Shown piece after piece: positions 1 to 64,000 of a stretch of DNA of 64,000 nucleotides (the first letter of the stretch is position 1; each line of letters starts with the position of its first letter). Location of the stretch: NCBI RefSeq assembly GCF_007833165.1, contig NZ_VOBQ01000017.1, positions 1-64,000 on the forward strand, read 5' to 3'. The DNA is from Caenimonas sedimenti. Its GTDB lineage: Bacteria; Pseudomonadota; Gammaproteobacteria; Burkholderiales; Burkholderiaceae_C. Under the pieces are notes generated by a model, which had not been told where the DNA came from, searched no databases, and was given only the letters and a program-made list of their open reading frames with translations. Both the position numbers and the translations under genes were made by a program.

Positions 1-86
1 GAGAACAGGGCTCATGCGTCGTTCCGGTCACGGGTCAAGACGGCCAGTCTTGACCCGCGCCCGCGCCTAGCCTGAGCCCTGTTCTC
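1..86. repeat. Nested palindromic element at the left edge
   Basis: A perfect 14-bp inverted repeat (GAGAACAGGGCTCA at 1-14, its complement at 73-86) encloses a second perfect hairpin: an 11-bp arm at 31-41, a 5-nt loop at 42-46 and the complementary arm at 47-57. Neither hairpin is followed by a T-run, so it is not a typical intrinsic terminator. The outer arm starts at base 1, so the element may extend beyond the window. It could be a MITE-like or REP-like repeat, or the end of an upstream transcription unit. No reading frame here looks coding. Confidence 0.6.
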
Positions 87-147
87 GGCCCAACGCAGGC
101 CCGTTTCTCTGCCGCCCAGGCTCCTAGCCAATCTCCGGCGGCCCTGG

Positions 148-153
148 GATACT
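148..153 (+). promoter_or_regulatory. -10-like GATACT 11 nt before the start of the 165 gene
   Basis: GATACT lies 11 nt before the ATG at 165, and no Shine-Dalgarno sequence is seen. Transcription would start near 160, giving an almost leaderless mRNA. No convincing -35 is visible. Confidence 0.3.
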
Positions 154-164
154 GGCGGCGTCGT

Positions 165-749
165 ATGTCGTCGCCCTCCACCGTCCCGCCGTCCCGCCTG
201 CCGCTCGACCCGGCGACGCACCTGCCCAGCATCCACACGTTTGGCGAGCTGAGCCAGTTCCTGCGCAGCGCCGTCGCCGACGAAGACAGCCGGCAGTTTT
301 CCGAAGGCATGACGCTGCTGGCGACCCACATCGAGGCGATCGTCGCGTGCCTGCGGCTGGACCGCAGCAGGGCGGCCGTGGCGCCGCTCCTGATGGACTT
401 CCTCACGGTCCTGCGTGACCACCGCACCATGGTGGTCGGCCTAGGGCTCGAATGGCGCGGCCTCTACGAGTACGCCTCGTACCTGCAGGCGCTGAACAAT
501 TTCCGGGTGCTGATCGGCCAGTGGCTGCTGCAGGGCGATGCCCGGGGCGCGCAGCTCCAGCTGGCGGCCGAGGATTTCGAGCTGGTGGCCTGGCGCACGC
601 TCGGCGAAGGCCTGCTGCTGATCGACATGTACGAGCAGCTGGTCCGCGATCCGCTCGATGGTGAGTTCGTCGTCACCCAGCCCTTCACCCGCGAGGAGGG
701 GCCGCAAGTCGAGCGCGCCTTGCAATGGTGGAAAAAGTTGCGGCTATGA
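165..749 (+). CDS. Conserved hypothetical protein (194 aa)
   Basis: I do not recognise this protein. It is predicted soluble, with no signal peptide or membrane segment, and looks largely alpha-helical. The N-terminal 20 residues are Pro/Ser-rich; the body is acidic and Leu-rich. It ends at 749, about 45 bases before the extended -10 of the aroG leader, so it is a separate unit from aroG. The ATG at 165 has no Shine-Dalgarno but is preceded by a -10-like hexamer at 148-153. Codon use matches the neighbours. The function is unknown. Confidence 0.75.
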   Translation: MSSPSTVPPSRLPLDPATHLPSIHTFGELSQFLRSAVADEDSRQFSEGMTLLATHIEAIVACLRLDRSRAAVAPLLMDFLTVLRDHRTMVVGLGLEWRGLYEYASYLQALNNFRVLIGQWLLQGDARGAQLQLAAEDFELVAWRTLGEGLLLIDMYEQLVRDPLDGEFVVTQPFTREEGPQVERALQWWKKLRL

Positions 750-790
750 GACACGCTCATGCTGCGGCGCAGCGAGCGCCTCAGGCCGTG

Positions 791-799
791 TGCTACATT
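791..799 (+). promoter_or_regulatory. Extended -10 promoter of the aroG attenuator
   Basis: TGCTACATT fits the extended -10 form TGnTAnnnT. No good -35 is seen, as is usual for extended -10 promoters. The predicted start of transcription is about 806, the first base of the leader-peptide ATG, so the leader could be translated as a leaderless message. Confidence 0.45.
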
Positions 800-805
800 G
801 CACCT

Positions 806-877
806 ATGCATTGCGTCGCGTCTTTCTTTTTTGGCTATTTTTGGTTCTCAAGCGCCCCCGGCGGAAGAGAGATCTGA
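806..877 (+). CDS. Aromatic leader peptide of the DAHP synthase attenuator (23 aa)
   Basis: A short frame from ATG 806 to TGA 875-877. Residues 6-15 read SFFFGYFWFS: five Phe, one Tyr and one Trp within nine codons (824-847). This density of regulatory codons is the hallmark of an attenuation leader peptide of the pheL/trpL kind. The stop codon lies just after attenuator region 2 (855-864), so a ribosome finishing the peptide would mask it. There is no Shine-Dalgarno; translation may be leaderless. The Phe excess suggests that Phe-tRNA charging is the main signal, with Tyr and Trp contributing. Confidence 0.8.
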   Translation: MHCVASFFFGYFWFSSAPGGREI

Positions 878-910
878 GCGTACCCAGAAGAAACGCAAGA
901 CCCTCGAACA

Positions 911-942
911 AACCGCCGGAACCCCCGGCGGTTTTTCTTTTT
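911..942 (+). terminator. Intrinsic terminator of the aroG attenuator
   Basis: A perfect 9-bp stem, AACCGCCGG (911-919) with CCGGCGGTT (925-933), has a 5-nt loop. Its last two T bases and the following 934-942 make a T-rich tract with a single C. It lies 31 nt before the aroG start codon. Confidence 0.9.
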
Positions 943-973
943 GGGCCCCTGAAACCGAGCACGAGGACAGTCC

Positions 974-2092
974 ATGACCGCCAAGACCCCCGCCAGCGAG
1001 ACCTGGTATGCGCATCCCATCGACAAGACCGGCCAGACCGATGACGAACGCATCAAGGACATCACCGTGCTCCCTCCGCCCGAACACCTGATCCGCTTCT
1101 TCCCCATCCAGGGGACGCCCGTCGAGACCCTGATCGGCCGCACCCGGCGGTCCATCCACGACATCATGGCCGGCAGCGACGACCGCATGCTGGTCGTCAT
1201 CGGCCCGTGCTCGATCCACGACCCCAACGCCGCGCTGGATTACGCGCGCCGCCTGAAGGAGGCGCGAGACAAATACGCCGACACGCTGGAAGTGGTGATG
1301 CGCGTGTACTTCGAGAAACCCCGGACCACCGTCGGCTGGAAGGGCCTCATCAACGACCCGTACCTCGACGAGAGCTTCCGCATCGACGAGGGGTTGCGCA
1401 TCGCGCGCCAGCTGCTGATCGAGATCAACCGCATCGGCCTGCCGGCCGGCAGCGAGTTCCTGGACGTGATCTCGCCGCAGTACATCGGCGACCTGATCGC
1501 ATGGGGCGCCATCGGCGCGCGCACCACCGAAAGCCAGGTGCACCGCGAGCTTGCCTCCGGCCTGTCCGCGCCGATCGGGTTCAAGAACGGCACGGACGGC
1601 AACATCAAGATCGCCACCGACGCGATCCAGGCCGCAGCCCGCCCGCACCACTTCCTGTCCGTGCACAAGAACGGGCAGGTCGCGATCGTCCAGACCCACG
1701 GCAACAAGGACTGCCACGTCATCCTGCGCGGCGGCAAGGCGCCGAATTACGACGCCGCCAGCGTGGGCGCCGCCTGTGCCGAGCTCGAAGCCGCCAAGCT
1801 GCCGGCCACGCTGATGGTGGATTGCAGCCATGCCAACAGCAGCAAGCAGCACGAAAGGCAGGTGGATGTGGCACGCGACATCGCGGCGCAGGTCGCCGCA
1901 GGCTCGCGCAGCGTGTTCGGCGTGATGATCGAGAGCCATCTCACCGGGGGCGCCCAGAAATTCAGCCCCGGCAAGGACGATCCGAAGGCCCTGGAATACG
2001 GCAAGAGCATCACCGACGCCTGCATCGGCTGGGGCGATTCGCTGGAGGTCCTGGACGTCCTGTCGAACGCGGTTCGGGCCCGGCGCCGCTAG
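974..2092 (+). CDS. aroG: 3-deoxy-7-phosphoheptulonate (DAHP) synthase, class I
   Basis: Condenses phosphoenolpyruvate with erythrose 4-phosphate, the first step of the shikimate pathway to Phe, Tyr and Trp. The 372-aa protein carries class I AroFGH motifs: GPCSIHDP with the metal-binding Cys (about residue 77), KPRTTVGWKG, GTDGNIKIATDAI and DCSHANSSK with a metal-ligand His. The length is slightly above E. coli AroG (350 aa). ATG 974 follows GAGGACAG. The upstream attenuator, rich in Phe codons, argues for control by aromatic amino-acid supply. Which aromatic acid inhibits the enzyme cannot be read from the sequence, so aroG is the closest symbol only. Confidence 0.92.
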   Translation: MTAKTPASETWYAHPIDKTGQTDDERIKDITVLPPPEHLIRFFPIQGTPVETLIGRTRRSIHDIMAGSDDRMLVVIGPCSIHDPNAALDYARRLKEARDKYADTLEVVMRVYFEKPRTTVGWKGLINDPYLDESFRIDEGLRIARQLLIEINRIGLPAGSEFLDVISPQYIGDLIAWGAIGARTTESQVHRELASGLSAPIGFKNGTDGNIKIATDAIQAAARPHHFLSVHKNGQVAIVQTHGNKDCHVILRGGKAPNYDAASVGAACAELEAAKLPATLMVDCSHANSSKQHERQVDVARDIAAQVAAGSRSVFGVMIESHLTGGAQKFSPGKDDPKALEYGKSITDACIGWGDSLEVLDVLSNAVRARRR

Positions 2093-2123
2093 TCGGAAGC
2101 TGGCCTCAAATCGGTAACAAGTA

Positions 2124-2152
2124 TTTACATGAAGTAACGATCTGTCTATATT
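2124..2152 (+). promoter_or_regulatory. Strong sigma-70 promoter of the first paralogue gene
   Basis: TTTACA (2124-2129), a 17-bp spacer and TATATT (2147-2152) are close to the sigma-70 consensus. Transcription would start near 2159, giving a leader of about 37 nt to ATG 2196. Confidence 0.7.
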
Positions 2153-2195
2153 TGTGGCGGGTGGGCCGCTGATCGGCCGAGGCAGGACACCAGCC

Positions 2196-3218
2196 ATGAA
2201 TATTGACCGTCCCACGTTGAGACTGGGAATTGCCGGGTTCGCCGCGGAGCAGCAACAGCAGGTGCAGGCCGCGCTCTCGGCGGCCGAGACCGCGGCTGTC
2301 GAATGGAAACTCGGGGGATTCGCGGAGGCGGACGCCTGGTGGCTGCATGGCGGCCGGACGCAGGCATTGCCCACGGGCATCTTGCGGGTCGCCCCGGGGC
2401 AGACCGCGGCGCGGGTCGTCCAGCTGACTCTCTCGGATGTCGACCGCCCCCTTGCTGTCTCCCTGCCCATGGCCGGGGGATTCCAGCCGACCTTCTTCTT
2501 CCGGCTCGAAGATCCCGCCAGCATGGCGGCGATCCTCAAGAAATTCGGCGCCTGGCTGCAGCCGGCAATGGCCCAGTACGCCCTGGCCGCGAGCATCGTG
2601 GAGAACGAGCCGGCCTTGGCGGCGGGCGCGTGGGAGGTCCTGCGGGGCTCCGACCTGATCGCGGTCGTCGATGTGCGCCTGGGCACCGCAGTGGCGCCGC
2701 AGGCCACGCCGCTCGACTTTGCCGACGCCACCTGGTGCATCCGTGACCATGGCGAAGCGAACCTGCCACGTGAATTCATCCAGGCCAGCCTGTCGCAGCT
2801 GATGTGGCAGTACGCGGCGCGCACCACCCGCGACCTGCTGCCCGCGCACTACCGTGACAAGGCGCTCTTTTTCCGGCGGCCGCCGCGGCTGGCCCAGCGC
2901 AAGATGGACGACGCGCACCTGCTGCTGCTGCGCGACCTCGCCGGGCACCCGGGCAGCCGGTTCGAGGAAGTGGGGCAGCGCACCGGCCTCGGCGAATCGA
3001 CCCTGGCGCGCCACCTGGCCGCGCTCTATCTCGTGGGTTCGATCACCGCGAACCCCAACCGGGCGGCCACCTGGCATTCGCGCCCGGCGGGCGACGCGTC
3101 CGACAGCGCGTTGCCAAGCGTGACGCCGTCCGGACTGGACGCGGCCTCCGGCCCGGGCGGACTGACGCCACAGCAGGCGCTGGACCTGACGGTTCCTGCA
3201 CCACTGTCGCCCGAATAG
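2196..3218 (+). CDS. Hypothetical protein, first of a tandem paralogous pair
   Basis: A 340-aa soluble protein of unknown function. It is clearly paralogous to the next gene (3333-4364). Shared blocks include AWWLHGGR versus GWWVNGSR, DVDRPLA versus EIDRPVA, and a C-terminal block W-x-Y-x-x-R-T-x-R-D-x-L-P-x-x-YR. The following 50 residues (HPGSRFEEVGQRTGLGESTL and on) look like a winged-helix fold with a recognition-helix-like segment. Both proteins end in a Ser/Thr/Gly/Pro-rich tail finishing DLTVPA or DVTVPA. ATG 2196 is preferred over GTG 2154 because AGGA lies 8 nt upstream and 2154 would fall almost on the -10 of the promoter. A DNA-binding or signalling role is possible but unproven. 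Confidence 0.75.
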   Translation: MNIDRPTLRLGIAGFAAEQQQQVQAALSAAETAAVEWKLGGFAEADAWWLHGGRTQALPTGILRVAPGQTAARVVQLTLSDVDRPLAVSLPMAGGFQPTFFFRLEDPASMAAILKKFGAWLQPAMAQYALAASIVENEPALAAGAWEVLRGSDLIAVVDVRLGTAVAPQATPLDFADATWCIRDHGEANLPREFIQASLSQLMWQYAARTTRDLLPAHYRDKALFFRRPPRLAQRKMDDAHLLLLRDLAGHPGSRFEEVGQRTGLGESTLARHLAALYLVGSITANPNRAATWHSRPAGDASDSALPSVTPSGLDAASGPGGLTPQQALDLTVPAPLSPE

Positions 3219-3332
3219 CACGGTCCCCCCAATTCCTTCGTCCCGGGGATGGCCCCGCGCGGCGAGGGGTTCCATAATCGGCGGCCACCCCAGCCGGGGC
3301 GGGCGCATTCCAAATTCAAATGACGGGGCTGC

Positions 3333-4364
3333 ATGTTGGCGGGGGGCGAGGATTTACGCGAGGAGCCGACGCTGTTGCTGGGCGCGACGGGGTTTTCGCC
3401 TGCGCAGCGCGAGGCCATCCAGGGGCTGCTCGCGCGCTTGCCTGGCACCGGGCCCGGCTGGTCGCTGGTGCCGTTCTCGGAAGCTGACGGCTGGTGGGTG
3501 AATGGCAGCCGCATCAAGCTGCTGCAGGATGGCAACCTCCGCGTCAAGGCCGGCCAGCCGACCGAACATGCGCTGCACCTGGACCTGGCGGAGATCGACC
3601 GGCCGGTCGCCTTCTGCGCCCCGCTGGCGGCGCCGGACTTCGAGCCGCTGTGCGTGTTCGACCTCGCCGATGAAGCATCGGTGCTTTCGGCGCTCGCCCA
3701 TTTCCATGACTGGTTGCGCGTGCTCCGCGCGCAGTTCGCGCTCGGCGCCATGGTGGTCCAGCGCGGGGCCAGCCTGCGCGGCACCGTCCACCACCTCATC
3801 CACCAGGGCAATCTGCTGGCCGTGCTCGACTACCGCAACGGCCACGCGGGCATCCATCCCGGGGCGGAGGCGGCCGACCTGTGGGAGGCGGAATGGGACA
3901 AGCGGCCGGCGAGCGCCGCCGAGCTGCCGCCCCGCTTCGTGGATTGCACGCCGGCGCAGCTGGTGTGGGCCTATGTGCGGCGCACCCGGCGCGACATGCT
4001 GCCGGAACGCTACCGCACGGAGACCATCTACTTCCGCCACGCCCCGCGCGTGCCGCTGCGGTGGCTGCGCGATTCCTTGCTGGCGGTGGTGCGCGAACTG
4101 AATTCGTTGCCAGCGTCCTTCCAGGAACTGCGCCAGCGCACCGGCATCTCCGAAGCGGTGCTCGCGCAGGACCTCGGCTGCATGTATTACGCAGGGGCCA
4201 TCACCACGACGGCCAGCAAGGCCGCGCCCACGGCGGGTGGGCGTGAAGGCGAAGCGTCCACGCCTTCGGAAGTGGGCCCGGCCAGCACCGCGCTCGCGAA
4301 GCCGCTCGACGTGACGGTGCCCGCGATGCTGGAGCACAAGCTCCGGCCGCGCGGGGGCAACTAG
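3333..4364 (+). CDS. Hypothetical protein, second of a tandem paralogous pair
   Basis: A 343-aa paralogue of the preceding protein with the same three-part layout: an N-terminal alpha/beta-like region starting LLLGATGFS, a central region with GNLLAVLDYRNG, and a C-terminal helical segment (SFQELRQRTGISEAVLAQDL) resembling a helix-turn-helix, then a low-complexity tail. A CATAAT hexamer at 3273-3278 could give it its own promoter. The stop codon lies inside CTAG (4361-4364), which also encodes the stop of the convergent mpl gene. Function unknown; the duplication suggests a lineage-specific regulator or adaptor family. Confidence 0.75.
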   Translation: MLAGGEDLREEPTLLLGATGFSPAQREAIQGLLARLPGTGPGWSLVPFSEADGWWVNGSRIKLLQDGNLRVKAGQPTEHALHLDLAEIDRPVAFCAPLAAPDFEPLCVFDLADEASVLSALAHFHDWLRVLRAQFALGAMVVQRGASLRGTVHHLIHQGNLLAVLDYRNGHAGIHPGAEAADLWEAEWDKRPASAAELPPRFVDCTPAQLVWAYVRRTRRDMLPERYRTETIYFRHAPRVPLRWLRDSLLAVVRELNSLPASFQELRQRTGISEAVLAQDLGCMYYAGAITTTASKAAPTAGGREGEASTPSEVGPASTALAKPLDVTVPAMLEHKLRPRGGN

Positions 4365-5740
4365 ACGCGGGCGCGCAGCCCCAGGCCTTCCAGCAGCCTG
4401 GCATGGATGCCGCCGAAGCCGCCGTTGCTCATGCAAAGCACGTGATCGCCGGGCCGCGCCGCGGCCAGCACCTGTTGCAGCAGCGTGCCGATGTCGGGCG
4501 CGATGCGGGCGCGGTCGCCCAGCGGCGCCATCGAATCAGCCGGATCCCAGCCCAGGCCGCCGGCGTGGCAGAACGCCAGGTCCGCCTGTTCCAGGCTCCA
4601 GGGCAGCTGGGCCTTCATCGTTCCCAGCTTCATCGTGTTGCTGCGCGGCTCGAACACCGCCAGGATGCGCGCGGGGCCGACCTGGCGGCGCAGGCCATCG
4701 ATGGTGGTCCTGAGGGCGGTGGGGTGGTGCGCGAAGTCGTCGTAGACAGTGACGCCCCCCGCCACGCCCAGCACTTCCATGCGGCGCTTCACATTGCGGA
4801 AATCGGCCAGCGCCTGAGCGGCGCGGGCGGGCGCCACCCCCACGTGCTGGGCCGCCGCGATGGCCGCCAGTGCGTTCAGCTGGTTGTGCACGCCGCCGAT
4901 GTCCCAGTCGACCCGGCCGGCGGGCCGGCCGTTCTCCAGCACCTGGAACGACCCAGGTTCCCCTTCCGCGCTGAAGTCGCTGACGGCCGCGCCGAAGCTG
5001 CGCACTTCGCTCCAGCACCCCAGGTGCAGCACCCGTGCCAGGCTCTCCTCCAGCCCGTTGACCACGACGCGGCCCTGTGAGGGCACGATGCGCACCAGGT
5101 GATGGAACTGGCGCTCGATCGCGGCCAGGTCATCGAAGATGTCGGCGTGGTCGAACTCGAGGTTGTTGAGGATGGCCGTGCGCGGGCGGTAGTGCACGAA
5201 CTTGCTGCGCTTGTCGAAAAACGCCGTGTCGTACTCGTCGGCCTCGATCACGAAGGCCTGCCCCTGCCCGAGCCGGGCGGACACACCGAAATTCAGGGGC
5301 ACGCCGCCCACCAGGAAGCCCGGCTGGAGTCCTGCCTGCTCCAGGATCCACGCGAGCATGGAAGTCGTCGTCGTCTTGCCGTGGGTGCCGGCGACCGCCA
5401 GCACGTGGCGTCCGTGCAGCACATGTTCGGCCAGCCATTGCGGCCCGCTGGTGTATTTCAGTCCCTGGTGGAGAATGGCTTCCATGAGCGGATAGCGCGG
5501 CGTGCCGTCCGCCTGCCGGGCGCGCGACACGACGTTGCCGACCACCCAGAGATCAGGGGCCAGCGCGAGCTGCTCCGTGCCGAAGCCCTCGATGAGTTCG
5601 ATGCCGAGCGAGCGCAGCTGGTCGCTCATGGGCGGATAGACCCCGGCGTCGCAGCCGGTGACCTGGTGGCCCGCTTCGCGCGCGAGCGCCGCCAGGCCGC
5701 CCATGAAAGTGCCGCAGATGCCGAGGATGTGAATGTGCAT
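4361..5740 (-). CDS. mpl: UDP-N-acetylmuramate:tripeptide ligase (murein recycling)
   Basis: Joins recycled L-Ala-D-Glu-meso-DAP to UDP-MurNAc with ATP, returning cell-wall tripeptide to precursor synthesis in the cytoplasm. The 459-aa length is typical of Mpl. Visible are the N-terminal Rossmann motif HILGICGTFMGGLA, the Mur-ligase P-loop GTHGKTTTTSM (about residues 115-125), the central motif EADEYDTAFFDKRSKF and the C-terminal EPRSNTMKLG segment. ATG 5740 has no Shine-Dalgarno but sits 8 nt after a GATAAT hexamer. It converges with the upstream-strand paralogue gene and shares the CTAG stop overlap. Confidence 0.95.
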   Translation of the reverse strand: MHIHILGICGTFMGGLAALAREAGHQVTGCDAGVYPPMSDQLRSLGIELIEGFGTEQLALAPDLWVVGNVVSRARQADGTPRYPLMEAILHQGLKYTSGPQWLAEHVLHGRHVLAVAGTHGKTTTTSMLAWILEQAGLQPGFLVGGVPLNFGVSARLGQGQAFVIEADEYDTAFFDKRSKFVHYRPRTAILNNLEFDHADIFDDLAAIERQFHHLVRIVPSQGRVVVNGLEESLARVLHLGCWSEVRSFGAAVSDFSAEGEPGSFQVLENGRPAGRVDWDIGGVHNQLNALAAIAAAQHVGVAPARAAQALADFRNVKRRMEVLGVAGGVTVYDDFAHHPTALRTTIDGLRRQVGPARILAVFEPRSNTMKLGTMKAQLPWSLEQADLAFCHAGGLGWDPADSMAPLGDRARIAPDIGTLLQQVLAAARPGDHVLCMSNGGFGGIHARLLEGLGLRARV

Positions 5741-5761
5741 GGGCCGGAATTATCCCGGCCC
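5741..5761 (-). promoter_or_regulatory. mpl promoter: -10 inside a GC-rich inverted repeat
   Basis: On the reverse strand GATAAT (5749-5754) sits in the 7-nt loop between the 7-bp complementary arms GGGCCGG (5741-5747) and CCGGCCC (5755-5761), directly before ATG 5740. The arms could form an operator or an mRNA hairpin over the start. Confidence 0.4.
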
Positions 5762-5787
5762 CGTGTAACCGCCCGCTGGTGCGCGCG

Positions 5788-7416
5788 TTACCGGGGGTAG
5801 CGTTCGCGCAGCTTGAGCTTCCAGAACTTGCCGGTGGACGTGCGCGGCACCGCGTCGATGAATTCGTAGCGTTCCGGCAATTGCCACTTGGCGAAGCTGT
5901 GCTTCAGCAGGTGCGCATTCAGGTCAGCGGGCTGCGCCGCTGCCCCTTTCTTCCACACCACGCAGGCGAGCGGGCGCTCGCTCCATTTCTCGTCGGGGAT
6001 CGCGATCACCGCGGCCTCCGCGACCGCTGGATGCGCCATCAGCGCGTTCTCCAGGTCGACCGAGCTGATCCATTCGCCGCCGGACTTGATGAGGTCCTTG
6101 GTGCGGTCGGTGATGCGCACGAAGCCGAGGTTGTCCACGCTGGCGACGTCGCCGGTGCGGAGCCAGCCGTCTTCGGTGAATTTGCCGGGGTCCAGCGGGA
6201 CCTCGTGGTAGCTGCCGGTGATGAAAGGGCCGCGCACCTGGATTTCGCCCACGCTCTTGCCGTCCCAGGGCAGCTCGCCTTCGTCGCCCCACACGCGCAG
6301 GTCCACCAGGGGCACCGGGACGCCGGCCATCGCCGCGCGGCGGTATTTCTCATCGTCGCTCTCTCCCTGCAGCTCGGCGCGCGGATAGGAGATCGTGCAG
6401 ACCGGCGAGGTTTCCGTCATGCCCCAGCCCTGTTCGATCCAGATCCCGTGCCGGTCGAAGGCGCGGATCAGCGATTCCGGCACGGCCGCGCCGCCCACCA
6501 GCGACCGCATGCCGCGCGGCAGCTTCCAGCGGCCGGCGTTGGGTGAGCCCGGCTGCTGCGCGGCATCGAAGGCCTGGATCAGGCTCATCCAGATCGTGGG
6601 CACGCCCAGCGACAGGGTCGGTGGCTCCAGCTGCATCAGGTCCAGCAGGTCGTCGGGGTGCAGGTGCGGGCCTGGGAAGACCAGCTTCACGCCCATCATC
6701 ACAGCGCCGTACGGCATGCCCCAGCTGTTGGCATGGAACATGGGCGTCACCGGCATCACGACGTCGGTGCCGCGCAGGCCCCAGAAGTCGCCCAGGCTGG
6801 CGACCAGCGTGTGCAGCACGGTGGAACGGTGGGAGTAGGCGACGCCCTTGGGCCGGCCCGTGGTCCCGGACGTGTAGCACATGGCCACGGGGTCGTTCTC
6901 GTCGTGCGGCGCGTAGGTGAAGCCAGCCGGGTCGGCGGCGGCCAGCAGGGCTTCATAGTCGGCGAATTCCGCGGGCACGGCGCTGCCGGAGAACGGAAAG
7001 ACGATCACCTTCTCGAACGCATGCAGGTGCGCCAACTGCTTGTAGAGCGGCAGCAGCACGTCGTCGATCACCAGGAAGCGGTCGCTCGCATCGCCGGCGA
7101 TCCAGCCGATCTCGTCGGGCGAGAGCCGCAGGTTGAGCGTGTGCATCACGCCGCCGGCCGCGGGAATGCCGAAGTAGCATTCCAGGTGCGCATGGTGGTT
7201 CCAGCAAAGGGTGGCGACGCGGTCGCCCTTGCGCAGCCCCAGCTTCTGCAAGGCCGATCCCAGTGCACGGGTGCGGCGGTGGAATTCGCCATAGGTGTGC
7301 CGGCGCAGCGACTTGTCCGGCAGGCGCGAGACGATTTCGTTGCCGGCGAAGATCCGGCCCGCGCGGTCCAGCAAATGGTTGAGCGACAGGGCGCCCTCCA
7401 TCATCGTGCTCTTCAT
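5788..7416 (-). CDS. Medium/long-chain acyl-CoA synthetase (AMP-forming)
   Basis: Activates fatty or other carboxylic acids to acyl-CoA through an acyl-adenylate. The 542-aa protein carries the AMP-binding P-loop YTSGTTGRPKGV, the adenine motif GWGMTETSPV, the hinge motif GWLRTGDVASVD and the C-terminal DLIKSGGEWISS. It resembles AlkK-type medium-chain ligases. ATG 7416 is chosen because of a strong AAGGAG upstream and because homologues begin near the MEGALSLNHLL segment. A longer open frame runs upstream but overlaps the opposite gene. The ribosome-binding region is a tandem duplication (7417-7440). The exact chain-length preference cannot be read. Confidence 0.9.
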   Translation of the reverse strand: MKSTMMEGALSLNHLLDRAGRIFAGNEIVSRLPDKSLRRHTYGEFHRRTRALGSALQKLGLRKGDRVATLCWNHHAHLECYFGIPAAGGVMHTLNLRLSPDEIGWIAGDASDRFLVIDDVLLPLYKQLAHLHAFEKVIVFPFSGSAVPAEFADYEALLAAADPAGFTYAPHDENDPVAMCYTSGTTGRPKGVAYSHRSTVLHTLVASLGDFWGLRGTDVVMPVTPMFHANSWGMPYGAVMMGVKLVFPGPHLHPDDLLDLMQLEPPTLSLGVPTIWMSLIQAFDAAQQPGSPNAGRWKLPRGMRSLVGGAAVPESLIRAFDRHGIWIEQGWGMTETSPVCTISYPRAELQGESDDEKYRRAAMAGVPVPLVDLRVWGDEGELPWDGKSVGEIQVRGPFITGSYHEVPLDPGKFTEDGWLRTGDVASVDNLGFVRITDRTKDLIKSGGEWISSVDLENALMAHPAVAEAAVIAIPDEKWSERPLACVVWKKGAAAQPADLNAHLLKHSFAKWQLPERYEFIDAVPRTSTGKFWKLKLRERYPR

Positions 7417-7440
7417 TCGATGTCTCCTTCGATGTCTCCT
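7417..7440 (-). repeat. Tandem 12-bp duplication carrying two ribosome-binding sites
   Basis: On the plus strand TCGATGTCTCCT occurs twice in a row (7417-7428, 7429-7440) and a third partial copy (TCGATG) follows. On the coding strand each copy supplies AAGGAGACATCGA, so the acyl-CoA synthetase gene has two consecutive Shine-Dalgarno sequences. Confidence 0.85.
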
Positions 7441-7492
7441 TCGATGGCACTGTACGGCCTGCGGCCGCCCGCCGGCAATGCAGAATGCCGGG

Positions 7493-8089
7493 ATGGACAG
7501 TGTGCAGTCGGAAATCGCCGCGGCAGCCGCGCGGCTGGTGGTGGAAGAGGGGCTCGAATACGGGCCGGCCAAGCGGCGCGCCGTCAAGCAGCTGGGCCTG
7601 CCTGCCCGGGCGGCCTTGCCGGACAACGATGCGCTGGAAGACGCGGTGAAGGAGTACATCGCCCTGTTCCATGCCGAGACCCAGCCGGGGGAACTGGCGG
7701 CGCTGCGCGCATTGGCCCTGACCTGGATGGAGCGGCTGGAGGGTTTCCGGCCGCACCTGGCCGGCGCGGTCTGGCATGGGACGGCCACCCGGCTCTCGGA
7801 CATCCATCTCCAGCTGTTCTGCGACGACCCGAAATCCGCGGAGATCGCCTTGATCGACCACGGCGTGCAATACACCCCCCGAACGGTCAACGGCTTGCAT
7901 GGGGATCCGGTGGAGGCGCTGAGCGTGAGCAGCATGAGCCCGGAACTGGGCGAGCACGTCGGGGTGCACCTGCTCATTTACGACCATGACGACCTGCGCG
8001 GCGCCCTGCGTCCGGATGCGAAGGGGCGTTCGCCGCGCGGTGACCTGGCGGCGGTGCGCCGGTTGATCGAGGAAGGCGGCCATGACTGA
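7493..8089 (+). CDS. Conserved hypothetical protein (198 aa)
   Basis: A soluble protein, acidic overall, that I do not recognise with certainty. The N-terminus is helical (SEIAAAAARLVVEEGLEYG then KRRAVKQLG). The middle contains GFRPHLAGAVWHGTATRLSD and IHLQLFCDD, which resembles a nucleotidyltransferase-like fold; this is only a suggestion. It is divergent from the acyl-CoA synthetase and overlaps the ATG of the downstream thioredoxin-like gene (ATGACTGA, 8082-8089), so the two are probably co-translated. Start ATG 7493 gives a compact intergenic region; earlier starts would run into the opposite gene. Confidence 0.7.
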   Translation: MDSVQSEIAAAAARLVVEEGLEYGPAKRRAVKQLGLPARAALPDNDALEDAVKEYIALFHAETQPGELAALRALALTWMERLEGFRPHLAGAVWHGTATRLSDIHLQLFCDDPKSAEIALIDHGVQYTPRTVNGLHGDPVEALSVSSMSPELGEHVGVHLLIYDHDDLRGALRPDAKGRSPRGDLAAVRRLIEEGGHD

Positions 8090-8119
8090 CGGCGCAAACT
8101 CGCCGGTCGCCGGCGCTGG

Positions 8120-8623
8120 TTGACGGGCGCGGTCGCCGCGGGCGCGGTGGCCGCCGGAGCAGGTGTCGCCTGGTGGCGGCTGCAGCCGGGTGCCGCCGAC
8201 GACGCGGCGGTGCAGGCCCTGTGGGCCTTGAGTTTCCAGACCCCTCAGGGCACGGCGCTGCCGCTCGCCGCGATGCGAGGGCGTCCCCTGCTGATGAATT
8301 TCTGGGCGACGTGGTGCCCCCCTTGTGTCGAGGAGATGCCTCTTCTCGATGGCTTCTTCCGGCAACATTCGCCAAAAGGTTGGCAAGTCGTCGGCCTGGC
8401 GATCGACCAGCCGAGCGCCGTCCGCACTTTCCTGGCGCGTCGACCGGTGACTTTCCCGATCGGGATGGCCGGGCTGGAAGGCACGGAGCTCACCAAGCAG
8501 CTGGGAAACCTGACGGGCGGCTTGCCCTTCACCGTGGTCTTCGGCCCGGACGGCGCCGTGCGCCAGCGTAGAATGGGCCGGGTCTCCGAAGCCGATCTGG
8601 CAGCCTGGGCGCAGGCCTCCTGA
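8120..8623 (+). CDS. TlpA-like thiol:disulfide oxidoreductase, N-terminus frameshifted
   Basis: A membrane-anchored or periplasmic thioredoxin-fold protein: WATWCPPCVEEMPLLDGF holds the C-x-x-C active site, and GLAIDQP and GGLPFTVVFGPDG complete the redoxin core. In this frame the only start is TTG 8120, which leaves MTGAVAAGAVAAGAGVAWW without positive residues. The 33 bases upstream, in the same frame, encode RRKLAGRRRWL, exactly the missing n-region of a Sec/Tat-like signal, but they are cut off from ATG 8082 by a one-base frame offset. One added base between 8087 and 8091 would give an intact start (MTD-RRKLAGRRRWL). Either a real frameshift, a sequencing error or TTG initiation. Confidence 0.8.
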   Translation: MTGAVAAGAVAAGAGVAWWRLQPGAADDAAVQALWALSFQTPQGTALPLAAMRGRPLLMNFWATWCPPCVEEMPLLDGFFRQHSPKGWQVVGLAIDQPSAVRTFLARRPVTFPIGMAGLEGTELTKQLGNLTGGLPFTVVFGPDGAVRQRRMGRVSEADLAAWAQAS

Positions 8624-8748
8624 GGCGCCACCGCAGCCGGGCCGCTCGCGGCAGTTCGAAAAAATAAGAGAGATTTCGAGCTTTTAGAAAGAAGTAACCG
8701 AATTTTGCTGTAAATTCGCGTCCTCTTTCAGAACGATCGGAGACGCCC

Positions 8749-9213
8749 ATGGACCTGCGCAAACTCAAGACCCTGATCGACCTGGTGTCCGAGTCCAACG
8801 TCTCGGAGCTGGAGATCACCGAGGCCGAAGGCAAGGTGCGCATTGTCAAAGGCGGCGGGCCGGTTGTCCATGCGGCGCAGGCGCCCATGGCCCAGGCCAC
8901 CCAGGCTGCATTGGCCCCGGCGCCGGTCGGCAGCGCCCCGGCCGCCTCGGCTCCCGTGGCCGCCCCGGCGGCGCCCAGCGGGCACATCGTGAAGTCGCCC
9001 ATGGTTGGCACTTTCTACCGCGCCTCCGCCCCGGGGGCCAAGGCCTTCGTCGAGATCGGCAGCCAGGTCAAGGAAGGCGACACCATCTGCATCATCGAGG
9101 CGATGAAGATCCTGAACGAGATCGAGACGGACAAGGGCGGCACCATCACCCAGATCCTGTGCGAGAACGGCCAGGCGGTGGAATACGGCCAACCGCTGTT
9201 CGTGGTCGAATAA
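8749..9213 (+). CDS. accB: Acetyl-CoA carboxylase biotin carboxyl carrier protein
   Basis: Carries the biotin that shuttles CO2 between AccC and the carboxyltransferase, the first step of fatty-acid synthesis. In 154 aa it shows an N-terminal domain ([20 protein letters not shown]), an Ala/Pro-rich swinging linker (about residues 45-80), and the C-terminal biotinyl domain with [13 protein letters not shown] and EAMKILNEI, whose Lys (about residue 121) is biotinylated. GGAGA lies upstream of ATG 8749. The AT-rich 8657-8720 probably holds the promoter; TAAATT (8711-8716) is the best -10 candidate, without a clear -35. First gene of accB-accC-prmA. Confidence 0.97.
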
Positions 9214-9223
9214 AGCGCGACCC

Positions 9224-10573
9224 ATGTTCAAGAAAATCCTGGTCGCCAACCGCGGGGAGATCGCCCTGCGCATCCAGCGCGCCTGCCGTGAACTCGGGGT
9301 CAAGGCCGTCATGGTCTATTCCGAGGCCGACCGCGAAGCCAAGTACGTGAAGCTGGCCGAGGAAGCCGTCTGCATCGGCCCGGCACCTTCGCCCCAAAGT
9401 TACCTGAACATGCCGGCGATCATTTCGGCCGCCGAAGTCACGGACGCCGAAGCGATTCACCCCGGATACGGCTTCCTGTCGGAGAACGCCGATTTCGCGG
9501 AGCGGGTGGAAAAGAGCGGGTTCCAGTTCATCGGTCCGACCCCCGAGAACATCCGCACCATGGGCGACAAGGTGTCGGCCAAGCAGGCGATGATCAAGGC
9601 GGGTGTGCCCTGCGTGCCCGGTTCGGAAGGCGAGCTGCCGGACAACCCGGCCGAAGTGCGCCGCATCGCGAAACAGGTCGGCTACCCCGTCATCATCAAG
9701 GCGGCCGGCGGCGGCGGCGGGCGCGGCATGCGTGTCGTCCACACCGAGGCCGCCCTGGTCAACGCGGTGCAGATGACCAAGGCGGAAGCCCAGGCTGCGT
9801 TCGGCAACCCGGCGGTCTACATGGAGAAATTCCTGCAGAACCCGCGGCACGTCGAGATCCAGATCATGGCGGACAAGCACAAGAACGCCGTGTACCTGGG
9901 CGAGCGCGACTGCTCCATGCAGCGGCGGCACCAGAAAGTGATCGAGGAGGCGCCGGCGCCGGGCATCCCGCGCAAGCTGATCGAGAAGATCGGCGAGCGC
10001 TGCACCGCCGCCTGCAAGAAGCTGGGCTATCGTGGCGCCGGCACGTTCGAGTTCCTCTACGAGAACGGCGAGTTCTATTTCATCGAGATGAACACGCGGG
10101 TGCAGGTGGAGCACCCGGTGACCGAACTGATCACCGGCGTCGACATCGTGCGCACGCAGATCATGGTGGCGGCTGGCGAGAAGCTGCCCTTCGCGCAGCG
10201 TGACATCGTGCTGCGCGGCCACGCCATCGAGTGCCGGGTGAACGCCGAGGATCCGTACAAGTTCACGCCGTCGCCCGGGCGCATCACCTTGTGGCATGCC
10301 CCCGGCGGCCCGGGGGTCCGGGTGGACTCCCACGTCTACAACAACTACTTCGTGCCTCCGAACTACGACTCGATGATCGGCAAGATCATCGTGCACGGCG
10401 ACACGCGCGCGCAGGCGATGGCGCGCATGCGCACGGCACTGGCCGAGACGGTGGTGGAAGGCATCAACACCAACATCGCACTGCATCGCGAACTGATGGT
10501 GGACGCGAAGTTCATGGACGGCGGGACCAACATCCACTATCTCGAGGAGTGGTTGTCCCACCACAAACGCTGA
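9224..10573 (+). CDS. accC: Acetyl-CoA carboxylase, biotin carboxylase subunit
   Basis: ATP-dependent carboxylation of AccB-bound biotin with bicarbonate. 449 aa, the standard length. The N-terminal domain starts [15 protein letters not shown]; the ATP-grasp has the glycine-rich loop [12 protein letters not shown] (about residue 160), the motif [11 protein letters not shown] and the catalytic [14 protein letters not shown] (about residues 288-301); the C-terminal domain has [13 protein letters not shown]. It lies 10 nt after accB and overlaps prmA by TGATG (10571-10575), indicating one transcript. Confidence 0.98.
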
Positions 10574-11454
10574 TGTTCGACCTGCGCTTGCTGTGCCCCG
10601 AGGATCGCGTCGAAGACGTGAGCGAGGCGCTGGAAGCGCTGGAGGCGCTGAGCGTCTCGGTCGAAGACGCCGACGCGCAGACCCCGGCGGAGCAGGCCCT
10701 TTTCGGCGAACCCGGCATGCCCCCGCCGAAAGGCGGTTGGCAGCGCTCGCTGGTCGTCGCCTTGTTCGGTGAACTGGCCCAGGCCGAGGAGGGCGCCCGA
10801 CTGCTGGCGCCGCAGGATTTCTTCGTCGACTGCCGATTGCTGGGCATCACGCCCGTGCCCGAGGAAGATTGGGTGCGGCTGACCCAGTCGCAGTTCGAGC
10901 CGGTCGAGATCACGCCCTCGTTCTGGATCGTCCCGAGCTGGCACGAACCACCGGCGCAGGCCAGCCAGGTGATCCGCCTGGACCCCGGCCTGGCCTTCGG
11001 CACCGGCACCCACCCGACCACCCGCATGTGCCTGCGCTGGATCGCCGGCCGGGCGCCCGGCGGGGAGCGCGTGCTGGACTACGGTTGCGGCTCTGGCATC
11101 CTGGCCATCGCCGCCGCGAAGTTCGGCGCGACCGAGGTCGATGCGGTCGACATCGACGAGGCGGCCGTCAAGTCGGCCGCGCACAACGCCGAGGCCAACA
11201 CCGTCCGGATTCGCACAGGCCTGCCGGACCAGGCCAGGGGCAGCTACCAGGTGGTGCTGGCCAACATCCTGGCGTCGCCCCTGAAAGTGCTGGCGCCGCT
11301 GTTGTGCGGCCATGTCGGCCCCGGCGGCGATCTGGTGCTTGCGGGAATCCTCGCGCGGCAAGCCGAAGAACTGCAGGCCGCCTACGCGCCCTACGTCCGC
11401 CTCAGCGTGCGCGACGAGGAGGACGGCTGGATCCTCATGACGGCCAGGCGGTGA
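10573..11454 (+). CDS. prmA: Ribosomal protein L11 methyltransferase
   Basis: Trimethylates ribosomal protein L11 using S-adenosylmethionine. The 293-aa length is typical. The N-terminal L11-recognition domain is followed by DPGLAFGTGTHPTTRMCL, SAM motif I VLDYGCGSGILAIAA (about residue 170), the acidic strand VDAVDIDE and the catalytic-region motif LANILASPL. The start overlaps the accC stop. prmA directly after accBC is a usual betaproteobacterial order. A longer in-frame extension upstream inside accC is not used. Confidence 0.96.
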   Translation: MFDLRLLCPEDRVEDVSEALEALEALSVSVEDADAQTPAEQALFGEPGMPPPKGGWQRSLVVALFGELAQAEEGARLLAPQDFFVDCRLLGITPVPEEDWVRLTQSQFEPVEITPSFWIVPSWHEPPAQASQVIRLDPGLAFGTGTHPTTRMCLRWIAGRAPGGERVLDYGCGSGILAIAAAKFGATEVDAVDIDEAAVKSAAHNAEANTVRIRTGLPDQARGSYQVVLANILASPLKVLAPLLCGHVGPGGDLVLAGILARQAEELQAAYAPYVRLSVRDEEDGWILMTARR

Positions 11455-11461
11455 GAATTAC

Positions 11462-11467
11462 TACAAT
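11462..11467 (+). promoter_or_regulatory. -10-like TACAAT 9 nt before the DUF3426 gene
   Basis: TACAAT followed by nine bases and ATG 11477, with no Shine-Dalgarno. The predicted transcript would have a leader of about 3 nt. Confidence 0.4.
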
Positions 11468-11476
11468 CTGCGGCTC

Positions 11477-12499
11477 ATGAGCCTCATCACCAGCTGTCCG
11501 GCCTGCGGCACGATGTTCCGCGTGGTCCCCGACCAGCTGAGGATCTCCGAGGGCTGGGTGCGCTGCGGCCATTGCGCCGAGATCTTCGACGCGACCGCGC
11601 ACATGGCGGACCACCTTTCGCCCGAGGTTCGAGAGGCTCTCCCGACCCAGCCGGGCGAGTTGCCCGAGGACTGGGACATTCCTCTTTCCGCTCCGCCGGC
11701 GGCAGGTCCGGTACCGCCGAAGACGCCGGCGGCGCTCGATTTCGCGAACATCACCGCGAGCCGTCCCACGGGTTTCGCCCGATCGGCGCCCGCGGCAGCC
11801 GTCGCCGCAACCGAAGGGCCGGAGAGCGAGCCGCTGGAAGCCTCCCCCCTCGACGCGCCCTTTGTGTTCCGCCGCTCGGACCTCGATCACTCGGATCCGG
11901 TCCCTTCCGTCTCGCCACCGATCGCGCCGCGCGCGCGAGAGAGCAGGCCGGCGTCGCTGGCCGAGCCGGCCGACATCGACCAGGTCTCCTTCGTCCGCCA
12001 GGCTCGGCGGCGTGCCTTCTGGCGGCGCCCAGGCGTCCGCCTCAGCCTCATGTTCCTCAGCCTGGTTCTCGCGTTCGCACTGGTGTTGCAGCTGGCCTAC
12101 CAGGACCGCGACCGCCTCGCGGTGGCGCAGCCTCAGCTCAAACCTTGGCTGGAGCAGATGTGCGAATGGATGCAGTGCCGGCTGGGCCCCTCGCGCCAGA
12201 TCGAGGCGATCGTGATCGAGAGCTCTTCGTTCAACAAGCTGCGCAGCGACGCCTACCGGCTCAGCTTCACCCTGCGCAACACCGCGGCCGTCGAAGTCGC
12301 GACGCCGGCCATGGAGCTCACGCTCACGGATGCGCAGGATCAGCCGCTGATGCGACGGGTGCTCACTCCCGAGGAACTCGGTGCCAAGGGTCGCGTCATC
12401 GACGCCGCCTCCGACTGGACGGGCGCGGTCGGCCTCACGGTCGCCCCTGGCGCTCCCGCGCGCATCGCGGGCTACCGCCTGCTCGCTTTCTATCCCTGA
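11477..12499 (+). CDS. Zinc-ribbon and DUF3426 membrane protein
   Basis: A 340-aa protein of unknown role. The N-terminal MJ0042-type zinc ribbon (SCPACGTMFRV ... RCGHCAEIFDA, residues 6-42) has two C-x-x-C pairs. A Pro/Ala-rich linker follows, then one transmembrane helix at about residues 185-207 (LMFLSLVLAFALVLQL) and a periplasmic DUF3426 domain (about 215-340) with CEWMQC. Family members often follow prmA in betaproteobacteria, as here. The start at 11477 lacks a Shine-Dalgarno but has a -10-like hexamer just upstream. Confidence 0.9.
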   Translation: MSLITSCPACGTMFRVVPDQLRISEGWVRCGHCAEIFDATAHMADHLSPEVREALPTQPGELPEDWDIPLSAPPAAGPVPPKTPAALDFANITASRPTGFARSAPAAAVAATEGPESEPLEASPLDAPFVFRRSDLDHSDPVPSVSPPIAPRARESRPASLAEPADIDQVSFVRQARRRAFWRRPGVRLSLMFLSLVLAFALVLQLAYQDRDRLAVAQPQLKPWLEQMCEWMQCRLGPSRQIEAIVIESSSFNKLRSDAYRLSFTLRNTAAVEVATPAMELTLTDAQDQPLMRRVLTPEELGAKGRVIDAASDWTGAVGLTVAPGAPARIAGYRLLAFYP

Positions 12500-12527
12500 T
12501 TCCCTCCACCTCATCCTCCAGGACGTC

Positions 12528-13421
12528 ATGCCCGCTGTCATTTGTGGTTCCCTTGCCTTCGACACCATCATGGGTTTCGAAGGCCGCTTCGCCGAACAGA
12601 TCCTGCCCGACCAGCTGCACATCCTGAATGTGTCCTTCCTGGTGCCGGCGCTCAGGCGCGACTTCGGCGGCTGCGCCGGCAACATCGCCTACAGCCTCAA
12701 GCAATTGGGCGGCACGCCGCTGCCCATGGGCGCGGTGGGTACCGACGGCGCGGACTACCTGGCGCGCCTGCGGGCGCTCGGCATCAGCACCGAATTCGTG
12801 CTCGAGGTGGAAGACACCTACACCGCGCAGGCGATGATCATGACGGACCGGGACAACAACCAGATCACCGCGTTCCACCCCGGCGCCATGATGCAGGCGC
12901 ATCGCAATCGCATCGCGGCGCGCGCGGACATCAAGCTGGGCATGATCTCGCCCGATGGCCGCGACGCGATGCTGCAGCACGCCGAGCAGTTCCACGCGGC
13001 CGGCATCCCGTTCGTGTTCGACCCGGGGCAAGGCCTGCCGATGTTCGACGGCAAGGAGCTGGCCGCCTTTGTCGAAAAGGCCACCTGGGTGACCGTGAAC
13101 GACTACGAGGGCAAGATGCTGTGCGACCGCACGGGCTGGGACAGCGCGGAGATCTCGCGCCGCACCCAGGGGCTGGTCGTCACGCTCGGCGGCGACGGCT
13201 GCGAGGTCTGGATCGGCGGCGAGAAGACGCTCGTGCCGCCGGTCAAGGCCGCGGCGGTGGTGGACCCGACGGGATGCGGCGACGCCTGGCGCGGCGCGCT
13301 GCTGCATGGCCTGGAGCAGGGCTGGAGTCTGCCGAAGTGCGCCGAACTGGGCAACCGCGTGGGGGCGATCAAGATCGCCAGCCGCGGGCCGCAGAACTAC
13401 TCGCTGGCCAGCCTGGCCTGA
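12528..13421 (+). CDS. PfkB-family carbohydrate/nucleoside kinase
   Basis: A 297-aa ribokinase-fold sugar or adenosine-type kinase. Visible are the substrate-binding FGGCAGNIAYSLKQLGG (about residues 45-61), the PfkB signature-2 variant DPTGCGDAWRGALLHG with the catalytic Asp (about residue 252), and LVVTLGGDGCEVW for nucleotide binding. The substrate cannot be assigned from sequence alone; similar proteins have been called adenosine kinase or ribokinase. The ATG is preceded by AGGACGTC. It is separated by 28 nt from the DUF3426 gene and probably co-transcribed. Confidence 0.88.
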   Translation: MPAVICGSLAFDTIMGFEGRFAEQILPDQLHILNVSFLVPALRRDFGGCAGNIAYSLKQLGGTPLPMGAVGTDGADYLARLRALGISTEFVLEVEDTYTAQAMIMTDRDNNQITAFHPGAMMQAHRNRIAARADIKLGMISPDGRDAMLQHAEQFHAAGIPFVFDPGQGLPMFDGKELAAFVEKATWVTVNDYEGKMLCDRTGWDSAEISRRTQGLVVTLGGDGCEVWIGGEKTLVPPVKAAAVVDPTGCGDAWRGALLHGLEQGWSLPKCAELGNRVGAIKIASRGPQNYSLASLA

Positions 13422-13446
13422 CGCGGTCGGCGGTGGCGCGCGTGCG

Positions 13447-14217
13447 TCACCCGCGCGCGTGCGTCACGCCGCCGTCGACGACGATCGTCTCGCCGACCAC
13501 GAAGTCGCCTGAGCGCGCCGCGAGGAAGATCGCCGCGCCCGACATGTCCTCCTCGGTGCCGATGCGGCCCACGGGCACGTGGCCGGCCACCTCGTCGGCG
13601 TGGTCGCGCGCCGCCTTGTTCATGTCCGAGGCGAAAGGCCCGGGGGCGATGCCGCTCACCACGATGTTGTCCTGCGCGAGGCGCAATGCCATGCGCTTGG
13701 TCAGGTGGATCAGGCCCGCCTTGCTCGCCGCGTAGGAATAGGTCTCCCACGGGTTGACGGAGATCCCGTCGATGGAGGCGATGTTGATCACCTTCGCCGG
13801 GCGTCCCTTGCTCGCGGCGCGCTTCAGCAGGTCGTGCAGCGCCTGCGTCAGGAAGAAGGGCGCCTTCACGTTCAGGTCCATCACCTTGTCCCAGCCGGTC
13901 TCCGGAAAAGTCTCGAAGGACTCGCCCCAGGCGGCGCCGGCGTTGTTCACCAGGATGTCGAGCGAGCCTTCGCGCTCGGCGATGGCCGCGGCCAGGGTGC
14001 GGGCGCCTTCCAGGCTGGAGACGTCGATCGGCAAAGAAACGCAGGTACCCAGCGCGGACAGTTCGGCGGCGGTCGCGTCGCAAGCAGCCGCCTTGCGCGC
14101 CGAGATGTACACCTTGGCGCCCTGGCGCAGGAAGCCGGCCGCGATCATGCGGCCGATGCCACGCGAGCCGCCGGTGACGAGGGCGACGCGGCCCTGCAGC
14201 GAGAAGAGTTCGTTCAT
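13447..14217 (-). CDS. SDR-family NAD(P)H oxidoreductase, RhlG-like
   Basis: A 256-aa classical short-chain dehydrogenase. It shows the cofactor motif TGGSRGIG (residues 16-23), NNAG (about 91-94), the catalytic Ser in INIASIDG, and the Y-x-x-x-K pair in YSYAASKAG. The layout is closest to RhlG-like 3-oxoacyl reductases, but the substrate is unknown. ATG 14217 has AAGGACTG upstream. The C-terminal codons sit on a tandem micro-duplication (about 13439-13466), so the final residues may be recently altered. Convergent with the PfkB kinase gene. Confidence 0.9.
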   Translation of the reverse strand: MNELFSLQGRVALVTGGSRGIGRMIAAGFLRQGAKVYISARKAAACDATAAELSALGTCVSLPIDVSSLEGARTLAAAIAEREGSLDILVNNAGAAWGESFETFPETGWDKVMDLNVKAPFFLTQALHDLLKRAASKGRPAKVINIASIDGISVNPWETYSYAASKAGLIHLTKRMALRLAQDNIVVSGIAPGPFASDMNKAARDHADEVAGHVPVGRIGTEEDMSGAAIFLAARSGDFVVGETIVVDGGVTHARG

Positions 14218-14334
14218 GAGACAGTCCTTGGGAATTCACCGGCAGGTTAGCGCCCGCCGCCCGCCCCGCCAATCACCTGCATGACAGCGGCGCCGCCGCG
14301 GGCTACCATGCGCCCACAACGACAGGAGATGGCG

Positions 14335-15777
14335 ATGACACGGTATTCCAGACTGCTGGCGGTGCTTCCGCTGGCCCTTCTCGCGGCTTGCGCCCACCAG
14401 GCGATGGATGCCCAGGCCGTGTTGCGTGGCGCCGAACAGGCGATGGGCGGCACCAACCTGAAGACGCTGCGCTACGCCGGCAGCGGGATGGGCGCATCGT
14501 TTGGCCAGGCCTGGGTGCCGGGGGAAGCATGGCCCCGACTGAACATCACCGGCTCGCGAATCGTCGACTACGAGAACGGCGCCTTGCGCGAGGAGGGCGC
14601 CCGCAGCCGCTCCGAACCCAACGGTGGCGGCGCCGTGCCCCTCATGGGCACCGGCGAGCAGCGCACCACCGGGCTCTTGCGCGGCACCCATGCCTGGAAC
14701 CTGGTCGGCCCGGCACCCGTGCCGGCGCCACTGGCCGTCGATGCCCGCATCCATGACCTGTGGACCACGCCGCATGGGGTGCTCAAGGCCGCCATGAAGA
14801 ATTCGCCCAGCGCGCGCAGCGAAGGCGGCAAGACGGTCGTGAGTTTCACCGAGCCGGGCCGCTTCAAGGCCAGGGTCTGGGTCGGCGCCGACGGACTCGT
14901 CGAGCGCGTCGATTCGGTCCAGCCGAACGCCGTGATGGGCGACACCGAGGTCAGCACCATCTATTCGGGTTACCGCGACCATGGCGGCGTCAAGTTCCCG
15001 GGGCGCATCCAGCAGACGCAGGGCGGCTTCCCGGTGCTCGACATGAACGTGACGGAGGTCCAGCCCAACGCGCCGGCGCCCATCGAATTGCCGGCCCTGG
15101 TGCCGGCCTTCGCCGAGCGCGCCGTGTCCGAGAAGGTCGCCGACGGCGTCTGGCACATCGCGGGCGGCTCGCACAACAGCGTGCTGATCGAGATGCGGGA
15201 CCACCTGATCCTGGTCGAGACGCCGCTGTATGACGGGCGGTCCCTGGCGGTCATTGCCGAAGCGCGGCGGCTCGTGCCGGGCAAGCCGATCCGCTATGCC
15301 GTCAATTCGCACCACCACTTCGATCACGCGGGTGGCTTGCGCACGGCCGTGTCCGAAGGCATCACGCTCGTCACCAGCGAACAGGCCAAGCCGTGGTACG
15401 AGAAGACGTTCGCCAACCCGAACAGCATCAACCCGGACGCGTTGCAACGCTCCGGCCGCAAGGCCAGCGTCGTCGGGGTGGCGGGCATGCGCGACATCGG
15501 CGACGCGAGCCGGCCGGTGATCGTCCATTCGATCGACTCGAGCATCCACGCCCAGGGCTTCAACATGGTCTGGCTGCCGCGCGAACGCCTGCTGATCGAA
15601 GCCGATGCATTCACCCCCGGCGCTCCCGGCGCCGCGCCGCCGACGCCACCGAACCTGAATCACGTGAACCTGTGGCAGAACATCCAGCGCCTGCGGCTGG
15701 ACGTCGACCGCATCCTGCCGCTGCACGGGCGCGTGGTGCCGCTGGCGGAACTGCGCACGGCGGTCGGCGCCCGCTGA
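14335..15777 (+). CDS. MBL-fold metallo-hydrolase, predicted lipoprotein
   Basis: A 480-aa exported protein. The first 20 residues (MTRYSRLLAVLPLALLAACA) form a lipoprotein signal with lipobox LAAC, so it is likely tethered in the periplasm. The N-terminal half (about 25-260) is an outer-membrane-lipoprotein-like beta domain. The C-terminal half is a metallo-beta-lactamase domain with NSHHHFDHAGG (the H-x-H-x-D-H metal site, about residue 325) and a later metal-ligand region. The substrate is unknown. ATG 14335 is preferred over 14329 and 14281 because AGGAG at 14324-14328 gives 6-nt spacing and places the signal peptide correctly. Confidence 0.85.
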   Translation: MTRYSRLLAVLPLALLAACAHQAMDAQAVLRGAEQAMGGTNLKTLRYAGSGMGASFGQAWVPGEAWPRLNITGSRIVDYENGALREEGARSRSEPNGGGAVPLMGTGEQRTTGLLRGTHAWNLVGPAPVPAPLAVDARIHDLWTTPHGVLKAAMKNSPSARSEGGKTVVSFTEPGRFKARVWVGADGLVERVDSVQPNAVMGDTEVSTIYSGYRDHGGVKFPGRIQQTQGGFPVLDMNVTEVQPNAPAPIELPALVPAFAERAVSEKVADGVWHIAGGSHNSVLIEMRDHLILVETPLYDGRSLAVIAEARRLVPGKPIRYAVNSHHHFDHAGGLRTAVSEGITLVTSEQAKPWYEKTFANPNSINPDALQRSGRKASVVGVAGMRDIGDASRPVIVHSIDSSIHAQGFNMVWLPRERLLIEADAFTPGAPGAAPPTPPNLNHVNLWQNIQRLRLDVDRILPLHGRVVPLAELRTAVGAR

Positions 15778-15788
15778 GGGCTGCCTGA

Positions 15789-17459
15789 ATGGAGCGCGAC
15801 GTTTCCGCTGCGGGCGAAACGGCGCAAGCCGGCCCCGGCCTCGTCCAGCAGTTTCGCCAGGTGCTGCTGTGGCCCTTGCGCCTGATGCCGGTGGAGGGCA
15901 GCCGCAAGTCGGCCTGGGAGATCCTGCGCGACATGGGCGAAGCGTCGCCCTGGCGAGAGGTCGTGGACGAATACAGCGGCGCCGCCGGCACCTTCCACGA
16001 GCGCCACTATCACGAGTTCGTGGCGTTCCTGCCGTTCGTCCAGCGATTCCTCTACGGCGAGGGGCGCGCGCGCCGCACCGGCGGCGATGGCGGCTCGCCG
16101 ATGCGCGTGTTCCGCCGCCGCGACATCCACGCCGTGCGCACCATCGCGCGCCCCGGCGAGGCGCCGATCACGCTGGACATCGTCCACGCCGACCTGTACT
16201 TCTTCTTCGATGTCGACCTGGTGATGCTGAATCTCGAAGTCAGCGCCGCCGGTTTGAGCCTGGCCGAGGCCCAGGAAGTGCTGTACCGGTTCGGGCGCGG
16301 CTATCCGGGCGGCTGGGACGACCATGGCCAGCCGCTGCACTGCATGTCCAGCGTCGAATGGCTCGCGGCCGACGGCGCGGTGCTGGCGCGCTCCGACGCG
16401 CAGCAAAGCGAACTGTTCCTCGCCCACGTTTGCGAGCACCGCGCCCCGAGGATCGCGTCGCATTGGGCCTTCATGCTGCAGCCGCTGGTGAGCGACCATT
16501 CCACCGAGGCCGGGCTGCTGCGGTTCCGGCAGATCGAGTACTACCGCATGCCCGTGATGGGCTACCTGGCCCTGGAACGGCCGCTGGCCCTGCGCCGCGC
16601 GGACTTCGCGCGACTGGCGCTCGTCACGGGGGCGCAGCAGGGCGACCCGGAAGCGCTGCCGTATGCCGAGGATTACCTCGGGCACTTCGAGCAGCGCTTC
16701 TGCTATGACAGGTTCTGGGCGCCCGGCGGCGCCGCGCCCAATACGCGTTACCTTTGCAGCGGCCATTCACTGCTGGTGGTCGGCCAGGCGGAGTCGCAAT
16801 TCTTCGGCTGCCGCGACCGTGGCGTGCTGGCGCAGTTCCGGCACCAGCACTTCATGCTGTTCCTGATCGCGCACTTCCAGAAGGCCGCCTTGCTGATGTT
16901 CTCGGACCGCCTGGTGCAGGCGCTCAACGACCTCGAACCGACGAGCCCGCCGAGCGTGCGCCGCTTCAAGCGCGCCATCCGCGCCAGCTTCGAAGGCTTC
17001 CTGCGTTTCACGCACCGCTACTGGTTCCACGAGATCTCGGAGCAGGCGCACGTGCGCGCCCTCTGGCACATGTGCGTGAAGCACCTGGGAACCGATGGCC
17101 TGTACGTCGAGGTCAAGGAACGCGTCGCCGACATGAACAGCTTCCTCGATGCCGACTCGCTGCGCCGGCAGGCCAACACGGTCGTGCGCCTCACGGTGGT
17201 GACGATCCTGGGCCTGATCGGCACGGTCACCACGGGTTTCCTGGGCATGAACCTGATCTCGGAGGCCGATGCCAACCCGTTCACCAAGCTGGCCTACTTC
17301 GCGGTGGTCTTCGTGCCGACGATCGCGCTCACGTTCTACACGATCGCCAAGTCGAAGCGCCTTTCGGACTTCCTCGATGCGATCTCGGAGGAGGACCTGA
17401 GCTTCCGGCAAAAGGCCGCCTCACTGGCGGCGGTGTGGGGCCGCCGGCAGGAGGAGTGA
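15789..17459 (+). CDS. Large CorA-like membrane protein with a GMN-type motif
   Basis: A 556-aa protein with a soluble N-terminal region of about 465 residues and two C-terminal transmembrane helices. The first helix (VVRLTVVTILGLIGTVTTGF) runs directly into GFLGMNLIS, the G-M-N signature of CorA-type divalent-cation channels. The second is AYFAVVFVPTIALTFYTIA. The domain between residues 40 and 440 is not a standard CorA cytoplasmic domain that I recognise. It may be a distant CorA relative; Mg2+ transport is an inference from GMN and topology only. It is 11 nt after the MBL gene and converges with livM. Confidence 0.75.
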   Translation: MERDVSAAGETAQAGPGLVQQFRQVLLWPLRLMPVEGSRKSAWEILRDMGEASPWREVVDEYSGAAGTFHERHYHEFVAFLPFVQRFLYGEGRARRTGGDGGSPMRVFRRRDIHAVRTIARPGEAPITLDIVHADLYFFFDVDLVMLNLEVSAAGLSLAEAQEVLYRFGRGYPGGWDDHGQPLHCMSSVEWLAADGAVLARSDAQQSELFLAHVCEHRAPRIASHWAFMLQPLVSDHSTEAGLLRFRQIEYYRMPVMGYLALERPLALRRADFARLALVTGAQQGDPEALPYAEDYLGHFEQRFCYDRFWAPGGAAPNTRYLCSGHSLLVVGQAESQFFGCRDRGVLAQFRHQHFMLFLIAHFQKAALLMFSDRLVQALNDLEPTSPPSVRRFKRAIRASFEGFLRFTHRYWFHEISEQAHVRALWHMCVKHLGTDGLYVEVKERVADMNSFLDADSLRRQANTVVRLTVVTILGLIGTVTTGFLGMNLISEADANPFTKLAYFAVVFVPTIALTFYTIAKSKRLSDFLDAISEEDLSFRQKAASLAAVWGRRQEE

Positions 17460-17463
17460 ATCT

Positions 17464-18486
17464 TCAGTGGGCCGACCCTGCGCGCGCCGAACGCCGGTCG
17501 CGCCAGGCGAGCAGCTCGCCGACGATGCCCTTGCGGAAGGCCAGCACGCACAGCACGAAGATGACGCCGATGATCACGGTGACCCAGGCGCCCACCTTGT
17601 CGGCCAGCAGGTTCTGCAGCGCGATCACGATGCCGGCGCCCAGCACCGGCCCAAAGAAGGTGCCGACGCCGCCGAGCAGGCTCATCAGGATCACCTCGCC
17701 CGACATCGACCAGTGCACGTCCGACAGCGTGGCGAAGCCCATCACCAGCGTCTTCAGCGAGCCAGCCAGGCCGGACAGCGCCGCGGACAGCACGAAAGCC
17801 AGCAGCTTGTACTTGTCGACCTCGTAGCCCAGGGAGATCGCGCGCGGTTCGTTCTCGCGGATCATCTTGAGCACTTGGCCATAGGGCGAGGTGACAATGC
17901 GCGAGATGCCCATGAAGCAGGCAACGAAGATCGCCAGCACCACGTAATACATGGTGGTGTCCGACGCGAGCGGCAGCATGCCCAGCAGGTTGCCGCGCGG
18001 CACGCCCTGCAGGCCGTCTTCGCCGCCGGTGAAGGGCGCCTGCAGGCAGATGAAGAAGACCATCTGCGCCAGTGCCAGCGTGATCATCGCGAAGTAGATG
18101 CCCTGGCGGCGGATCGCGACCAACCCGAACACCAGCCCCAGGAAAGCCGCGACGACGACGCCGGCCAGGATGCCGAGTTCCGGCGTCCAGCCCTGGGCCT
18201 TGATGAACCAGCCGGTGACGTAAGCAGAAAAGCCGAAGAAGGCGGCGTGGCCGAAGGACAGCAGGCCGGTGAACCCGAGCAGCAGGTTGAAGGCGCAGGC
18301 GAACAGGCCGAAGCACAGCAGCTTCATCACGAACACCGGATACAGCCCGATCAGCGGTGCAATGAGCGCAAGGCCCAGCAGGCTTAGATAGGTGAGGCGC
18401 AGCCCTTTGTTCATGGGTCTATTTTGCGCTCCGGACGCCGCAGGTGAAGACTCGGTCATGGGGATGGCCGCGGTAGAGTGGGTCAT
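17464..18486 (-). CDS. livM: Branched-chain amino acid ABC transporter permease (LivM type)
   Basis: Inner-membrane permease partner of LivH. The 340-aa protein has about nine hydrophobic segments, the family motif FNLLLGFTGLLSFGHAAFFG and the conserved loop YGQVLKMIRENEPRAISLGY. ATG 18486 is chosen because GGAGAAA lies 8 nt upstream; it puts a polar 30-residue cytoplasmic tail before the first helix. A shorter start at MNKGLRL is possible. The last gene of livG-livF-livK-livH-livM, separated from livH by the three-hairpin repeat. Confidence 0.93.
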   Translation of the reverse strand: MTHSTAAIPMTESSPAASGAQNRPMNKGLRLTYLSLLGLALIAPLIGLYPVFVMKLLCFGLFACAFNLLLGFTGLLSFGHAAFFGFSAYVTGWFIKAQGWTPELGILAGVVVAAFLGLVFGLVAIRRQGIYFAMITLALAQMVFFICLQAPFTGGEDGLQGVPRGNLLGMLPLASDTTMYYVVLAIFVACFMGISRIVTSPYGQVLKMIRENEPRAISLGYEVDKYKLLAFVLSAALSGLAGSLKTLVMGFATLSDVHWSMSGEVILMSLLGGVGTFFGPVLGAGIVIALQNLLADKVGAWVTVIIGVIFVLCVLAFRKGIVGELLAWRDRRSARAGSAH

Positions 18487-18520
18487 TGCGTTTCTCCGTG
18501 GGGTGCGTGCCATTCGTGGG

Positions 18521-18601
18521 CCACCGCGGAACCGGCTTTGCCGGGCCGCTGGTGGCGCCCCCTTGAGGGGGAGGCGCCGAAGGCGCTTCGGGGGGGAGTC
18601 A
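18521..18601. repeat. Three-hairpin dispersed repeat, copy 1
   Basis: 81 bp almost identical to 34805-34887. Three consecutive hairpins: CCGGC-TTT-GCCGG (18532-18544), CCCCC-TTGA-GGGGG (18558-18571) and GCGCC-GAA-GGCGC (18574-18586). Its end coincides with the stop codon of livH (TGA, 18599-18601 on the reverse strand), and it fills most of the livH-livM gap. Confidence 0.9.
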
Positions 18602-19483
18602 TGTTTCCTTGCCGAACAGGCCTGCGGGGCGGATGATCAGCACGATCACCATCACGACGAAGACCACCACGCTGGAGGCTTCGGGGTAGAACACACGCGT
18701 CATGCCTTCGATGACGCCCAGGCCCAGGCCGGTGATCACCGATCCGAGGATCGAGCCCATGCCGCCGATCACGACGACGGCGAACACCACGATGATCAGG
18801 TTGGAGCCCATCAGCGGCGTCACCTGGATGATGGGCGCGGCCAGCACGCCGGCCAGCGCGGCCAGGGCGGCACCGGCGCCATAGGTGAGCATCACCATCA
18901 ATGGCACGTTGACACCGAAGGCCTGGACCAGCTTCGCGTTCTCGGTGCCGGCCCGCAGGTAGGCGCCGAGCCGCGTCCGCTCGATGAGGAACCAGGTGCC
19001 CAGGCAGACCAGCAACGAGGCCACCACCACGAAGGCGCGGTAGTTCGGCAGGATCATGAAGCCGAGGTTGGTGGCGCCCGACAGCAGCTCCGGGACCGGG
19101 TAGGACTGCCCCGAGACGCCGTACTGCTCGCGCAGCACGCCTTCGAAGATCAGTGACAGGCCGAAAGTGAGCAGCAGGCCGTACAGCGGATCGAGACCGT
19201 ACAGGTGCTTGAGGAAGCCGCGCTCGATGGCGACGCCGAGGGCGCCGACGACCAGGGGGGCCAGGATGAGCGCGAACCAGAAATTGATGCCGAACTTGTC
19301 CAGCATGATCCAGGCGGCGAACGCGCCCAGCATGTACAGCGCGCCGTGCGCGAAATTCACGATGTCGAGCAGGCCGAAGATCACCGCGAGCCCCAGGCTG
19401 AGCATCGCGTAGAAAGCACCGTTGACCAGGCCCAGCATCAGCTGGCCCAGGAACGCCTGGTGCGGAATCCCGAAGATCTCCAT
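18599..19483 (-). CDS. livH: Branched-chain amino acid ABC transporter permease (LivH type)
   Basis: A 294-aa inner-membrane permease with about eight transmembrane segments. It shows the LivH motifs GLAVIFGLLDIVNFAHGALYMLGA near the N-terminus, YLRAGTENAKLVQAFGVN in the cytoplasmic loop that contacts the ATPases, and the terminal IRPAGLFGKET. It forms the membrane channel with LivM. It is 50 nt after livK, with an intercistronic hairpin between. Confidence 0.95.
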   Translation of the reverse strand: MEIFGIPHQAFLGQLMLGLVNGAFYAMLSLGLAVIFGLLDIVNFAHGALYMLGAFAAWIMLDKFGINFWFALILAPLVVGALGVAIERGFLKHLYGLDPLYGLLLTFGLSLIFEGVLREQYGVSGQSYPVPELLSGATNLGFMILPNYRAFVVVASLLVCLGTWFLIERTRLGAYLRAGTENAKLVQAFGVNVPLMVMLTYGAGAALAALAGVLAAPIIQVTPLMGSNLIIVVFAVVVIGGMGSILGSVITGLGLGVIEGMTRVFYPEASSVVVFVVMVIVLIIRPAGLFGKET

Positions 19484-19504
19484 GACTTACCCCAAGTTCA
19501 AGTC

Positions 19505-19530
19505 GCAGCCGGCGCAAGCCGGCTGCTTTT
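19505..19530 (-). promoter_or_regulatory. Intercistronic hairpin between livK and livH
   Basis: A perfect 9-bp stem (GCAGCCGGC at 19505-19513, complement at 19518-19526) with a 4-nt loop. The TTTT that follows is on the plus strand, so it is not a terminator for the liv operon, which runs the other way. It may stabilise the livK message or limit read-through, as is common after binding-protein genes. Confidence 0.6.
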
Positions 19531-19533
19531 CAC

Positions 19534-20727
19534 TTATTTTTTGATGAGCGAGCACTTCGAGTCGGCCAGCGTCGTGAACGCCTGGTCGCCCGGCACCTTG
19601 GCCACGGTCTTGTAGTAGTCCCAAGGCGTGGTGGACTCCTTGGCGCCCTTGACCTGGAACAGGTACATGTCGTGGATCATGCGGCCGTCGGCGCGGATCT
19701 TGCCCTTGCTGTAGAAGTCGTTCGCGCCGGTCTTCTTCATCTCCGCCATCACCTTGTCGGCGTCGGTCGAGCCCACCGCCTTGACGGCGTTCAGGTACGT
19801 CATGGTCGCGGAGTAGTCGGCGGCCTGCAGGCTGGAGGGCATGCGCTTGTACTTGTCGAAGAAGCGCTTGGCGAACTTGCGCGAGGCGTCGTCCTGGTTC
19901 CAGTACCAGCTGTCGGCGAGCTGCAGGCCTTCGGTGTTGGCCAGGCCGAGCGAGTGCACGTCGTTGATGAACACCAGCAGGCCGGCGACCTTCATCGTCT
20001 TGTTGATGCCGAATTCCTTGGCCGCCTTCATGGCGTTGGTGAAGTCACCGCCGGCGTTGGCCAGCGCCAGGATCTGGGCCTTGGAGCCTTGCGCCTGCAG
20101 CAGGAACGAGGAGAAGTCGGAAGCGTTCAGCGGGTGGCGCACGGTGCCGGCCACGGTGCCGCCGTTGGCCTTGACCACGTTGGAGGCGTCACTTTCCAGC
20201 GAGTGGCCGAACGCGTAGTCGGCGGTCAGGAAGTACCAGTTCTTGTTGCCGGCCTTCACCAGCGCATTGCCCGCCACCTTGGCCAGGGCCACGGTGTCGT
20301 AGGCGTAGTGCACGGTGTAGGGCGAGCAGTCTTCATTGGTCAGGCGGGCGGAGCCGGCGCCGATGACCATGAACGGACGCTTCTTCTCCGCCGCGACCTT
20401 GGACATCGCCAGCGCGGTGCCGGAGCTCGTGCCGCCGACCAGCATCTGCAGGTCTTCCTTGTCCATCCACTCACGCGCCTTGGAGCTGGCGACGTCGGCC
20501 TTGTTCTGGTGGTCGGCGGTCAGCACTTCGACGTTGCGGCCGAGCACCTTGCCACCGAAGTCCTGCACGGCCCACTTGATCATTTCACCGCCGGCGGGGC
20601 CGTCGATGTCGGCGTACAGGCTGGACATGTCGGTGATGAAGCCGATCTTGACGGGGCCCGACTGGGCCACGGCGGCGGCACTGCCGAAGCCGACGGCCAG
20701 GGCGGCGACGAGGGTCTTGAGTTTCAT
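19534..20727 (-). CDS. livK: Branched-chain amino acid ABC transporter substrate-binding protein
   Basis: A 397-aa periplasmic binding protein. The signal peptide is MKLKTLVAALAVGFGSAAAVA (residues 1-21), cut before QSGPVKIG. The mature protein has the type I periplasmic fold, with VKIGFITDMSSLYADIDGPAGG, the ligand-contact region GGTSSGTALAMSKVAAE and WYFLTADYAFGHSLE. Close relatives bind varied ligands, including aromatic or amide compounds, so the substrate is not certain. AAGGAG precedes ATG 20727. It sits between livF and livH. Confidence 0.93.
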   Translation of the reverse strand: MKLKTLVAALAVGFGSAAAVAQSGPVKIGFITDMSSLYADIDGPAGGEMIKWAVQDFGGKVLGRNVEVLTADHQNKADVASSKAREWMDKEDLQMLVGGTSSGTALAMSKVAAEKKRPFMVIGAGSARLTNEDCSPYTVHYAYDTVALAKVAGNALVKAGNKNWYFLTADYAFGHSLESDASNVVKANGGTVAGTVRHPLNASDFSSFLLQAQGSKAQILALANAGGDFTNAMKAAKEFGINKTMKVAGLLVFINDVHSLGLANTEGLQLADSWYWNQDDASRKFAKRFFDKYKRMPSSLQAADYSATMTYLNAVKAVGSTDADKVMAEMKKTGANDFYSKGKIRADGRMIHDMYLFQVKGAKESTTPWDYYKTVAKVPGDQAFTTLADSKCSLIKK

Positions 20728-20769
20728 AGCGGTCTCCTTGGAAAAAATGGCGTGAATGAAAGTGCCGGC

Positions 20770-21477
20770 CTAGACGCCCAGGAATTCCTGGAGCATGGCC
20801 ATGTTCTCTTGAAGCTGACTCTGGGTGAATTCCTTGACGATCTTCCCGTGCTCCATCACGTAGAAGCGGTCGGCCAGCGGCGCGGCGAAGCGGAAGTTCT
20901 GCTCGACCAGGATCACGGTGTAGCCCTTGGCCTTGAGCGTGCGGATCATCTCCGCGAGCTTCTGCACGATGACCGGGGCGAGCCCTTCGGAAATTTCGTC
21001 GAGCAGCAGCAGCCGGGCGCCCGTGCGCAGGATGCGGGCGACGGCGAGCATCTGCTGCTCGCCGCCCGACAGACGCGTGCCCGGGCTGGACGCGCGTTCC
21101 TTCAGGTTCGGGAACATGCCGTAGATCTCGGCCACGCTCATGCCGCCTTCGGCGATGGTCGGCGGCAGCATGAGGTTCTCTTCGGCCGACAGGCTGGCGA
21201 AGATGCCACGTTCCTCGGGGCAGTAACCCAGGCCCAGGCGCGCGATCTTGTGCGGCGCCAGCTTGATGGCCTCCTGGCCCTTGATGCGGATGGAGCCGGT
21301 GCGTGAACCCGTCAGGCCGACGATGGCGCGCATCGTGGTGGTGCGGCCCGCGCCGTTGCGGCCGAGGATGGAGACCACCTCGCCTTCGTTGACCGTCAGG
21401 TTGACGCCGTGCAGCACATGCGATTCGCCGTACCAGGCGTGCAGGTTGTCGATCTTCAGGAATTCGTTCGCGGCCAT
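20770..21477 (-). CDS. livF: Branched-chain amino acid ABC transporter ATPase (LivF), Walker A Lys to Arg
   Basis: A 235-aa ABC ATPase energising the Liv permeases. Signature RLSGGEQQMLAVARIL and Walker B LLLLDEISEGLAP are canonical. The Walker A motif reads GRNGAGRTTT: the invariant nucleotide-binding Lys is Arg (codon CGC), which would normally cripple ATP hydrolysis. The surrounding sequence is otherwise intact and under normal codon use, so it is probably not a decayed gene; LivG keeps a normal Walker A. ATG 21477 lies one base after the livG stop, indicating translational coupling. Confidence 0.93.
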   Translation of the reverse strand: MAANEFLKIDNLHAWYGESHVLHGVNLTVNEGEVVSILGRNGAGRTTTMRAIVGLTGSRTGSIRIKGQEAIKLAPHKIARLGLGYCPEERGIFASLSAEENLMLPPTIAEGGMSVAEIYGMFPNLKERASSPGTRLSGGEQQMLAVARILRTGARLLLLDEISEGLAPVIVQKLAEMIRTLKAKGYTVILVEQNFRFAAPLADRFYVMEHGKIVKEFTQSQLQENMAMLQEFLGV

Positions 21478-21478
21478 G

Positions 21479-22252
21479 TCAGTGCGCTCCCTGGAGCGCG
21501 ACATCGGCGCTGCCCATGTAGGCTTCGATCACCTGCGGGTTGGCCGAGACTTCGGCATAGGGGCCGTCGGCGATGATCGCGCCGCGCTGCAGCACCGTGA
21601 TGCGGTCGGCGATGGACGACACCACGCCCATGTTGTGTTCGACCATCAGGATGGTGCGGCCGACGGAGACCTTCTTGATGAGCTCGGTCACCCGATGCAC
21701 ATCCTCGTGGCCCATGCCCTGGGTCGGCTCGTCGAGCAGCATCAGGTCCGGTTCGAGCGCCATCGTCGTCGCCAGCTCCAGCGCGCGCTTGCGGCCGTAG
21801 GGCAGGTTCACGGTGAGTTCCTTGCCGAAATCCTGCAGGTCGACCGCGGCCAGCAGCTGCTCGGCGCGCTCGTGCAGGTGGTGCAGCGAGCTCTCCGGCT
21901 TCCAGAAGTGGAAGGAGGTGCCCAGGTTGCGCTGCAGCGCGGCGCGCACGTTCTCCAGGGCGGTCAGGTGCGGGAACACGGCCGAGATCTGGAACGAACG
22001 GACGATGCCGCGCCGTGCCGTCTGGGCCGGCTTTTCGTGCGTGATGTCCGTGCCGAGATAAGTGATGGTGCCGCGGGTCGGCGGCAGGAATTTCGTGAGC
22101 AGGTTGAAGAAGGTCGTCTTGCCCGCGCCGTTGGGGCCGATCAACGCGTGGATGTCCCCGCGCCGGACCTTGAGGTCGACGTTGTTGACCGCGACGAAGC
22201 CCTTGAACTCCTTCGTCAGGCCCCGGGTCTCCAGGATGGTCTCAGCGGACAA
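21479..22252 (-). CDS. livG: Branched-chain amino acid ABC transporter ATPase (LivG)
   Basis: A 257-aa ABC ATPase. Walker A is GPNGAGKTTFF and Walker B LMLLDEPTQGMG; the signature is the divergent LPYGRKRALELA in place of LSGGQ, a LivG-subfamily trait. The TTG at 22252 is preferred as start because GGAGGAAACC precedes it; the upstream TTG 22273 has no Shine-Dalgarno. First gene of the liv operon. Confidence 0.93.
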   Translation of the reverse strand: MSAETILETRGLTKEFKGFVAVNNVDLKVRRGDIHALIGPNGAGKTTFFNLLTKFLPPTRGTITYLGTDITHEKPAQTARRGIVRSFQISAVFPHLTALENVRAALQRNLGTSFHFWKPESSLHHLHERAEQLLAAVDLQDFGKELTVNLPYGRKRALELATTMALEPDLMLLDEPTQGMGHEDVHRVTELIKKVSVGRTILMVEHNMGVVSSIADRITVLQRGAIIADGPYAEVSANPQVIEAYMGSADVALQGAH

Positions 22253-22493
22253 GGTTTCCTCCGGCTCTTGCAAACAGGCGCGGCGCGCCCTCGGTCTGGA
22301 GGCGAATGTAGGAATTCGTGCTGCGGTGCAGTAAGGGGGTAAGACCTTAGGTAGTTTTGCGTGATGAGCTGAAAGAGCTCACCGCATCCTTCCGCGAGGC
22401 CTGCAGATCCTCGGCCTGTTGCTACGAAAAGAGGAGCTTAAGCCGGATGTGGCAACCTGTCAGAAGTCTGACCTACTTCGCCTGGCCCTTGCG
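22253..22493 (-). promoter_or_regulatory. livG upstream region
   Basis: About 240 bp with no convincing gene. It holds a direct repeat GTAAG-GGG-GTAAG (22331-22343 on the plus strand), the small palindrome ACCTTAGGT (22344-22352), the hairpin GAGCT-GAAAG-AGCTC (22366-22380) and an inverted repeat GTCAGA-AG-TCTGAC (22459-22472) just past the icmF stop. The liv promoter and an operator are expected here, but I cannot pick a -35/-10 pair. Confidence 0.4.
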
Positions 22494-25400
22494 TCACATG
22501 TTGCGGCGGTACTGGCCGCCCACTTCGAACAGTGCGGTGGTGATCTGGCCCAGCGAACAGACCCGCACCGCGTCCATCAGCACTTCGAAGACGTTGCGGT
22601 TGTCGATCACCGCCTGTTGCAGCCGCTGCAGCATCGCCGGCGCGGCGCCGGCGTGGCGCGCGTGGAAGTCGTGCAGCCGCTTCAGCTGGTTCTGCTTCTC
22701 CTCGTCGGTCGAGCGGGCCAGCTCCAGCTTCTCCATCACGGTGTCGCCGTGCGGATTGCGGAAGGTGTTGACGCCGATGATGGGCAGCTCGCCCGTGTGC
22801 TTCTGCATCTCGTAATGCATGCTCTCGTCCTGGATCCGGCCGCGCTGGTAGCCGGTTTCCATCGCACCCAGCACGCCGCCCCGCTCGGCGATCCGTTCGA
22901 ACTCGGTCAGCACCGCTTCCTCCACCAGCTCGGTCAGCTCGTCGATGATGAAGCTGCCCTGGCTGGGGTTCTCGTTCTTCGCCAGGCCCCATTCGCGGTT
23001 GATGATGAGCTGGATGGCCATGGCGCGGCGCACCGATTCCTCGGTGGGCGTCGTGATGGCCTCGTCGAACGCGTTGGTGTGCAGCGAGTTGCAGTTGTCG
23101 TAAATGGCGATCAGCGCCTGCAGCGTGGTGCGGATGTCGTTGAACTGGATCTCCTGCGCGTGCAGGCTGCGCCCGGAAGTCTGGATGTGGTACTTCAGCT
23201 TCTGGCTGCGCTCGTTTGCGCCGTACTTGTCCTTCATGGCCGTCGCCCAGATCCGGCGCGCCACCCGGCCCATCACCGTGTACTCCGGGTCCATGCCGTT
23301 GCTGAAGAAGAACGACAGGTTGGGCGCGAAGTCGTCGACGTGCATTCCGCGCGCGAGATAGGCCTCCACGAAGGTGAATCCATTCGACAGCGTGAACGCG
23401 AGCTGCGAGATCGGGTTGGCCCCGGCTTCGGCGATGTGGTAGCCCGAGATCGAGACCGAATAGAAGTTGCGCACGTCGTGGTGCACGAAGTATTCGGCGA
23501 TGTCGCCCATCACCTTGAGCGAGAACTCGGTGGAGAAGATGCAGGTGTTCTGGCCCTGGTCTTCCTTCAGGATGTCGGCCTGCACGGTGCCGCGAACGTT
23601 CGCCAGCACCCATTCGCGGATCTTGGCGGCTTCGGTGTCCGTGGGTTCGCGGCCGTTGTCGCTCTTGAACTTCTCCAGGTTCTGGTCGATGGCGGTGTTC
23701 ATGAACATCGCCAGGATCGACGGCGCCGGGCCGTTGATGGTCATGGACACCGAGGTCGCCGGATCGCACAGGTCGAAGCCGGAGTACAGCACCTTCATGT
23801 CGTCCAGCGTGGCGATCGACACGCCCGAGTTGCCGACCTTGCCGTAGATGTCCGGGCGCAGGTCGGGGTCGTTGCCATAGAGCGTGACCGAGTCGAAGGC
23901 CGTCGACAGGCGCTTGGCCGGCATGTTGGCCGACAGCAGCTTGAAGCGGGTGTTGGTGCGGAAGGCGTCGCCTTCGCCGGCGAACATGCGGGTGGGGTCC
24001 TCGCCCTCGCGCTTGAAGGCAAAGGTGCCGGCCGTGTACGGGAAGCTGCCGGGCACGTTCTCCAGCATCAGCCACTTGAGGATCTCGCCGTGATCCTCGT
24101 ACGTGGGCAGGCTGACCTTGCGGATGGTGGTGCCCGAGAGCGATTTGGTGGTGAGCCTGGTGCGAATTTCCTTGTCGCGGATCTTCACCACGTATTCCTC
24201 GCCGGCGTAGGCCTGCTGCATCTCCGGCCACTGCTTGAGCAGATGCAGCGCATCGCGGTCCATGCGGGCGAGCCGCTGGCCTGCCAGATCGAGCGAAGCT
24301 TCGGCGGCCGGGGCGCGGTCGGGCTTGCCTTCCTTCAACATGCGCGCGGCTTCCTTCAGCTGCTGGATCTCGCGCGCGAGCCGGGCCTGTTCGCGGGCGC
24401 GCTTCTTGTAGCTGCGCACCGTGTCGGAAATCTCCGCGAGATAGCGGCTGCGGGCCGCCGGCACCACCGGCGTCTGGTTGGTGCTGTGGCGAACGGCGAC
24501 GGCGGGCAGTCGGCCTTCAGCCAAAGGCAGGCCGAGTTCCGCCAGCCGGGGCTTCAGCGCCTGGTAGAGCGCGGTGACACCGTCGTCGTTGAAGCGCGCG
24601 GCCATCGTGCCGAAGACCGGCATGTCGTCCTGCTTCTTGCCCCAGGCCTCCTTGTTGCGCTGCACCTGCTTGGCCACATCGCGCAGCGCATCGGCCGCGC
24701 CCTTGCGGTCGAACTTGTTGATGGCCACGAACTCGGCGAAATCCAGCATGTCGATCTTCTCGAGCTGGCTGGCCGCGCCGAACTCCGGCGTCATCACGTA
24801 CATGGGGACGTCCACATGCGGGACGATGGCGGCATCGCCCTGGCCGATGCCGGAGGTCTCCACGACCACCAGGTCGAAACCCGAGGCCTTGCAGGCCGCG
24901 ATGACGTCCGGCAACGCCGCCGAGATTTCGCTGCCGAAGTCACGCGTGGCGAGCGAGCGCATGTAGACGCGGGGGCCCTGGCTCCAGGGATTGATCGCAT
25001 TCATCCGGATGCGATCGCCCAGCAGCGCCCCGCCGCTCTTGCGGCGCGAGGGATCGATGGAAATGATGGCCACGCGCAGGGCGTCACCCTGGTCGAGCCG
25101 CAGGCGGCGCACCAGTTCGTCGGTGAGCGACGACTTGCCGGCGCCGCCGGTGCCCGTGATCCCCAGCACCGGCACCTTGTGGCCGGCGGCGGCGGTGCGC
25201 AGCGCCTGCACCAGGGCGGCGTCGGCGCTGCCGTTTTCCAGCGCCGTGATCAGCTGCGCCAGGGCACGCCAGTGCTGTTCTTCCCGGCCCTGGATCGCGG
25301 CCAGTTCACGCGGCGCGAAGGACGCGAGGTCCTTGTCGCAACGCATCACCATCTCGCCGATCATGCCCTGCAGGCCCATGCGCTGCCCATCTTCCGGGCT

Positions 25401-25787
25401 GTAGATGCGCGTGACGCCGTAGTCATGCAGTTCGCGGATTTCCGAAGGCACGATCACGCCGCCGCCGCCCCCGAACACCTGGATGTGCGCACCGCCGCGC
25501 GACTTCAGCAGGTCGACCATGTACTTGAAGTACTCGACGTGGCCGCCCTGGTAGGAGCTGATGGCGATGCCCTGAACGTCTTCCTGCAGGGCGGCCGTCA
25601 CCACCTCGTCCACGCTGCGGTTGTGCCCCAGGTGGATGACCTCGGCGCCCATGCCCTGGAGGATGCGCCGCATGATGTTGATGGCGGCGTCGTGGCCGTC
25701 GAACAGGCTGGCCGCCGTGACGAAGCGCACCTTGTGCGTGGGACGGTAGTTCGCGAGCGCCTTGAATTCGGCGGACAGGTCGGTCAT
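22494..25787 (-). CDS. icmF: Fused isobutyryl-CoA mutase (B12- and GTPase-containing)
   Basis: Interconverts isobutyryl-CoA and butyryl-CoA (or related branched acyl-CoAs) with adenosylcobalamin. The 1097-aa protein has three parts: an N-terminal B12-binding domain (about 17-150) with [10 protein letters not shown] supplying the cobalt-ligand His and SYQGGH and GGGGGVI for the corrin tail; a MeaB-like G-protein chaperone (about 200-450) with P-loop [16 protein letters not shown]; and a C-terminal acyl-CoA mutase barrel (from about 510). FPYTAGTF has Phe where methylmalonyl-CoA mutase has Tyr, as in IcmF. It lies 19 nt after ppk2 and shares its promoter. Confidence 0.95.
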
Positions 25788-25806
25788 GGAATTTGTCTTT
25801 TCAATC

Positions 25807-26649
25807 TCAGGCGATCACCAGGCCCTTCAGGGCCGGGTCGCCGGGGGGATAACGCAGCTTGAGCTTCTTCAGCGCGTCGCGCACGACGGTGGCGATCATC
25901 AGGTTGCGATGCGTTTTCGAGTCGGCGGGCACGATGGTCCAGGGCGCCCATTCGGTGCTGGTGGCCCGTAGCAGCGACTGGTACGCCTTCTGGTAGTCGG
26001 CCCACTGCTTGCGGACTTCGACGTCCCCCATGCTGAACTTCCAGCGCTTGGCGGGGTCGTCCAGCCTTTCCTGCAGGCGGGTGCGCTGCTCCTCGGCGCT
26101 GATGTGCAGCATGAACTTGAGGACGAGCGTGCCGTTCTCGGTGAGCATGCGCTCGAAGTCGTTGATCTGGCGGTAGCGCTGCGCGACCACATCCGCGGAG
26201 ATCCATTGATTGACGGCCGGCACCAGCACGTCTTCGTAGTGGCTCCGGTTGAAAACGGTGATCTCGCCCGCGCCAGGCATCGCCTTGTGGATGCGCCAGA
26301 GGTAGTCGTGCCCGCGCTCCTCCTCGGTGGGTGCCTTCCAGCCGACGGTGTGCACGCCCAGCGGGCTGGTGCGGGCGAAGACGCCGCGCACCGTACCGTC
26401 CTTGCCCGCGGTGTCCGTGCCCTGCAGGACCACCAGCACCTTGAAGCGGCGGTCCGCGTAAAGCAGGTTTTGCAGGCCGTCGAGTTCGACGGCGAGCTTC
26501 TCCACCGCGGCGACGTCCAGCGCCTTGTCACCGCTGGACCAGGGCTTGGCCGCCGGGTCGATGTCCTTCAGGCGGAACGAGGCCGCGCGCTTGCCCGCAG
26601 GGGGCTGCCAATCGGCGAGCGCGGGCGCGCGGGAGCTGGGCTTGGCCAT
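25807..26649 (-). CDS. ppk2: Polyphosphate kinase 2 family protein
   Basis: A polyphosphate:nucleotide phosphotransferase of the PPK2 family. The 280-aa single-domain protein has Walker [11 protein letters not shown] (about residues 77-86), the lid-region motif and Walker B-like [11 protein letters not shown] (about 135-145), and [17 protein letters not shown]. Single-domain members make nucleoside di- or triphosphates from polyP; the class cannot be fixed here. First gene of ppk2-icmF; a role in supplying GTP or ATP to the IcmF G-domain is conceivable but unproven. ATG 26649 gives a leader of about 24 nt from the promoter at 26680-26708. Confidence 0.93.
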
Positions 26650-26679
26650 GGGCAGTGCGTCTCCGGGGAGGGAAGACGC

Positions 26680-26708
26680 ACTGTAATTGACGTTTACGTC
26701 AACGTCAA
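26680..26708 (-). promoter_or_regulatory. ppk2-icmF promoter with a palindromic operator in the spacer
   Basis: On the reverse strand TTGACG (26703-26708), a 17-bp spacer and TACAGT (26680-26685) form a strong sigma-70 promoter. The spacer contains the perfect 16-bp palindrome TTGACGT-N2-ACGTCAA (26687-26702). A repressor bound there would block polymerase. The site resembles the ACGT-type palindromes attributed to MerR-family LiuR regulators of branched-chain acyl-CoA catabolism; this match is from memory. Confidence 0.7.
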
Positions 26709-26715
26709 TGTGAGC

Positions 26716-28716
26716 TCAACGCGAGTAGAGCAGTTGCGGCAGCCACAGCCCGATCGCCGGGAACTGGTACAGCAGGATGATCGCGATGACCTGGATTCCC
26801 ATGAACGGCAGCATGCCCAGGAAGATCTGGTTCAGCGTCACGTGCGGTGGACTGACCCCTTTCAGGTAGAAGGCGGCCATTGCCACCGGCGGGGACAGGA
26901 ACGCGGTCTGCAGGTTCAGCGCGACCAGCAAGCCGAAGAACAGCGGGTCCACCCCGAAGTTGTCGAGCAGCGGGATGAAGATCGGCATGAAGATCACGAT
27001 GATCTCCGTCCACTCCAGTGGCCAGCCCAGCACGAAGATGATGACCTGCGACAGCACGAGGAACTGGGTTTTCGACAGGTTCATCGACAGGACCCAGCGC
27101 TCCACCAGTTCCTGCCCGCCCAGCAGCGCGAAGGCCGCCGAGAAGATCGCGGAACCGACGAACAGCCAGCACACCATCGCGGAAGTCTTGGCCGTGAGGA
27201 ACACGCTTTCCTTGACCACGTTGAAGGTCAGCTGCCGGTAGGCGATGGCCAGCAGGAAGCCGCCCAGCGCGCCGACGGCCGCCGCCTCGGTGGGTGTGGC
27301 CAGTCCCATCACGATGGAGCCCAGCACCGCCATGATCAGGATCAGCAGCGGGAAGAAACTGGTCAGGAGCATCTTGAAGATCTCCAGCCGGCCGAAGCTC
27401 AGCACCGCATAGAAGATCGCCAGCAGGGCCGCGAAGACCCCGAAGGTGACCCAGTAGCCCTTGCCGGCTTCGGTGCGTGGGGCATCGGTGGCGGGAGCCG
27501 GCGGGGCGGGCGGCGTCACTGCGGGCGGTGCGCTGGCAGTGGCCGCGGGCGGCTCCTTCACGCCTTCGGCCGGCGGCTCCTTCACACCCTCGGCCGGTGC
27601 CTCGGCCAGGCCACCTTCCGCAGGCGGCTCTTTCAGGCCGCCTTCGGCGGGAGGCTCGGCCAGCCCGGATGAACTCGCCGGGGGTTCCGCGAGCCCACCG
27701 GCCGATCGCTGGGCGGGTTCGTTGCCTTCGCCCATCCGGGTCAGGCCGCTGGCCGCCTGCGCCTGGTCGAACACGGGCGCGGTCGCGGCCTGGTAGCCCC
27801 AGAGCGCCAGGAAGACGAAGACCAGCAGGGGCGCGAAGACGATGGCCAGCTGCCCCAGCAGGAAGCCGGTCGGCACGTCCTTGTTCTTCGAGCCTTTCAA
27901 GGCGTTGAGCAGCACCGGCACCGCATGGGCCTGCTCCGAAGGCGCGATGCGCTGCGTGTAGACCGGCAGCGGAACGCGCCGGTCTTCCGGCGCGAGTGGG
28001 GGTGCCATCGAAGGCCTGATCTTGGCCACGATGATGACGTACACGATGTAGAGGCCCGCCAGCATCAGCCCCGGGAAGAAGGCGCCGGCATACAGCTGCA
28101 CCACCGAGACGCCAGCCGTGGCGCCGTACACGATGAGCAGCACCGAAGGCGGGATCAGGATGCCGAGGCAGCCGCCCGCCGTGATCGCGCCGGCCGACAT
28201 CTGCACGCTGTAGCCCGCGCGCAGCATGGCCGGCAGGGCCAGGAGCCCCATCAGCGTGACGACCGCGCCGACGATGCCGGTGGCTGTCGCGAACACCGCG
28301 CAGGTGACCAGCGTGGCCACCGCGAGCGCGCCGGGCAGCCGCGCCATCGCCAGGTGCAGGCTCTTGAACAGCTTCTCGATCAGGTTCGCGCGCTCGACCA
28401 GGTAGCCCATGAAGACGAACAGCGGGATCGAGATCAGCACGTCGTTGGCCATCACCTTGTAGGCGGCCTGCACCATCAGGTCGAGCGTCTTCTGCAGGTC
28501 CCGGTCGTACGCGAGCCAGGTGAAGATCATGCCCATGCCCATGAGCGTGAAGGCGGTGGGGAAACCCAGCATGATGGCGACGACCACCAGCGACAGCATC
28601 AAGAGGCCGATGTGGCCACGTTCGATGCGCTCCACGCTCACCAGCATGCCGAGGGCCGCGAGGATGATGATCCCCATCAGGATGAAGCCGAACCACAGCT
28701 CCTTGCGGATCTTCAT
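26716..28716 (-). CDS. dctM: TRAP transporter large permease (DctM) with a repeat-rich insert
   Basis: The 12-helix permease subunit of a TRAP solute transporter. At 666 aa it is much longer than usual (about 430). The extra length lies in the middle: residues 325-415 are hydrophilic, and about 340-390 are tandem copies of an 8-9 residue unit such as GLAEPPAEG and VKEPPAEG. Both flanks are canonical DctM: TATGIVGAVVTLMGLLALP, ITAGGCLGILIPPSV before it; LGSIVMGLATPTEAAAVGALGG and FLSPPVAMAAFYLKG after. It overlaps dctQ by ATGA (28713-28716). Confidence 0.93.
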   Translation of the reverse strand: MKIRKELWFGFILMGIIILAALGMLVSVERIERGHIGLLMLSLVVVAIMLGFPTAFTLMGMGMIFTWLAYDRDLQKTLDLMVQAAYKVMANDVLISIPLFVFMGYLVERANLIEKLFKSLHLAMARLPGALAVATLVTCAVFATATGIVGAVVTLMGLLALPAMLRAGYSVQMSAGAITAGGCLGILIPPSVLLIVYGATAGVSVVQLYAGAFFPGLMLAGLYIVYVIIVAKIRPSMAPPLAPEDRRVPLPVYTQRIAPSEQAHAVPVLLNALKGSKNKDVPTGFLLGQLAIVFAPLLVFVFLALWGYQAATAPVFDQAQAASGLTRMGEGNEPAQRSAGGLAEPPASSSGLAEPPAEGGLKEPPAEGGLAEAPAEGVKEPPAEGVKEPPAATASAPPAVTPPAPPAPATDAPRTEAGKGYWVTFGVFAALLAIFYAVLSFGRLEIFKMLLTSFFPLLILIMAVLGSIVMGLATPTEAAAVGALGGFLLAIAYRQLTFNVVKESVFLTAKTSAMVCWLFVGSAIFSAAFALLGGQELVERWVLSMNLSKTQFLVLSQVIIFVLGWPLEWTEIIVIFMPIFIPLLDNFGVDPLFFGLLVALNLQTAFLSPPVAMAAFYLKGVSPPHVTLNQIFLGMLPFMGIQVIAIILLYQFPAIGLWLPQLLYSR

Positions 28717-29336
28717 GGCTTCACCCCTTCCTTGCGCACGACGACAGCGTCGAGGGCGGCGATATCCTCGTCCTTCACGTGCACCATCGCTTTGAGCTTT
28801 TCGACGTCGACCTCCTCGACGTCCTGCTCCCGCGAGGGCCAGAAGCCGTCACGGATGCAGAGCACGCAGCGCGCGATCTCCACCAGCCCCTGCAGCAGCA
28901 GCATGGCGCCGGCGAACGGGATGAAGAATTTGAAGGGATAGACCGGGATGGGATCGGCGTTGAACGTCTGTTCGCGGATCGCCAGTGCGTCGGTGAAGAA
29001 CACCCAGCCGGCCCATGTCATCGCGATGACGCCGGGCAGGAAGAACAGGATGTAGAGGATCAGGTCCAGCGTGGCCTGTGTGCGAGGCTGGAAGAAGCCG
29101 TAGAGCACGTCGCCGCGGACGTGGCCGTTCTTGGAGAGCGTGTAGGCACCGGCCATCATGAACAGCACGCCGTACATCATGATCTGGGCGTCCAGCATCC
29201 AGCCGTGCGGCGTCCCGAGCACGTAGCGCGAGAACACCTCCCAGGAGATCGCGAGCGTGAGGAAGACGATGGCCCAGGCGAAGAACTGCCCCACCCAGGT
29301 GGAGAATCGGTCGACGGCGAGCAGGAGTTTCTGCAT
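28713..29336 (-). CDS. dctQ: TRAP transporter small permease (DctQ)
   Basis: A 207-aa four-helix inner-membrane protein that bridges DctM and the binding protein. Family motifs are WAIVFLTLAISWEVFSRYVLGTP in helix 1-2 and the conserved Trp-rich VIAMTWAGWVFF in helix 3. The C-terminal 50 residues are charged and cytoplasmic. It is 76 nt after dctP and overlaps the dctM start by four bases. Confidence 0.92.
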   Translation of the reverse strand: MQKLLLAVDRFSTWVGQFFAWAIVFLTLAISWEVFSRYVLGTPHGWMLDAQIMMYGVLFMMAGAYTLSKNGHVRGDVLYGFFQPRTQATLDLILYILFFLPGVIAMTWAGWVFFTDALAIREQTFNADPIPVYPFKFFIPFAGAMLLLQGLVEIARCVLCIRDGFWPSREQDVEEVDVEKLKAMVHVKDEDIAALDAVVVRKEGVKP

Positions 29337-29412
29337 TTGTTGTTGTACCTTCTTGCAAAGAAAAAGGCGGCATGCCCACCGGCAGCCGCCCCGGACCCAG
29401 CCGGCAGCCGGC

Positions 29413-30528
29413 TCAGGTCTTCTTCGCGCCCTTGCCGAAGTAACGGTCGTAGGCGATGCGGAAATTGATGTTGTAGTCGTTGTCCCAGGCCACGGCGCGC
29501 TCGGCGAAAGCCTTTTGCGAGTCGAGCACCTTCTGGAACACAGGGTTCTCCTTGGCCTTCGCGGCGATCACCTTGTCCCACGAGTCCAGCTGCGCCTTCA
29601 GGATCGAGTCGGGCGTCTTGTAGAAGTTGACCTTCGCCTTCTTCAGCTCGATGTAGTCGGCGGAGTTGCGGTCGACCATCTTCCAGCTCATGTCGGCACT
29701 GGCGGCCTGCACGCCATAGGTGATGATGGCCTTCAATTCAGCCGGCAGGGCGTTGTACTTCGCCTTGTTGAACAGGATCTCGAACTGCTCGCCGCTCTGG
29801 TGGAAGCTCTGCAGCATGCAGTTCTTGGCCACGTCGGGGAAGCCCAGCACGCGGTCGGACGAGGAGTTGTTGAATTCCGCGGCGTCGATCAGGCCGCGAT
29901 CCAGCGCCGGGACGATCTCGCCACCGGGCAGCGGGTTGACCGCCGCGCCGAGGTCCTTGAACACGTCGACGGCCAGGCCGACGGTGCGGAACTTCAGGCC
30001 CTTCATCTGCGACACGTTCGACACCGGCTTCTTGAACCAGCCGAGCGGCTGCACCTGCATCGGGCCATAGAGGAACGAGACCACGTCCATGTTGATGGAC
30101 TTGTAGATTTCCTCCAGCAGCGCCTTGCCGCCCCCGTATTCATGCCAGGCCAGCACCATGTTGGCGGTCATGCCGTACGCCGGGCCGGAGCCCCAGAGCG
30201 CGAGCGCCGAGTTCTTGCCGTAGTGGTAGGCGACGACGCCGTGGCCGCCGTCGAGCGTGCCCTTGTTGACCGCTTCGAGCAATTGGAAAGCCGGGACCAC
30301 CGCGCCCGACGGCAGCACCTCGATCTTCAGCTTGCCGCCCGCCATGTCGTTCACCTTCTTGGCGAAGTCCTGGGCGTATTCGTGGAAGATGTCCTTGGCC
30401 GGCCAGGTGCTCTGGAAGCGGAACGCCGCGGTCTGTGCCGTGGCGATCATCGGCGCCGACATGGCAGCGCCCGCCACGGCCGCACCCTTCAGCAGGCTGC
30501 GGCGGCGGGGTGTCTTCGGTAGGGTCAT
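29413..30528 (-). CDS. dctP: TRAP transporter substrate-binding protein (DctP family)
   Basis: A 371-aa periplasmic solute-binding protein. Its N-terminus has a twin-arginine signal: RRRSLLKGAAVAGAAMSAP, cut near ATAQTAAF. The mature protein shows FRFQSTWPAKDIFHEYAQDF, LKIEVLPSGAVVPAFQLLEA and the organic-acid-binding LKFRTVGLAVDVFKDLGA, where the Arg normally contacts the carboxylate. It is close to the TakP-like 2-oxoacid/monocarboxylate group; the ligand is not proven. CAGGAG precedes ATG 30528. The operon order is dctP-dctQ-dctM. Confidence 0.93.
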   Translation of the reverse strand: MTLPKTPRRRSLLKGAAVAGAAMSAPMIATAQTAAFRFQSTWPAKDIFHEYAQDFAKKVNDMAGGKLKIEVLPSGAVVPAFQLLEAVNKGTLDGGHGVVAYHYGKNSALALWGSGPAYGMTANMVLAWHEYGGGKALLEEIYKSINMDVVSFLYGPMQVQPLGWFKKPVSNVSQMKGLKFRTVGLAVDVFKDLGAAVNPLPGGEIVPALDRGLIDAAEFNNSSSDRVLGFPDVAKNCMLQSFHQSGEQFEILFNKAKYNALPAELKAIITYGVQAASADMSWKMVDRNSADYIELKKAKVNFYKTPDSILKAQLDSWDKVIAAKAKENPVFQKVLDSQKAFAERAVAWDNDYNINFRIAYDRYFGKGAKKT

Positions 30529-30694
30529 TCGTTGTCTCCTGGTGGTTATGCGTTAGCACGCTATCTTTTGCAGCGCGTTCATCGCGCGTTAAGAGGGTTT
30601 TCACCAAGCAAGGTGGCGCCTTGCCTCTGGTGCTCGTACTTAGGTTCCCGTTGCGCAGCGGGCGAGGGCTCGCGACGCTGGCAAAATCCTGTCG
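30529..30694. promoter_or_regulatory. Divergent region between dctP and the rhodanese gene
   Basis: 166 bp without a gene. It has a direct repeat GCGCGTT (30573-30579 and 30584-30590) with an 11-bp period, a form that fits a regulator bound on one DNA face, and the -10-like hexamer of the rhodanese gene at 30682-30687. No -35/-10 pair for dctP is convincing. Confidence 0.35.
30679..30687 (+). promoter_or_regulatory. Extended -10 of the rhodanese gene
   Basis: TGGCAAAAT fits a TG-extended -10 and ends 7 nt before ATG 30695; no Shine-Dalgarno is seen, so the message may be leaderless. Confidence 0.4.
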
Positions 30695-31129
30695 ATGAGT
30701 GATCCAGCCGCACCGGACCGAATGCAGCCCCGTCCCGCCCAGGGCTATGCCGGCGACGTGACGCCCGAACTCGCGTGCCGGTGGTGGCAAGCCGGCGAGG
30801 CCGTGCTGGTGGACGTGCGCAGCGACGCGGAGCGCGAATGGGTCGGCTTCGTGCCGGGCGCAGTGCCGCTGGCCTGGAAGCAGTGGCCCGGCATGGTGAT
30901 GAACGCGGGCTATGACGAGCAGATGAAGGCGGCGGTGCCCAGCGGCAAGAAGGCCGTCCTGCTCTGCCGCAGCGGCGTGCGTTCGATCGCCGCGGCGAAG
31001 CGGGCCACGGAACTGGGCATCGAGGCGTACAACATCCTCGAAGGCTTCGAGGGCGACCCAGATGAATCCGGCCAGCGCGGCCGCAAGGGCGGTTGGCGCC
31101 TGCGCGGGTTGCCCTGGCGGCAAAACTAA
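30695..31129 (+). CDS. Rhodanese-like domain protein
   Basis: A 144-aa single rhodanese domain. [20 protein letters not shown] is the N-terminal CH2-like motif, and LLCRSGVRS holds the catalytic Cys that would carry a persulfide. It is cytoplasmic with a basic tail. Members are sulfur-transfer or regulatory proteins; the partner is unknown. It is 16 nt upstream of argJ and probably co-transcribed. Confidence 0.88.
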
Positions 31130-31145
31130 CCAAGAGAGAATTTCC

Positions 31146-32372
31146 ATGGCAGTCAACCTGAGCGCGCCCACCGCGGCCGCGCTGCACCCCGTGCCAGGCG
31201 TCCGCATCGGCGTCACGGAAGCGGGCATTCGCAAGGCGAACCGGAAGGACCTCACGGTCTTCCTGCTCGATGAGGGCGCGTCCGTTGGCGGCGTCTTCAC
31301 CAAAAACCGTTTCTGCGCGGCGCCCGTCCAGGTGTGCCGTGAGCACCTGGCACACGGCGACATCCGCGCCATGCTCATCAATACGGGCAATGCCAACGCC
31401 GGGACGGGCGAAGACGGCATGGTGCGCGCACGCGCCACCTGCATCGCCCTGGCGCGGCACCTGAATCTCGCGCCGGAGCAGGTGCTGCCGTTCTCCACCG
31501 GCGTCATCATGGAGCCGCTGCCGGCGGACCGCATCGAAGCCGGCTTGCCCGCGGCCCTCGCGGACGCGCAACCCGGGCACTGGCTGCGCGCCGCCGAGGG
31601 CATCATGACCACGGACACCGTGGCCAAGGCCTTCAGCCGGCAGGTGACCATCGGCGGCGTGACGGTCACCGTGACCGGCATCAGCAAGGGCGCCGGCATG
31701 ATCCGCCCCAACATGGCGACCATGCTCGGCTTCCTGGCGACAGACGCGCGCATCGACGGTTCACTGCTGCAGGAGCTGGCCTTCGAGCTGGCGGAGGGCT
31801 CGTTCAATCGCGTGACGGTCGACGGCGACACCTCCACCAACGATTCCTTCATCGTCGTCGCCACCAACCGGGCGAAACACGCGCCCATCACCGCCATCGA
31901 CAGTCCCGAGGGCCGGGTGCTCAAGCAGGCGATGCTGGAAGTGTCGCGTCTGCTGGCACATGCCATCGTGCGCGACGGCGAAGGCGCCACCAAGTTCATC
32001 ACCGTGCGGGTGGAAGGTGGCCAGACCGCCGCGGAATGCCGCCAGGTGGCGTACGCCATCGCCCATTCGCCACTCGTGAAGACGGCTTTCTTCGCCAGCG
32101 ACCCCAATCTCGGGCGCATCCTCGCGGCCGTGGGCTACGCCGGCATCGCCGACCTCGATCCGGCCGGCATCGACCTGTACCTCGACGACGTGCACGTCGC
32201 CAAGGGCGGTGGCCGCAATCCCGCTTACCGCGAGGAGGACGGGCAGCGCGTGATGAAGCAAAGCGAGATCACGGTGCGCGTGGCCCTGGGCCGGGGCACG
32301 GCCGCCGACCAGGTGTGGACCTGCGACTTCAGCCACGAGTACGTGACGATCAACGCCGACTACCGGTCCTGA
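31146..32372 (+). CDS. argJ: Bifunctional glutamate N-acetyltransferase / ornithine acetyltransferase
   Basis: Transfers acetyl from N-acetylornithine to glutamate and can also use acetyl-CoA; central to cyclic arginine synthesis. The 408-aa proenzyme is cut in the middle: [19 protein letters not shown] (about residues 178-196) contains the Ala-Thr autocleavage site, the Thr becoming the nucleophile of the beta chain. NTGNANAGTG forms the oxyanion region, and [10 protein letters not shown] is conserved. AAGAGAGA precedes ATG 31146. Monofunctional and bifunctional forms cannot be told apart from sequence. Confidence 0.96.
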
Positions 32373-32375
32373 ACG

Positions 32376-33248
32376 ATGAATGAGAAGTTCGAGCAATTGA
32401 TCGAGCGCGCGGGCCAGTTGCTGACGCGCATCGAGGCCATCCTGCCGCAGCCGCTGACCGCCCCGGATTGGAATGCCTCCACCGCCTGGCGCTACCGCAA
32501 GCGCGCCAGCGGCCACGGCAACCTGGAGCCGGTGCGCCACGTCGCCGCCATCCGCCTCGGCGACCTGAAGGAGATCGAGCCGCAGAAGGAGAAGATCCAG
32601 CGCAACACCCTGCAGTTCGTGCAGGGCCATCCCGCCAACAACGTGCTGCTCACCGGCGCGCGCGGCACCGGCAAGTCCTCGCTGATCAAGGCCTGCCTGA
32701 ACGAGTACGCCGCCCAGGGCCTGCGCCTGATCGAGGTCGACAAGGCCGACCTGGTGGACCTGCCCGACATCGTCGACGTGGTCGCGGCGCGGCCCGAGAA
32801 GTTCGTCGTGTTCTGCGACGACCTGAGCTTCGAGGAGGGCGAGGCCGGGTACAAGGCGCTCAAGTCCATCCTCGACGGCTCGGTGTCCGCGGCTTCGCCC
32901 AACGTGCTGATCTACGCCACCAGCAACCGGCGCCACCTGCTGCCGGAGTACATGAAGGAAAACCTCAGCTACAAGCACACGGACGATGGCGAAGTGCATC
33001 CGGGTGAGGTGGTGGAGGAGAAGATCTCCCTGTCCGAGCGCTTCGGGCTGTGGGTGAGCTTCTATCCCTTCACCCAGGACGAATACCTGGCGATCACCGC
33101 GCAGTGGCTCGCGCACTTCGGCACACCTGCGGCGGCCATCGAAGCGGCGCGCGCCGAGGCCCTGGTCTGGGCCCTGGAACGCGCATCGCGCAGCGGCCGG
33201 GTGGCCTACCAGTTCGCACGGGACTACGCAGGCCGGCACGGCGGATGA
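32376..33248 (+). CDS. DUF815-family AAA+ ATPase
   Basis: A 290-aa P-loop ATPase of unknown function: Walker A GARGTGKSSLIKA (about residues 94-106) and Walker B VVFCDDLSFEEGE (about 147-159), followed by YATSNRRHLLPEYM with sensor-like residues. The N-terminal 80 residues are helical. It sits directly between argJ and a Nudix gene, with an ATGA overlap with the latter, a betaproteobacterial arrangement. Confidence 0.9.
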   Translation: MNEKFEQLIERAGQLLTRIEAILPQPLTAPDWNASTAWRYRKRASGHGNLEPVRHVAAIRLGDLKEIEPQKEKIQRNTLQFVQGHPANNVLLTGARGTGKSSLIKACLNEYAAQGLRLIEVDKADLVDLPDIVDVVAARPEKFVVFCDDLSFEEGEAGYKALKSILDGSVSAASPNVLIYATSNRRHLLPEYMKENLSYKHTDDGEVHPGEVVEEKISLSERFGLWVSFYPFTQDEYLAITAQWLAHFGTPAAAIEAARAEALVWALERASRSGRVAYQFARDYAGRHGG

Positions 33249-33724
33249 CACGAACGGCTGGTCCCCTGGTGGCCGATGGCGACCTGCCGCGCATGGGTGG
33301 GGCCGGTCGGGCGCAGGTGGAAGTGGCGGTGGGCGTCCTGGTGCGCAACGATGGGGCCTTCCTGCTCACCTCGCGGCCACCCGGCAAGGTCTACGAGGGC
33401 TACTGGGAATTTCCAGGCGGCAAGCTGGAGCGGGGCGAGACCGTCGCGCAGGCCCTGCGGCGCGAACTGCGCGAAGAAATCGGTGTCGAGGTCGGCCCGA
33501 TTCACCCCTGGCGGGTCGAGGTGGTGGACTACCCGCATGCGCTGGTGCGGCTCAACTTCTGCAAGGTCTACGCCTGGTCGGGCGAGCTGCACATGCACGA
33601 GGGCCAGCAGTTCGCCTGGCAGCAGTTGCCGGTGCAGGTGCGGCCGGTGCTGCCCGGCACCGTGCCGGTGCTGCAATGGTTCGCCGCCGAACGCGCGTTC
33701 CCGGCCGCCACTCACGTGGCCTGA
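33245..33724 (+). CDS. MutT/Nudix-family hydrolase
   Basis: A 159-aa Nudix hydrolase. The Nudix box GGKLERGETVAQALRREL plus REEIGVEV (about residues 58-83) is complete. The N-terminal 25 residues are non-conserved; the catalytic domain starts VEVAVGVLVRNDG. It is likely a mutator-type 8-oxo-dGTP pyrophosphatase; strand order and the WEFPGGK motif support MutT. ATG 33245 overlaps the DUF815 stop. Confidence 0.9.
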   Translation: MTRTAGPLVADGDLPRMGGAGRAQVEVAVGVLVRNDGAFLLTSRPPGKVYEGYWEFPGGKLERGETVAQALRRELREEIGVEVGPIHPWRVEVVDYPHALVRLNFCKVYAWSGELHMHEGQQFAWQQLPVQVRPVLPGTVPVLQWFAAERAFPAATHVA

Positions 33725-33727
33725 AGG

Positions 33728-33949
33728 TCAGGAAAGCTTCGGGTCCCCGAACGGCACGTCGTCCGGAGGCGTCTCGTCAGGCACCCGGAAGCTCTCGCTG
33801 GCCCAGGCCCCGAAGTCGATGCTCTTGCAGCGTTCACTGCAGAAGGGGCGGAACGGATTGCTCGGCGCGTAGACACTGTCCCCGCCGCACGCGGGGCAGC
33901 GCACCAGCCGCGGCTTGGCCGTGTGCGACTCGGGTCGATGACTCGCCAT
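33728..33949 (-). CDS. yacG: DNA gyrase inhibitor YacG (zinc protein)
   Basis: A 73-aa protein with the four zinc Cys in RCPACGG and [14 protein letters not shown] (about residues 18-43), diagnostic of YacG, which binds GyrB. The C-terminal tail is acidic. It follows zapD by 11 nt, and the coaE-zapD-yacG order is conserved in beta- and gammaproteobacteria. Confidence 0.93.
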
Positions 33950-33960
33950 TCCGGGACTCC

Positions 33961-34713
33961 TCAGGAACAGAGGGTGACTTCGAAGGCGGCGTTGTCGCTG
34001 CTCGCGTGCATGCGCTCGCTGTCCTGCCGCATCAAACGGACCGAGACGATCAGGCGGTTGCCGCTGATCTCCGGCACCAGGCCCAGGGCCGGGTCGATGC
34101 GCAGGCGCAGCAGCTGGAAGGTGCGGCCCTGGGGCAGCGTCTGCTGCAGCTGGCCGCCGGTGGCCAACACCTTCTGGGGCGTGCCCGAGTCGCGCAGCAG
34201 TTTCAGCAGCACCTGGATGGCTTCGGCCAGGGCGCCGAAATGGTTGGCCCATCGTTCCAGGTCGGCCTGGCGGTCACTGCTGCTGCGGTGCTGCCAGGCG
34301 TAGTAGCCGGGCAAATCGAACTCGCAGGTGCCCCCCGGGATGCCCGCGCGGCTGCGGATGCTCATCAGCCACTCGTTCTCGGTGAGCGGCTGCCCCGACT
34401 TGCCGGGCATGTGGTTCAGCGCATGGAAGCAGGCATCGAGCTGGCCAATGACGCCGTCGAGCACACCTTCGGCGATCGCGGGGTTGCCCCGGTAGCCGTT
34501 CAGGACCATCTTCTGCTTTTCCAGGTCCTTCATCACGTCGGACTTCAGGTCGGCACGCGCGGCCACGTCCATCACCTCGAAGATGGTGGCCAGCGCGTAA
34601 TGGTGGTCCAGCGGGTGGGTGCGGGGGATCAGCTCACCCAGCCGGCGAAAGAGGTGCTCCAGCCGCAGGTAGGTCCGGATGCGTTCGTTGAAGGGGTATT
34701 CGTAGAGGATCAC
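33961..34713 (-). CDS. zapD: Cell division protein ZapD (FtsZ cross-linker)
   Basis: Stabilises FtsZ protofilament bundles at the Z-ring. As read from GTG 34713 it is 250 aa, starting [21 protein letters not shown], the usual N-terminus of betaproteobacterial ZapD. GTG is chosen because ATG 34752 and 34749 overlap a TATGAT hexamer (34748-34753) that may itself be the -10, and none of the three starts has a Shine-Dalgarno. An 18-residue N-terminal extension from an upstream start is the alternative. The helical N-terminal and beta C-terminal domains of the family are seen in order. Confidence 0.88.
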
Positions 34714-34804
34714 GCGGGACGATGCTGGTAGGAAGTGCGCCGTGCGCATCATAGAGTAGCCCGTCACGCGCCGGCTGCGGCGCGCGGTAACACGGCGTCG
34801 CCGG

Positions 34805-34887
34805 CCGCCGCGGAACCGGCTTCGCCGGGCCGCTGGGGGCGCCCCCTTGAGGGGGAGGCGGCCGAAGGCCGCTTCGGGGGTGGGTCA
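34805..34887. repeat. Three-hairpin dispersed repeat, copy 2
   Basis: 83 bp almost identical to 18521-18601. Hairpins: CCGGC-TTC-GCCGG, CCCCC-TTGA-GGGGG and GCGGCC-GAA-GGCCGC (34858-34872). The third stem is one base pair longer than in copy 1, changed on both arms, so pairing is kept. Its end is the stop codon of coaE (34885-34887). Confidence 0.9.
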
Positions 34888-35490
34888 ATTCAGCCCGAAG
34901 GTCTTCGCGACCTGTGCCACTTGGCTTCGCAGAGCATCCAGTGTTAATGCTTGGTTGCAAATGACCAGGTCGGCGGCGGCCAGGCGCAGCGCGCGCGGGG
35001 CCTGGGCGGCGATGATGGCGCGTACCGCGTCCGGCTCGAGTGCGCTGCGCGTCACGACGCGGGCCACCTGCGTTTCGGGCTCGCAGTCGACCACCAGCAC
35101 GCGGTGCAGCTTCGCCCGCCAGCGGCCCGACTCCACCAGCAGCGGGATGTCGTAGACGATGCAGGGCATGCCGGCCGCCTCGGCTGCGGCTTCCTGGCGC
35201 TGCACTTCGGCGCCGACCAGCGGGTGGATGATGGCCTCCAGCTCCTTGCGGGAGGCGGGCTGCGAATAGGCCAGTTCGCGCATGCGGGCGCGGTCCAGGG
35301 CGCCAGAGGCGTCGATGAAACCGGCACCGAAGTGGGCGGCGATCGCGGGGACGGCGGCACCACCGGGTGCCGTGACGGCGCGCGAAATGGCATCTGCATC
35401 GATGGCTGCCGCGCCCATTTCGCGCAGCATTTCCAGCACCGTGCTCTTGCCGCTGCCGATGCCGCCGGTCAGGCCGATGCGCCAGGCCAT
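34885..35490 (-). CDS. coaE: Dephospho-CoA kinase
   Basis: Last step of coenzyme A synthesis, phosphorylating dephospho-CoA. 201 aa, normal length; P-loop GLTGGIGSGKSTV (residues 7-19), the acceptor region DADAISRAV and the lid RVVTRSALEPDAVRAII are present. It lies 10 nt after pilD. The stop codon is the first triplet of the three-hairpin repeat. Confidence 0.96.
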   Translation of the reverse strand: MAWRIGLTGGIGSGKSTVLEMLREMGAAAIDADAISRAVTAPGGAAVPAIAAHFGAGFIDASGALDRARMRELAYSQPASRKELEAIIHPLVGAEVQRQEAAAEAAGMPCIVYDIPLLVESGRWRAKLHRVLVVDCEPETQVARVVTRSALEPDAVRAIIAAQAPRALRLAAADLVICNQALTLDALRSQVAQVAKTFGLN

Positions 35491-35500
35491 GAATGCCGCG

Positions 35501-36439
35501 CTAAGGACTGCCGAAAGGGAAGGCGAAGGGGAACAGCGCGGGCACCCGCGCCGGTCCGATCACCAGGCAAACCAGGCCGGCACCTGCGAGGTAGGGGCCG
35601 AAGGGCATCGGCACCTCCTTGTTCGCGAGCTTGCCCACGACCAGCAGGATCACGCCGATGACAGCGCCCACCACGGACGACACGAGGATGATCGCCAGCA
35701 GGTAGTGCACGCCGAACCAGGCACCCAGGCCGGCCAGCAGCTTGAAGTCGCCATAGCCCATGCCCTCCTTGCCGGTCAGCAGCTTGAAGAGGTGGTAGAC
35801 GGACCAGAGCGCCAGATAACCGGCTGCGCCGCCCAGGACGGCGGACTGGAGCGGCACCGTCCACCCCGCGGCCGCGGCCAGGAGGCCCAGCCAGAGCAGC
35901 GGGTAGGTCAGGTCGTCGGGCAGCAGGAACGTGTCCATGTCGATGAGAAAGAGCCCGATCAGCAGGAAGGCGAACGCGGCCCAGGCGGCCGCCTGGGGGC
36001 TGAGCCCCCAGCGCCAGGCGCACAGCGCGAAGAAAGCGGCGGTCACCGTTTCGACGATGGGATAGCGTGGGCTGATCGGCTTGCCGCAGCCGGAGCACTT
36101 GCCCCGCAGCGCCAGCCAGCTGAAGACGGGAATGTTTTCGTACCAGCGGATCATGTGGCCGCAGTGCGGGCAACGCGAGCGCGGCTGGGCGAGAGAGAGC
36201 GGGGGCAAGGCTTCCAGCGCGTTGCCCATGGCCGCGGTTTCCGCGACCAGCCCCTTGGACGGCGGCCGTGCGAAGACCGCCTGGTGCGTCTGCGGATCGG
36301 CCAGCGTGGCGTGGATTTCCTTCCACCAGTCCCGGTCCATGACCTTCGGGAAGCGGTGGACCACCACATTCAGGAAGCTGCCGAAAAGCAGGCCGAAGAC
36401 GCCGGCGATCGCGGCGTCCACGGCGGGGAACACGAACAT
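35501..36439 (-). CDS. pilD: Type IV prepilin peptidase / N-methylase
   Basis: Cleaves and N-methylates prepilins at the inner membrane. The 312-aa polytopic protein has the four-Cys zinc motif RCPHCGHMIRW plus CSGCGKPIS (about residues 93-120), the first catalytic Asp in LFLIDMDTFLLPDDL and the second in GMGYGDFKLLAGLGAWFG. The start overlaps the pilC stop by one base (TGATG). Confidence 0.96.
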   Translation of the reverse strand: MFVFPAVDAAIAGVFGLLFGSFLNVVVHRFPKVMDRDWWKEIHATLADPQTHQAVFARPPSKGLVAETAAMGNALEALPPLSLAQPRSRCPHCGHMIRWYENIPVFSWLALRGKCSGCGKPISPRYPIVETVTAAFFALCAWRWGLSPQAAAWAAFAFLLIGLFLIDMDTFLLPDDLTYPLLWLGLLAAAAGWTVPLQSAVLGGAAGYLALWSVYHLFKLLTGKEGMGYGDFKLLAGLGAWFGVHYLLAIILVSSVVGAVIGVILLVVGKLANKEVPMPFGPYLAGAGLVCLVIGPARVPALFPFAFPFGSP

Positions 36440-37653
36440 CAGACGACTTGGCCGAGCTTGAAGATGGGCAGGTACATGGACACCACGATGCCGCCGATCA
36501 GGCCGCCCAGGAACACGATGATGATGGGCTCCATCAGGCTGGACAGGCCGGCCACCATGTCGTCGACCTCGGCTTCATAGAAGTCCGCGGCCTTGCCGAG
36601 CATGTGGTCGATGGAGCCCGATTCCTCGCCGATCGCGCACATCTGCAGCACCATGGACGGGAAGACGTTGGCGTTGGTCATCGCGGCCGTGAGGCTGGTG
36701 CCGGTGGAGACTTCCTGCTGGATCTTCTCGGTCGCGATCTGGTAGATGTAGTTGCCCGAGGCGCCACCGACGGAGTCGAGCGCTTCCACCAGCGGCACGC
36801 CGGCGGCGAACATGGTGGCCAGCGTGCGCGTCCAGCGCGCGATGACCGACTTGTAGACCAGGTCGCCGAACACCGGCAGCTTGAGCATCAGGCGGTCCAT
36901 GAAGATCTGCACCTTCTCGCTGCGCCGCCAGGCCTGCATGAAGAAGTAGAAGCCGCCGCCGAGGCCGCCGAAGATCAGCCACCACCACTTGACGAAGATC
37001 TCGCTGCAGGCGATCACGAACAGCGTGGGGGCGGGGAGGTCTGCGCCGAAGGAGGTGAATACCTCCTTGAACGCCGGGATCACGAAAATCATGATCACCG
37101 CCACCACGACGAAGGCCACGACGACCACCGCGATCGGGTACATCAGTGCCGACTTGATCTTGGACTTGATCGCCTCGGTCTTTTCCATGTAGGTCGCCAG
37201 CCGGTCCAGCAGGCTTTCCAGGATACCGGCCTGTTCGCCGGCTTCCACCAGGTTGCAGTACAGGTTGTCGAAGTACAGGGGGTACTTGCGGAATGCGGCC
37301 GACAGGGAGGTGCCGGTCTCGACGTCGGTCCGGACGTCGTTCAGCAGCTTGGTCACGCTGGCGTTCGCGTTGCCGCGGCCGACGATGTCGAAGGCTTGCA
37401 GCAGCGGCACGCCGGCTTTCATCATCGTCGCGAGCTGGCGCGTGAAGATGGCGATGTCCTTGGGCTTGATCCGCTTGCCGGAGCTCATCCGGCGCTTCTT
37501 GATCTTGGTCGGCGACACGCCCTGGCGCCGCAGGGCCGCCATGACCTGGTTCTCGCCGGCGGCCCGGGTCTCCCCGCGGACCTGCTTGCCGTTGCGGTCC
37601 TTGCCCTCCCACTCGAAGACGAACTCTGAAACCTTGGTAGCTGCCGTGGCCAT
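36439..37653 (-). CDS. pilC: Type IV pilus inner-membrane platform protein PilC
   Basis: The 404-aa polytopic platform for pilus assembly, with two cytoplasmic GspF-type domains. The first follows KPKDIAIFTRQLATMMKAGVP and the second is RWTRTLATMFAAGVPLVEAL, each ahead of hydrophobic segments. It interacts with PilB. It is 15 nt after pilB. Confidence 0.96.
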   Translation of the reverse strand: MATAATKVSEFVFEWEGKDRNGKQVRGETRAAGENQVMAALRRQGVSPTKIKKRRMSSGKRIKPKDIAIFTRQLATMMKAGVPLLQAFDIVGRGNANASVTKLLNDVRTDVETGTSLSAAFRKYPLYFDNLYCNLVEAGEQAGILESLLDRLATYMEKTEAIKSKIKSALMYPIAVVVVAFVVVAVIMIFVIPAFKEVFTSFGADLPAPTLFVIACSEIFVKWWWLIFGGLGGGFYFFMQAWRRSEKVQIFMDRLMLKLPVFGDLVYKSVIARWTRTLATMFAAGVPLVEALDSVGGASGNYIYQIATEKIQQEVSTGTSLTAAMTNANVFPSMVLQMCAIGEESGSIDHMLGKAADFYEAEVDDMVAGLSSLMEPIIIVFLGGLIGGIVVSMYLPIFKLGQVV

Positions 37654-37668
37654 AGTCAGGGACTCCTC

Positions 37669-39408
37669 TTATTCATTGGTGACGGCCAGCACTTCCTCGA
37701 GGGAAGTCAGGCCCTGCTTGACCTTCTGCAGGCCGGCTTGCCGCAGGCTGCGGACGCCTTCCTTGAGCGATTGCTCGGCGATGTCGATCGCGCTGCCGTC
37801 GGCCAGGATGATGCGCTGCATGTCCTCGCTGATCGGCATCACCTGGTAGATGCCGACCCGGCCCTTGTAGCCATTGTTGCAGGCGGAACAGCCGACCGGA
37901 TGGTAAGGCGTCCAGCTGCCGTCGACATCTTCTTCCGTGAAACCGGCGTCGATCAGGTTCTCGTAGGGGATGTCGGCCGGCTGCTTGCAATTGGGGCACA
38001 GGCGCCGCGCCAGGCGCTGCGCGGTGATCAGGATGACGCTGGAGGCGATGTTGAAGGGCGCGATGCCCATGTTGCGCATCCGCGTGAGCGTGGTCGGCGC
38101 GTCGTTCGTGTGCAGCGTGGACATCACCAGGTGGCCGGTCTGGGCGGCCTTGATGGCGATGTCCGCGGTTTCCAGGTCGCGGATTTCGCCGACCATGATG
38201 ATGTCCGGGTCCTGCCGCAGGAACGACTTGAGGGCGACCGCGAAGGTCAGGCCGGCCTTGTCGTTCACGTTGACCTGGTTCACCCCGGGCAGGTTGATTT
38301 CCGCCGGGTCTTCGGCCGTGGAGATGTTGATGCCCGGCTTGTTCAGCAGGTTCAGGCAGGTGTAGAGCGACACCGTCTTGCCGGAGCCGGTGGGGCCGGT
38401 GACCAGCACCATGCCGTAGGGCCGGCCGATGGCGTCGAGCAGTCGCTTCTTGTCTTCGGGCTCGTAGCCCAGGGCCTCGATGCCCACCTTGGCGGCGGCC
38501 GGGTCCAGGATCCGGATGACGATCTTCTCGCCGAACAGCGTGGGCAGGGTGCTGACCCGGAAATCGATCACGCGGTCGGGACCGACCTTGAGCTTCATCC
38601 GGCCGTCCTGCGGGACGCGCTTTTCGGAGATGTCCATGCGCGAGATCACCTTGACCCGCGAAGCCAGCTTGTCCTTGATGGCAACGGGGGGCGAGGCGAT
38701 CTCCCGCAGCTCGCCGTCCACCCGGAAGCGGACGCGGTAGGTGTGCTCGTAGGGTTCGAAGTGCAGGTCCGACGCGCGGGCGCCGATCGCGTCCAGCAGC
38801 ATCTTGTGCAGGAACTTGACGACCGGCGCGTCTTCGACGTCGGAGGTGGCGCCCTTGTCGTCCTCGTCGACGACCGCGCCGTCCATCGTCGATTCGTCGA
38901 ACTCGAAGTCCTCGCCGATGATGCTGTCCATGGCCTCCGTGGCCGTGGTGGCGTTGGCCTCCACCATCTTGGTCAGCTTGTCGTACTCGGCGATCACCCA
39001 GTCGACGCCCATCTGGGTGGCGAACTTGATCTTGTCGGCGGCCTGCTGGTCCGACGGGTCGGCCGTGGCGACGATCAGCCGGTTGTTGCGCTTGGACAGC
39101 ACCACCACCCGGTAAGCCACGCAGATCTTGTTGTCCAGCAGGTTGCGGGGCAGCCGCTGGATGTCGATGGCGTCGAGATCGAGCAGGGGCGCGCCGAAAG
39201 CGCTCGACATCGTGTGGGCCAGGTCCGAGGCCGACACCGCGCCCGAGCCGGTCAGTTCGGCGATGAAGCTGGTGCGGTTGGCCTGCGCCTTGCGGTAGAT
39301 CTCGTCGGCGGACTTCTGCCCCAGCTTGCCGGCGGAGACGAGCGCGCGCCCCAGCCCCGGCAGGGCGACGGAGGAGGCTTCAGCGGCGGCGGGATCGACA
39401 GCGGCCAT
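37669..39408 (-). CDS. pilB: Type IV pilus extension ATPase PilB
   Basis: Powers pilus extension. The 579-aa hexameric ATPase has an N-terminal MshE/PilZ-like domain (about 20-150), Walker A GPTGSGKTVSLYT (about residue 335), Asp and His boxes, Walker B IIMVGEIRDLETA and the zinc tetracysteine CPNCKQ...CSACNNGYKGR (about residues 470-520). No pilin gene is in the window. The 5' region 39409-39619 has no clear Shine-Dalgarno or sigma-54 site. Confidence 0.97.
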   Translation of the reverse strand: MAAVDPAAAEASSVALPGLGRALVSAGKLGQKSADEIYRKAQANRTSFIAELTGSGAVSASDLAHTMSSAFGAPLLDLDAIDIQRLPRNLLDNKICVAYRVVVLSKRNNRLIVATADPSDQQAADKIKFATQMGVDWVIAEYDKLTKMVEANATTATEAMDSIIGEDFEFDESTMDGAVVDEDDKGATSDVEDAPVVKFLHKMLLDAIGARASDLHFEPYEHTYRVRFRVDGELREIASPPVAIKDKLASRVKVISRMDISEKRVPQDGRMKLKVGPDRVIDFRVSTLPTLFGEKIVIRILDPAAAKVGIEALGYEPEDKKRLLDAIGRPYGMVLVTGPTGSGKTVSLYTCLNLLNKPGINISTAEDPAEINLPGVNQVNVNDKAGLTFAVALKSFLRQDPDIIMVGEIRDLETADIAIKAAQTGHLVMSTLHTNDAPTTLTRMRNMGIAPFNIASSVILITAQRLARRLCPNCKQPADIPYENLIDAGFTEEDVDGSWTPYHPVGCSACNNGYKGRVGIYQVMPISEDMQRIILADGSAIDIAEQSLKEGVRSLRQAGLQKVKQGLTSLEEVLAVTNE

Positions 39409-39521
39409 TAACTGCGAGGTTCTCTGCGGAGTTCGCTACGGGGTTCGGGCACGAAAAAACAACGCCTCGTGGAGGACAGCATTCACCTATCATCGCCAAA
39501 AGCAGAGCTGCTGTAAATGCG

Positions 39522-39555
39522 TCCACCCCCGAACTGGGCCCCGCAGTTGGGTGGA
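39522..39555. promoter_or_regulatory. Hairpin between tRNA-Pro and pilB
   Basis: TCCACCC (39522-39528) pairs with GGGTGGA (39549-39555), and AACTG (39532-39536) with CAGTT (39544-39548), with a 3-nt bulge and 7-nt loop. There is no T-run. It may end the tRNA transcript with Rho or separate it from pilB. Confidence 0.45.
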
Positions 39556-39619
39556 TGTCACGCGAGTGCGCCAAAGCGCACCACGGCCAAGCGGATGAAG
39601 GACCAGGAAATGGAAAAAC

Positions 39620-39696
39620 TGGTCGGGGTGAGAGGATTCGAACCTCCGGCCTCTACGTCCCGAACGTAGCGCTCTACCAGGCTAAGCTACACCCCG
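39620..39696 (-). tRNA. tRNA-Pro (anticodon CGG)
   Basis: A 77-nt cloverleaf on the reverse strand. The 7-bp acceptor stem CGGGGTG/CACCCCG, D-arm with AGCCTGGTAGAGC, anticodon stem CTACG/CGTAG around loop TTCGGGA (anticodon CGG, reading CCG), and T-arm with GGTTCGAATCC are complete, and CCA is encoded. It lies between ispB and pilB. Confidence 0.97.
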
Positions 39697-39729
39697 ATGG
39701 TGCCGCGGGACGCCGCGCGCTGATGGGAG

Positions 39730-40713
39730 TCAGTGGCGGCGCTGCAGCAGCGAAGCCGCCAATTGTACCAAACCGTCCGCATGCGAATTCGGGGGCAGTT
39801 GTTCGGCGGCCTGGATGGCACGCCGGGCCTCGGTCGCCGCGGCATCCCGGGCGACGTCGAGCGAGCCGGTTTCCCTGACCACCGCAACGATGCGTTCCAG
39901 CTCGTGGAGCGCTCCCGTCTCCACGGCCTGGCGGATCAGGGTGGTCTGTTCCGGCGAGCCGCGCCGCATGGCGGCGATCAGGGGCAGGGTGACCTTGCCT
40001 TCGCGCAGGTCGTCCCCCAGGTTCTTGCCCATCTCCTCGGCGTCGCCGTCATAGTCCAGCACATCGTCGATGACCTGGAAAGCGGTCCCCAGCGCCTGGC
40101 CATAGGTGGCGCAGGCCTGTTCGATGGCAGCTGGCGCGCCGGCCAGCACGGCCCCCAGGCGGGCGCTCGCTTCGAACAGCTTGGCGGTCTTCGAGCGGAT
40201 GACCTGCAGGTAGGCGGCCTCGTCCAGCGCCGGGTCATGCATGTTCATCAGCTGCATGACCTCGCCCTCGGCGATGACGTTGGTGGCGTCCGCCAGGATC
40301 TCCATGATCCGCACGTCATGCGCGTCCAGCATCATCTGGAAGGCGCGCGAATAGAGGAAGTCGCCCACCAGCACGCTCGCGGGGTTGCCGAAATGCTGGT
40401 TGGCGGTCGGCCGGCCCCGCCGGAGCGTGGAATCGTCCACCACGTCGTCGTGCAGCAGCGTCGCCGTATGGATGAATTCGACCACCGCCGCCAGGTTGTG
40501 GCGCTGGGTGCCGCGGTAGCCCAGGGCGCCGCACACCAGCAGCAGCAGGGCGGGCCGCAGGCGCTTGCCGCCCGAGGAGATGATGTAGCGCGACACCTGG
40601 CCGACCAGCGGGACGCCGGAGTCCAGGCGGCGGCCGATCACCGCGTCGACCTCGCGCATGTCGTCAGCGATCAGGGAAAGTACGGAGGACGCGGTGGCGG
40701 CAGGGTCGGTCAA
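39730..40713 (-). CDS. ispB: Polyprenyl (octaprenyl) diphosphate synthase
   Basis: Makes the long isoprenoid side chain of ubiquinone. Two Asp-rich motifs are visible: [15 protein letters not shown] (first) and [12 protein letters not shown] (second), with [12 protein letters not shown] near the N-terminus. From TTG 40713 the protein is 327 aa, the usual size. TTG is chosen because a perfect TATAAT (40739-40744, reverse strand) would start transcription near 40732, after the alternative GTG 40782. Divergent from rplU, the standard arrangement. Confidence 0.93.
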
Positions 40714-40738
40714 GTCGGGCTTCGCGGAAGGTTGCCGG

Positions 40739-40744
40739 ATTATA
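40739..40744 (-). promoter_or_regulatory. ispB -10 (TATAAT)
   Basis: A perfect TATAAT on the reverse strand, about 25 nt before the preferred TTG start of ispB. No clear -35 is seen. Confidence 0.55.
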
Positions 40745-40805
40745 GGAATGACCTCGTGCGCTCTTCGCCGCCCCGGACCCACTCTCGGGCATGGACCGCA
40801 ACCTA

Positions 40806-40814
40806 TGCTAAAAT
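40806..40814 (+). promoter_or_regulatory. rplU-rpmA extended -10 promoter
   Basis: TGCTAAAAT fits the extended -10 form. Transcription would start near 40821, leaving a leader of about 65 nt with a small hairpin TCCGGA-AATCCG-TCCGGA (about 40824-40841). Confidence 0.55.
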
Positions 40815-40885
40815 CTTGGGCTTTCCGGAAATCCGTCCGGAGGAATCGTCGACCCTCTCGGGTCGCCCCTATTCAAGAGGTCACT

Positions 40886-41197
40886 ATGTACGCGGTCATA
40901 AAAACCGGAGGCAAGCAGTATCGTGTTGCTTCCGGCGACAAGATCAAAGTAGAACAGATTACTGCGGACATCGGCCAGGAAATCACCTTCGATCAGGTGC
41001 TCGCAGTCGGAACCGGCGGCGACCTGAAGATCGGTGTCCCCCTGGTATCCGGTGCCACGGTCATCGCCACGGTTGTGGCACACGGCAAGCACGACAAGGT
41101 CCGCATCTTCAAGATGCGCCGCCGCAAGCACTACCAGAAGCATCAAGGGCATCGCCAGCAGTACACCGAACTGCAAATCGGCGCGATCGCCGGCTGA
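40886..41197 (+). CDS. rplU: 50S ribosomal protein L21
   Basis: 103 aa, the standard length. It starts [14 protein letters not shown] and has the conserved basic block [19 protein letters not shown] (about residues 72-90) that binds 23S rRNA. The first gene of rplU-rpmA, with the promoter at 40806. Confidence 0.98.
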
Positions 41198-41213
41198 TCC
41201 AGGAGCAACGGAC

Positions 41214-41474
41214 ATGGCACAGAAAAAAGGCGGCGGCTCTACGCGAAACGGGCGCGATTCCCAGCCCAAGATGCTGGGTGTCAAGGCCTTCGGCGGCGAA
41301 CTCATCAGCGCCGGCTCCATCATCGTGCGCCAGCGCGGCACCAAGTTCCACCCCGGCGTCAATGTCGGCCTGGGCCGGGACCACACGCTGTTCGCCCTGG
41401 TGGACGGCCACGTGAAATTCCAGGTCAAGGGTTCGCTGAACAAGCAGACGGTCAACGTCGTCCCGGCCCAAAGC

Positions 41475-41477
<3 letters not shown>
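41214..41477 (+). CDS. rpmA: 50S ribosomal protein L27
   Basis: 87 aa. The N-terminal [17 protein letters not shown] reaches the peptidyl-transferase centre, and [19 protein letters not shown] is conserved. No N-terminal cleavage motif is present. It is 16 nt after rplU. The stop codon overlaps a candidate extended -10 for obgE. Confidence 0.98.
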
Positions 41478-43755
<2,278 letters not shown>

Positions 43756-43762
43756 GAAAGCG

Positions 43763-44263
43763 TCAGCGGGCGCCGAAGCGCCGATTGACCGGGGCGCGCA
43801 AGTCCTCGACGATCTGCCGGGCCGACCCGTTCGGGGAATGCCCCATGCACGCGCCCTGGCGCGCCACCTGCAGGCTGGTCCGCTCGTGCCGGCCACGCTG
43901 CAGGGGCACCCATTCCGCGCCAGGTGCAGGCACCCAGCCCTTGTCGGGGTCGTGCCGCGCATACACCTTCACGTCACCACTGTTGCACCGGATGCCCTCG
44001 TAGAGCGCATTCAGCGCGCCACTGTCGTTGCGGGCGACCAGGACGTAGCGCACGATGGCGTCGGGCCCGATCGAGAACGACTCCGGGTCCACGCCGAACT
44101 GCAGGCTGCTGCCCCGCACTTCGAGCATGATCAGGCCCGTGGTGCGCAGGGCCGGCGGGCGGGGCGCTTCCACTTCCTTCCAGTCAGGGTCGGCCGGCAG
44201 CACCTGGGCGATCGCGCCGGTGCTCGCGAAGGCAATCGCCAGCAGCCATCGCTCAAAGCGCAT
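43763..44263 (-). CDS. CNP1-like family exported protein
   Basis: A 166-aa protein with a Sec signal ([20 protein letters not shown]). It has the CNP1 family layout: [36 protein letters not shown] and the end region with WVPLQRG. Two Cys are conserved. Family members are found mainly in betaproteobacteria; the function is unknown. It overlaps the end of rppH by 11 nt. Confidence 0.85.
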
Positions 44264-44894
44264 GCTTGCCCTTCACGAAGGCCGCTTGCGGATTCGGTTC
44301 GAAGCTGGCGCCCGGCGGCAGTTCCATCGCCGGCCCCGGCAGCATGCCGCCGCCATCGTGGCCCAGGTGGTCGTGCTCGCGGGCGCGCATGCCGCTGCGG
44401 AGGTAGCGGTTGCGGTGGTCGTTGCGCGGCAGATAGCGGGCCAGTTCGCGCAGCGCCATCTCATACACGCCGCGCTTGAACTCCACCACCACGTCGAGCG
44501 GCACCCAATAGTCGTTCCAGCGCCAGGCATCGAACTCGGGGTGATTGGTGGCGCGCAGGTTGAGGTTCCAGTCCTGCCCGGTCAGCTGCAGCAGGAACCA
44601 GATCTGCTTCTGGCCCTTGTAGTGTCCGCGCGCGTCGCGGCGGATGTACCGCTCGGGCACTTCGTAGCGCAGCCAGTCGCGCGTGCGCGCGACGATGCGG
44701 ACATGCTCCGGCATCAACCCGACTTCCTCGTGCAGTTCCCGGAACATGGCCTGTTCGGGGCTTTCGCCGCGATCGATGCCGCCTTGCGGAAACTGCCAGC
44801 TGTGTGTCCGGATCCGCTTGCCCCAGAACACCTGGTTTTTCTGGTTGAGCAGGATGATGCCGACGTTAGGCCTGAAGCCGTCCCGGTCAAGCAT
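44253..44894 (-). CDS. rppH: RNA pyrophosphohydrolase (Nudix)
   Basis: Removes pyrophosphate from mRNA 5' ends to start decay. The 213-aa protein starts [17 protein letters not shown], matching the family; the Nudix box [17 protein letters not shown] plus HEEVGL is complete, and [11 protein letters not shown] is conserved. The C-terminal 50 residues are non-conserved and Gly/His-rich. ATG 44894 is chosen by homology and the GGGG upstream; a longer frame is possible. Confidence 0.94.
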
Positions 44895-44986
44895 AATCTG
44901 ACCCCAAATCTTTGAACTGAGTTCATTATGCACGGCGCCCCTGCGCGCTGGAAGGGCTCAGTCACCCAATCTCCCTGCGCAGATTC

Positions 44987-46729
44987 ATGAAAGCCTCCCA
45001 GTTCCTCATTTCCACGCTCAAGGAAGCACCCGCCGATGCCGAGGTGGCCAGCCACCGGCTGATGATGCGCGCCGGCATGATCAAGAAGCTGGGCGCCGGC
45101 ATCTACACGTACATGCCCATGGGCCTGCGCGTGATCCGCAAGGTCGAGGCGATCGTGCGCGAGGAGATGAACCGCGCCGGCGCGGTGGAGCTCACCATGC
45201 CCGTGGTGCAGCCGGCCGAGCTGTGGCAGGAAAGCGGCCGGTTCCAGGCCTACGGGCCGGAACTGTTGCGCATCAAGGACCGGCACGAGCGCGATTTCGT
45301 CGTGCAGCCCACCAGTGAAGAGGCGATCACCGACATCGGCCGGCAGGAACTGCGCAGCTACCGACAGCTGCCGAAGAACCTGTACCAGATCCAGACGAAG
45401 TTCCGCGACGAACGCCGGCCCCGCTTCGGCCTGATGCGTGGCCGTGAGTTCGTGATGAAGGATGCCTACAGCTTCGATCGCGACCTCGAAGCCGCGAAGC
45501 GGAGCTACCAGCAGATGGGCCAGGCCTACCGCGCCATCTTCGACCGTTTCGGCCTGCGCTATCGCGCCGTGGCGGCGGACAGCGGCGCCATCGGCGGCGA
45601 CGTCAGCCAGGAATTCCAGGTGATCGCCGCGACCGGAGAGGACGCCATCGTCTATTGCCCGGACAGCGAGTACGCGGCCAACATGGAGAAGGCCGAGGCG
45701 CTCGCGCCGGCGGGCCCGCGGGCGGCTGCGGCCCAGGCGATGACCCGCGTGCCCACCCCGGGCAAGGCCACCTGCGAGGACGTCGCGCAGCTCTTGGGCG
45801 TGGCGTTGACCACGACCGTCAAGTCGCTGGTGCTGGCGACCGACCAGCACGACGACAGGGGCAACGTCGTGAAGACGCAAGTCTGGCTGCTGCTGGTGCG
45901 GGGCGACCACGGCTTGAACGAGATCAAGGCAGGCAAGGTGCCGGGGCTGGACGGCTTCCGCTTCGCGACGGTGCCGGAGATCGAGGCGCACTTCGGAACG
46001 AAGCCCGGCTACCTGGGCCCGATCGGCCTGAAGCAGCCGGTGAAGATCGTGGCCGACCGCGAGGTGGCGCTGATGGCCGACTGGATCTGCGGCGCCAACG
46101 AGGAGGACTACCACCTCACCGGCGTGAACTGGGGCCGGGACCTGCCGGAGCCGGACACCGTGGCCGACCTGCGCAACGTGGTCGAGGGCGACCTGTCGCC
46201 CGACGGCAAGGGCCGGCTCGCCATCGAGCGCGGCATCGAAGTCGGCCATATCTTCGTGCTGGGCACCAAGTACAGCGTGCCGATGAATGCCACGTTCCTG
46301 GACGAGGATGGCAAGCCGAAGCCTTTCCAGATGGGGTGCTACGGCATCGGCATCACGCGGCTGCCGGCGGCCGCCATCGAACAGAACAACGACGAGCGCG
46401 GCATCATCTGGCCCGACGCCATCGCCCCGTTCACGGTGGTGCTGTGCCCGATCGGCATGGACCGCAGCGCTGACGTGAAGGCGGCCGCGGAAAAGCTGCA
46501 CGATGAGCTGGCCGCCGCCGGCATCGACGTCATGCTCGATGACCGGGGCGAACGCCCCGGCGCGATGTTCGCCGACTGGGAATTGATCGGCGTGCCGCAC
46601 CGCGTGGTGATCTCCGATCGCGGCTTGAAGGAAGGCCAGCTGGAATACCAGCACCGGCGCGACACGGCGGCCAGCAAGGTGGCGGTGGGCGAGGTGCTGG
46701 ACTTCCTGCGGGGTCGGCTGGCGGCGTGA
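44987..46729 (+). CDS. proS: Prolyl-tRNA synthetase (bacterial type)
   Basis: Class II synthetase charging tRNA-Pro. The 580-aa protein has motif 2 [17 protein letters not shown], the INS editing domain (about 225-400: editing of Ala-tRNA-Pro), motif 3 [17 protein letters not shown] and the C-terminal anticodon domain. Its window partner tRNA-Pro(CGG) is about 5 kb away. It overlaps the downstream transglycosylase (GTGA). Confidence 0.97.
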
Positions 46730-47421
46730 TCCGGCGGCGCCGCTGGATCGCGTCGGCGCTGGGCGGCGCCGGACTCTGGTCGCTGGGCGCGAGCCCGGCG
46801 CGCGCGGGCGGCCAGCTCGAGGAGCCCCTGGTCGACTCGATCCGCACCGCGCTCAGTTCGGCCGTGGCCAACAGCGCGCCGCCGATCCCCGAGTTCGCGA
46901 GCCTCGAGGCGCGCCTGACCTACCTGCGCTGGCTCGGCGCCATGAGCGCACGGCTGCAGAGGCGCAAGCCCTCCTGGCAGGAGCGCAAGGAATTCCTGCA
47001 GACCGTCTGGTACGAGAGCCGGCGCGCCGGCCTCGACACCCAGCTCGTGCTCGGCCTGATCCAGGTGGAGAGTGCCTTCCGCAAATTCGCGGTGAGCCCG
47101 GTGGGCGCCCGCGGCTACATGCAGGTCATGCCGTTCTGGACCCGCGTCATCGGCGACGGGGACGTCTCCAAGCTGTTCCACATGCAGACCAACCTGCGGT
47201 TCGGCTGCGTCATCCTGCGCCACTACCTCGACCGCGAGCGGGGCGACCTCTACATGGCGCTCGGACGCTACAACGGCAGCCGGGGCCAGCCGCAATATCC
47301 CAATGCGGTGTTCGCCGCCGCGCGCAACTGGCAGTTCGACATGCAGCCCGGCGTCATCCCGGAGAGGTCGCCGGACCCATCGAAACCGAGCGAACGGGTT
47401 CCCGGCGGGCCGGGGGGCTGA
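46726..47421 (+). CDS. Lytic transglycosylase (SLT family)
   Basis: A 231-aa exported peptidoglycan lyase. It starts with GTG 46726 inside the proS stop and has a Tat-like N-terminus ([21 protein letters not shown]...ARA). The SLT domain holds [20 protein letters not shown] with the catalytic Glu, then [14 protein letters not shown] and [13 protein letters not shown]. The C-terminal 25 residues are Pro-rich. Confidence 0.92.
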
Positions 47422-47430
47422 GGGGCCCGG

Positions 47431-48426
47431 CTACTGCATGAAGCCGATGCGGGTCTTGCCCGCGCCGGCTTTCGGCAGGTCCTCGGCCTGGATCTGCCCC
47501 CGATGCGCCAACCGCGCGTTGCCGAACCCCGTCATCAGGGCGCGCCGCATCTCGCGCGGAGCCAGCTCCGCCAGCTGGTCCAGCAGGTCGTCCGACGGTT
47601 CTTCTTCAAAGCGCCGGCCCCAGCCGTGGTCCCCACGGATCGAAACGTACAGGTTGCGGGCGATCTGCCGCGCCTGCTCCAGGTTCGGCGCATCGATCTC
47701 GAACACGTTCATGCGGTTCAGGATGGGCTCGGGGATGCAGCGCTCGTCGTTGGCCGTCATGATCCAGATCACCTGGCTGGCGTCGATCGCGATCTCCGCG
47801 AACTCGTCCATGAAGGCGCCCGCGGTGTCGTGCTCGAGCAGGCCGTAGAGCGCGCCGAGCGGATCGTATTGCGCATCGGCGCTCGCCTTGTCGATCTCGT
47901 CGATCACCAGGACCGGGTTGGCGTATTGCCCCTCCACCAGCGCTTCGAACACCTTGCCGGGCTTGGCGCCCTTCCATTGCGACGACGCGCCCGACAGCAG
48001 CCACCCCGCCGTCATCGAACTCATGGGCACCAGGTTCATGCCGGTGCCGAGCAGGTCGGCCAGCTGGCGCGCGAAATGGGTCTTGCCGATGCCGGGCGGA
48101 CCGAGCAGCAACATGGGCGTGACTTCGAGCCCATCGCCGCCGTCCTGCGAGAGCGCCACATGGCGCTTCACGTCGTCGAGCGCGTCCGCGAAATTCGGCA
48201 GTTGCTCGTAGAGCGAGGCCATCTCGGGCACACCGCTGGGCTTGACCTGGAAGCGATCCGGGCCGCGCTCGAGCATGCGTTCGTAGGTCGCCCGCAGGTT
48301 CTCGTGGTCACGGTTGGGCAGCTTGGCCAGCTTGCGCTCGACGTCATGCGGGCGGAACACGCTGCGCAAGTTGGCGATCGGCAACTTCAGGCCCGGGCTC
48401 TGAGGAACGAGACTACGTGATTCCAT
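47431..48426 (-). CDS. AAA+ ATPase of unknown role, sigma-54 dependent promoter
   Basis: A 331-aa cytoplasmic ATPase: Walker A LLLGPPGIGKTHFARQLA (about residues 103-120), Walker B PVLVIDEIDKAS, sensor 1 IWIMTANDE and arginine finger-region PEPILNRMNVF. The C-terminal 60 residues are helical. It looks Lon-like in its ATPase core but lacks a protease domain. ATG 48426 is set by AAGGAGAGG 4 nt upstream. The gene is read from a sigma-54-type promoter (48468-48484), so it likely responds to a specific cue. Target unknown. Confidence 0.85.
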   Translation of the reverse strand: MESRSLVPQSPGLKLPIANLRSVFRPHDVERKLAKLPNRDHENLRATYERMLERGPDRFQVKPSGVPEMASLYEQLPNFADALDDVKRHVALSQDGGDGLEVTPMLLLGPPGIGKTHFARQLADLLGTGMNLVPMSSMTAGWLLSGASSQWKGAKPGKVFEALVEGQYANPVLVIDEIDKASADAQYDPLGALYGLLEHDTAGAFMDEFAEIAIDASQVIWIMTANDERCIPEPILNRMNVFEIDAPNLEQARQIARNLYVSIRGDHGWGRRFEEEPSDDLLDQLAELAPREMRRALMTGFGNARLAHRGQIQAEDLPKAGAGKTRIGFMQ

Positions 48427-48467
48427 CGACCTCTCCTTCAACGACGACTCGGCTGTGAACTGATTCC

Positions 48468-48484
48468 AGCATAAGGCGTGCCAA
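48468..48484 (-). promoter_or_regulatory. Sigma-54 (RpoN) promoter of the AAA+ ATPase gene
   Basis: On the reverse strand TTGGCACGCCTTATGCT matches 15 of 17 positions of the sigma-54 consensus. The GG (-24) and GC (-12) have the correct spacing. Transcription would start near 48457, leaving 30 nt to ATG 48426 and its AAGGAGAGG. Confidence 0.75.
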
Positions 48485-48515
48485 TGGGCAACACGCCGCG
48501 GCGCGCGGCGCGCCG

Positions 48516-48539
48516 CACTGTCAGCAGGAGTCGACAGTG
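48516..48539. promoter_or_regulatory. Dyad upstream of the sigma-54 promoter
   Basis: CACTGTC (48516-48522) and GACAGTG (48533-48539) are perfect inverted arms with a 10-nt spacer, centred about 70 bp upstream of the predicted start. It is a candidate site for a bacterial enhancer-binding protein. A second 8-bp palindrome lies at 48498-48516. Confidence 0.5.
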
Positions 48540-48605
48540 GAGGCGGGACGGAGGGAGGGGGCGGCTTGGTAGCAGCCGGGCCGGCAGAGTGCTATCGGCG
48601 CGTAC

Positions 48606-48935
48606 TCAGGCCTGTGACGGCGTGCCCAGCACCTGCTGGAGTTCGCCGTTCTGGTACATCTCCATCATGATGTCCGAGCCGCCGATGAATTCGCCCTTCA
48701 CGTACAGCTGGGGGATGGTGGGCCAGTTGCTGTATTCCTTGATGCCTTGGCGGATCTCGTCGTCTTCCAGCACGTTCACGGTGGCGAGCTGGCGCGGGTC
48801 GACCCCGCAGGCCTTGAGGATCTGGATCGCGCGGCCGGAAAAGCCGCATTGCGGAAAGGTCGCATTGCCCTTCATGAAGAGCAGGACGTCGTTGCCCTTG
48901 ACCAGGCCGTCGATGCGTTGTTGAACGTCGCTCAT
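48606..48935 (-). CDS. grxD: Monothiol glutaredoxin, Grx4 family
   Basis: A 109-aa iron-sulfur-binding glutaredoxin. The CGFS site is in FPQCGFSGRAIQIL (about residue 30), and LKGNATFPQ precedes it; WPTIPQLYVKGEFIGGSDIM is the glutathione-binding segment. ATG 48935 is chosen by AGGAGA 7 nt upstream. Last gene of hemA-prfA-prmC-grxD. Confidence 0.96.
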   Translation of the reverse strand: MSDVQQRIDGLVKGNDVLLFMKGNATFPQCGFSGRAIQILKACGVDPRQLATVNVLEDDEIRQGIKEYSNWPTIPQLYVKGEFIGGSDIMMEMYQNGELQQVLGTPSQA

Positions 48936-48980
48936 GTCGAAATCTCTCCTAGACAAGACTCTTCTGCAGATGGCGGTGGA

Positions 48981-49811
48981 TTATCCCAGTTCAAGCCGAA
49001 GCCCGCCGGTGCAGCGCGGGATGCCCGCGAGATCGTTGCGGCTCTGGATTTGGGACAGCCCAGCAGCTTCCAGCAAAGCCCGGACGGCCGGCGCCTGGTC
49101 GTGCCCGTGTTCCAGCAGCAGCCAGCCGCGAGGGCGCAGCAGGGCGGGCGCCTGGCCGGCGATCGCGCGCAGGGCATCCAGGCCGTCGGCGCCCGAGGCC
49201 AGGGCGGACAAGGGTTCGTGCTTCAGGGCCGCCAGGTGCGGATCCGCCGAGGCGACGTAGGGCGGATTGCTGACGATCAGGTCGTAAGGCCCCTGCGCGC
49301 CGGCCAGCCAGTCCGCTTGCCGGAAGGCCACGGCCAGGCCGAGGGCGCGCGCGTTGGCCGCGGCGGTTTCCAAGGCGCCCATCGAGGCATCCACGGCCTC
49401 GATGCGTGCGTCTGGCCGCCGGCTGGCCAGTGCCAGCGCGATGGCGCCGCTGCCGGTGCCCAGGTCGACAATCGTGGGCTGCGCCTTGCCTTCCAGCACT
49501 TCGAGCGACCACTCCACCAGGTGCTCCGTCTCCGGACGCGGCACCAGCACGCGCGCATCCACGGCCAGCGTGAGGCCGAAAAACTCCTTCTGCCCGACCA
49601 GGTAGGCCAGCGGCTCGCCGGCCGCCCGGCGTGCTGCCAGGGCCAGGAACGCGCGATGGGCATCGTCAGGGAGTGGGTCACCGTCGTGGGCAATCACCCA
49701 GCCGCGGTCCGCGGCCGGCCGGCCGAGCACGTGCAGCAGCAGCAACTGGGCGTCGAGGCGGGCGACGCCGGTGGCGACCGCCTGCGCGAGGCCTTCGCGC
49801 AAGGTGTTCAT
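48981..49811 (-). CDS. prmC: Release factor glutamine methyltransferase
   Basis: Methylates the GGQ glutamine of RF1 and RF2. The 276-aa protein has an N-terminal helical domain (about 1-85), SAM motif [15 protein letters not shown] and the catalytic SNPPYVAS. It overlaps the end of prfA by ATGA (49808-49811). The neighbour prfA encodes its substrate. Confidence 0.96.
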
Positions 49812-50905
49812 CCCCGAGCGGCGCCCATGCCGATCTCCAGCTCTTCGAGCTGCTCGGCCCGCCGGGCCAGCAGCAGGGCTTGCACCACTTCGTCGAGGTC
49901 GCCCTCCAGGATGTTCGCCAGCTTGTAGAGCGTCAGGTTGATGCGGTGGTCGGTGAGGCGGCCCTGCGGGAAGTTGTAGGTGCGGATGCGGTCCGAGCGG
50001 TCGCCGCTGCCGATCAGGCCCTTGCGGGTGGCCGCTTCCTTCGCGGCGCGCTCCGAGCGTTCCTTTTCCTGGATGCGCGCCGACAGCACCTGCAGCGCCT
50101 TGGCCTTGTTGCGGTGCTGCGAACGGTCGTCCTGGCATTCGGCGACGATGCCGGTCGGCAGGTGGGTGATGCGCACCGCGGAGTCCGTCTTGTTCACGTG
50201 CTGGCCGCCGGCGCCGGAGGCCCGATAGGTGTCGATGCGCAGGTCGGCCGGGTTGATCTGGACCGCGACTGCTTCGTCCGGCTCGGCCAGCGCCGCGACC
50301 GTGCAGGCGCTGGTGTGGATGCGGCCCTGCGTTTCCGTGGCGGGCACACGCTGCACCCGGTGGCCGCCCGACTCGAACTTGAGCTTGCCGTAGCAGCCGT
50401 CGCCGACGACGCGGATCACGACTTCCTTGAAGCCGCCGACCTCGCCCTCGCTCTCGCTCACGATCTCGGTGCGCCAGCCCTGGCGCTCGGCGTAGCGCAC
50501 GTACATGCGCAACAGGTCGCCGGCGAACAGGGCGGACTCGTCACCGCCCGTGCCCGCCCGGATTTCCAGGAAGGTGTTGCGGACGTCGTCCGGGTCCTTG
50601 GGCAGCAGCAGGCCTTGCAGTTCCGTCTCCAGCGCGGGCAGCTCGGCCTCGATCGTGGCGATCTCCTCGCGCGCCATGTCGCCCATGTCGGGGTCGTCGA
50701 GCATCTCGCGCGCCTGGGCGAGGTTGCTTTCCTGCTCGAGGAACCGCTGGAAGCGCCCGGCGATTTCGCTCACCTCCGCATGCTCGCGCGTGAGCGCCCG
50801 GTAGCGCTCCATGTCGTTCACCACTTCCGGCTGCGAGAGGTGGAAGTCGAGTTCCTGCAGGCGGACGGGGAAGCGTTCGAGTTGCTGGCGGAGGAAGGGC
50901 TTCAT
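49808..50905 (-). CDS. prfA: Peptide chain release factor 1
   Basis: Terminates translation at UAA and UAG. The 365-aa protein has the stop-codon-reading PAT in [14 protein letters not shown] and the peptidyl-hydrolysing GGQ in [15 protein letters not shown] (about residues 225-240). ATG 50905 gives the standard start [12 protein letters not shown]. The hemA-prfA gap holds an inverted repeat (50911-50984). Confidence 0.97.
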
Positions 50906-50910
50906 GACGG

Positions 50911-50984
50911 ACGGTAGCGCGGCCTGAAGGCCGCGGATTGGCAAGGACGGATGGCGACGGGCGGGCGGCGAGCGCCGCTACCGT
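50911..50984. repeat. Inverted repeat around the hemA-prfA gap
   Basis: ACGGTAGCG (50911-50919) is complementary to CGCTACCGT (50976-50984), and a second hairpin GCGGCCT-GA-AGGCCGC (50919-50934) lies inside. The right arm covers the hemA stop codon (50978-50980). It could shape the mRNA between the two genes. Confidence 0.5.
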
Positions 50985-52249
50985 TCTTTTCGCAGGAAGA
51001 AGTGTTCGATCGCCGTGGTCGCCCGCTGGCGCGACTCGGCATCGCCAGCGTGCAGCTCGGCCAGCGCCCCGTGCAGCATCTTCTGCGTCAGCCCGCGAGA
51101 CAGGGCTTCCAGCACCGCATCCACGTCCTCGCCCTTCGCCAGCGCCTTGCGGGCCCGCGCGATTTCCGCGTGCCGCCACTCGTCCGCCTGCGCGTTCAGC
51201 TGGCGGATCACCGGCACCGCCTGGCGCTGGTCCATCCAGTGCAGGAAACTCTGGACCCCGGCGTCGATGATCGCCTCGGCCTGCGCCACCGCGGCCTGCC
51301 GGTTGGCATGGCCGGTCTGCACCACGTTCGCCAGGTCGTCCACCGTGTACAGGTAGACGTCTTCGAGCGCCTGGACTTCGGGCTCGATGTCGCGCGGCAC
51401 CGCCAGGTCGACCATGAACATCGGGCGGTGCTTGCGTGCCTTGAGTGCCCGCTCGACCGCGCCCAGGCCGATGATGGGCAACTGGCTGGCCGTGGAACTC
51501 ACGACCACGTCGAATTCATGCAGGCGCGCCGGCAGGTCGGCCAGGCGCAGCACCTCACCGCCGAAGCGGCTGGCGAGCTTCTCGCCGCGCTCCAGCGTGC
51601 GGTTGGCGATGGCAATGGACTTCGGGTTGCGCGCGGCGAAGTGCGTCGCCGCCAGCTCGATCATCTCGCCGGCGCCCACGAACAGCACCCGCACCTTGCC
51701 GAGGTCTTCGAACAGCTGGCCGGCCAGGCGCACGGCGGCGGCGGCCATGCTGATCGAATGCGCCCCGATCTCGGTCGACGAGCGCACTTCCTTGGCGACG
51801 GCGAACGAACGCTGGAACAGCTGGTTCAGCGTCGTGCCCAGCGAGCCGGCTTGATCCGCGGCGCGGACGGCGTCCTTCAGCTGGCCGAGGATTTGCGCTT
51901 CGCCCAGCACCATCGAATCGAGGCCGCTGGCGACGCGGAAGGCGTGCCGCGCCGCCTGGCCATCGCGCAGGGTGTACGCGTGGTGGCGCAGCAGCCCCGG
52001 CGCGATGCCGCGCGAGTGGGCCAGCCAGTCGATCGTGGGGTCGATTTCCTGGCCGGAGGCGGCGCAATAGATCTCCGTGCGGTTGCACGTGGAGAGGATG
52101 GCGGCCTCCGGCTCGCGGCCGGTGCGGGAGGCGAAATTCTCCCGCAGCGACTGCAAAGTCGGGGCGATTTGCTCCAGGCCGAACGCGAAGCGGCCCCGCA
52201 TGTCGAGCGGTGCCGTCGTGTGGTTGATGCCCAAAGCCCAGACTGCCAT
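50978..52249 (-). CDS. hemA: Glutamyl-tRNA reductase
   Basis: First committed step of haem synthesis by the C5 pathway. The 423-aa protein has the catalytic Cys in [13 protein letters not shown] (about residue 50), the NADPH-binding [17 protein letters not shown] and the C-terminal dimerisation helix. ATG 52249 has no Shine-Dalgarno but sits 7 nt after a perfect TATAAT (52257-52262), so it may be leaderless. A 12-residue N-terminal extension is ruled out because it would cover the -10. Confidence 0.96.
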
Positions 52250-52256
52250 GGGACGA

Positions 52257-52262
52257 ATTATA
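52257..52262 (-). promoter_or_regulatory. hemA -10 (TATAAT) 7 nt before ATG
   Basis: A perfect TATAAT on the reverse strand followed by 7 nt and ATG 52249. The predicted start of transcription is at or one base before the A of ATG. Confidence 0.6.
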
Positions 52263-52310
52263 AAATTTGCCGGAAGATCAAGCACTTAGCTTGCATCAAA
52301 CCCCGCGAAT

Positions 52311-52592
52311 ATGGGTCCCGCCGACTTCCTGATCCACTTGCTGAGCTTCGCGGCACCCGCTCTGGCGGTTGCCGCCCTGGTGGCGCTGGCCGCCCGCTTC
52401 CTGCTGCCGCGCGGCGCTGGTGCCCCCGGCTGGTGGGCTTCGTTTGCTATCAATTCCGCAGCAGGGATTGCCGTCCTGGCCGGCGGCCTGTGGCTGGGCG
52501 GGCGCGACGGCCTGATGGGGACCTACGCCGCACTGGTCGGCGTGGTGGCCACCTGCCAATGGCTGGCGGGGCGAGGCTGGCGCCGGGGATAA
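52311..52592 (+). CDS. Small hypothetical membrane protein (93 aa)
   Basis: A short, very hydrophobic protein with about three membrane segments (FLIHLLSFAAPALAVAALVALA, ASFAINSAAGIAVLAGGL and YAALVGVVATCQWLA). I do not recognise it. It is divergent from hemA and its stop overlaps the -10-like hexamer of yaaA (52588-52593). Coding is supported by GC-rich codon use and a plausible ATG; no Shine-Dalgarno is clear. Confidence 0.6.
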   Translation: MGPADFLIHLLSFAAPALAVAALVALAARFLLPRGAGAPGWWASFAINSAAGIAVLAGGLWLGGRDGLMGTYAALVGVVATCQWLAGRGWRRG

Positions 52593-52593
52593 T
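52588..52593 (+). promoter_or_regulatory. -10-like GATAAT 9 nt before yaaA
   Basis: GATAAT is followed by nine bases and ATG 52603, without a Shine-Dalgarno. The predicted leader is about 3 nt. Confidence 0.4.
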
Positions 52594-52602
52594 TGCGGCC
52601 AG

Positions 52603-53382
52603 ATGCTGTTCCTGCTTTCCCCCGCCAAGACACTCGACTACGAATCGCCGTTGGCGGCGCTGCCGCACACGCTGCCGGAGTTCGCGCCCGATGCCGAACG
52701 CCTGATCGGCGTGCTGCGCAAGAAGTCGCCGCGCCAGCTGTCCGGGCTGATGGACATCAGCGACAACCTGGCGGTGCTGAACGCCGCGCGCTACCAGGCC
52801 TGGTCGGAAAAATTCACGGAGCGCAATTCGCGGCAGGCCTTCCTGGCCTTCGACGGCGACGTCTACGACGGCCTGGCCGCGAAAAGCCTCAGCCCGGCGG
52901 ACCTCGAGTGGGCCCAGTCGCACGTGCGCATGCTGAGCGGCCTCTACGGCGTGCTGCGGCCGCTGGACTGGATGCAGCCCTACCGGCTGGAGATGGGAAC
53001 CTCGCTGGCGGTCGGGCGTGCCCGCAACCTGTACCAGTACTGGGGCACCCGCATTTCGGAATCCCTCAACCGGCAGCTGCAGGCGGACAAGACCCCCGTG
53101 GTCATCAACCTGGCGTCCCAGGAATATTTCAAGGCGGTCGACCGCGCGGCCTTGCGTGGCCGGGTGATCGATTGCGTGTTCGAGGAAGCGAAGGAGGATG
53201 GGCCGTTCCGGCTGGTGAGCTTCCCCGCGAAGAAAGCGCGCGGCCTGATGGCGCGCTTTGCGATCCAGAATCGCATCGAAACCCCGCGCCGGCTGGAAAC
53301 CTTTGCCGTGGAAGGCTACTCTTTCGCCAAGGCCCATTCGGAGCCCGACCGCCTGGTCTTCCGCCGCAGGATCGCGAAATGA
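52603..53382 (+). CDS. yaaA: Peroxide stress protein YaaA (UPF0246)
   Basis: A 259-aa DNA- and haem-associated protein that limits free iron during peroxide stress. It starts MLFLLSPAKTLDYESPL, and has FDGDVYDGLAAKSLS, YGVLRPLDWMQPYRLEMGT, SQEYFKAV and AKKARGLMARF, all family motifs. It overlaps the next gene by ATGA. Confidence 0.95.
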   Translation: MLFLLSPAKTLDYESPLAALPHTLPEFAPDAERLIGVLRKKSPRQLSGLMDISDNLAVLNAARYQAWSEKFTERNSRQAFLAFDGDVYDGLAAKSLSPADLEWAQSHVRMLSGLYGVLRPLDWMQPYRLEMGTSLAVGRARNLYQYWGTRISESLNRQLQADKTPVVINLASQEYFKAVDRAALRGRVIDCVFEEAKEDGPFRLVSFPAKKARGLMARFAIQNRIETPRRLETFAVEGYSFAKAHSEPDRLVFRRRIAK

Positions 53383-54248
53383 CAACCACCCAAGCCCGTC
53401 AGCAGGTCACGCCCGACCTGCGCAAATGGATCGTCGAACAGGCCGAGGCCGGCCACAGCGCCGAATCGGTGCTGCAGGCGATGCTGGCCTCCGGCTGGAC
53501 CGAAGATGTCGCCGTGGAAGCGATGGAAGCCACCTTGCGCGGCCACCTGGAGAGCAAGGCCGCGGAGCAGGACCAGAGCCAGCCGCAGCCGGTGCCCGTG
53601 CCCGAACCGGCGCTCGCGGAATCCCCGCTCTACATCGACGCGGGCGACCGGCAGGTGTGCGTGCTGCAGACCGTGTCCGATCCGCGCATCGTCGTGTTCG
53701 GCAACCTGCTGTCGGATGAGGAATGCGATGCGCTGATCGCCCTGGCGAAGCCCCGCCTGGCGCGCTCGCTCACCGTCGCCACCAAGACCGGCGGCGAAGA
53801 AGTCAACGCCGACCGGACCAGCAACGGCATGTTCTTCCAGCGCGGCGAGCACGAAGTGGTGCGGCGCCTCGAGCAACGGATCGCCCGCCTGGTGAACTGG
53901 CCCGAGGAAAACGGCGAGGGCCTGCAGATCCTGCAGTACGGGCCGGGCGCCGAATACAAGCCGCACTACGACTATTTCGATCCGGTCGAGCCCGGCACGC
54001 CGACCATCCTGAAGCGCGGCGGCCAGCGCGTCGCCACGCTGGTGATGTATCTCGGCGAACCCACCAAGGGGGGCGGCACCGTGTTTCCGGACATCCACCT
54101 GGAAGTCGCGCCCAAACGCGGCAACGGGGTGTTCTTCAGCTACGACCGCGCGCATCCCTCCACCAAGACCCTGCACGGCGGCTCGCCCGTGCTGGCGGGC
54201 GAGAAGTGGATCGCCACCAAGTGGCTGCGCGAACGGCGCTTCGAATGA
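53379..54248 (+). CDS. Prolyl 4-hydroxylase-like 2-oxoglutarate/Fe(II) oxygenase
   Basis: A 289-aa oxygenase. The iron site is H-x-D in KPHYDYFDP and the distal His in KTLHGGSPVLAGEKW, whose Lys or Arg would bind 2-oxoglutarate. The N-terminal 60 residues are a helical domain and a Gln/Pro-rich linker. It resembles bacterial prolyl 4-hydroxylases; the target is unknown. Start and stop both overlap neighbours by ATGA. Confidence 0.9.
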   Translation: MTTTQARQQVTPDLRKWIVEQAEAGHSAESVLQAMLASGWTEDVAVEAMEATLRGHLESKAAEQDQSQPQPVPVPEPALAESPLYIDAGDRQVCVLQTVSDPRIVVFGNLLSDEECDALIALAKPRLARSLTVATKTGGEEVNADRTSNGMFFQRGEHEVVRRLEQRIARLVNWPEENGEGLQILQYGPGAEYKPHYDYFDPVEPGTPTILKRGGQRVATLVMYLGEPTKGGGTVFPDIHLEVAPKRGNGVFFSYDRAHPSTKTLHGGSPVLAGEKWIATKWLRERRFE

Positions 54249-55147
54249 AAGTCCAGGCCAACGGCATCCCGGTGGAAGTCGAGGACACCGCCGGGGGGCC
54301 GGACGACGCCGCTCGCCCCGTCGTGCTCCTCATCATGGGTCTCGGCATGCAGCTGGTGGCCTGGCCGCCGGCGCTCGTGCAGGCGCTGGTCGACGCCGGC
54401 TACCGCGTGGTGCGGTTCGACAACCGCGACGTGGGGCTGTCCGCCAAGTTCGACCATCTCGGGGTGCCCAACCTGTTGTGGGAAAGCCTGAAGCACCGCA
54501 TCGGCTTCCCGGTGCGGGCGCCCTATGACCTGAAGGCGATGGCCGCCGACGCGCTCGGCGTGCTCGATGCGTTGAAGATCCAGCGGGCCCACGTCGTCGG
54601 CGTCAGCATGGGCGGCATGATCGCGCAGCGGCTCGCGCTGGCGGCGCCGGAGCGCGTGCTGAGCCTCACGAGCATCATGAGTTCCAGCGGCGCGCGCGAC
54701 CTTCCGGGCCCGAAGTCCCAGGTGCTGCAGGCGCTGTTGCGGCGGCCGCGCGACCACACGGAGCAGGCCATCGCCGACCACTACGTCTCGCTTTTCAAGG
54801 TCATCGGCAGCCCGGGCTTCCCTCTGGACGAAGCGGAACTGCGCGAGCGCATCCTGCGCGGTGTGCGACGCAGCTTCCACCCGGCCGGCACGGCGCGCCA
54901 GATCGCCGCGGTCGCGGCGGACACGGACCGCGCTGACGAACTCGACCGGATCAACTTGCCCACCCTGGTGGTTCACGGGCTGAGCGATCCGCTGGTGCCG
55001 TTCGCCTGCGGCCAGGATACGGCGCGGCGCATCCGGGGCGCCAAGCTGGTTCCCGTCCCCGGCATGGGGCATGATTTGCCACCCGGCGTGGTGGACCGCA
55101 TCCTCGCGCCCCTGCTGCCCCATCTGCGTGAGGCCCAGGCACGATGA
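54245..55147 (+). CDS. Alpha/beta hydrolase
   Basis: A 300-aa hydrolase. The oxyanion HG-like [11 protein letters not shown], the nucleophile elbow [10 protein letters not shown] (Ser, about residue 121), the acidic DPLV segment and the C-terminal His in [10 protein letters not shown] form the triad. The substrate is unknown; it may be an esterase or lactonase. It overlaps the P4H-like gene and queF by four bases. Confidence 0.9.
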
Positions 55148-55989
55148 ACACGCCCGACCAGTCGCTGCTCGGCAAACAGGCGCACTACGCGGACCAGTAC
55201 GACCCAGCGCTGCTGTTCCCGCTCGCGCGGGCGCCGGCGCGCCACGAGATCGGGCTCACCGGCGCGCTGCCGTTTTTCGGCGCCGACCTCTGGACGGCGT
55301 TCGAGTTGAGCTGGCTCAATCCGCGCGGCAAGCCCCAAGTGGCGATCGCGCACGTGACAGTTCCGTGCGAGACCCCGAACATCGTGGAGAGCAAGTCTTT
55401 CAAGCTCTACCTGGGCAGTTTCAGCAATACGGTGTTCGCGACGGCCGATGCCGTGCGGGACCGCCTGCGGGCGGACTTGAGCGAAGCGGTCTGGCGCGGC
55501 GCGGAGTCACCGGCCACCGTCGGCGTGCGCCTGGTGCTGCCCGAGGTGTTCGACCGGGAGCCGGTGCATGAGCTCGACGGGCTGAGCCTGGACCGCCTCG
55601 ACATCGAATGCACCGACTACACACCCGCGCCGCACTTGCTGACCACGGTGGCGGGCGAACCCCCGGTGGAGGAAGTCCTCACCAGCAACCTGCTGAAGAG
55701 CAACTGCCTGGTGACCGGCCAGCCGGACTGGGGCAGCATCCGGATCCGCTACACCGGGCCGCAGATCGAGCAGGGCGGGCTGCTGCGCTACCTCGTGAGC
55801 TTTCGCAACCACAACGAATTCCACGAGCAGTGCGTGGAACGCATCTTCATGGACTTGTGGCGGCAGTGCAAACCGACCCGGCTGGCGGTGTATGCGCGCT
55901 ACACGCGCCGCGGCGGGTTGGACATCAATCCGCTGCGCACCAGCCACCCGATGCCGCTGCCGCCGAATGTGCGGACGGCGCGGCAGTAG
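55144..55989 (+). CDS. queF: NADPH-dependent preQ0 reductase
   Basis: Reduces 7-cyano-7-deazaguanine to preQ1 in queuosine synthesis. The 281-aa form is the long, bimodular QueF: the catalytic Cys lies in [19 protein letters not shown], and [12 protein letters not shown] and [13 protein letters not shown] are the QueF signature and Glu site. The ATG overlaps the upstream hydrolase stop. It is followed by the MITE-like repeat. Confidence 0.95.
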
Positions 55990-55995
55990 AGAAGG

Positions 55996-56072
55996 CGTCG
56001 TCCCCGCGGAGGCGGGGCCCAGGGCTTCCGTCTTTGGATGCTCTGGATTCCCGCCTCCGCGGGAATGACGGC
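55996..56072. repeat. MITE-like intergenic palindrome
   Basis: A 77-bp element between the convergent queF and dienoyl-isomerase genes. Its two ends are near-perfect inverted copies of GTC-x-TCCCCGCGGAGGCGGG..CCAG. Each end is itself a hairpin: CCCCGC-GGAG-GCGGGG (56002-56017) and TCCCGC-CTCC-GCGGGA (56049-56064). It resembles repeats common in this family and can act as a bidirectional terminator. Confidence 0.75.
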
Positions 56073-56076
56073 ACTT

Positions 56077-56907
56077 TCAGATTTCCCGGAAGGACTGCAG
56101 CGGCGCCAGCGAGGGGAACTCGCCTGCGCGCTTCTCCTTCATCGCCGTGATCGCCTCGCGCACGTGCGCGTTGCTCCAGATGGCGCCTTGCAGCCAGCCC
56201 ATCTGCTTCAGTGAATCTTCCACCGAATGGTCCTGCGCGTAGTTCAGCGCCTGCTTGGTGCCCCAGATCGCCACCGGCGGCTTGGCCGCGATCTCGGCAG
56301 CGCATTTCAACGCCGCCTCCATCATCGCCTGCTGGGTCTCGAACACCTCGTTGACCAGCCCGAGCGACAACGCGCGCGCGGCCGGCAGCCGGCGGCCCGT
56401 GTAAGCGAGCTCCTTGACGACGGCCATCGGCAGCAGCTTGGGCAGCCGTTGCAGCGTGCCGACGTCCGCCACCATGCCGATGTTGATCTCCTGCACGCAG
56501 AAGAACGCATCGGCCGTCGCGAAGCGCAGGCAGCAGGCCGTGACCATGTCGACCGCTCCGCCGATGCAGCCGCCGTGGATGGCCGCGATCACCGGGATGC
56601 GCAGCGTTTCCAGTCTGGTGAAGGTCGCCTGCATGTCGGTGAGCTGGTCGAACACCGCCGCGCGCCCTTCCGCGCTGCGGTCGTCCAGCGTCACCGCGCC
56701 GCCAAAAGCCTCGAGCGACATGCCGGCGCTGAAGTGCTTGCCAGTGGAGGAGATCAGGAGGACGCGCGCTTCCTTGCCGCGATGCAGCCGGACCAGCACT
56801 TCGTCCAGCTCCCGCCAGAACGTGGGGTCCATCGTGTTGAGCGCGGCGGGGCGGTTCAGCACCAGGTGGGCCACGTGGCCCACCTGCTGCAGGTCGAAAC
56901 ATTGCAT
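56077..56907 (-). CDS. Enoyl-CoA hydratase/isomerase, dienoyl-CoA isomerase-like
   Basis: A 276-aa crotonase-fold protein. GKHFSAGMSLE forms the oxyanion region; AIHGGCIGGAVDMVTACC follows; and FFCVQEINIGMVADVGTLQ carries the Glu and Asp typical of delta(3,5)-delta(2,4)-dienoyl-CoA isomerases rather than hydratases. It would isomerise unsaturated acyl-CoAs in beta-oxidation. AAGGAG precedes ATG 56907; a TACAGT hexamer sits in the loop of a hairpin (56922-56939). Confidence 0.9.
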   Translation of the reverse strand: MQCFDLQQVGHVAHLVLNRPAALNTMDPTFWRELDEVLVRLHRGKEARVLLISSTGKHFSAGMSLEAFGGAVTLDDRSAEGRAAVFDQLTDMQATFTRLETLRIPVIAAIHGGCIGGAVDMVTACCLRFATADAFFCVQEINIGMVADVGTLQRLPKLLPMAVVKELAYTGRRLPAARALSLGLVNEVFETQQAMMEAALKCAAEIAAKPPVAIWGTKQALNYAQDHSVEDSLKQMGWLQGAIWSNAHVREAITAMKEKRAGEFPSLAPLQSFREI

Positions 56908-56921
56908 GGGAAGTCTCCTTC

Positions 56922-56939
56922 AGCCGCACTGTAGCGGCT
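56922..56939 (-). promoter_or_regulatory. Candidate dienoyl-isomerase promoter in a hairpin loop
   Basis: TACAGT on the reverse strand (56928-56933) is the loop between AGCCGC (56922-56927) and GCGGCT (56934-56939). No -35 is clear. Confidence 0.35.
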
Positions 56940-56975
56940 CGCCTCGCGCGGCCGCTGCCTGTTGCGGGACAGGAG

Positions 56976-57248
56976 CTACTGCTGGACCTTGCGCGCGAGC
57001 CAGTCGCAACGCAGCCGGCGGGCGTGGTGGGCGCGCATTCGCCAGGTGACATAGAGGCTGGGAGCGGCCATCGCGAGCACGCAAAGCGGCATCGCCCAGA
57101 GCGCGTCGAATGCGAATGCGGGCACCCAGCCCACCCATCCCATCATCCACAAGGTGAGCATGCCGTCCCACAGGTGGTACTCCAGCGGATGGTCGCCGCG
57201 ATGATGGACGTGCCACTGCTTGATGCGTTGAAGTTCATCCAGGCTCAT
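56976..57248 (-). CDS. 2TM domain-containing protein (90 aa)
   Basis: A small inner-membrane protein with two helices (LTLWMMGWVGWVPAFAFDALWA and MPLCVLAMAAPSLYV). The N-terminus is a His-rich cytoplasmic helix. ATG 57248 is chosen by AGGGGG upstream; the longer frame from TTG 57320 would overlap the promoter. Function unknown. Confidence 0.7.
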   Translation of the reverse strand: MSLDELQRIKQWHVHHRGDHPLEYHLWDGMLTLWMMGWVGWVPAFAFDALWAMPLCVLAMAAPSLYVTWRMRAHHARRLRCDWLARKVQQ

Positions 57249-57290
57249 GGCATCCCCCTGTGCAGTCGGCGTCAGTTTCCAGTCAGACGG

Positions 57291-57320
57291 ACTGTAAGGC
57301 ACGCGTAAGAAGTCTGTCAA
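57291..57320 (-). promoter_or_regulatory. Sigma-70 promoter of the 2TM gene
   Basis: On the reverse strand TTGACA (57315-57320), an 18-bp spacer and TACAGT (57291-57296). A perfect -35 and good -10. Transcription would start near 57284. Confidence 0.65.
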
Positions 57321-57373
57321 ACGCTACCGAAAACGGAGCGCTGCGCCCAGCCTCGGAAAGGCTTAGCGGCGGA

Positions 57374-58111
57374 TCACCAAAGCTTCGCGCAATTGCCGGT
57401 GTAGACCGGGGTACCAGGCGTGGCCGGGGTGGCGCTCGCCTCCTCGGTGACCAGCAGCCTGGTCACCTTGGACAGCAGCCGTTCCGAGGTATCGGGGAGT
57501 TGCGAAACGGCCGATCCGCTGCCGGGCACACCGCCCAGCACGAACGGCGCGCCGGTGGGGGGCACGGCCCAGAGCACGAGTTGCTTGCCGGCGGCCGGCG
57601 GCGCCAGCGGCCCGATCACCTTCACCGTCATCGTCCGGCCGTGCCGCAGCGAACTCACCAGCAGCTTGCCGTCGCCCGCGGCGTCGGTGAGCAGGCCCAC
57701 GTAGCTTTGCGGCAGCTTCTCGCCGGTGCGCATGGCCAGCTGGTCGGTCGTGAGAAAGACCGCCGGGGCCGTCAGGAAGAAGGCGAACGCGGCCACGAGG
57801 CCAGCGGCAAAACCGCCGAAGCCGAAGCCCGCCCAGCGCCAGCCGCCACGCGCGGGCACCGCTGGAGATTCGGCGCGCGCCGGCGGCATGGTGCGCCGCG
57901 CGATGGCTTCCCAGACGCGCGGCGAGGGCCGCGCCGGCGGCACGGACTGCGCCAGCCGCCCGAGGCGGGATTCCCACGCCGCCACGGCCAGCGCGACGTC
58001 GCTGCGATGCGCCCGCAGCCGCTCGAAGCGGCGCCGCGCCCCGCCCGACAGCGTGCCCAATGCATACCGCGCCGCGAGCTGGTCGACGAGTGCCGGGTCG
58101 CTGTACTTCAT
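57374..58111 (-). CDS. Anti-sigma factor, RskA-like
   Basis: A 245-aa membrane-anchored regulator. The N-terminal ASD-like region (about 1-90: ARYALGTLSGGARRRFERL) lacks the zinc H-x3-C-x2-C motif. One transmembrane helix lies at about residues 100-122 (FGGFAAGLVAAFAFFLTAP), and a C-terminal RskA-type periplasmic domain follows (KQLVLWAVPPTGAPFVLG). It overlaps the sigma gene by four bases, so they are made in step. It should hold the ECF sigma inactive. Confidence 0.9.
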   Translation of the reverse strand: MKYSDPALVDQLAARYALGTLSGGARRRFERLRAHRSDVALAVAAWESRLGRLAQSVPPARPSPRVWEAIARRTMPPARAESPAVPARGGWRWAGFGFGGFAAGLVAAFAFFLTAPAVFLTTDQLAMRTGEKLPQSYVGLLTDAAGDGKLLVSSLRHGRTMTVKVIGPLAPPAAGKQLVLWAVPPTGAPFVLGGVPGSGSAVSQLPDTSERLLSKVTRLLVTEEASATPATPGTPVYTGNCAKLW

Positions 58112-58704
58112 GCCGTTCCCGCCGCCTGCAGGCAGGACTTGAGCTTGTCGAGGCCGCGCCGGATCCAGGCTTTCACCGACCCCAGCGGGGCACCCATCTG
58201 GCTCGCCACTTCGCTGTGCGACAAACCCTGGTAGTACGCCAGCGCGAGGCTCTGGCGATGGCTGCCGTCGAGCTCGCTCAGGCAATCTTCCAGCCGCAGC
58301 GCGCGGGTGGCCTGCGCGAAGAGCTCGAGCGCGCTCGGCGCGGCATCGCCGCCGAAAGCGCCTTCATCCTCGTCGGCCTCCCCAGGCTCGGGCAGTTCGC
58401 TCTCGCGCCGGCGCGTCCGGGCCCGCAAGGCATCCAGCGCCTTGTTGCGGACGATCGCGATCAGCCAGGTCATCGGCTGGATCTCCTGGCCTTCCACCTG
58501 CGTCCGGTAGAGCGAGGCGCTCTTCCAGATGCTGACGAAAGCTTCCTGCAACACGTCTTCAGCGGCCTGCTCACGCCCCAACATACGAAGCGCAAGGCCG
58601 AACAGATGCGCGTGCGTGCGCCGGTAGACCTCCTCGAAGGCCCGGTGATCGCCGCGCGCGGTCTGCGCCAGCAAGGTTTGCAGGTTCGTCGGGTCCCCAC
58701 TCAT
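58108..58704 (-). CDS. ECF-type RNA polymerase sigma factor
   Basis: A 198-aa extracytoplasmic-function sigma factor: region 2 EEVYRRTHAHLFGLALRML with QAAEDVLQEAFVSIWKSA, and region 4 CLSELDGSHRQSLALAYYQ with SHSEVASQMGAPLGSVKAW. The 40-residue linker is acidic and low in complexity. ATG 58704 sits 7 nt after TATACT (58712-58717), so it may be leaderless. Divergent from the DUF4331 gene, the likely regulon member. Confidence 0.95.
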   Translation of the reverse strand: MSGDPTNLQTLLAQTARGDHRAFEEVYRRTHAHLFGLALRMLGREQAAEDVLQEAFVSIWKSASLYRTQVEGQEIQPMTWLIAIVRNKALDALRARTRRRESELPEPGEADEDEGAFGGDAAPSALELFAQATRALRLEDCLSELDGSHRQSLALAYYQGLSHSEVASQMGAPLGSVKAWIRRGLDKLKSCLQAAGTA

Positions 58705-58711
58705 GCGGCGC

Positions 58712-58717
58712 AGTATA
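58712..58717 (-). promoter_or_regulatory. ECF sigma gene -10 (TATACT) 7 nt before ATG
   Basis: TATACT on the reverse strand followed by 7 nt and ATG 58704. A poor TCGACA lies 19 nt upstream. No Shine-Dalgarno. Confidence 0.45.
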
Positions 58718-58837
58718 GAACCGCGACGCGCGGCACTGTCGAGCTGGACAGGCCGTGCAAAGATATGTGAATCCAGCGCGCGCTTCGCTCCGTATTGCGT
58801 TCGGGCCGGTCATCGGTTCGAACAAAAGGAGAGCTTC

Positions 58838-60448
58838 ATGCGCGTCAGCCCCTTGGCTGCGGGAATGCTGGCGGTCGCCACCGCCTGCGCCGCCAGTTTC
58901 AGCTTCGCTTCCAGCCATCGCGAAGCACCGTTCATCACGACCAGCCCGAAGGCGGACGGGACGGACTTCTACATGTTCCGCAGCTACGAAGCGGGACGCA
59001 GCGACTACGTCACCCTGATCGCGAACTACCTGCCGTTGCAGGACGGGTACGGCGGGCCGAACTACTTCAAGCTGGACCCGAACGCGCTGTACGAGATCCA
59101 TCTCGACAACAACGGCGACGCGAAGGAAGACCTCACCTTCCAGTTCCGCTTCAACAACACGCTGGCCAATGCCGGCAAGGGCGTCGAGCTGCCGATCGGC
59201 AGCAAGTCCGTGGCGATTCCCCTCACGCAGGCTGGTGCAGTGTCGCGCGTGTCAGACCCCAACCTCAACGTCGCCGAAACCTACTCGGTCAGCATCGTCC
59301 GCGGCGACCGCCGCAAGGGCACCGTGCAAGCCGTCACCAAGGACGGCGGCGCCGCCACCTTCGAGAAGCCGGTCGACTACATCGGCGTCAAGACGCTGGG
59401 CGACGATGCCGCCTACGCCTCGTACGCGGGCAAGCACATCCACTCCGTCAAGATCCCCGGGTGCCCCAGCGGCAAGGACAGCGGGCGCGTGTTCGTCGGG
59501 CAGCGGCAGGAAGGCTTCGCCGTCAATCTCGGCCCGATCTTCGACCTGGTGAATGCGACCGCCGCGCAGGTCACCAATCCGCAGCTGATCAACGCGTTCG
59601 CGGCCAACTCCATCCAGGGCAAGAACGTCACGTCGCTGGCGATCGAAGTTCACAAGGACTGCCTGACCGCGGGCAGCGAAACGGTCATCGGCGGCTGGAC
59701 CACCGCCAGCCTGCGCCAGGCCCGCTTGTTGTCCGGCGCCCCCGCCTCGGGCCACCAGACATCCGACAAGAACGGCGGCGCCTGGACGCAGGTCTCGCGC
59801 CTCGGCCATCCGCTGGTCAACGAGGTCGTGATCGGCCTGCGCGACAAGGACAAGTTCAACGCCAGCAAGCCCTCGGGCGACGGCCAGTTCCTCGACTACG
59901 TCACCAACCCGACGCTGCCCGCGCTCCTGGGACTGGTGCTCGCGAACAACGCCGCCGGCCTCGCGCCGACCAACCTGCCGCGGACCGACCTGGCCACGGT
60001 GTTCCTGACCGGCATCACCGGCGTCAACAAGCCCGCGACCGTGACGGCTTCGGAAATGCTGCGCCTGAACACCGCCATCGCGCCGGTGGCCTTCGCCGAC
60101 CAGAACCGACTGGGCGTGGCTGGTGAAGTGCTGCGCGTCGGCGGGCTCGCGAACCTGTCGCAAGCGAAGGACCTGGCCGGCTTCCCGAACGGCCGCCGTC
60201 CCAAGGACGACGTGGTCGACATCGCACTGGTGGCGATGCTGGGTGGCCTCTGCGTGATCAACGGCGACAACGACGGCCTGAAGCTGAACTCCATCCCCGG
60301 CGTGGCCGGCGTCACTTCCGCCTGCAAGCCGTCCAGCGTGCCGCTGGGCGCCACGTCGGCCGCGGTGCACGATGGTGTCGACCAGGCCGTGGTGCCCTTC
60401 CTGCCGGGCTTCCCGTACCTCAACACGCCGAATCCGGGTTCGCGTTGA
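58838..60448 (+). CDS. DUF4331 exported protein
   Basis: A 536-aa periplasmic or secreted protein. The Sec signal is MRVSPLAAGMLAVATACAASF (cut near FASSHREAP). The DUF4331 start SSHREAPFITTSPKADGTDFYMFRS and the YDGDGKAKED-like metal loop region LDNNGDAKEDLTFQF are typical. AAAGGAGAGC precedes ATG 58838. It is divergent from an ECF sigma/anti-sigma pair and is followed by a small lipoprotein. The function is unknown. Confidence 0.9.
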   Translation: MRVSPLAAGMLAVATACAASFSFASSHREAPFITTSPKADGTDFYMFRSYEAGRSDYVTLIANYLPLQDGYGGPNYFKLDPNALYEIHLDNNGDAKEDLTFQFRFNNTLANAGKGVELPIGSKSVAIPLTQAGAVSRVSDPNLNVAETYSVSIVRGDRRKGTVQAVTKDGGAATFEKPVDYIGVKTLGDDAAYASYAGKHIHSVKIPGCPSGKDSGRVFVGQRQEGFAVNLGPIFDLVNATAAQVTNPQLINAFAANSIQGKNVTSLAIEVHKDCLTAGSETVIGGWTTASLRQARLLSGAPASGHQTSDKNGGAWTQVSRLGHPLVNEVVIGLRDKDKFNASKPSGDGQFLDYVTNPTLPALLGLVLANNAAGLAPTNLPRTDLATVFLTGITGVNKPATVTASEMLRLNTAIAPVAFADQNRLGVAGEVLRVGGLANLSQAKDLAGFPNGRRPKDDVVDIALVAMLGGLCVINGDNDGLKLNSIPGVAGVTSACKPSSVPLGATSAAVHDGVDQAVVPFLPGFPYLNTPNPGSR

Positions 60449-60468
60449 ACCATCCCAAGGAGCATGCG

Positions 60469-60738
60469 ATGAACCGATTTGCCAGAAGCCGCCTGTTGCC
60501 CGCGATGGTGATCGCCGGTCCCCTGCTGGTGGCATGCGGCGGCGGCGGGGGCGACAGCGGCCCCGCTCTCGTGGCCGGCACCGACGTTCCGGTGACGGCG
60601 ACCAACACGTCGACGGAGGCGATCAGCTTCGTGCAGCAACAGCGCACGTTGACCGGCGCCGACAGCGCCGAGCCGATCACGCTGGGTGAAGCGAAGCTCG
60701 CGACCAGCGAGACCGACGAGCCGGACCCCAGTATCTAA
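60469..60738 (+). CDS. Small hypothetical lipoprotein (89 aa)
   Basis: An 89-aa protein with a lipoprotein signal MNRFARSRLLPAMVIAGPLLVACG (lipobox LVAC), then a Gly-rich and acidic mature part. AAGGAGC precedes ATG 60469. It is 20 nt after the DUF4331 gene, so it is likely a partner. Its TAA overlaps the dinB stop. Confidence 0.75.
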   Translation: MNRFARSRLLPAMVIAGPLLVACGGGGGDSGPALVAGTDVPVTATNTSTEAISFVQQQRTLTGADSAEPITLGEAKLATSETDEPDPSI

Positions 60739-61964
60739 CGAGGGTCTGCGAACAGGTCGAACGTCTGTTCGGCCGCTTTGTGTGGCGCCGCCTGTCCCTC
60801 CGGGGCCGGCGGCGCGATGCTGTCCGCCTTGGCGAGCTTCCCCACGCGCACGCCGAGCAGGCGCAGCCGCCGGCCCAGGTCCACCCGCTTCAGGCACTGG
60901 CCCGCGATGCGGCGGATGGTGGCGGCATCCGCGGTGAAGTCCTCGATGGTCTGGTCGCGCGTGGCGATGCGGAAGTCGTCGTAGCGCAGCTTGATGCCGA
61001 TGGTCTTGCCGACGTAGCCCTTGCGCCGCAGGTCTTCAGCGACCCGAACGCACAGGTCGGTGAAGATCGCGCCGAGCTCCGCGCGGTCGCGCACCGCGTG
61101 CAGGTCACGGTCGAAGGTGGTCTCGCGGCTCATCGAGACCGGTTCTGATTCCGTGACCACGGGTCGGTCGTCGCGGCCCCAGGCGGCGTCGTGCATCCAG
61201 GCCCCGTAGGCCTGGCCGAAGTTGTCGATCAGCCACGCGCGCTCTTGCGCCGCGATGTCCCCGATGGTGTGCAGGTGCAGCTTGGCGAGTTTCACTTCCG
61301 CCTTCGGGCCGATGCCGTTGATCTTGCGCACCGGCAGCGGCCAGATCTTCGTCTGCACATCCTCCTGGTAGACGATCGAGATGCCGTTCGGCTTGTTGAA
61401 CTCGCTCGCCATCTTGGCGATCAGCTTGTTGGGCGCCACGCCGATGGAGCAGGTGAGGGCGGTCGCGTCGAAGATGGCTTTCTGGATGAGGCGCGCCAGC
61501 ACCCGCCCGCCATCGCGTTGGCCGCCCGGCACGTCGGTGAAGTCGATGTAGACCTCGTCCACGCCGCGGTCTTCGACCAACGGGGCGATCTCGCGGATGA
61601 TCGCCTTGAAGCCGCGCGAATAGCGCCGCACCTCCTCGAAATCCACCGGCAGCACGATGGCCTGCGGACACAGCTTCGCCGCCTTCATCATCCCCATCGC
61701 CGAGCCCACCCCGAACTGGCGCGCCGGATAGGTCGCGGTGGTGATGACGCCGCGCCCGGCATAGTCCTTCAGCAGCGGGAAGTCCTCGACGCGGATGGCA
61801 CTGCGGGGTCGCCCCGCGTACTTTTCCGCCAGCAGCTCGTCGACCTTGCGGTGCCCGCCGCCGATGACCACCGGCAGGCCTTTCAGCTGCGGATAGCGCA
61901 GCAGCTCCACCGACGCGAAGAACGCGTCCATGTCGAGGTGGGCGATGCGGCGCAGGGTGGGCAC
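60735..61964 (-). CDS. dinB: DNA polymerase IV (Y family)
   Basis: An error-prone translesion polymerase. The 409-aa protein has the catalytic HLDMDAFFASVELL, EVYIDFTDV in place of the usual Y-family EAYLD, TCSIGVAPNKLIAKMASEFNK and the little-finger domain. It ends QTFDLF, the beta-clamp-binding motif. GTG 61964 is chosen since homologues begin just before RRIAHLDMDAFF. No clear LexA box is visible. It overlaps the convergent lipoprotein stop. Confidence 0.95.
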   Translation of the reverse strand: MPTLRRIAHLDMDAFFASVELLRYPQLKGLPVVIGGGHRKVDELLAEKYAGRPRSAIRVEDFPLLKDYAGRGVITTATYPARQFGVGSAMGMMKAAKLCPQAIVLPVDFEEVRRYSRGFKAIIREIAPLVEDRGVDEVYIDFTDVPGGQRDGGRVLARLIQKAIFDATALTCSIGVAPNKLIAKMASEFNKPNGISIVYQEDVQTKIWPLPVRKINGIGPKAEVKLAKLHLHTIGDIAAQERAWLIDNFGQAYGAWMHDAAWGRDDRPVVTESEPVSMSRETTFDRDLHAVRDRAELGAIFTDLCVRVAEDLRRKGYVGKTIGIKLRYDDFRIATRDQTIEDFTADAATIRRIAGQCLKRVDLGRRLRLLGVRVGKLAKADSIAPPAPEGQAAPHKAAEQTFDLFADPR

Positions 61965-62078
61965 AGTTCTCGAATTCTGCCGCCTCGCGCACGAACTCGC
62001 CGCAAGCGTGCAAAGGTTCACTGGGACTCTGCTGACACGTCCCTAGAATCCCGCCCCTTGAGGATGGAGCGAGGAACG

Positions 62079-62972
62079 ATGAAACCCTGGATCAAGTGGA
62101 CCGCGGGCGGCGTGGGCGTGCTCGTGCTGCTGGTGGCGGGCGCGGCGGTGCTGGGCGCGCAGATGGCGGAGCGCAGGATGAACCGCGTGGTGCAGGTGGC
62201 CGTGAAGCCGGTCGCTGACGCCAGCGGCGAGCTGGCGCTGGAGCGCGGCAAGTACCTGTTCCTGTCGCGCGGCTGCACCGACTGCCATGGGGCCAGCGGC
62301 GGCGGGCGCGATTTCGTCAACGACGGCGCCATGCGGCTGCGCGGACCCGACATCTCCCAAGGCGGCGTGGTGGCGGGCTACCAGCCGGAAGACTGGGTGC
62401 GCATCATCCGGCACGGCGTGAAACCCGATGGCCGGCCCGCGATGGTGATGCCCAGCGAGGACTACAACCGTTTCACCGACGAGGACCTGGCGGCGCTCGT
62501 GGCCTACGTGCGCAGCTTGCCGCCGGCGAAGGGCGGCCCGGGCGCGGTCGATCTGCCGCTGCCGGTGCGCGTGCTCTATGGCTTCGGTGCCATCCCCGAG
62601 GCGGCCGCCAAGATCGACCACACGCTCCCGCCGGCGCAGCCCGTGCCGGCCGCCGTGGACGCGCGGCACGGCGCCTATGTCGCCAATGCCTGCATCGGCT
62701 GCCACGGTGAGAAACTGGCGGGCGGCAAGATCCCCGGCGGACCGCCGGACTGGCCGGCTGCCGCGAATCTCACGCCGGGAGAGGGCACGGCGATGTCCCG
62801 CTACACGGATGCCGCCGCCTTCACCGCCATGCTGCGCACCGGCAAGCGGCCGGACGGCACGGCGATCGCGGTGATGCCATTCGAATCGCTGGCGAAGATG
62901 AACGACGTGGACGCCCAGGCGCTCTTCACGTACCTGAAGACGGTGCCGCCCCGCAAGCTGGGAGAGCGCTGA
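62079..62972 (+). CDS. Di-haem c-type cytochrome
   Basis: A 297-aa membrane-anchored cytochrome. An N-terminal helix (WTAGGVGVLVLLVAGAAVLG) anchors it. Two haem sites are visible: RGCTDCHGAS and NACIGCHGEK. Axial Met candidates lie in PAMVMPS and IAVMPFE. GAGG precedes ATG 62079. Such proteins are electron acceptors for dehydrogenases; the adjacent gene encodes an FMN dehydrogenase, but convergently. Confidence 0.9.
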   Translation: MKPWIKWTAGGVGVLVLLVAGAAVLGAQMAERRMNRVVQVAVKPVADASGELALERGKYLFLSRGCTDCHGASGGGRDFVNDGAMRLRGPDISQGGVVAGYQPEDWVRIIRHGVKPDGRPAMVMPSEDYNRFTDEDLAALVAYVRSLPPAKGGPGAVDLPLPVRVLYGFGAIPEAAAKIDHTLPPAQPVPAAVDARHGAYVANACIGCHGEKLAGGKIPGGPPDWPAAANLTPGEGTAMSRYTDAAAFTAMLRTGKRPDGTAIAVMPFESLAKMNDVDAQALFTYLKTVPPRKLGER

Positions 62973-62978
62973 GGGCCT

Positions 62979-64000
62979 TTACTGCCGCGCGCCCAGATGC
63001 TCCCAGCTGCCTGGGAGCAGGATGCCCTTGTCGACCTTGGCGATGTCGGTGCGGCCGCAGAAGGCCATCGACAGGTCGAGCTCCTTGTGGATGATCGCGA
63101 GCGCGGCGTCCACCCCGGCCTCGCCCATCGCGCCCAGCCCGTACAGCATGGCGCGTCCGATGTAGGTGCCCTTGGCGCCCAGCGCCACGGCTTTCAGAAC
63201 GTGCTGGCCCGAACGGATGCCGCCATCCATGTGCACCTCGATGCGGCTGCCGACAGCGTCGACGATGGCCGGCAGCGCGGAAATGGAGGAGGGCGCGCCA
63301 TCGAGCTGGCGGCCGCCGTGGTTGGAGACGATGACGGCATCGGCGCCGGAGTTCACGGCCAGCTCGGCGTCCTCCAGGTCCTGGATGCCTTTCAGGATCA
63401 GCTTGCCGCCCCAGCGCTTCTTGATCCATTCGACGTCAGCCCACGACAGCGCCGGGTCGAACTGCTTGGCCGTCCATTCGGACAGCGAGCCCATGTTCTC
63501 GATGCCCTCGACGTGGCCGAAGATGTTGCCGAAGTTGTGGCGCCGGGTGCCCAGCATGCCCAGGCACCAGCGCGGCTTGGTCATCATGTTGAGGATGTTG
63601 GGGATGGTCAGCTTGGGCGGTGCCGACAGGCCGTTCTTCAGGTCCTTGTGGCGCTGGCCGAGGATCTGCAGGTCGAGCGTGACCACGAGCGCCGAGCAGT
63701 TGGCGGCTTTGGCCCGGTCGATCAGCCGTTCGATGAAGCCGCGGTCGCGCATCACGTACAGTTGGAACCAGAACGGGTGCCGATCGGTCGCGGCGGCGAT
63801 GTCCTCGATGGAGCAGATGCTCATGGTGGACAGCGTGAAGGGGATGCCGAACTTCTTGGCGGCCCTGGCGGCGAGGATCTCGCCGTCGGCATGCTGCATG
63901 CCGGTCAGGCCGGTGGGCGCGATGGCCACCGGCATCGCCACGTCCTGGCCCAGCATCTTCGTGCGCGTGCTGCGGCCTTCCATGTTCACCGCCACGCGCT
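62979..64000 (-). CDS. lldD: FMN-dependent alpha-hydroxy-acid dehydrogenase (partial)
   Basis: Oxidises L-lactate or a related 2-hydroxy acid. The 5' end lies beyond the right edge of the window; at least 338 residues are seen. The FMN barrel has IAPTGLTGMQHADGE, TLSTMSICSIED, FWFQLYVMRDR, VVTLDLQILGQRHKD, the catalytic His in SNHGGRQLDGAPS and the final IGRAMLYGLGAMGE. The gene name is by family only; glycolate or mandelate oxidase is possible. Confidence 0.9.
   Translation of the reverse strand, partial: RVAVNMEGRSTRTKMLGQDVAMPVAIAPTGLTGMQHADGEILAARAAKKFGIPFTLSTMSICSIEDIAAATDRHPFWFQLYVMRDRGFIERLIDRAKAANCSALVVTLDLQILGQRHKDLKNGLSAPPKLTIPNILNMMTKPRWCLGMLGTRRHNFGNIFGHVEGIENMGSLSEWTAKQFDPALSWADVEWIKKRWGGKLILKGIQDLEDAELAVNSGADAVIVSNHGGRQLDGAPSSISALPAIVDAVGSRIEVHMDGGIRSGQHVLKAVALGAKGTYIGRAMLYGLGAMGEAGVDAALAIIHKELDLSMAFCGRTDIAKVDKGILLPGSWEHLGARQ

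Follow-up and report, generated by a model that had tools for sequence, protein, structure and literature searches.

The stretch analysed in this study, called the window here, comprises 64,000 nucleotides of the Burkholderiales bacterium Caenimonas sedimenti (contig NZ_VOBQ01000017.1, positions 1 to 64,000, forward strand). Near its start, a gene at 165-749 is followed by a short open reading frame (ORF), a hairpin, and a gene for a DAHP synthase of the AroFGH type with 372 amino acids (974-2092, forward strand). The motif GAGGA at 964-968 of the same strand is, from its sequence, the likely Shine-Dalgarno (SD) site of the synthase gene. The product of 974-2092 matches the NCBIfam model TIGR00034 (aroFGH) with 535 bits against a cut-off of 173.2, as well as the Pfam model PF00793. 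Its score for the narrower AroG equivalog NF006723 is 542.9, under the cut-off of 568; therefore, the name aroG is used loosely.

The short ORF occupies positions 806-877 of the forward strand, runs from ATG to TGA in 23 codons, and encodes MHCVASFFFGYFWFSSAPGGREI; it has no SD site and its translation is predicted to be leaderless. Codons 7-14 (824-847, forward strand), spelled TTC TTT TTT GGC TAT TTT TGG TTC, specify Phe Phe Phe Gly Tyr Phe Trp Phe and are the putative control codons. A preliminary description of this DNA had counted five Phe, one Tyr, and one Trp in nine codons; this composition is correct, and the block that holds it spans eight codons. An extended -10 element, TGCTACATT, lies at 791-799 on the forward strand and is followed by 6 nt and the ATG, and the predicted transcription start falls on the leader ATG or no more than about 2 nt from it. 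No -35 match was found at this promoter, and a consensus scan requiring a -35 element gave no promoter.

Downstream of the ORF, and on the same strand, lies an intrinsic terminator, formed by its left arm AAACCGCCGG (segment 3, 910-919) and by segment 4 (925-942), which combines the right arm CCGGCGGTTT (925-934) with the U-rich tail TTCTTTTT (935-942). The stem is a perfect 10-bp helix of 910-919 with 925-934, closed by a 5-nt loop, and this terminator is one of two terminator-like sites between 600 and 1200, where shuffled sequences lead one to expect 0.4. The right arm is repeated within the leader ORF, as CCCCCGGCGG at 855-864 is an identical copy of 922-931. The last part of this copy, CCGGCGG (segment 2, 858-864, forward strand), is the proposed antiterminator partner of 913-919. 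Two further motifs of the forward strand, GAGAG (867-871) and CCTC (902-905), are proposed to form a second antiterminator helix with each other (GAGAG with 902-905), a partnership based on the predicted fold of 858-921. The leader ORF, the terminator, the upstream repeat, and the extended -10 element, which the preliminary description had named, are all present in the window.

DAHP synthase loci were collected by protein similarity and comprised 80 named loci, 30 from 150 genomes of the family, and 41 further family loci. The family set of 71 loci, in which the window is included, was drawn from the 149 family genomes with a DAHP synthase match; its members were chosen by the synthase gene and blind to the leader, by score and by hand rather than at random. 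All 71 have an aromatic leader, starting with ATG in 70 and with GTG in one. The best window of 10 residues holds at least five aromatic residues in all 71 loci and at least six in 68, versus 30 and 2, respectively, of 1420 dinucleotide-shuffled controls. No aromatic leader was found in the reverse complements of the family loci (0/71) or upstream of the second type of DAHP synthase (0/13 regions, including that of the second copy in the same genome, L169), and one named Comamonadaceae locus, L027, fell below the threshold for such a leader.

The composition of the aromatic block was tallied without its first and last aromatic codons, in loci that had not been chosen for a leader. The 433 interior codons of the 71 family loci comprise 186 TTY, 1 TTR, 100 TAY, 62 TGG, and 5 TCN, with neither CTN nor TGY among them, whereas background triplets in the upstream regions of the same loci number 1625 for TTY and 603 for TTR. 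Set against this background, the near absence of TTR points to selection on the amino acids and not on U content. All 132 distinct leaders with at least six aromatic residues, one of which (L132) is probably a chance occurrence, contain both Phe and Tyr, and 116 contain Trp too. Across 69 loci, TTT makes up 59% (183/309) of the Phe codons in the leaders versus 14% (84/582) of those in the synthase genes, and slower decoding of the leader Phe codons would presumably sharpen the response.

R1, a covariance model built from 46 sequences of the complete element, matches 146 of the 150 family genomes, of which at least 27 contributed to the model. The four genomes without a match are 55-90% complete, and one of them (G055) is also without a DAHP synthase match. 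In the genome of C. sedimenti itself, the window is the sole strong match with 127.8 bits, the next one reaching 19.4 bits. Six family genomes have a second match, which covers the 3' part only in three and the full length in one (G029); the other two are G070 and G080. In a search of 200 genomes of the order with R1 at E up to 0.01, 59 (5 of them from the family) gave a match, which covers at least 128 bases of the element in 47 and its 3' part only in 12. The 30 best order-level matches, 25 of which come from other families, all have a DAHP synthase gene within the 3-kb locus, and in 29 a leader is found in the 300 nt upstream of it. Among 183 genomes searched in the class outside the order, two of one family (f62) have the element before a DAHP synthase gene. 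Among the named loci, carriers include Ramlibacter, Polaromonas, Variovorax, Acidovorax, Hydrogenophaga, Limnohabitans, Comamonas, Burkholderia, Caballeronia, Paraburkholderia, Massilia, Rugamonas, and Janthinobacterium.

Of the first 110 loci (80 named and 30 family), the leader detector found an ATG-started leader in 91. Three were missed but recognised by eye, namely L027 (a weaker leader in which Tyr, Phe, and Trp occur with His), L047 (GTG start), and L060 (broken frame), and the upstream region of L018 is cut off by a contig end. The other 15 loci without a leader include those of Cupriavidus (L037, L041), Polynucleobacter (L032-L034), Thauera, Azoarcus, and Dechloromonas. Outside the family, 13 leaders were judged real and two chance-like in 35 order-level loci (L112-L139, L170-L176), and one leader looks real in 29 class-level loci (L140-L168). 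Likely false positives of the detector are L061, L132, L141, L160, and L176. Two loci stand apart. Upstream of the DAHP synthase gene of 'Candidatus Burkholderia humilis' (L060), the frame is broken within the aromatic block and the hairpin is kept, which would fit either a decay of attenuation or an error in sequencing. In L075, which is binned as Anaerolineae, an aromatic leader (MSRYFSFFSWYGYFAAGQVERAVVRPRDV) precedes a DAHP synthase gene, together with a long inverted repeat that lacks a clear run of T; either an independent origin or a mis-binned contig would account for it.

An intrinsic terminator was detected in 124 of 151 leader loci, and the failure to detect one in the other 27 is in part due to an extrapolated gene start that cuts the region, as is visible for L053. 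The preliminary description had proposed that the upstream copy pairs with the left arm of the terminator, 855-864 with 911-919. The pairing holds for 858-864 with 913-919, where seven G-C pairs can form, and not for the full length first given. Exact pairing of segment 2 with segment 3 over 7 of 7 positions is found in 80 of the 124 loci versus 403 of 12400 shuffled leaders; among the other loci, six pairs are possible in 32 and five in 12. The distance from the ATG to segment 2 is 40-54 nt in 118 of the 124, and 32 nt in six, where the segment was probably mis-placed by the script.

The narrowed pairing is conserved, and compensatory changes are few. The state CCGACGG:CCGTCGG occurs in three loci (L103, L193, L220) and CTGGCGG:CCGCCAG in six, five of them Burkholderia-type, and each state, found in close relatives, may represent one event. 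For the helix of segments 2 and 3 in alignment A1, 88.2% of positions are paired versus 87.2% in shuffled alignments, and the covariation value is 0.046 versus 0.033. Further pair types are not above shuffles (186/500 reach the value), and a slide of +3 gives an equal number of two-sided pairs (2) and more cells of this kind (5 versus 3). The weakness of these statistics stems from the small number of variable columns. RNAalifold applied to whole alignments returned the terminator only, or a helix of four pairs for segments 2 and 3.

The GAGAG motif, which is absent from the preliminary description, was evaluated in 119 loci, that is, 121 distinct loci minus L003 and L221, which could not be placed. 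It lies 2-3 nt downstream of segment 2 in 101 of them, and within 12 nt of it in 104 (86, 10, and 8 in the three frames) versus 2.6% in shuffles. Its possible partners CUC, UUC, or CUU occur upstream of segment 3 in 93 of the 119 loci versus 30% of shuffles. In the predicted fold of 858-921, GAG at 867-869 pairs with CUC at 903-905 as a second helix inside the antiterminator. Folds predicted for all 119 loci contain the outer antiterminator helix in 98, and GAG is fully paired in 37 only; when the inner part was shuffled, the fold became less stable on average in 86%. The core of segment 2 occurs in all three reading frames across the loci (82, 34, and 3 of 119) and its sequence stays CCGGCGG-like. 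This indicates that segment 2 and GAGAG act as RNA, and that the peptide is free to vary there.

The alternative structures were compared in silico in the same 119 loci. When the RNA upstream of segment 2 was masked, to mimic a ribosome stalled on the aromatic codons, and segment 4 was not yet made, the probability of the pairing between segments 2 and 3 exceeded 0.5 in all 119, versus 48 in naked RNA, where the median was 0.11. When a ribosome was placed at the stop codon instead, the probability of the terminator exceeded 0.5 in all 119, and the terminator formed in 117 in full-length naked RNA. At equilibrium, with segment 4 present and the 5' part masked, the pairing of segments 2 and 3 exceeded 0.5 in 8 of the 119 only. 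Since the terminator wins at equilibrium even when the 5' part is masked, the switch must be kinetic, with the antiterminator forming first. The naked leader also competes for segment 2 more than leaders with a shuffled 5' part do (mean probability 0.41 versus 0.62, lower in 81 of 119), with a Wilcoxon P of 6e-8 for related sequences that are not independent. In the window, the last aromatic codon starts 13 nt upstream of segment 2, and this distance is 10, 12, or 13 nt in 93 of 124 loci; 13 nt is about the distance from the A site of a ribosome to its leading edge.

Taken together, the element at 806-942 is very probably a ribosome-mediated transcription attenuator, by which expression of the DAHP synthase would follow the supply of charged tRNA-Phe, tRNA-Tyr, and tRNA-Trp. 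The attenuator logic of the preliminary description is supported by the alternative pairings, the negative controls, and the conservation of the leader codons in relatives, seen both in the 71 family loci and in the model matches. From the elements, their conservation, and the alternative pairings, which are read from sequence, we infer the start site, the positions of the ribosome, the kinetics, and the response to starvation as follows. Transcription would start on the A of the leader ATG or beside it, as the promoter geometry suggests, and a ribosome would load on the leaderless 5' end. When an aromatic aminoacyl-tRNA is short, the ribosome would stall in 824-847 with its leading edge at or before about 857, so that segment 2 is left free and the competing leader RNA is covered. 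Before segment 4 is transcribed, segment 2 would then pair with 913-919 of segment 3, GAG:CUC would stack within this antiterminator, and the polymerase would read through into the synthase gene. When aromatic amino acids are plentiful, the ribosome would cross segment 2 to the stop codon (875-877) and sit between segments 2 and 3; segment 3 would be left to segment 4, the terminator would form, and transcription would end near 942. The model thus predicts read-through for a stalled ribosome, and mostly termination for finished or absent translation.

The position of the 5' end bears on how the leader is translated. Among 108 nonredundant loci with a detected leader, taken from the 71 family loci and 46 named top matches (L001-L045, L052), TGNTANNNT lies 4-9 nt upstream of the ATG in 98, versus 0.6% of shuffles, and in 100 a spacing of 6-8 nt separates the -10 hexamer from the ATG. 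A pyrimidine occupies position -1 in 94%, and the A of the ATG occupies position +1 in 99%. An SD-like site is found in none of the 108 leaders, whereas the synthase starts of these loci have one in 79. The suggestion in the preliminary description that the leader may be leaderless is strongly supported by this fixed spacing and by the lack of an SD site. One alternative would keep the attenuator and have the leader translated from a longer 5' untranslated region, with transcription starting well upstream of 790. Leaders of Burkholderia and Oxalobacteraceae lend it some weight, as they have a TATAAA or TATAGT box about 26-37 nt upstream of the ATG and no evident SD site, and a 5' untranslated region of this kind is tolerated there. 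However, the geometry described above is that of the family and its nearest relatives, and a scan of the C. sedimenti genome (5.9 Mb) for this geometry alone gave 12 sites. The aroG leader and a leader at leu are two of these; the total is at chance (15 sites for a reversed control pattern), so that only the identity of the two sites speaks. A longer untranslated region is therefore rather unlikely in the window.

Two other readings concern the element as a whole. The hairpin might simply terminate transcription of the gene at 165-749, the aromatic ORF having arisen by chance in U-rich sequence; this gene has the same orientation as the leader, which begins 56 nt after its end, and its homolog was found in 16 of 228 loci, the window included. 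However, a promoter-like site lies between the gene and the leader, the leader is present in many loci where no homolog was found (some of them with too little flank), and U-richness leaves the ratio of 186 Phe codons to one TTR in unselected loci unexplained. Since leader and hairpin are kept with the synthase gene and not with the upstream gene, and in view of the codon bias, this reading was rejected as hardly credible. According to another reading, the terminated leader RNA or the peptide works mainly elsewhere in the cell, in the manner of rnTrpL and peTrpL, and attenuation is secondary. Leaderless leader RNAs with functions in trans do exist (PMC7298713), and the element is conserved through the family. 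Yet the RNA motifs downstream of the aromatic block occur in three frames, so the peptide is not conserved as such there, and all 30 of the model matches that were fetched adjoin a DAHP synthase gene. A main role in trans is accordingly improbable, and an additional one beside attenuation could still exist.

Besides the attenuator before the synthase gene, leaders of related design were found at two other loci. The full-length second R1 match of G029 lies upstream of leuA and consists of TGTGCTATATT, 7 nt, and an ATG, with five consecutive Leu codons (L269:572-754). In the C. sedimenti genome, a leu leader on the minus strand (L350/L330, G000:C35, from about 131,921 downward) has TGATACATT, 8 nt, an ATG, the Leu/Ile-rich peptide MTRIALALLLSPHGRRR, and a terminator-like hairpin, and it is followed by a gene resembling 2-isopropylmalate synthase and then leuA. 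A leu leader of like design is present in 12 of 12 genomes of the genus fetched from 18 (C. sedimenti and 11 others, L331-L341). Upstream of trpE, TTGCTACACT or a variant lies 6-8 nt before a leader such as MFIHRTTITGCSDRGAWPWRKPVQVRS in all 16 genus loci with enough upstream sequence, C. sedimenti included (L321 and 15 of L310-L329). These leaders carry Trp-Pro-Trp, and that of C. sedimenti (L321, G000:C6), upstream of trpE at 132,501, starts with GTG. The hairpin downstream of the trpE leader, GCACGGGG...CCCGTGCCCC, is without a U run; therefore, its mode of action may differ from intrinsic termination. As at aroG, the antiterminator segment at leu probably lies inside the coding frame and upstream of the intrinsic terminator, which at leu is a terminator-like hairpin. 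Elsewhere in the genome (L346, G000:C13:265103), a leaderless-type promoter and an ORF of 16 codons are found just upstream of another ORF, the start of which presumably resembles an Lrp/AsnC-type regulator.

Attenuation in itself is well established. In E. coli, pheL-pheA and trpL-trpE operate by stall codons and alternative 2:3 and 3:4 hairpins, with termination when charged tRNA is plentiful; their leaders have an SD site, and segment 2 of trp lies downstream of the leader stop codon. Unlike these, the leader in the window has no SD site, and its segment 2 is part of the ORF and precedes the stop codon. The aroR-aroF attenuator of Corynebacterium glutamicum was reportedly described by Neshat et al. 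in 2014. The leader of C. glutamicum aroF has Phe-Tyr-Phe, and stalling of the ribosome under Phe limitation raises transcription (PMC4046766, PMC11802643), the latter also mentioning the attenuators of E. coli pheL-pheA and trpL-trpE. The likeness to the element in the window is one of role only, a leader peptide before a DAHP synthase gene; C. glutamicum is an actinobacterium and its attenuator is reported not to respond to Tyr, whereas here seven aromatic codons of three kinds are present. The remark in the preliminary description that an aromatic attenuator on aroG is less familiar is fair for betaproteobacteria, whereas the leader of C. glutamicum aroF was already known. For Shewanella, an attenuator on aroF is listed in one study (PMC2659441).

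The uORFC-13-1 motif upstream of Acholeplasma aroF also combines a predicted upstream ORF containing Phe with a terminator before a DAHP synthase gene; however, it occurs in Acholeplasma and environmental sequences only, has a ribosome-binding site, and differs in structure (PMC8632094). In Sinorhizobium meliloti, the leader ORF trpL is at the 5' end of the RNA, and attenuation before a biosynthetic gene is again joined to a leaderless leader, which in the window is predicted; this is an alphaproteobacterial Trp leader of trpE(G), for which an RNA (rnTrpL) and a peptide (peTrpL) that act in trans have been described (PMC7298713). A paper on transcription start sites in Burkholderia cenocepacia mentions leaderless transcripts, and its main text contains no aroG, leader peptide, or attenuat* (PMC4603805). 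Neither the element nor the leader peptide is matched by a model of Rfam, NCBIfam, or Pfam, and a cmscan of positions 1-4000 of the window for Rfam leader families, T-boxes, and riboswitches, with E up to 1, gave two unrelated matches far below their gathering scores. The literature searched holds no report of the element from betaproteobacteria, and one may exist since most subscription papers were outside this search. Overall, the kind of control is known, and the variant features are the predicted leaderless start, a peptide with all three aromatic residues, a segment 2 that falls within the reading frame, and GAGAG.

With aroG, leu, and trpE, three loci of one genome carry such leaders. 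It seems probable that leaderless peptides are a recurrent, SD-independent means of amino acid control in this group, and that the aroG leader responds jointly to Phe, Tyr, and Trp at the entry to the shikimate pathway; in this genome, no TyrR-type HTH_50 domain scores over the cut-off, one weak match being below it. With the -10 element fused to the leader start codon, the first ribosome would be on the RNA as soon as its 5' end leaves the polymerase. The leaderless design would make a clean experimental case of how a ribosome loaded directly on a 5'-terminal AUG stays in step with the polymerase, a question that SD-led attenuators such as that of E. coli trp leave unaddressed. For the family, the attenuator gives a testable account of how a large group of bacteria may control entry into the synthesis of aromatic amino acids.
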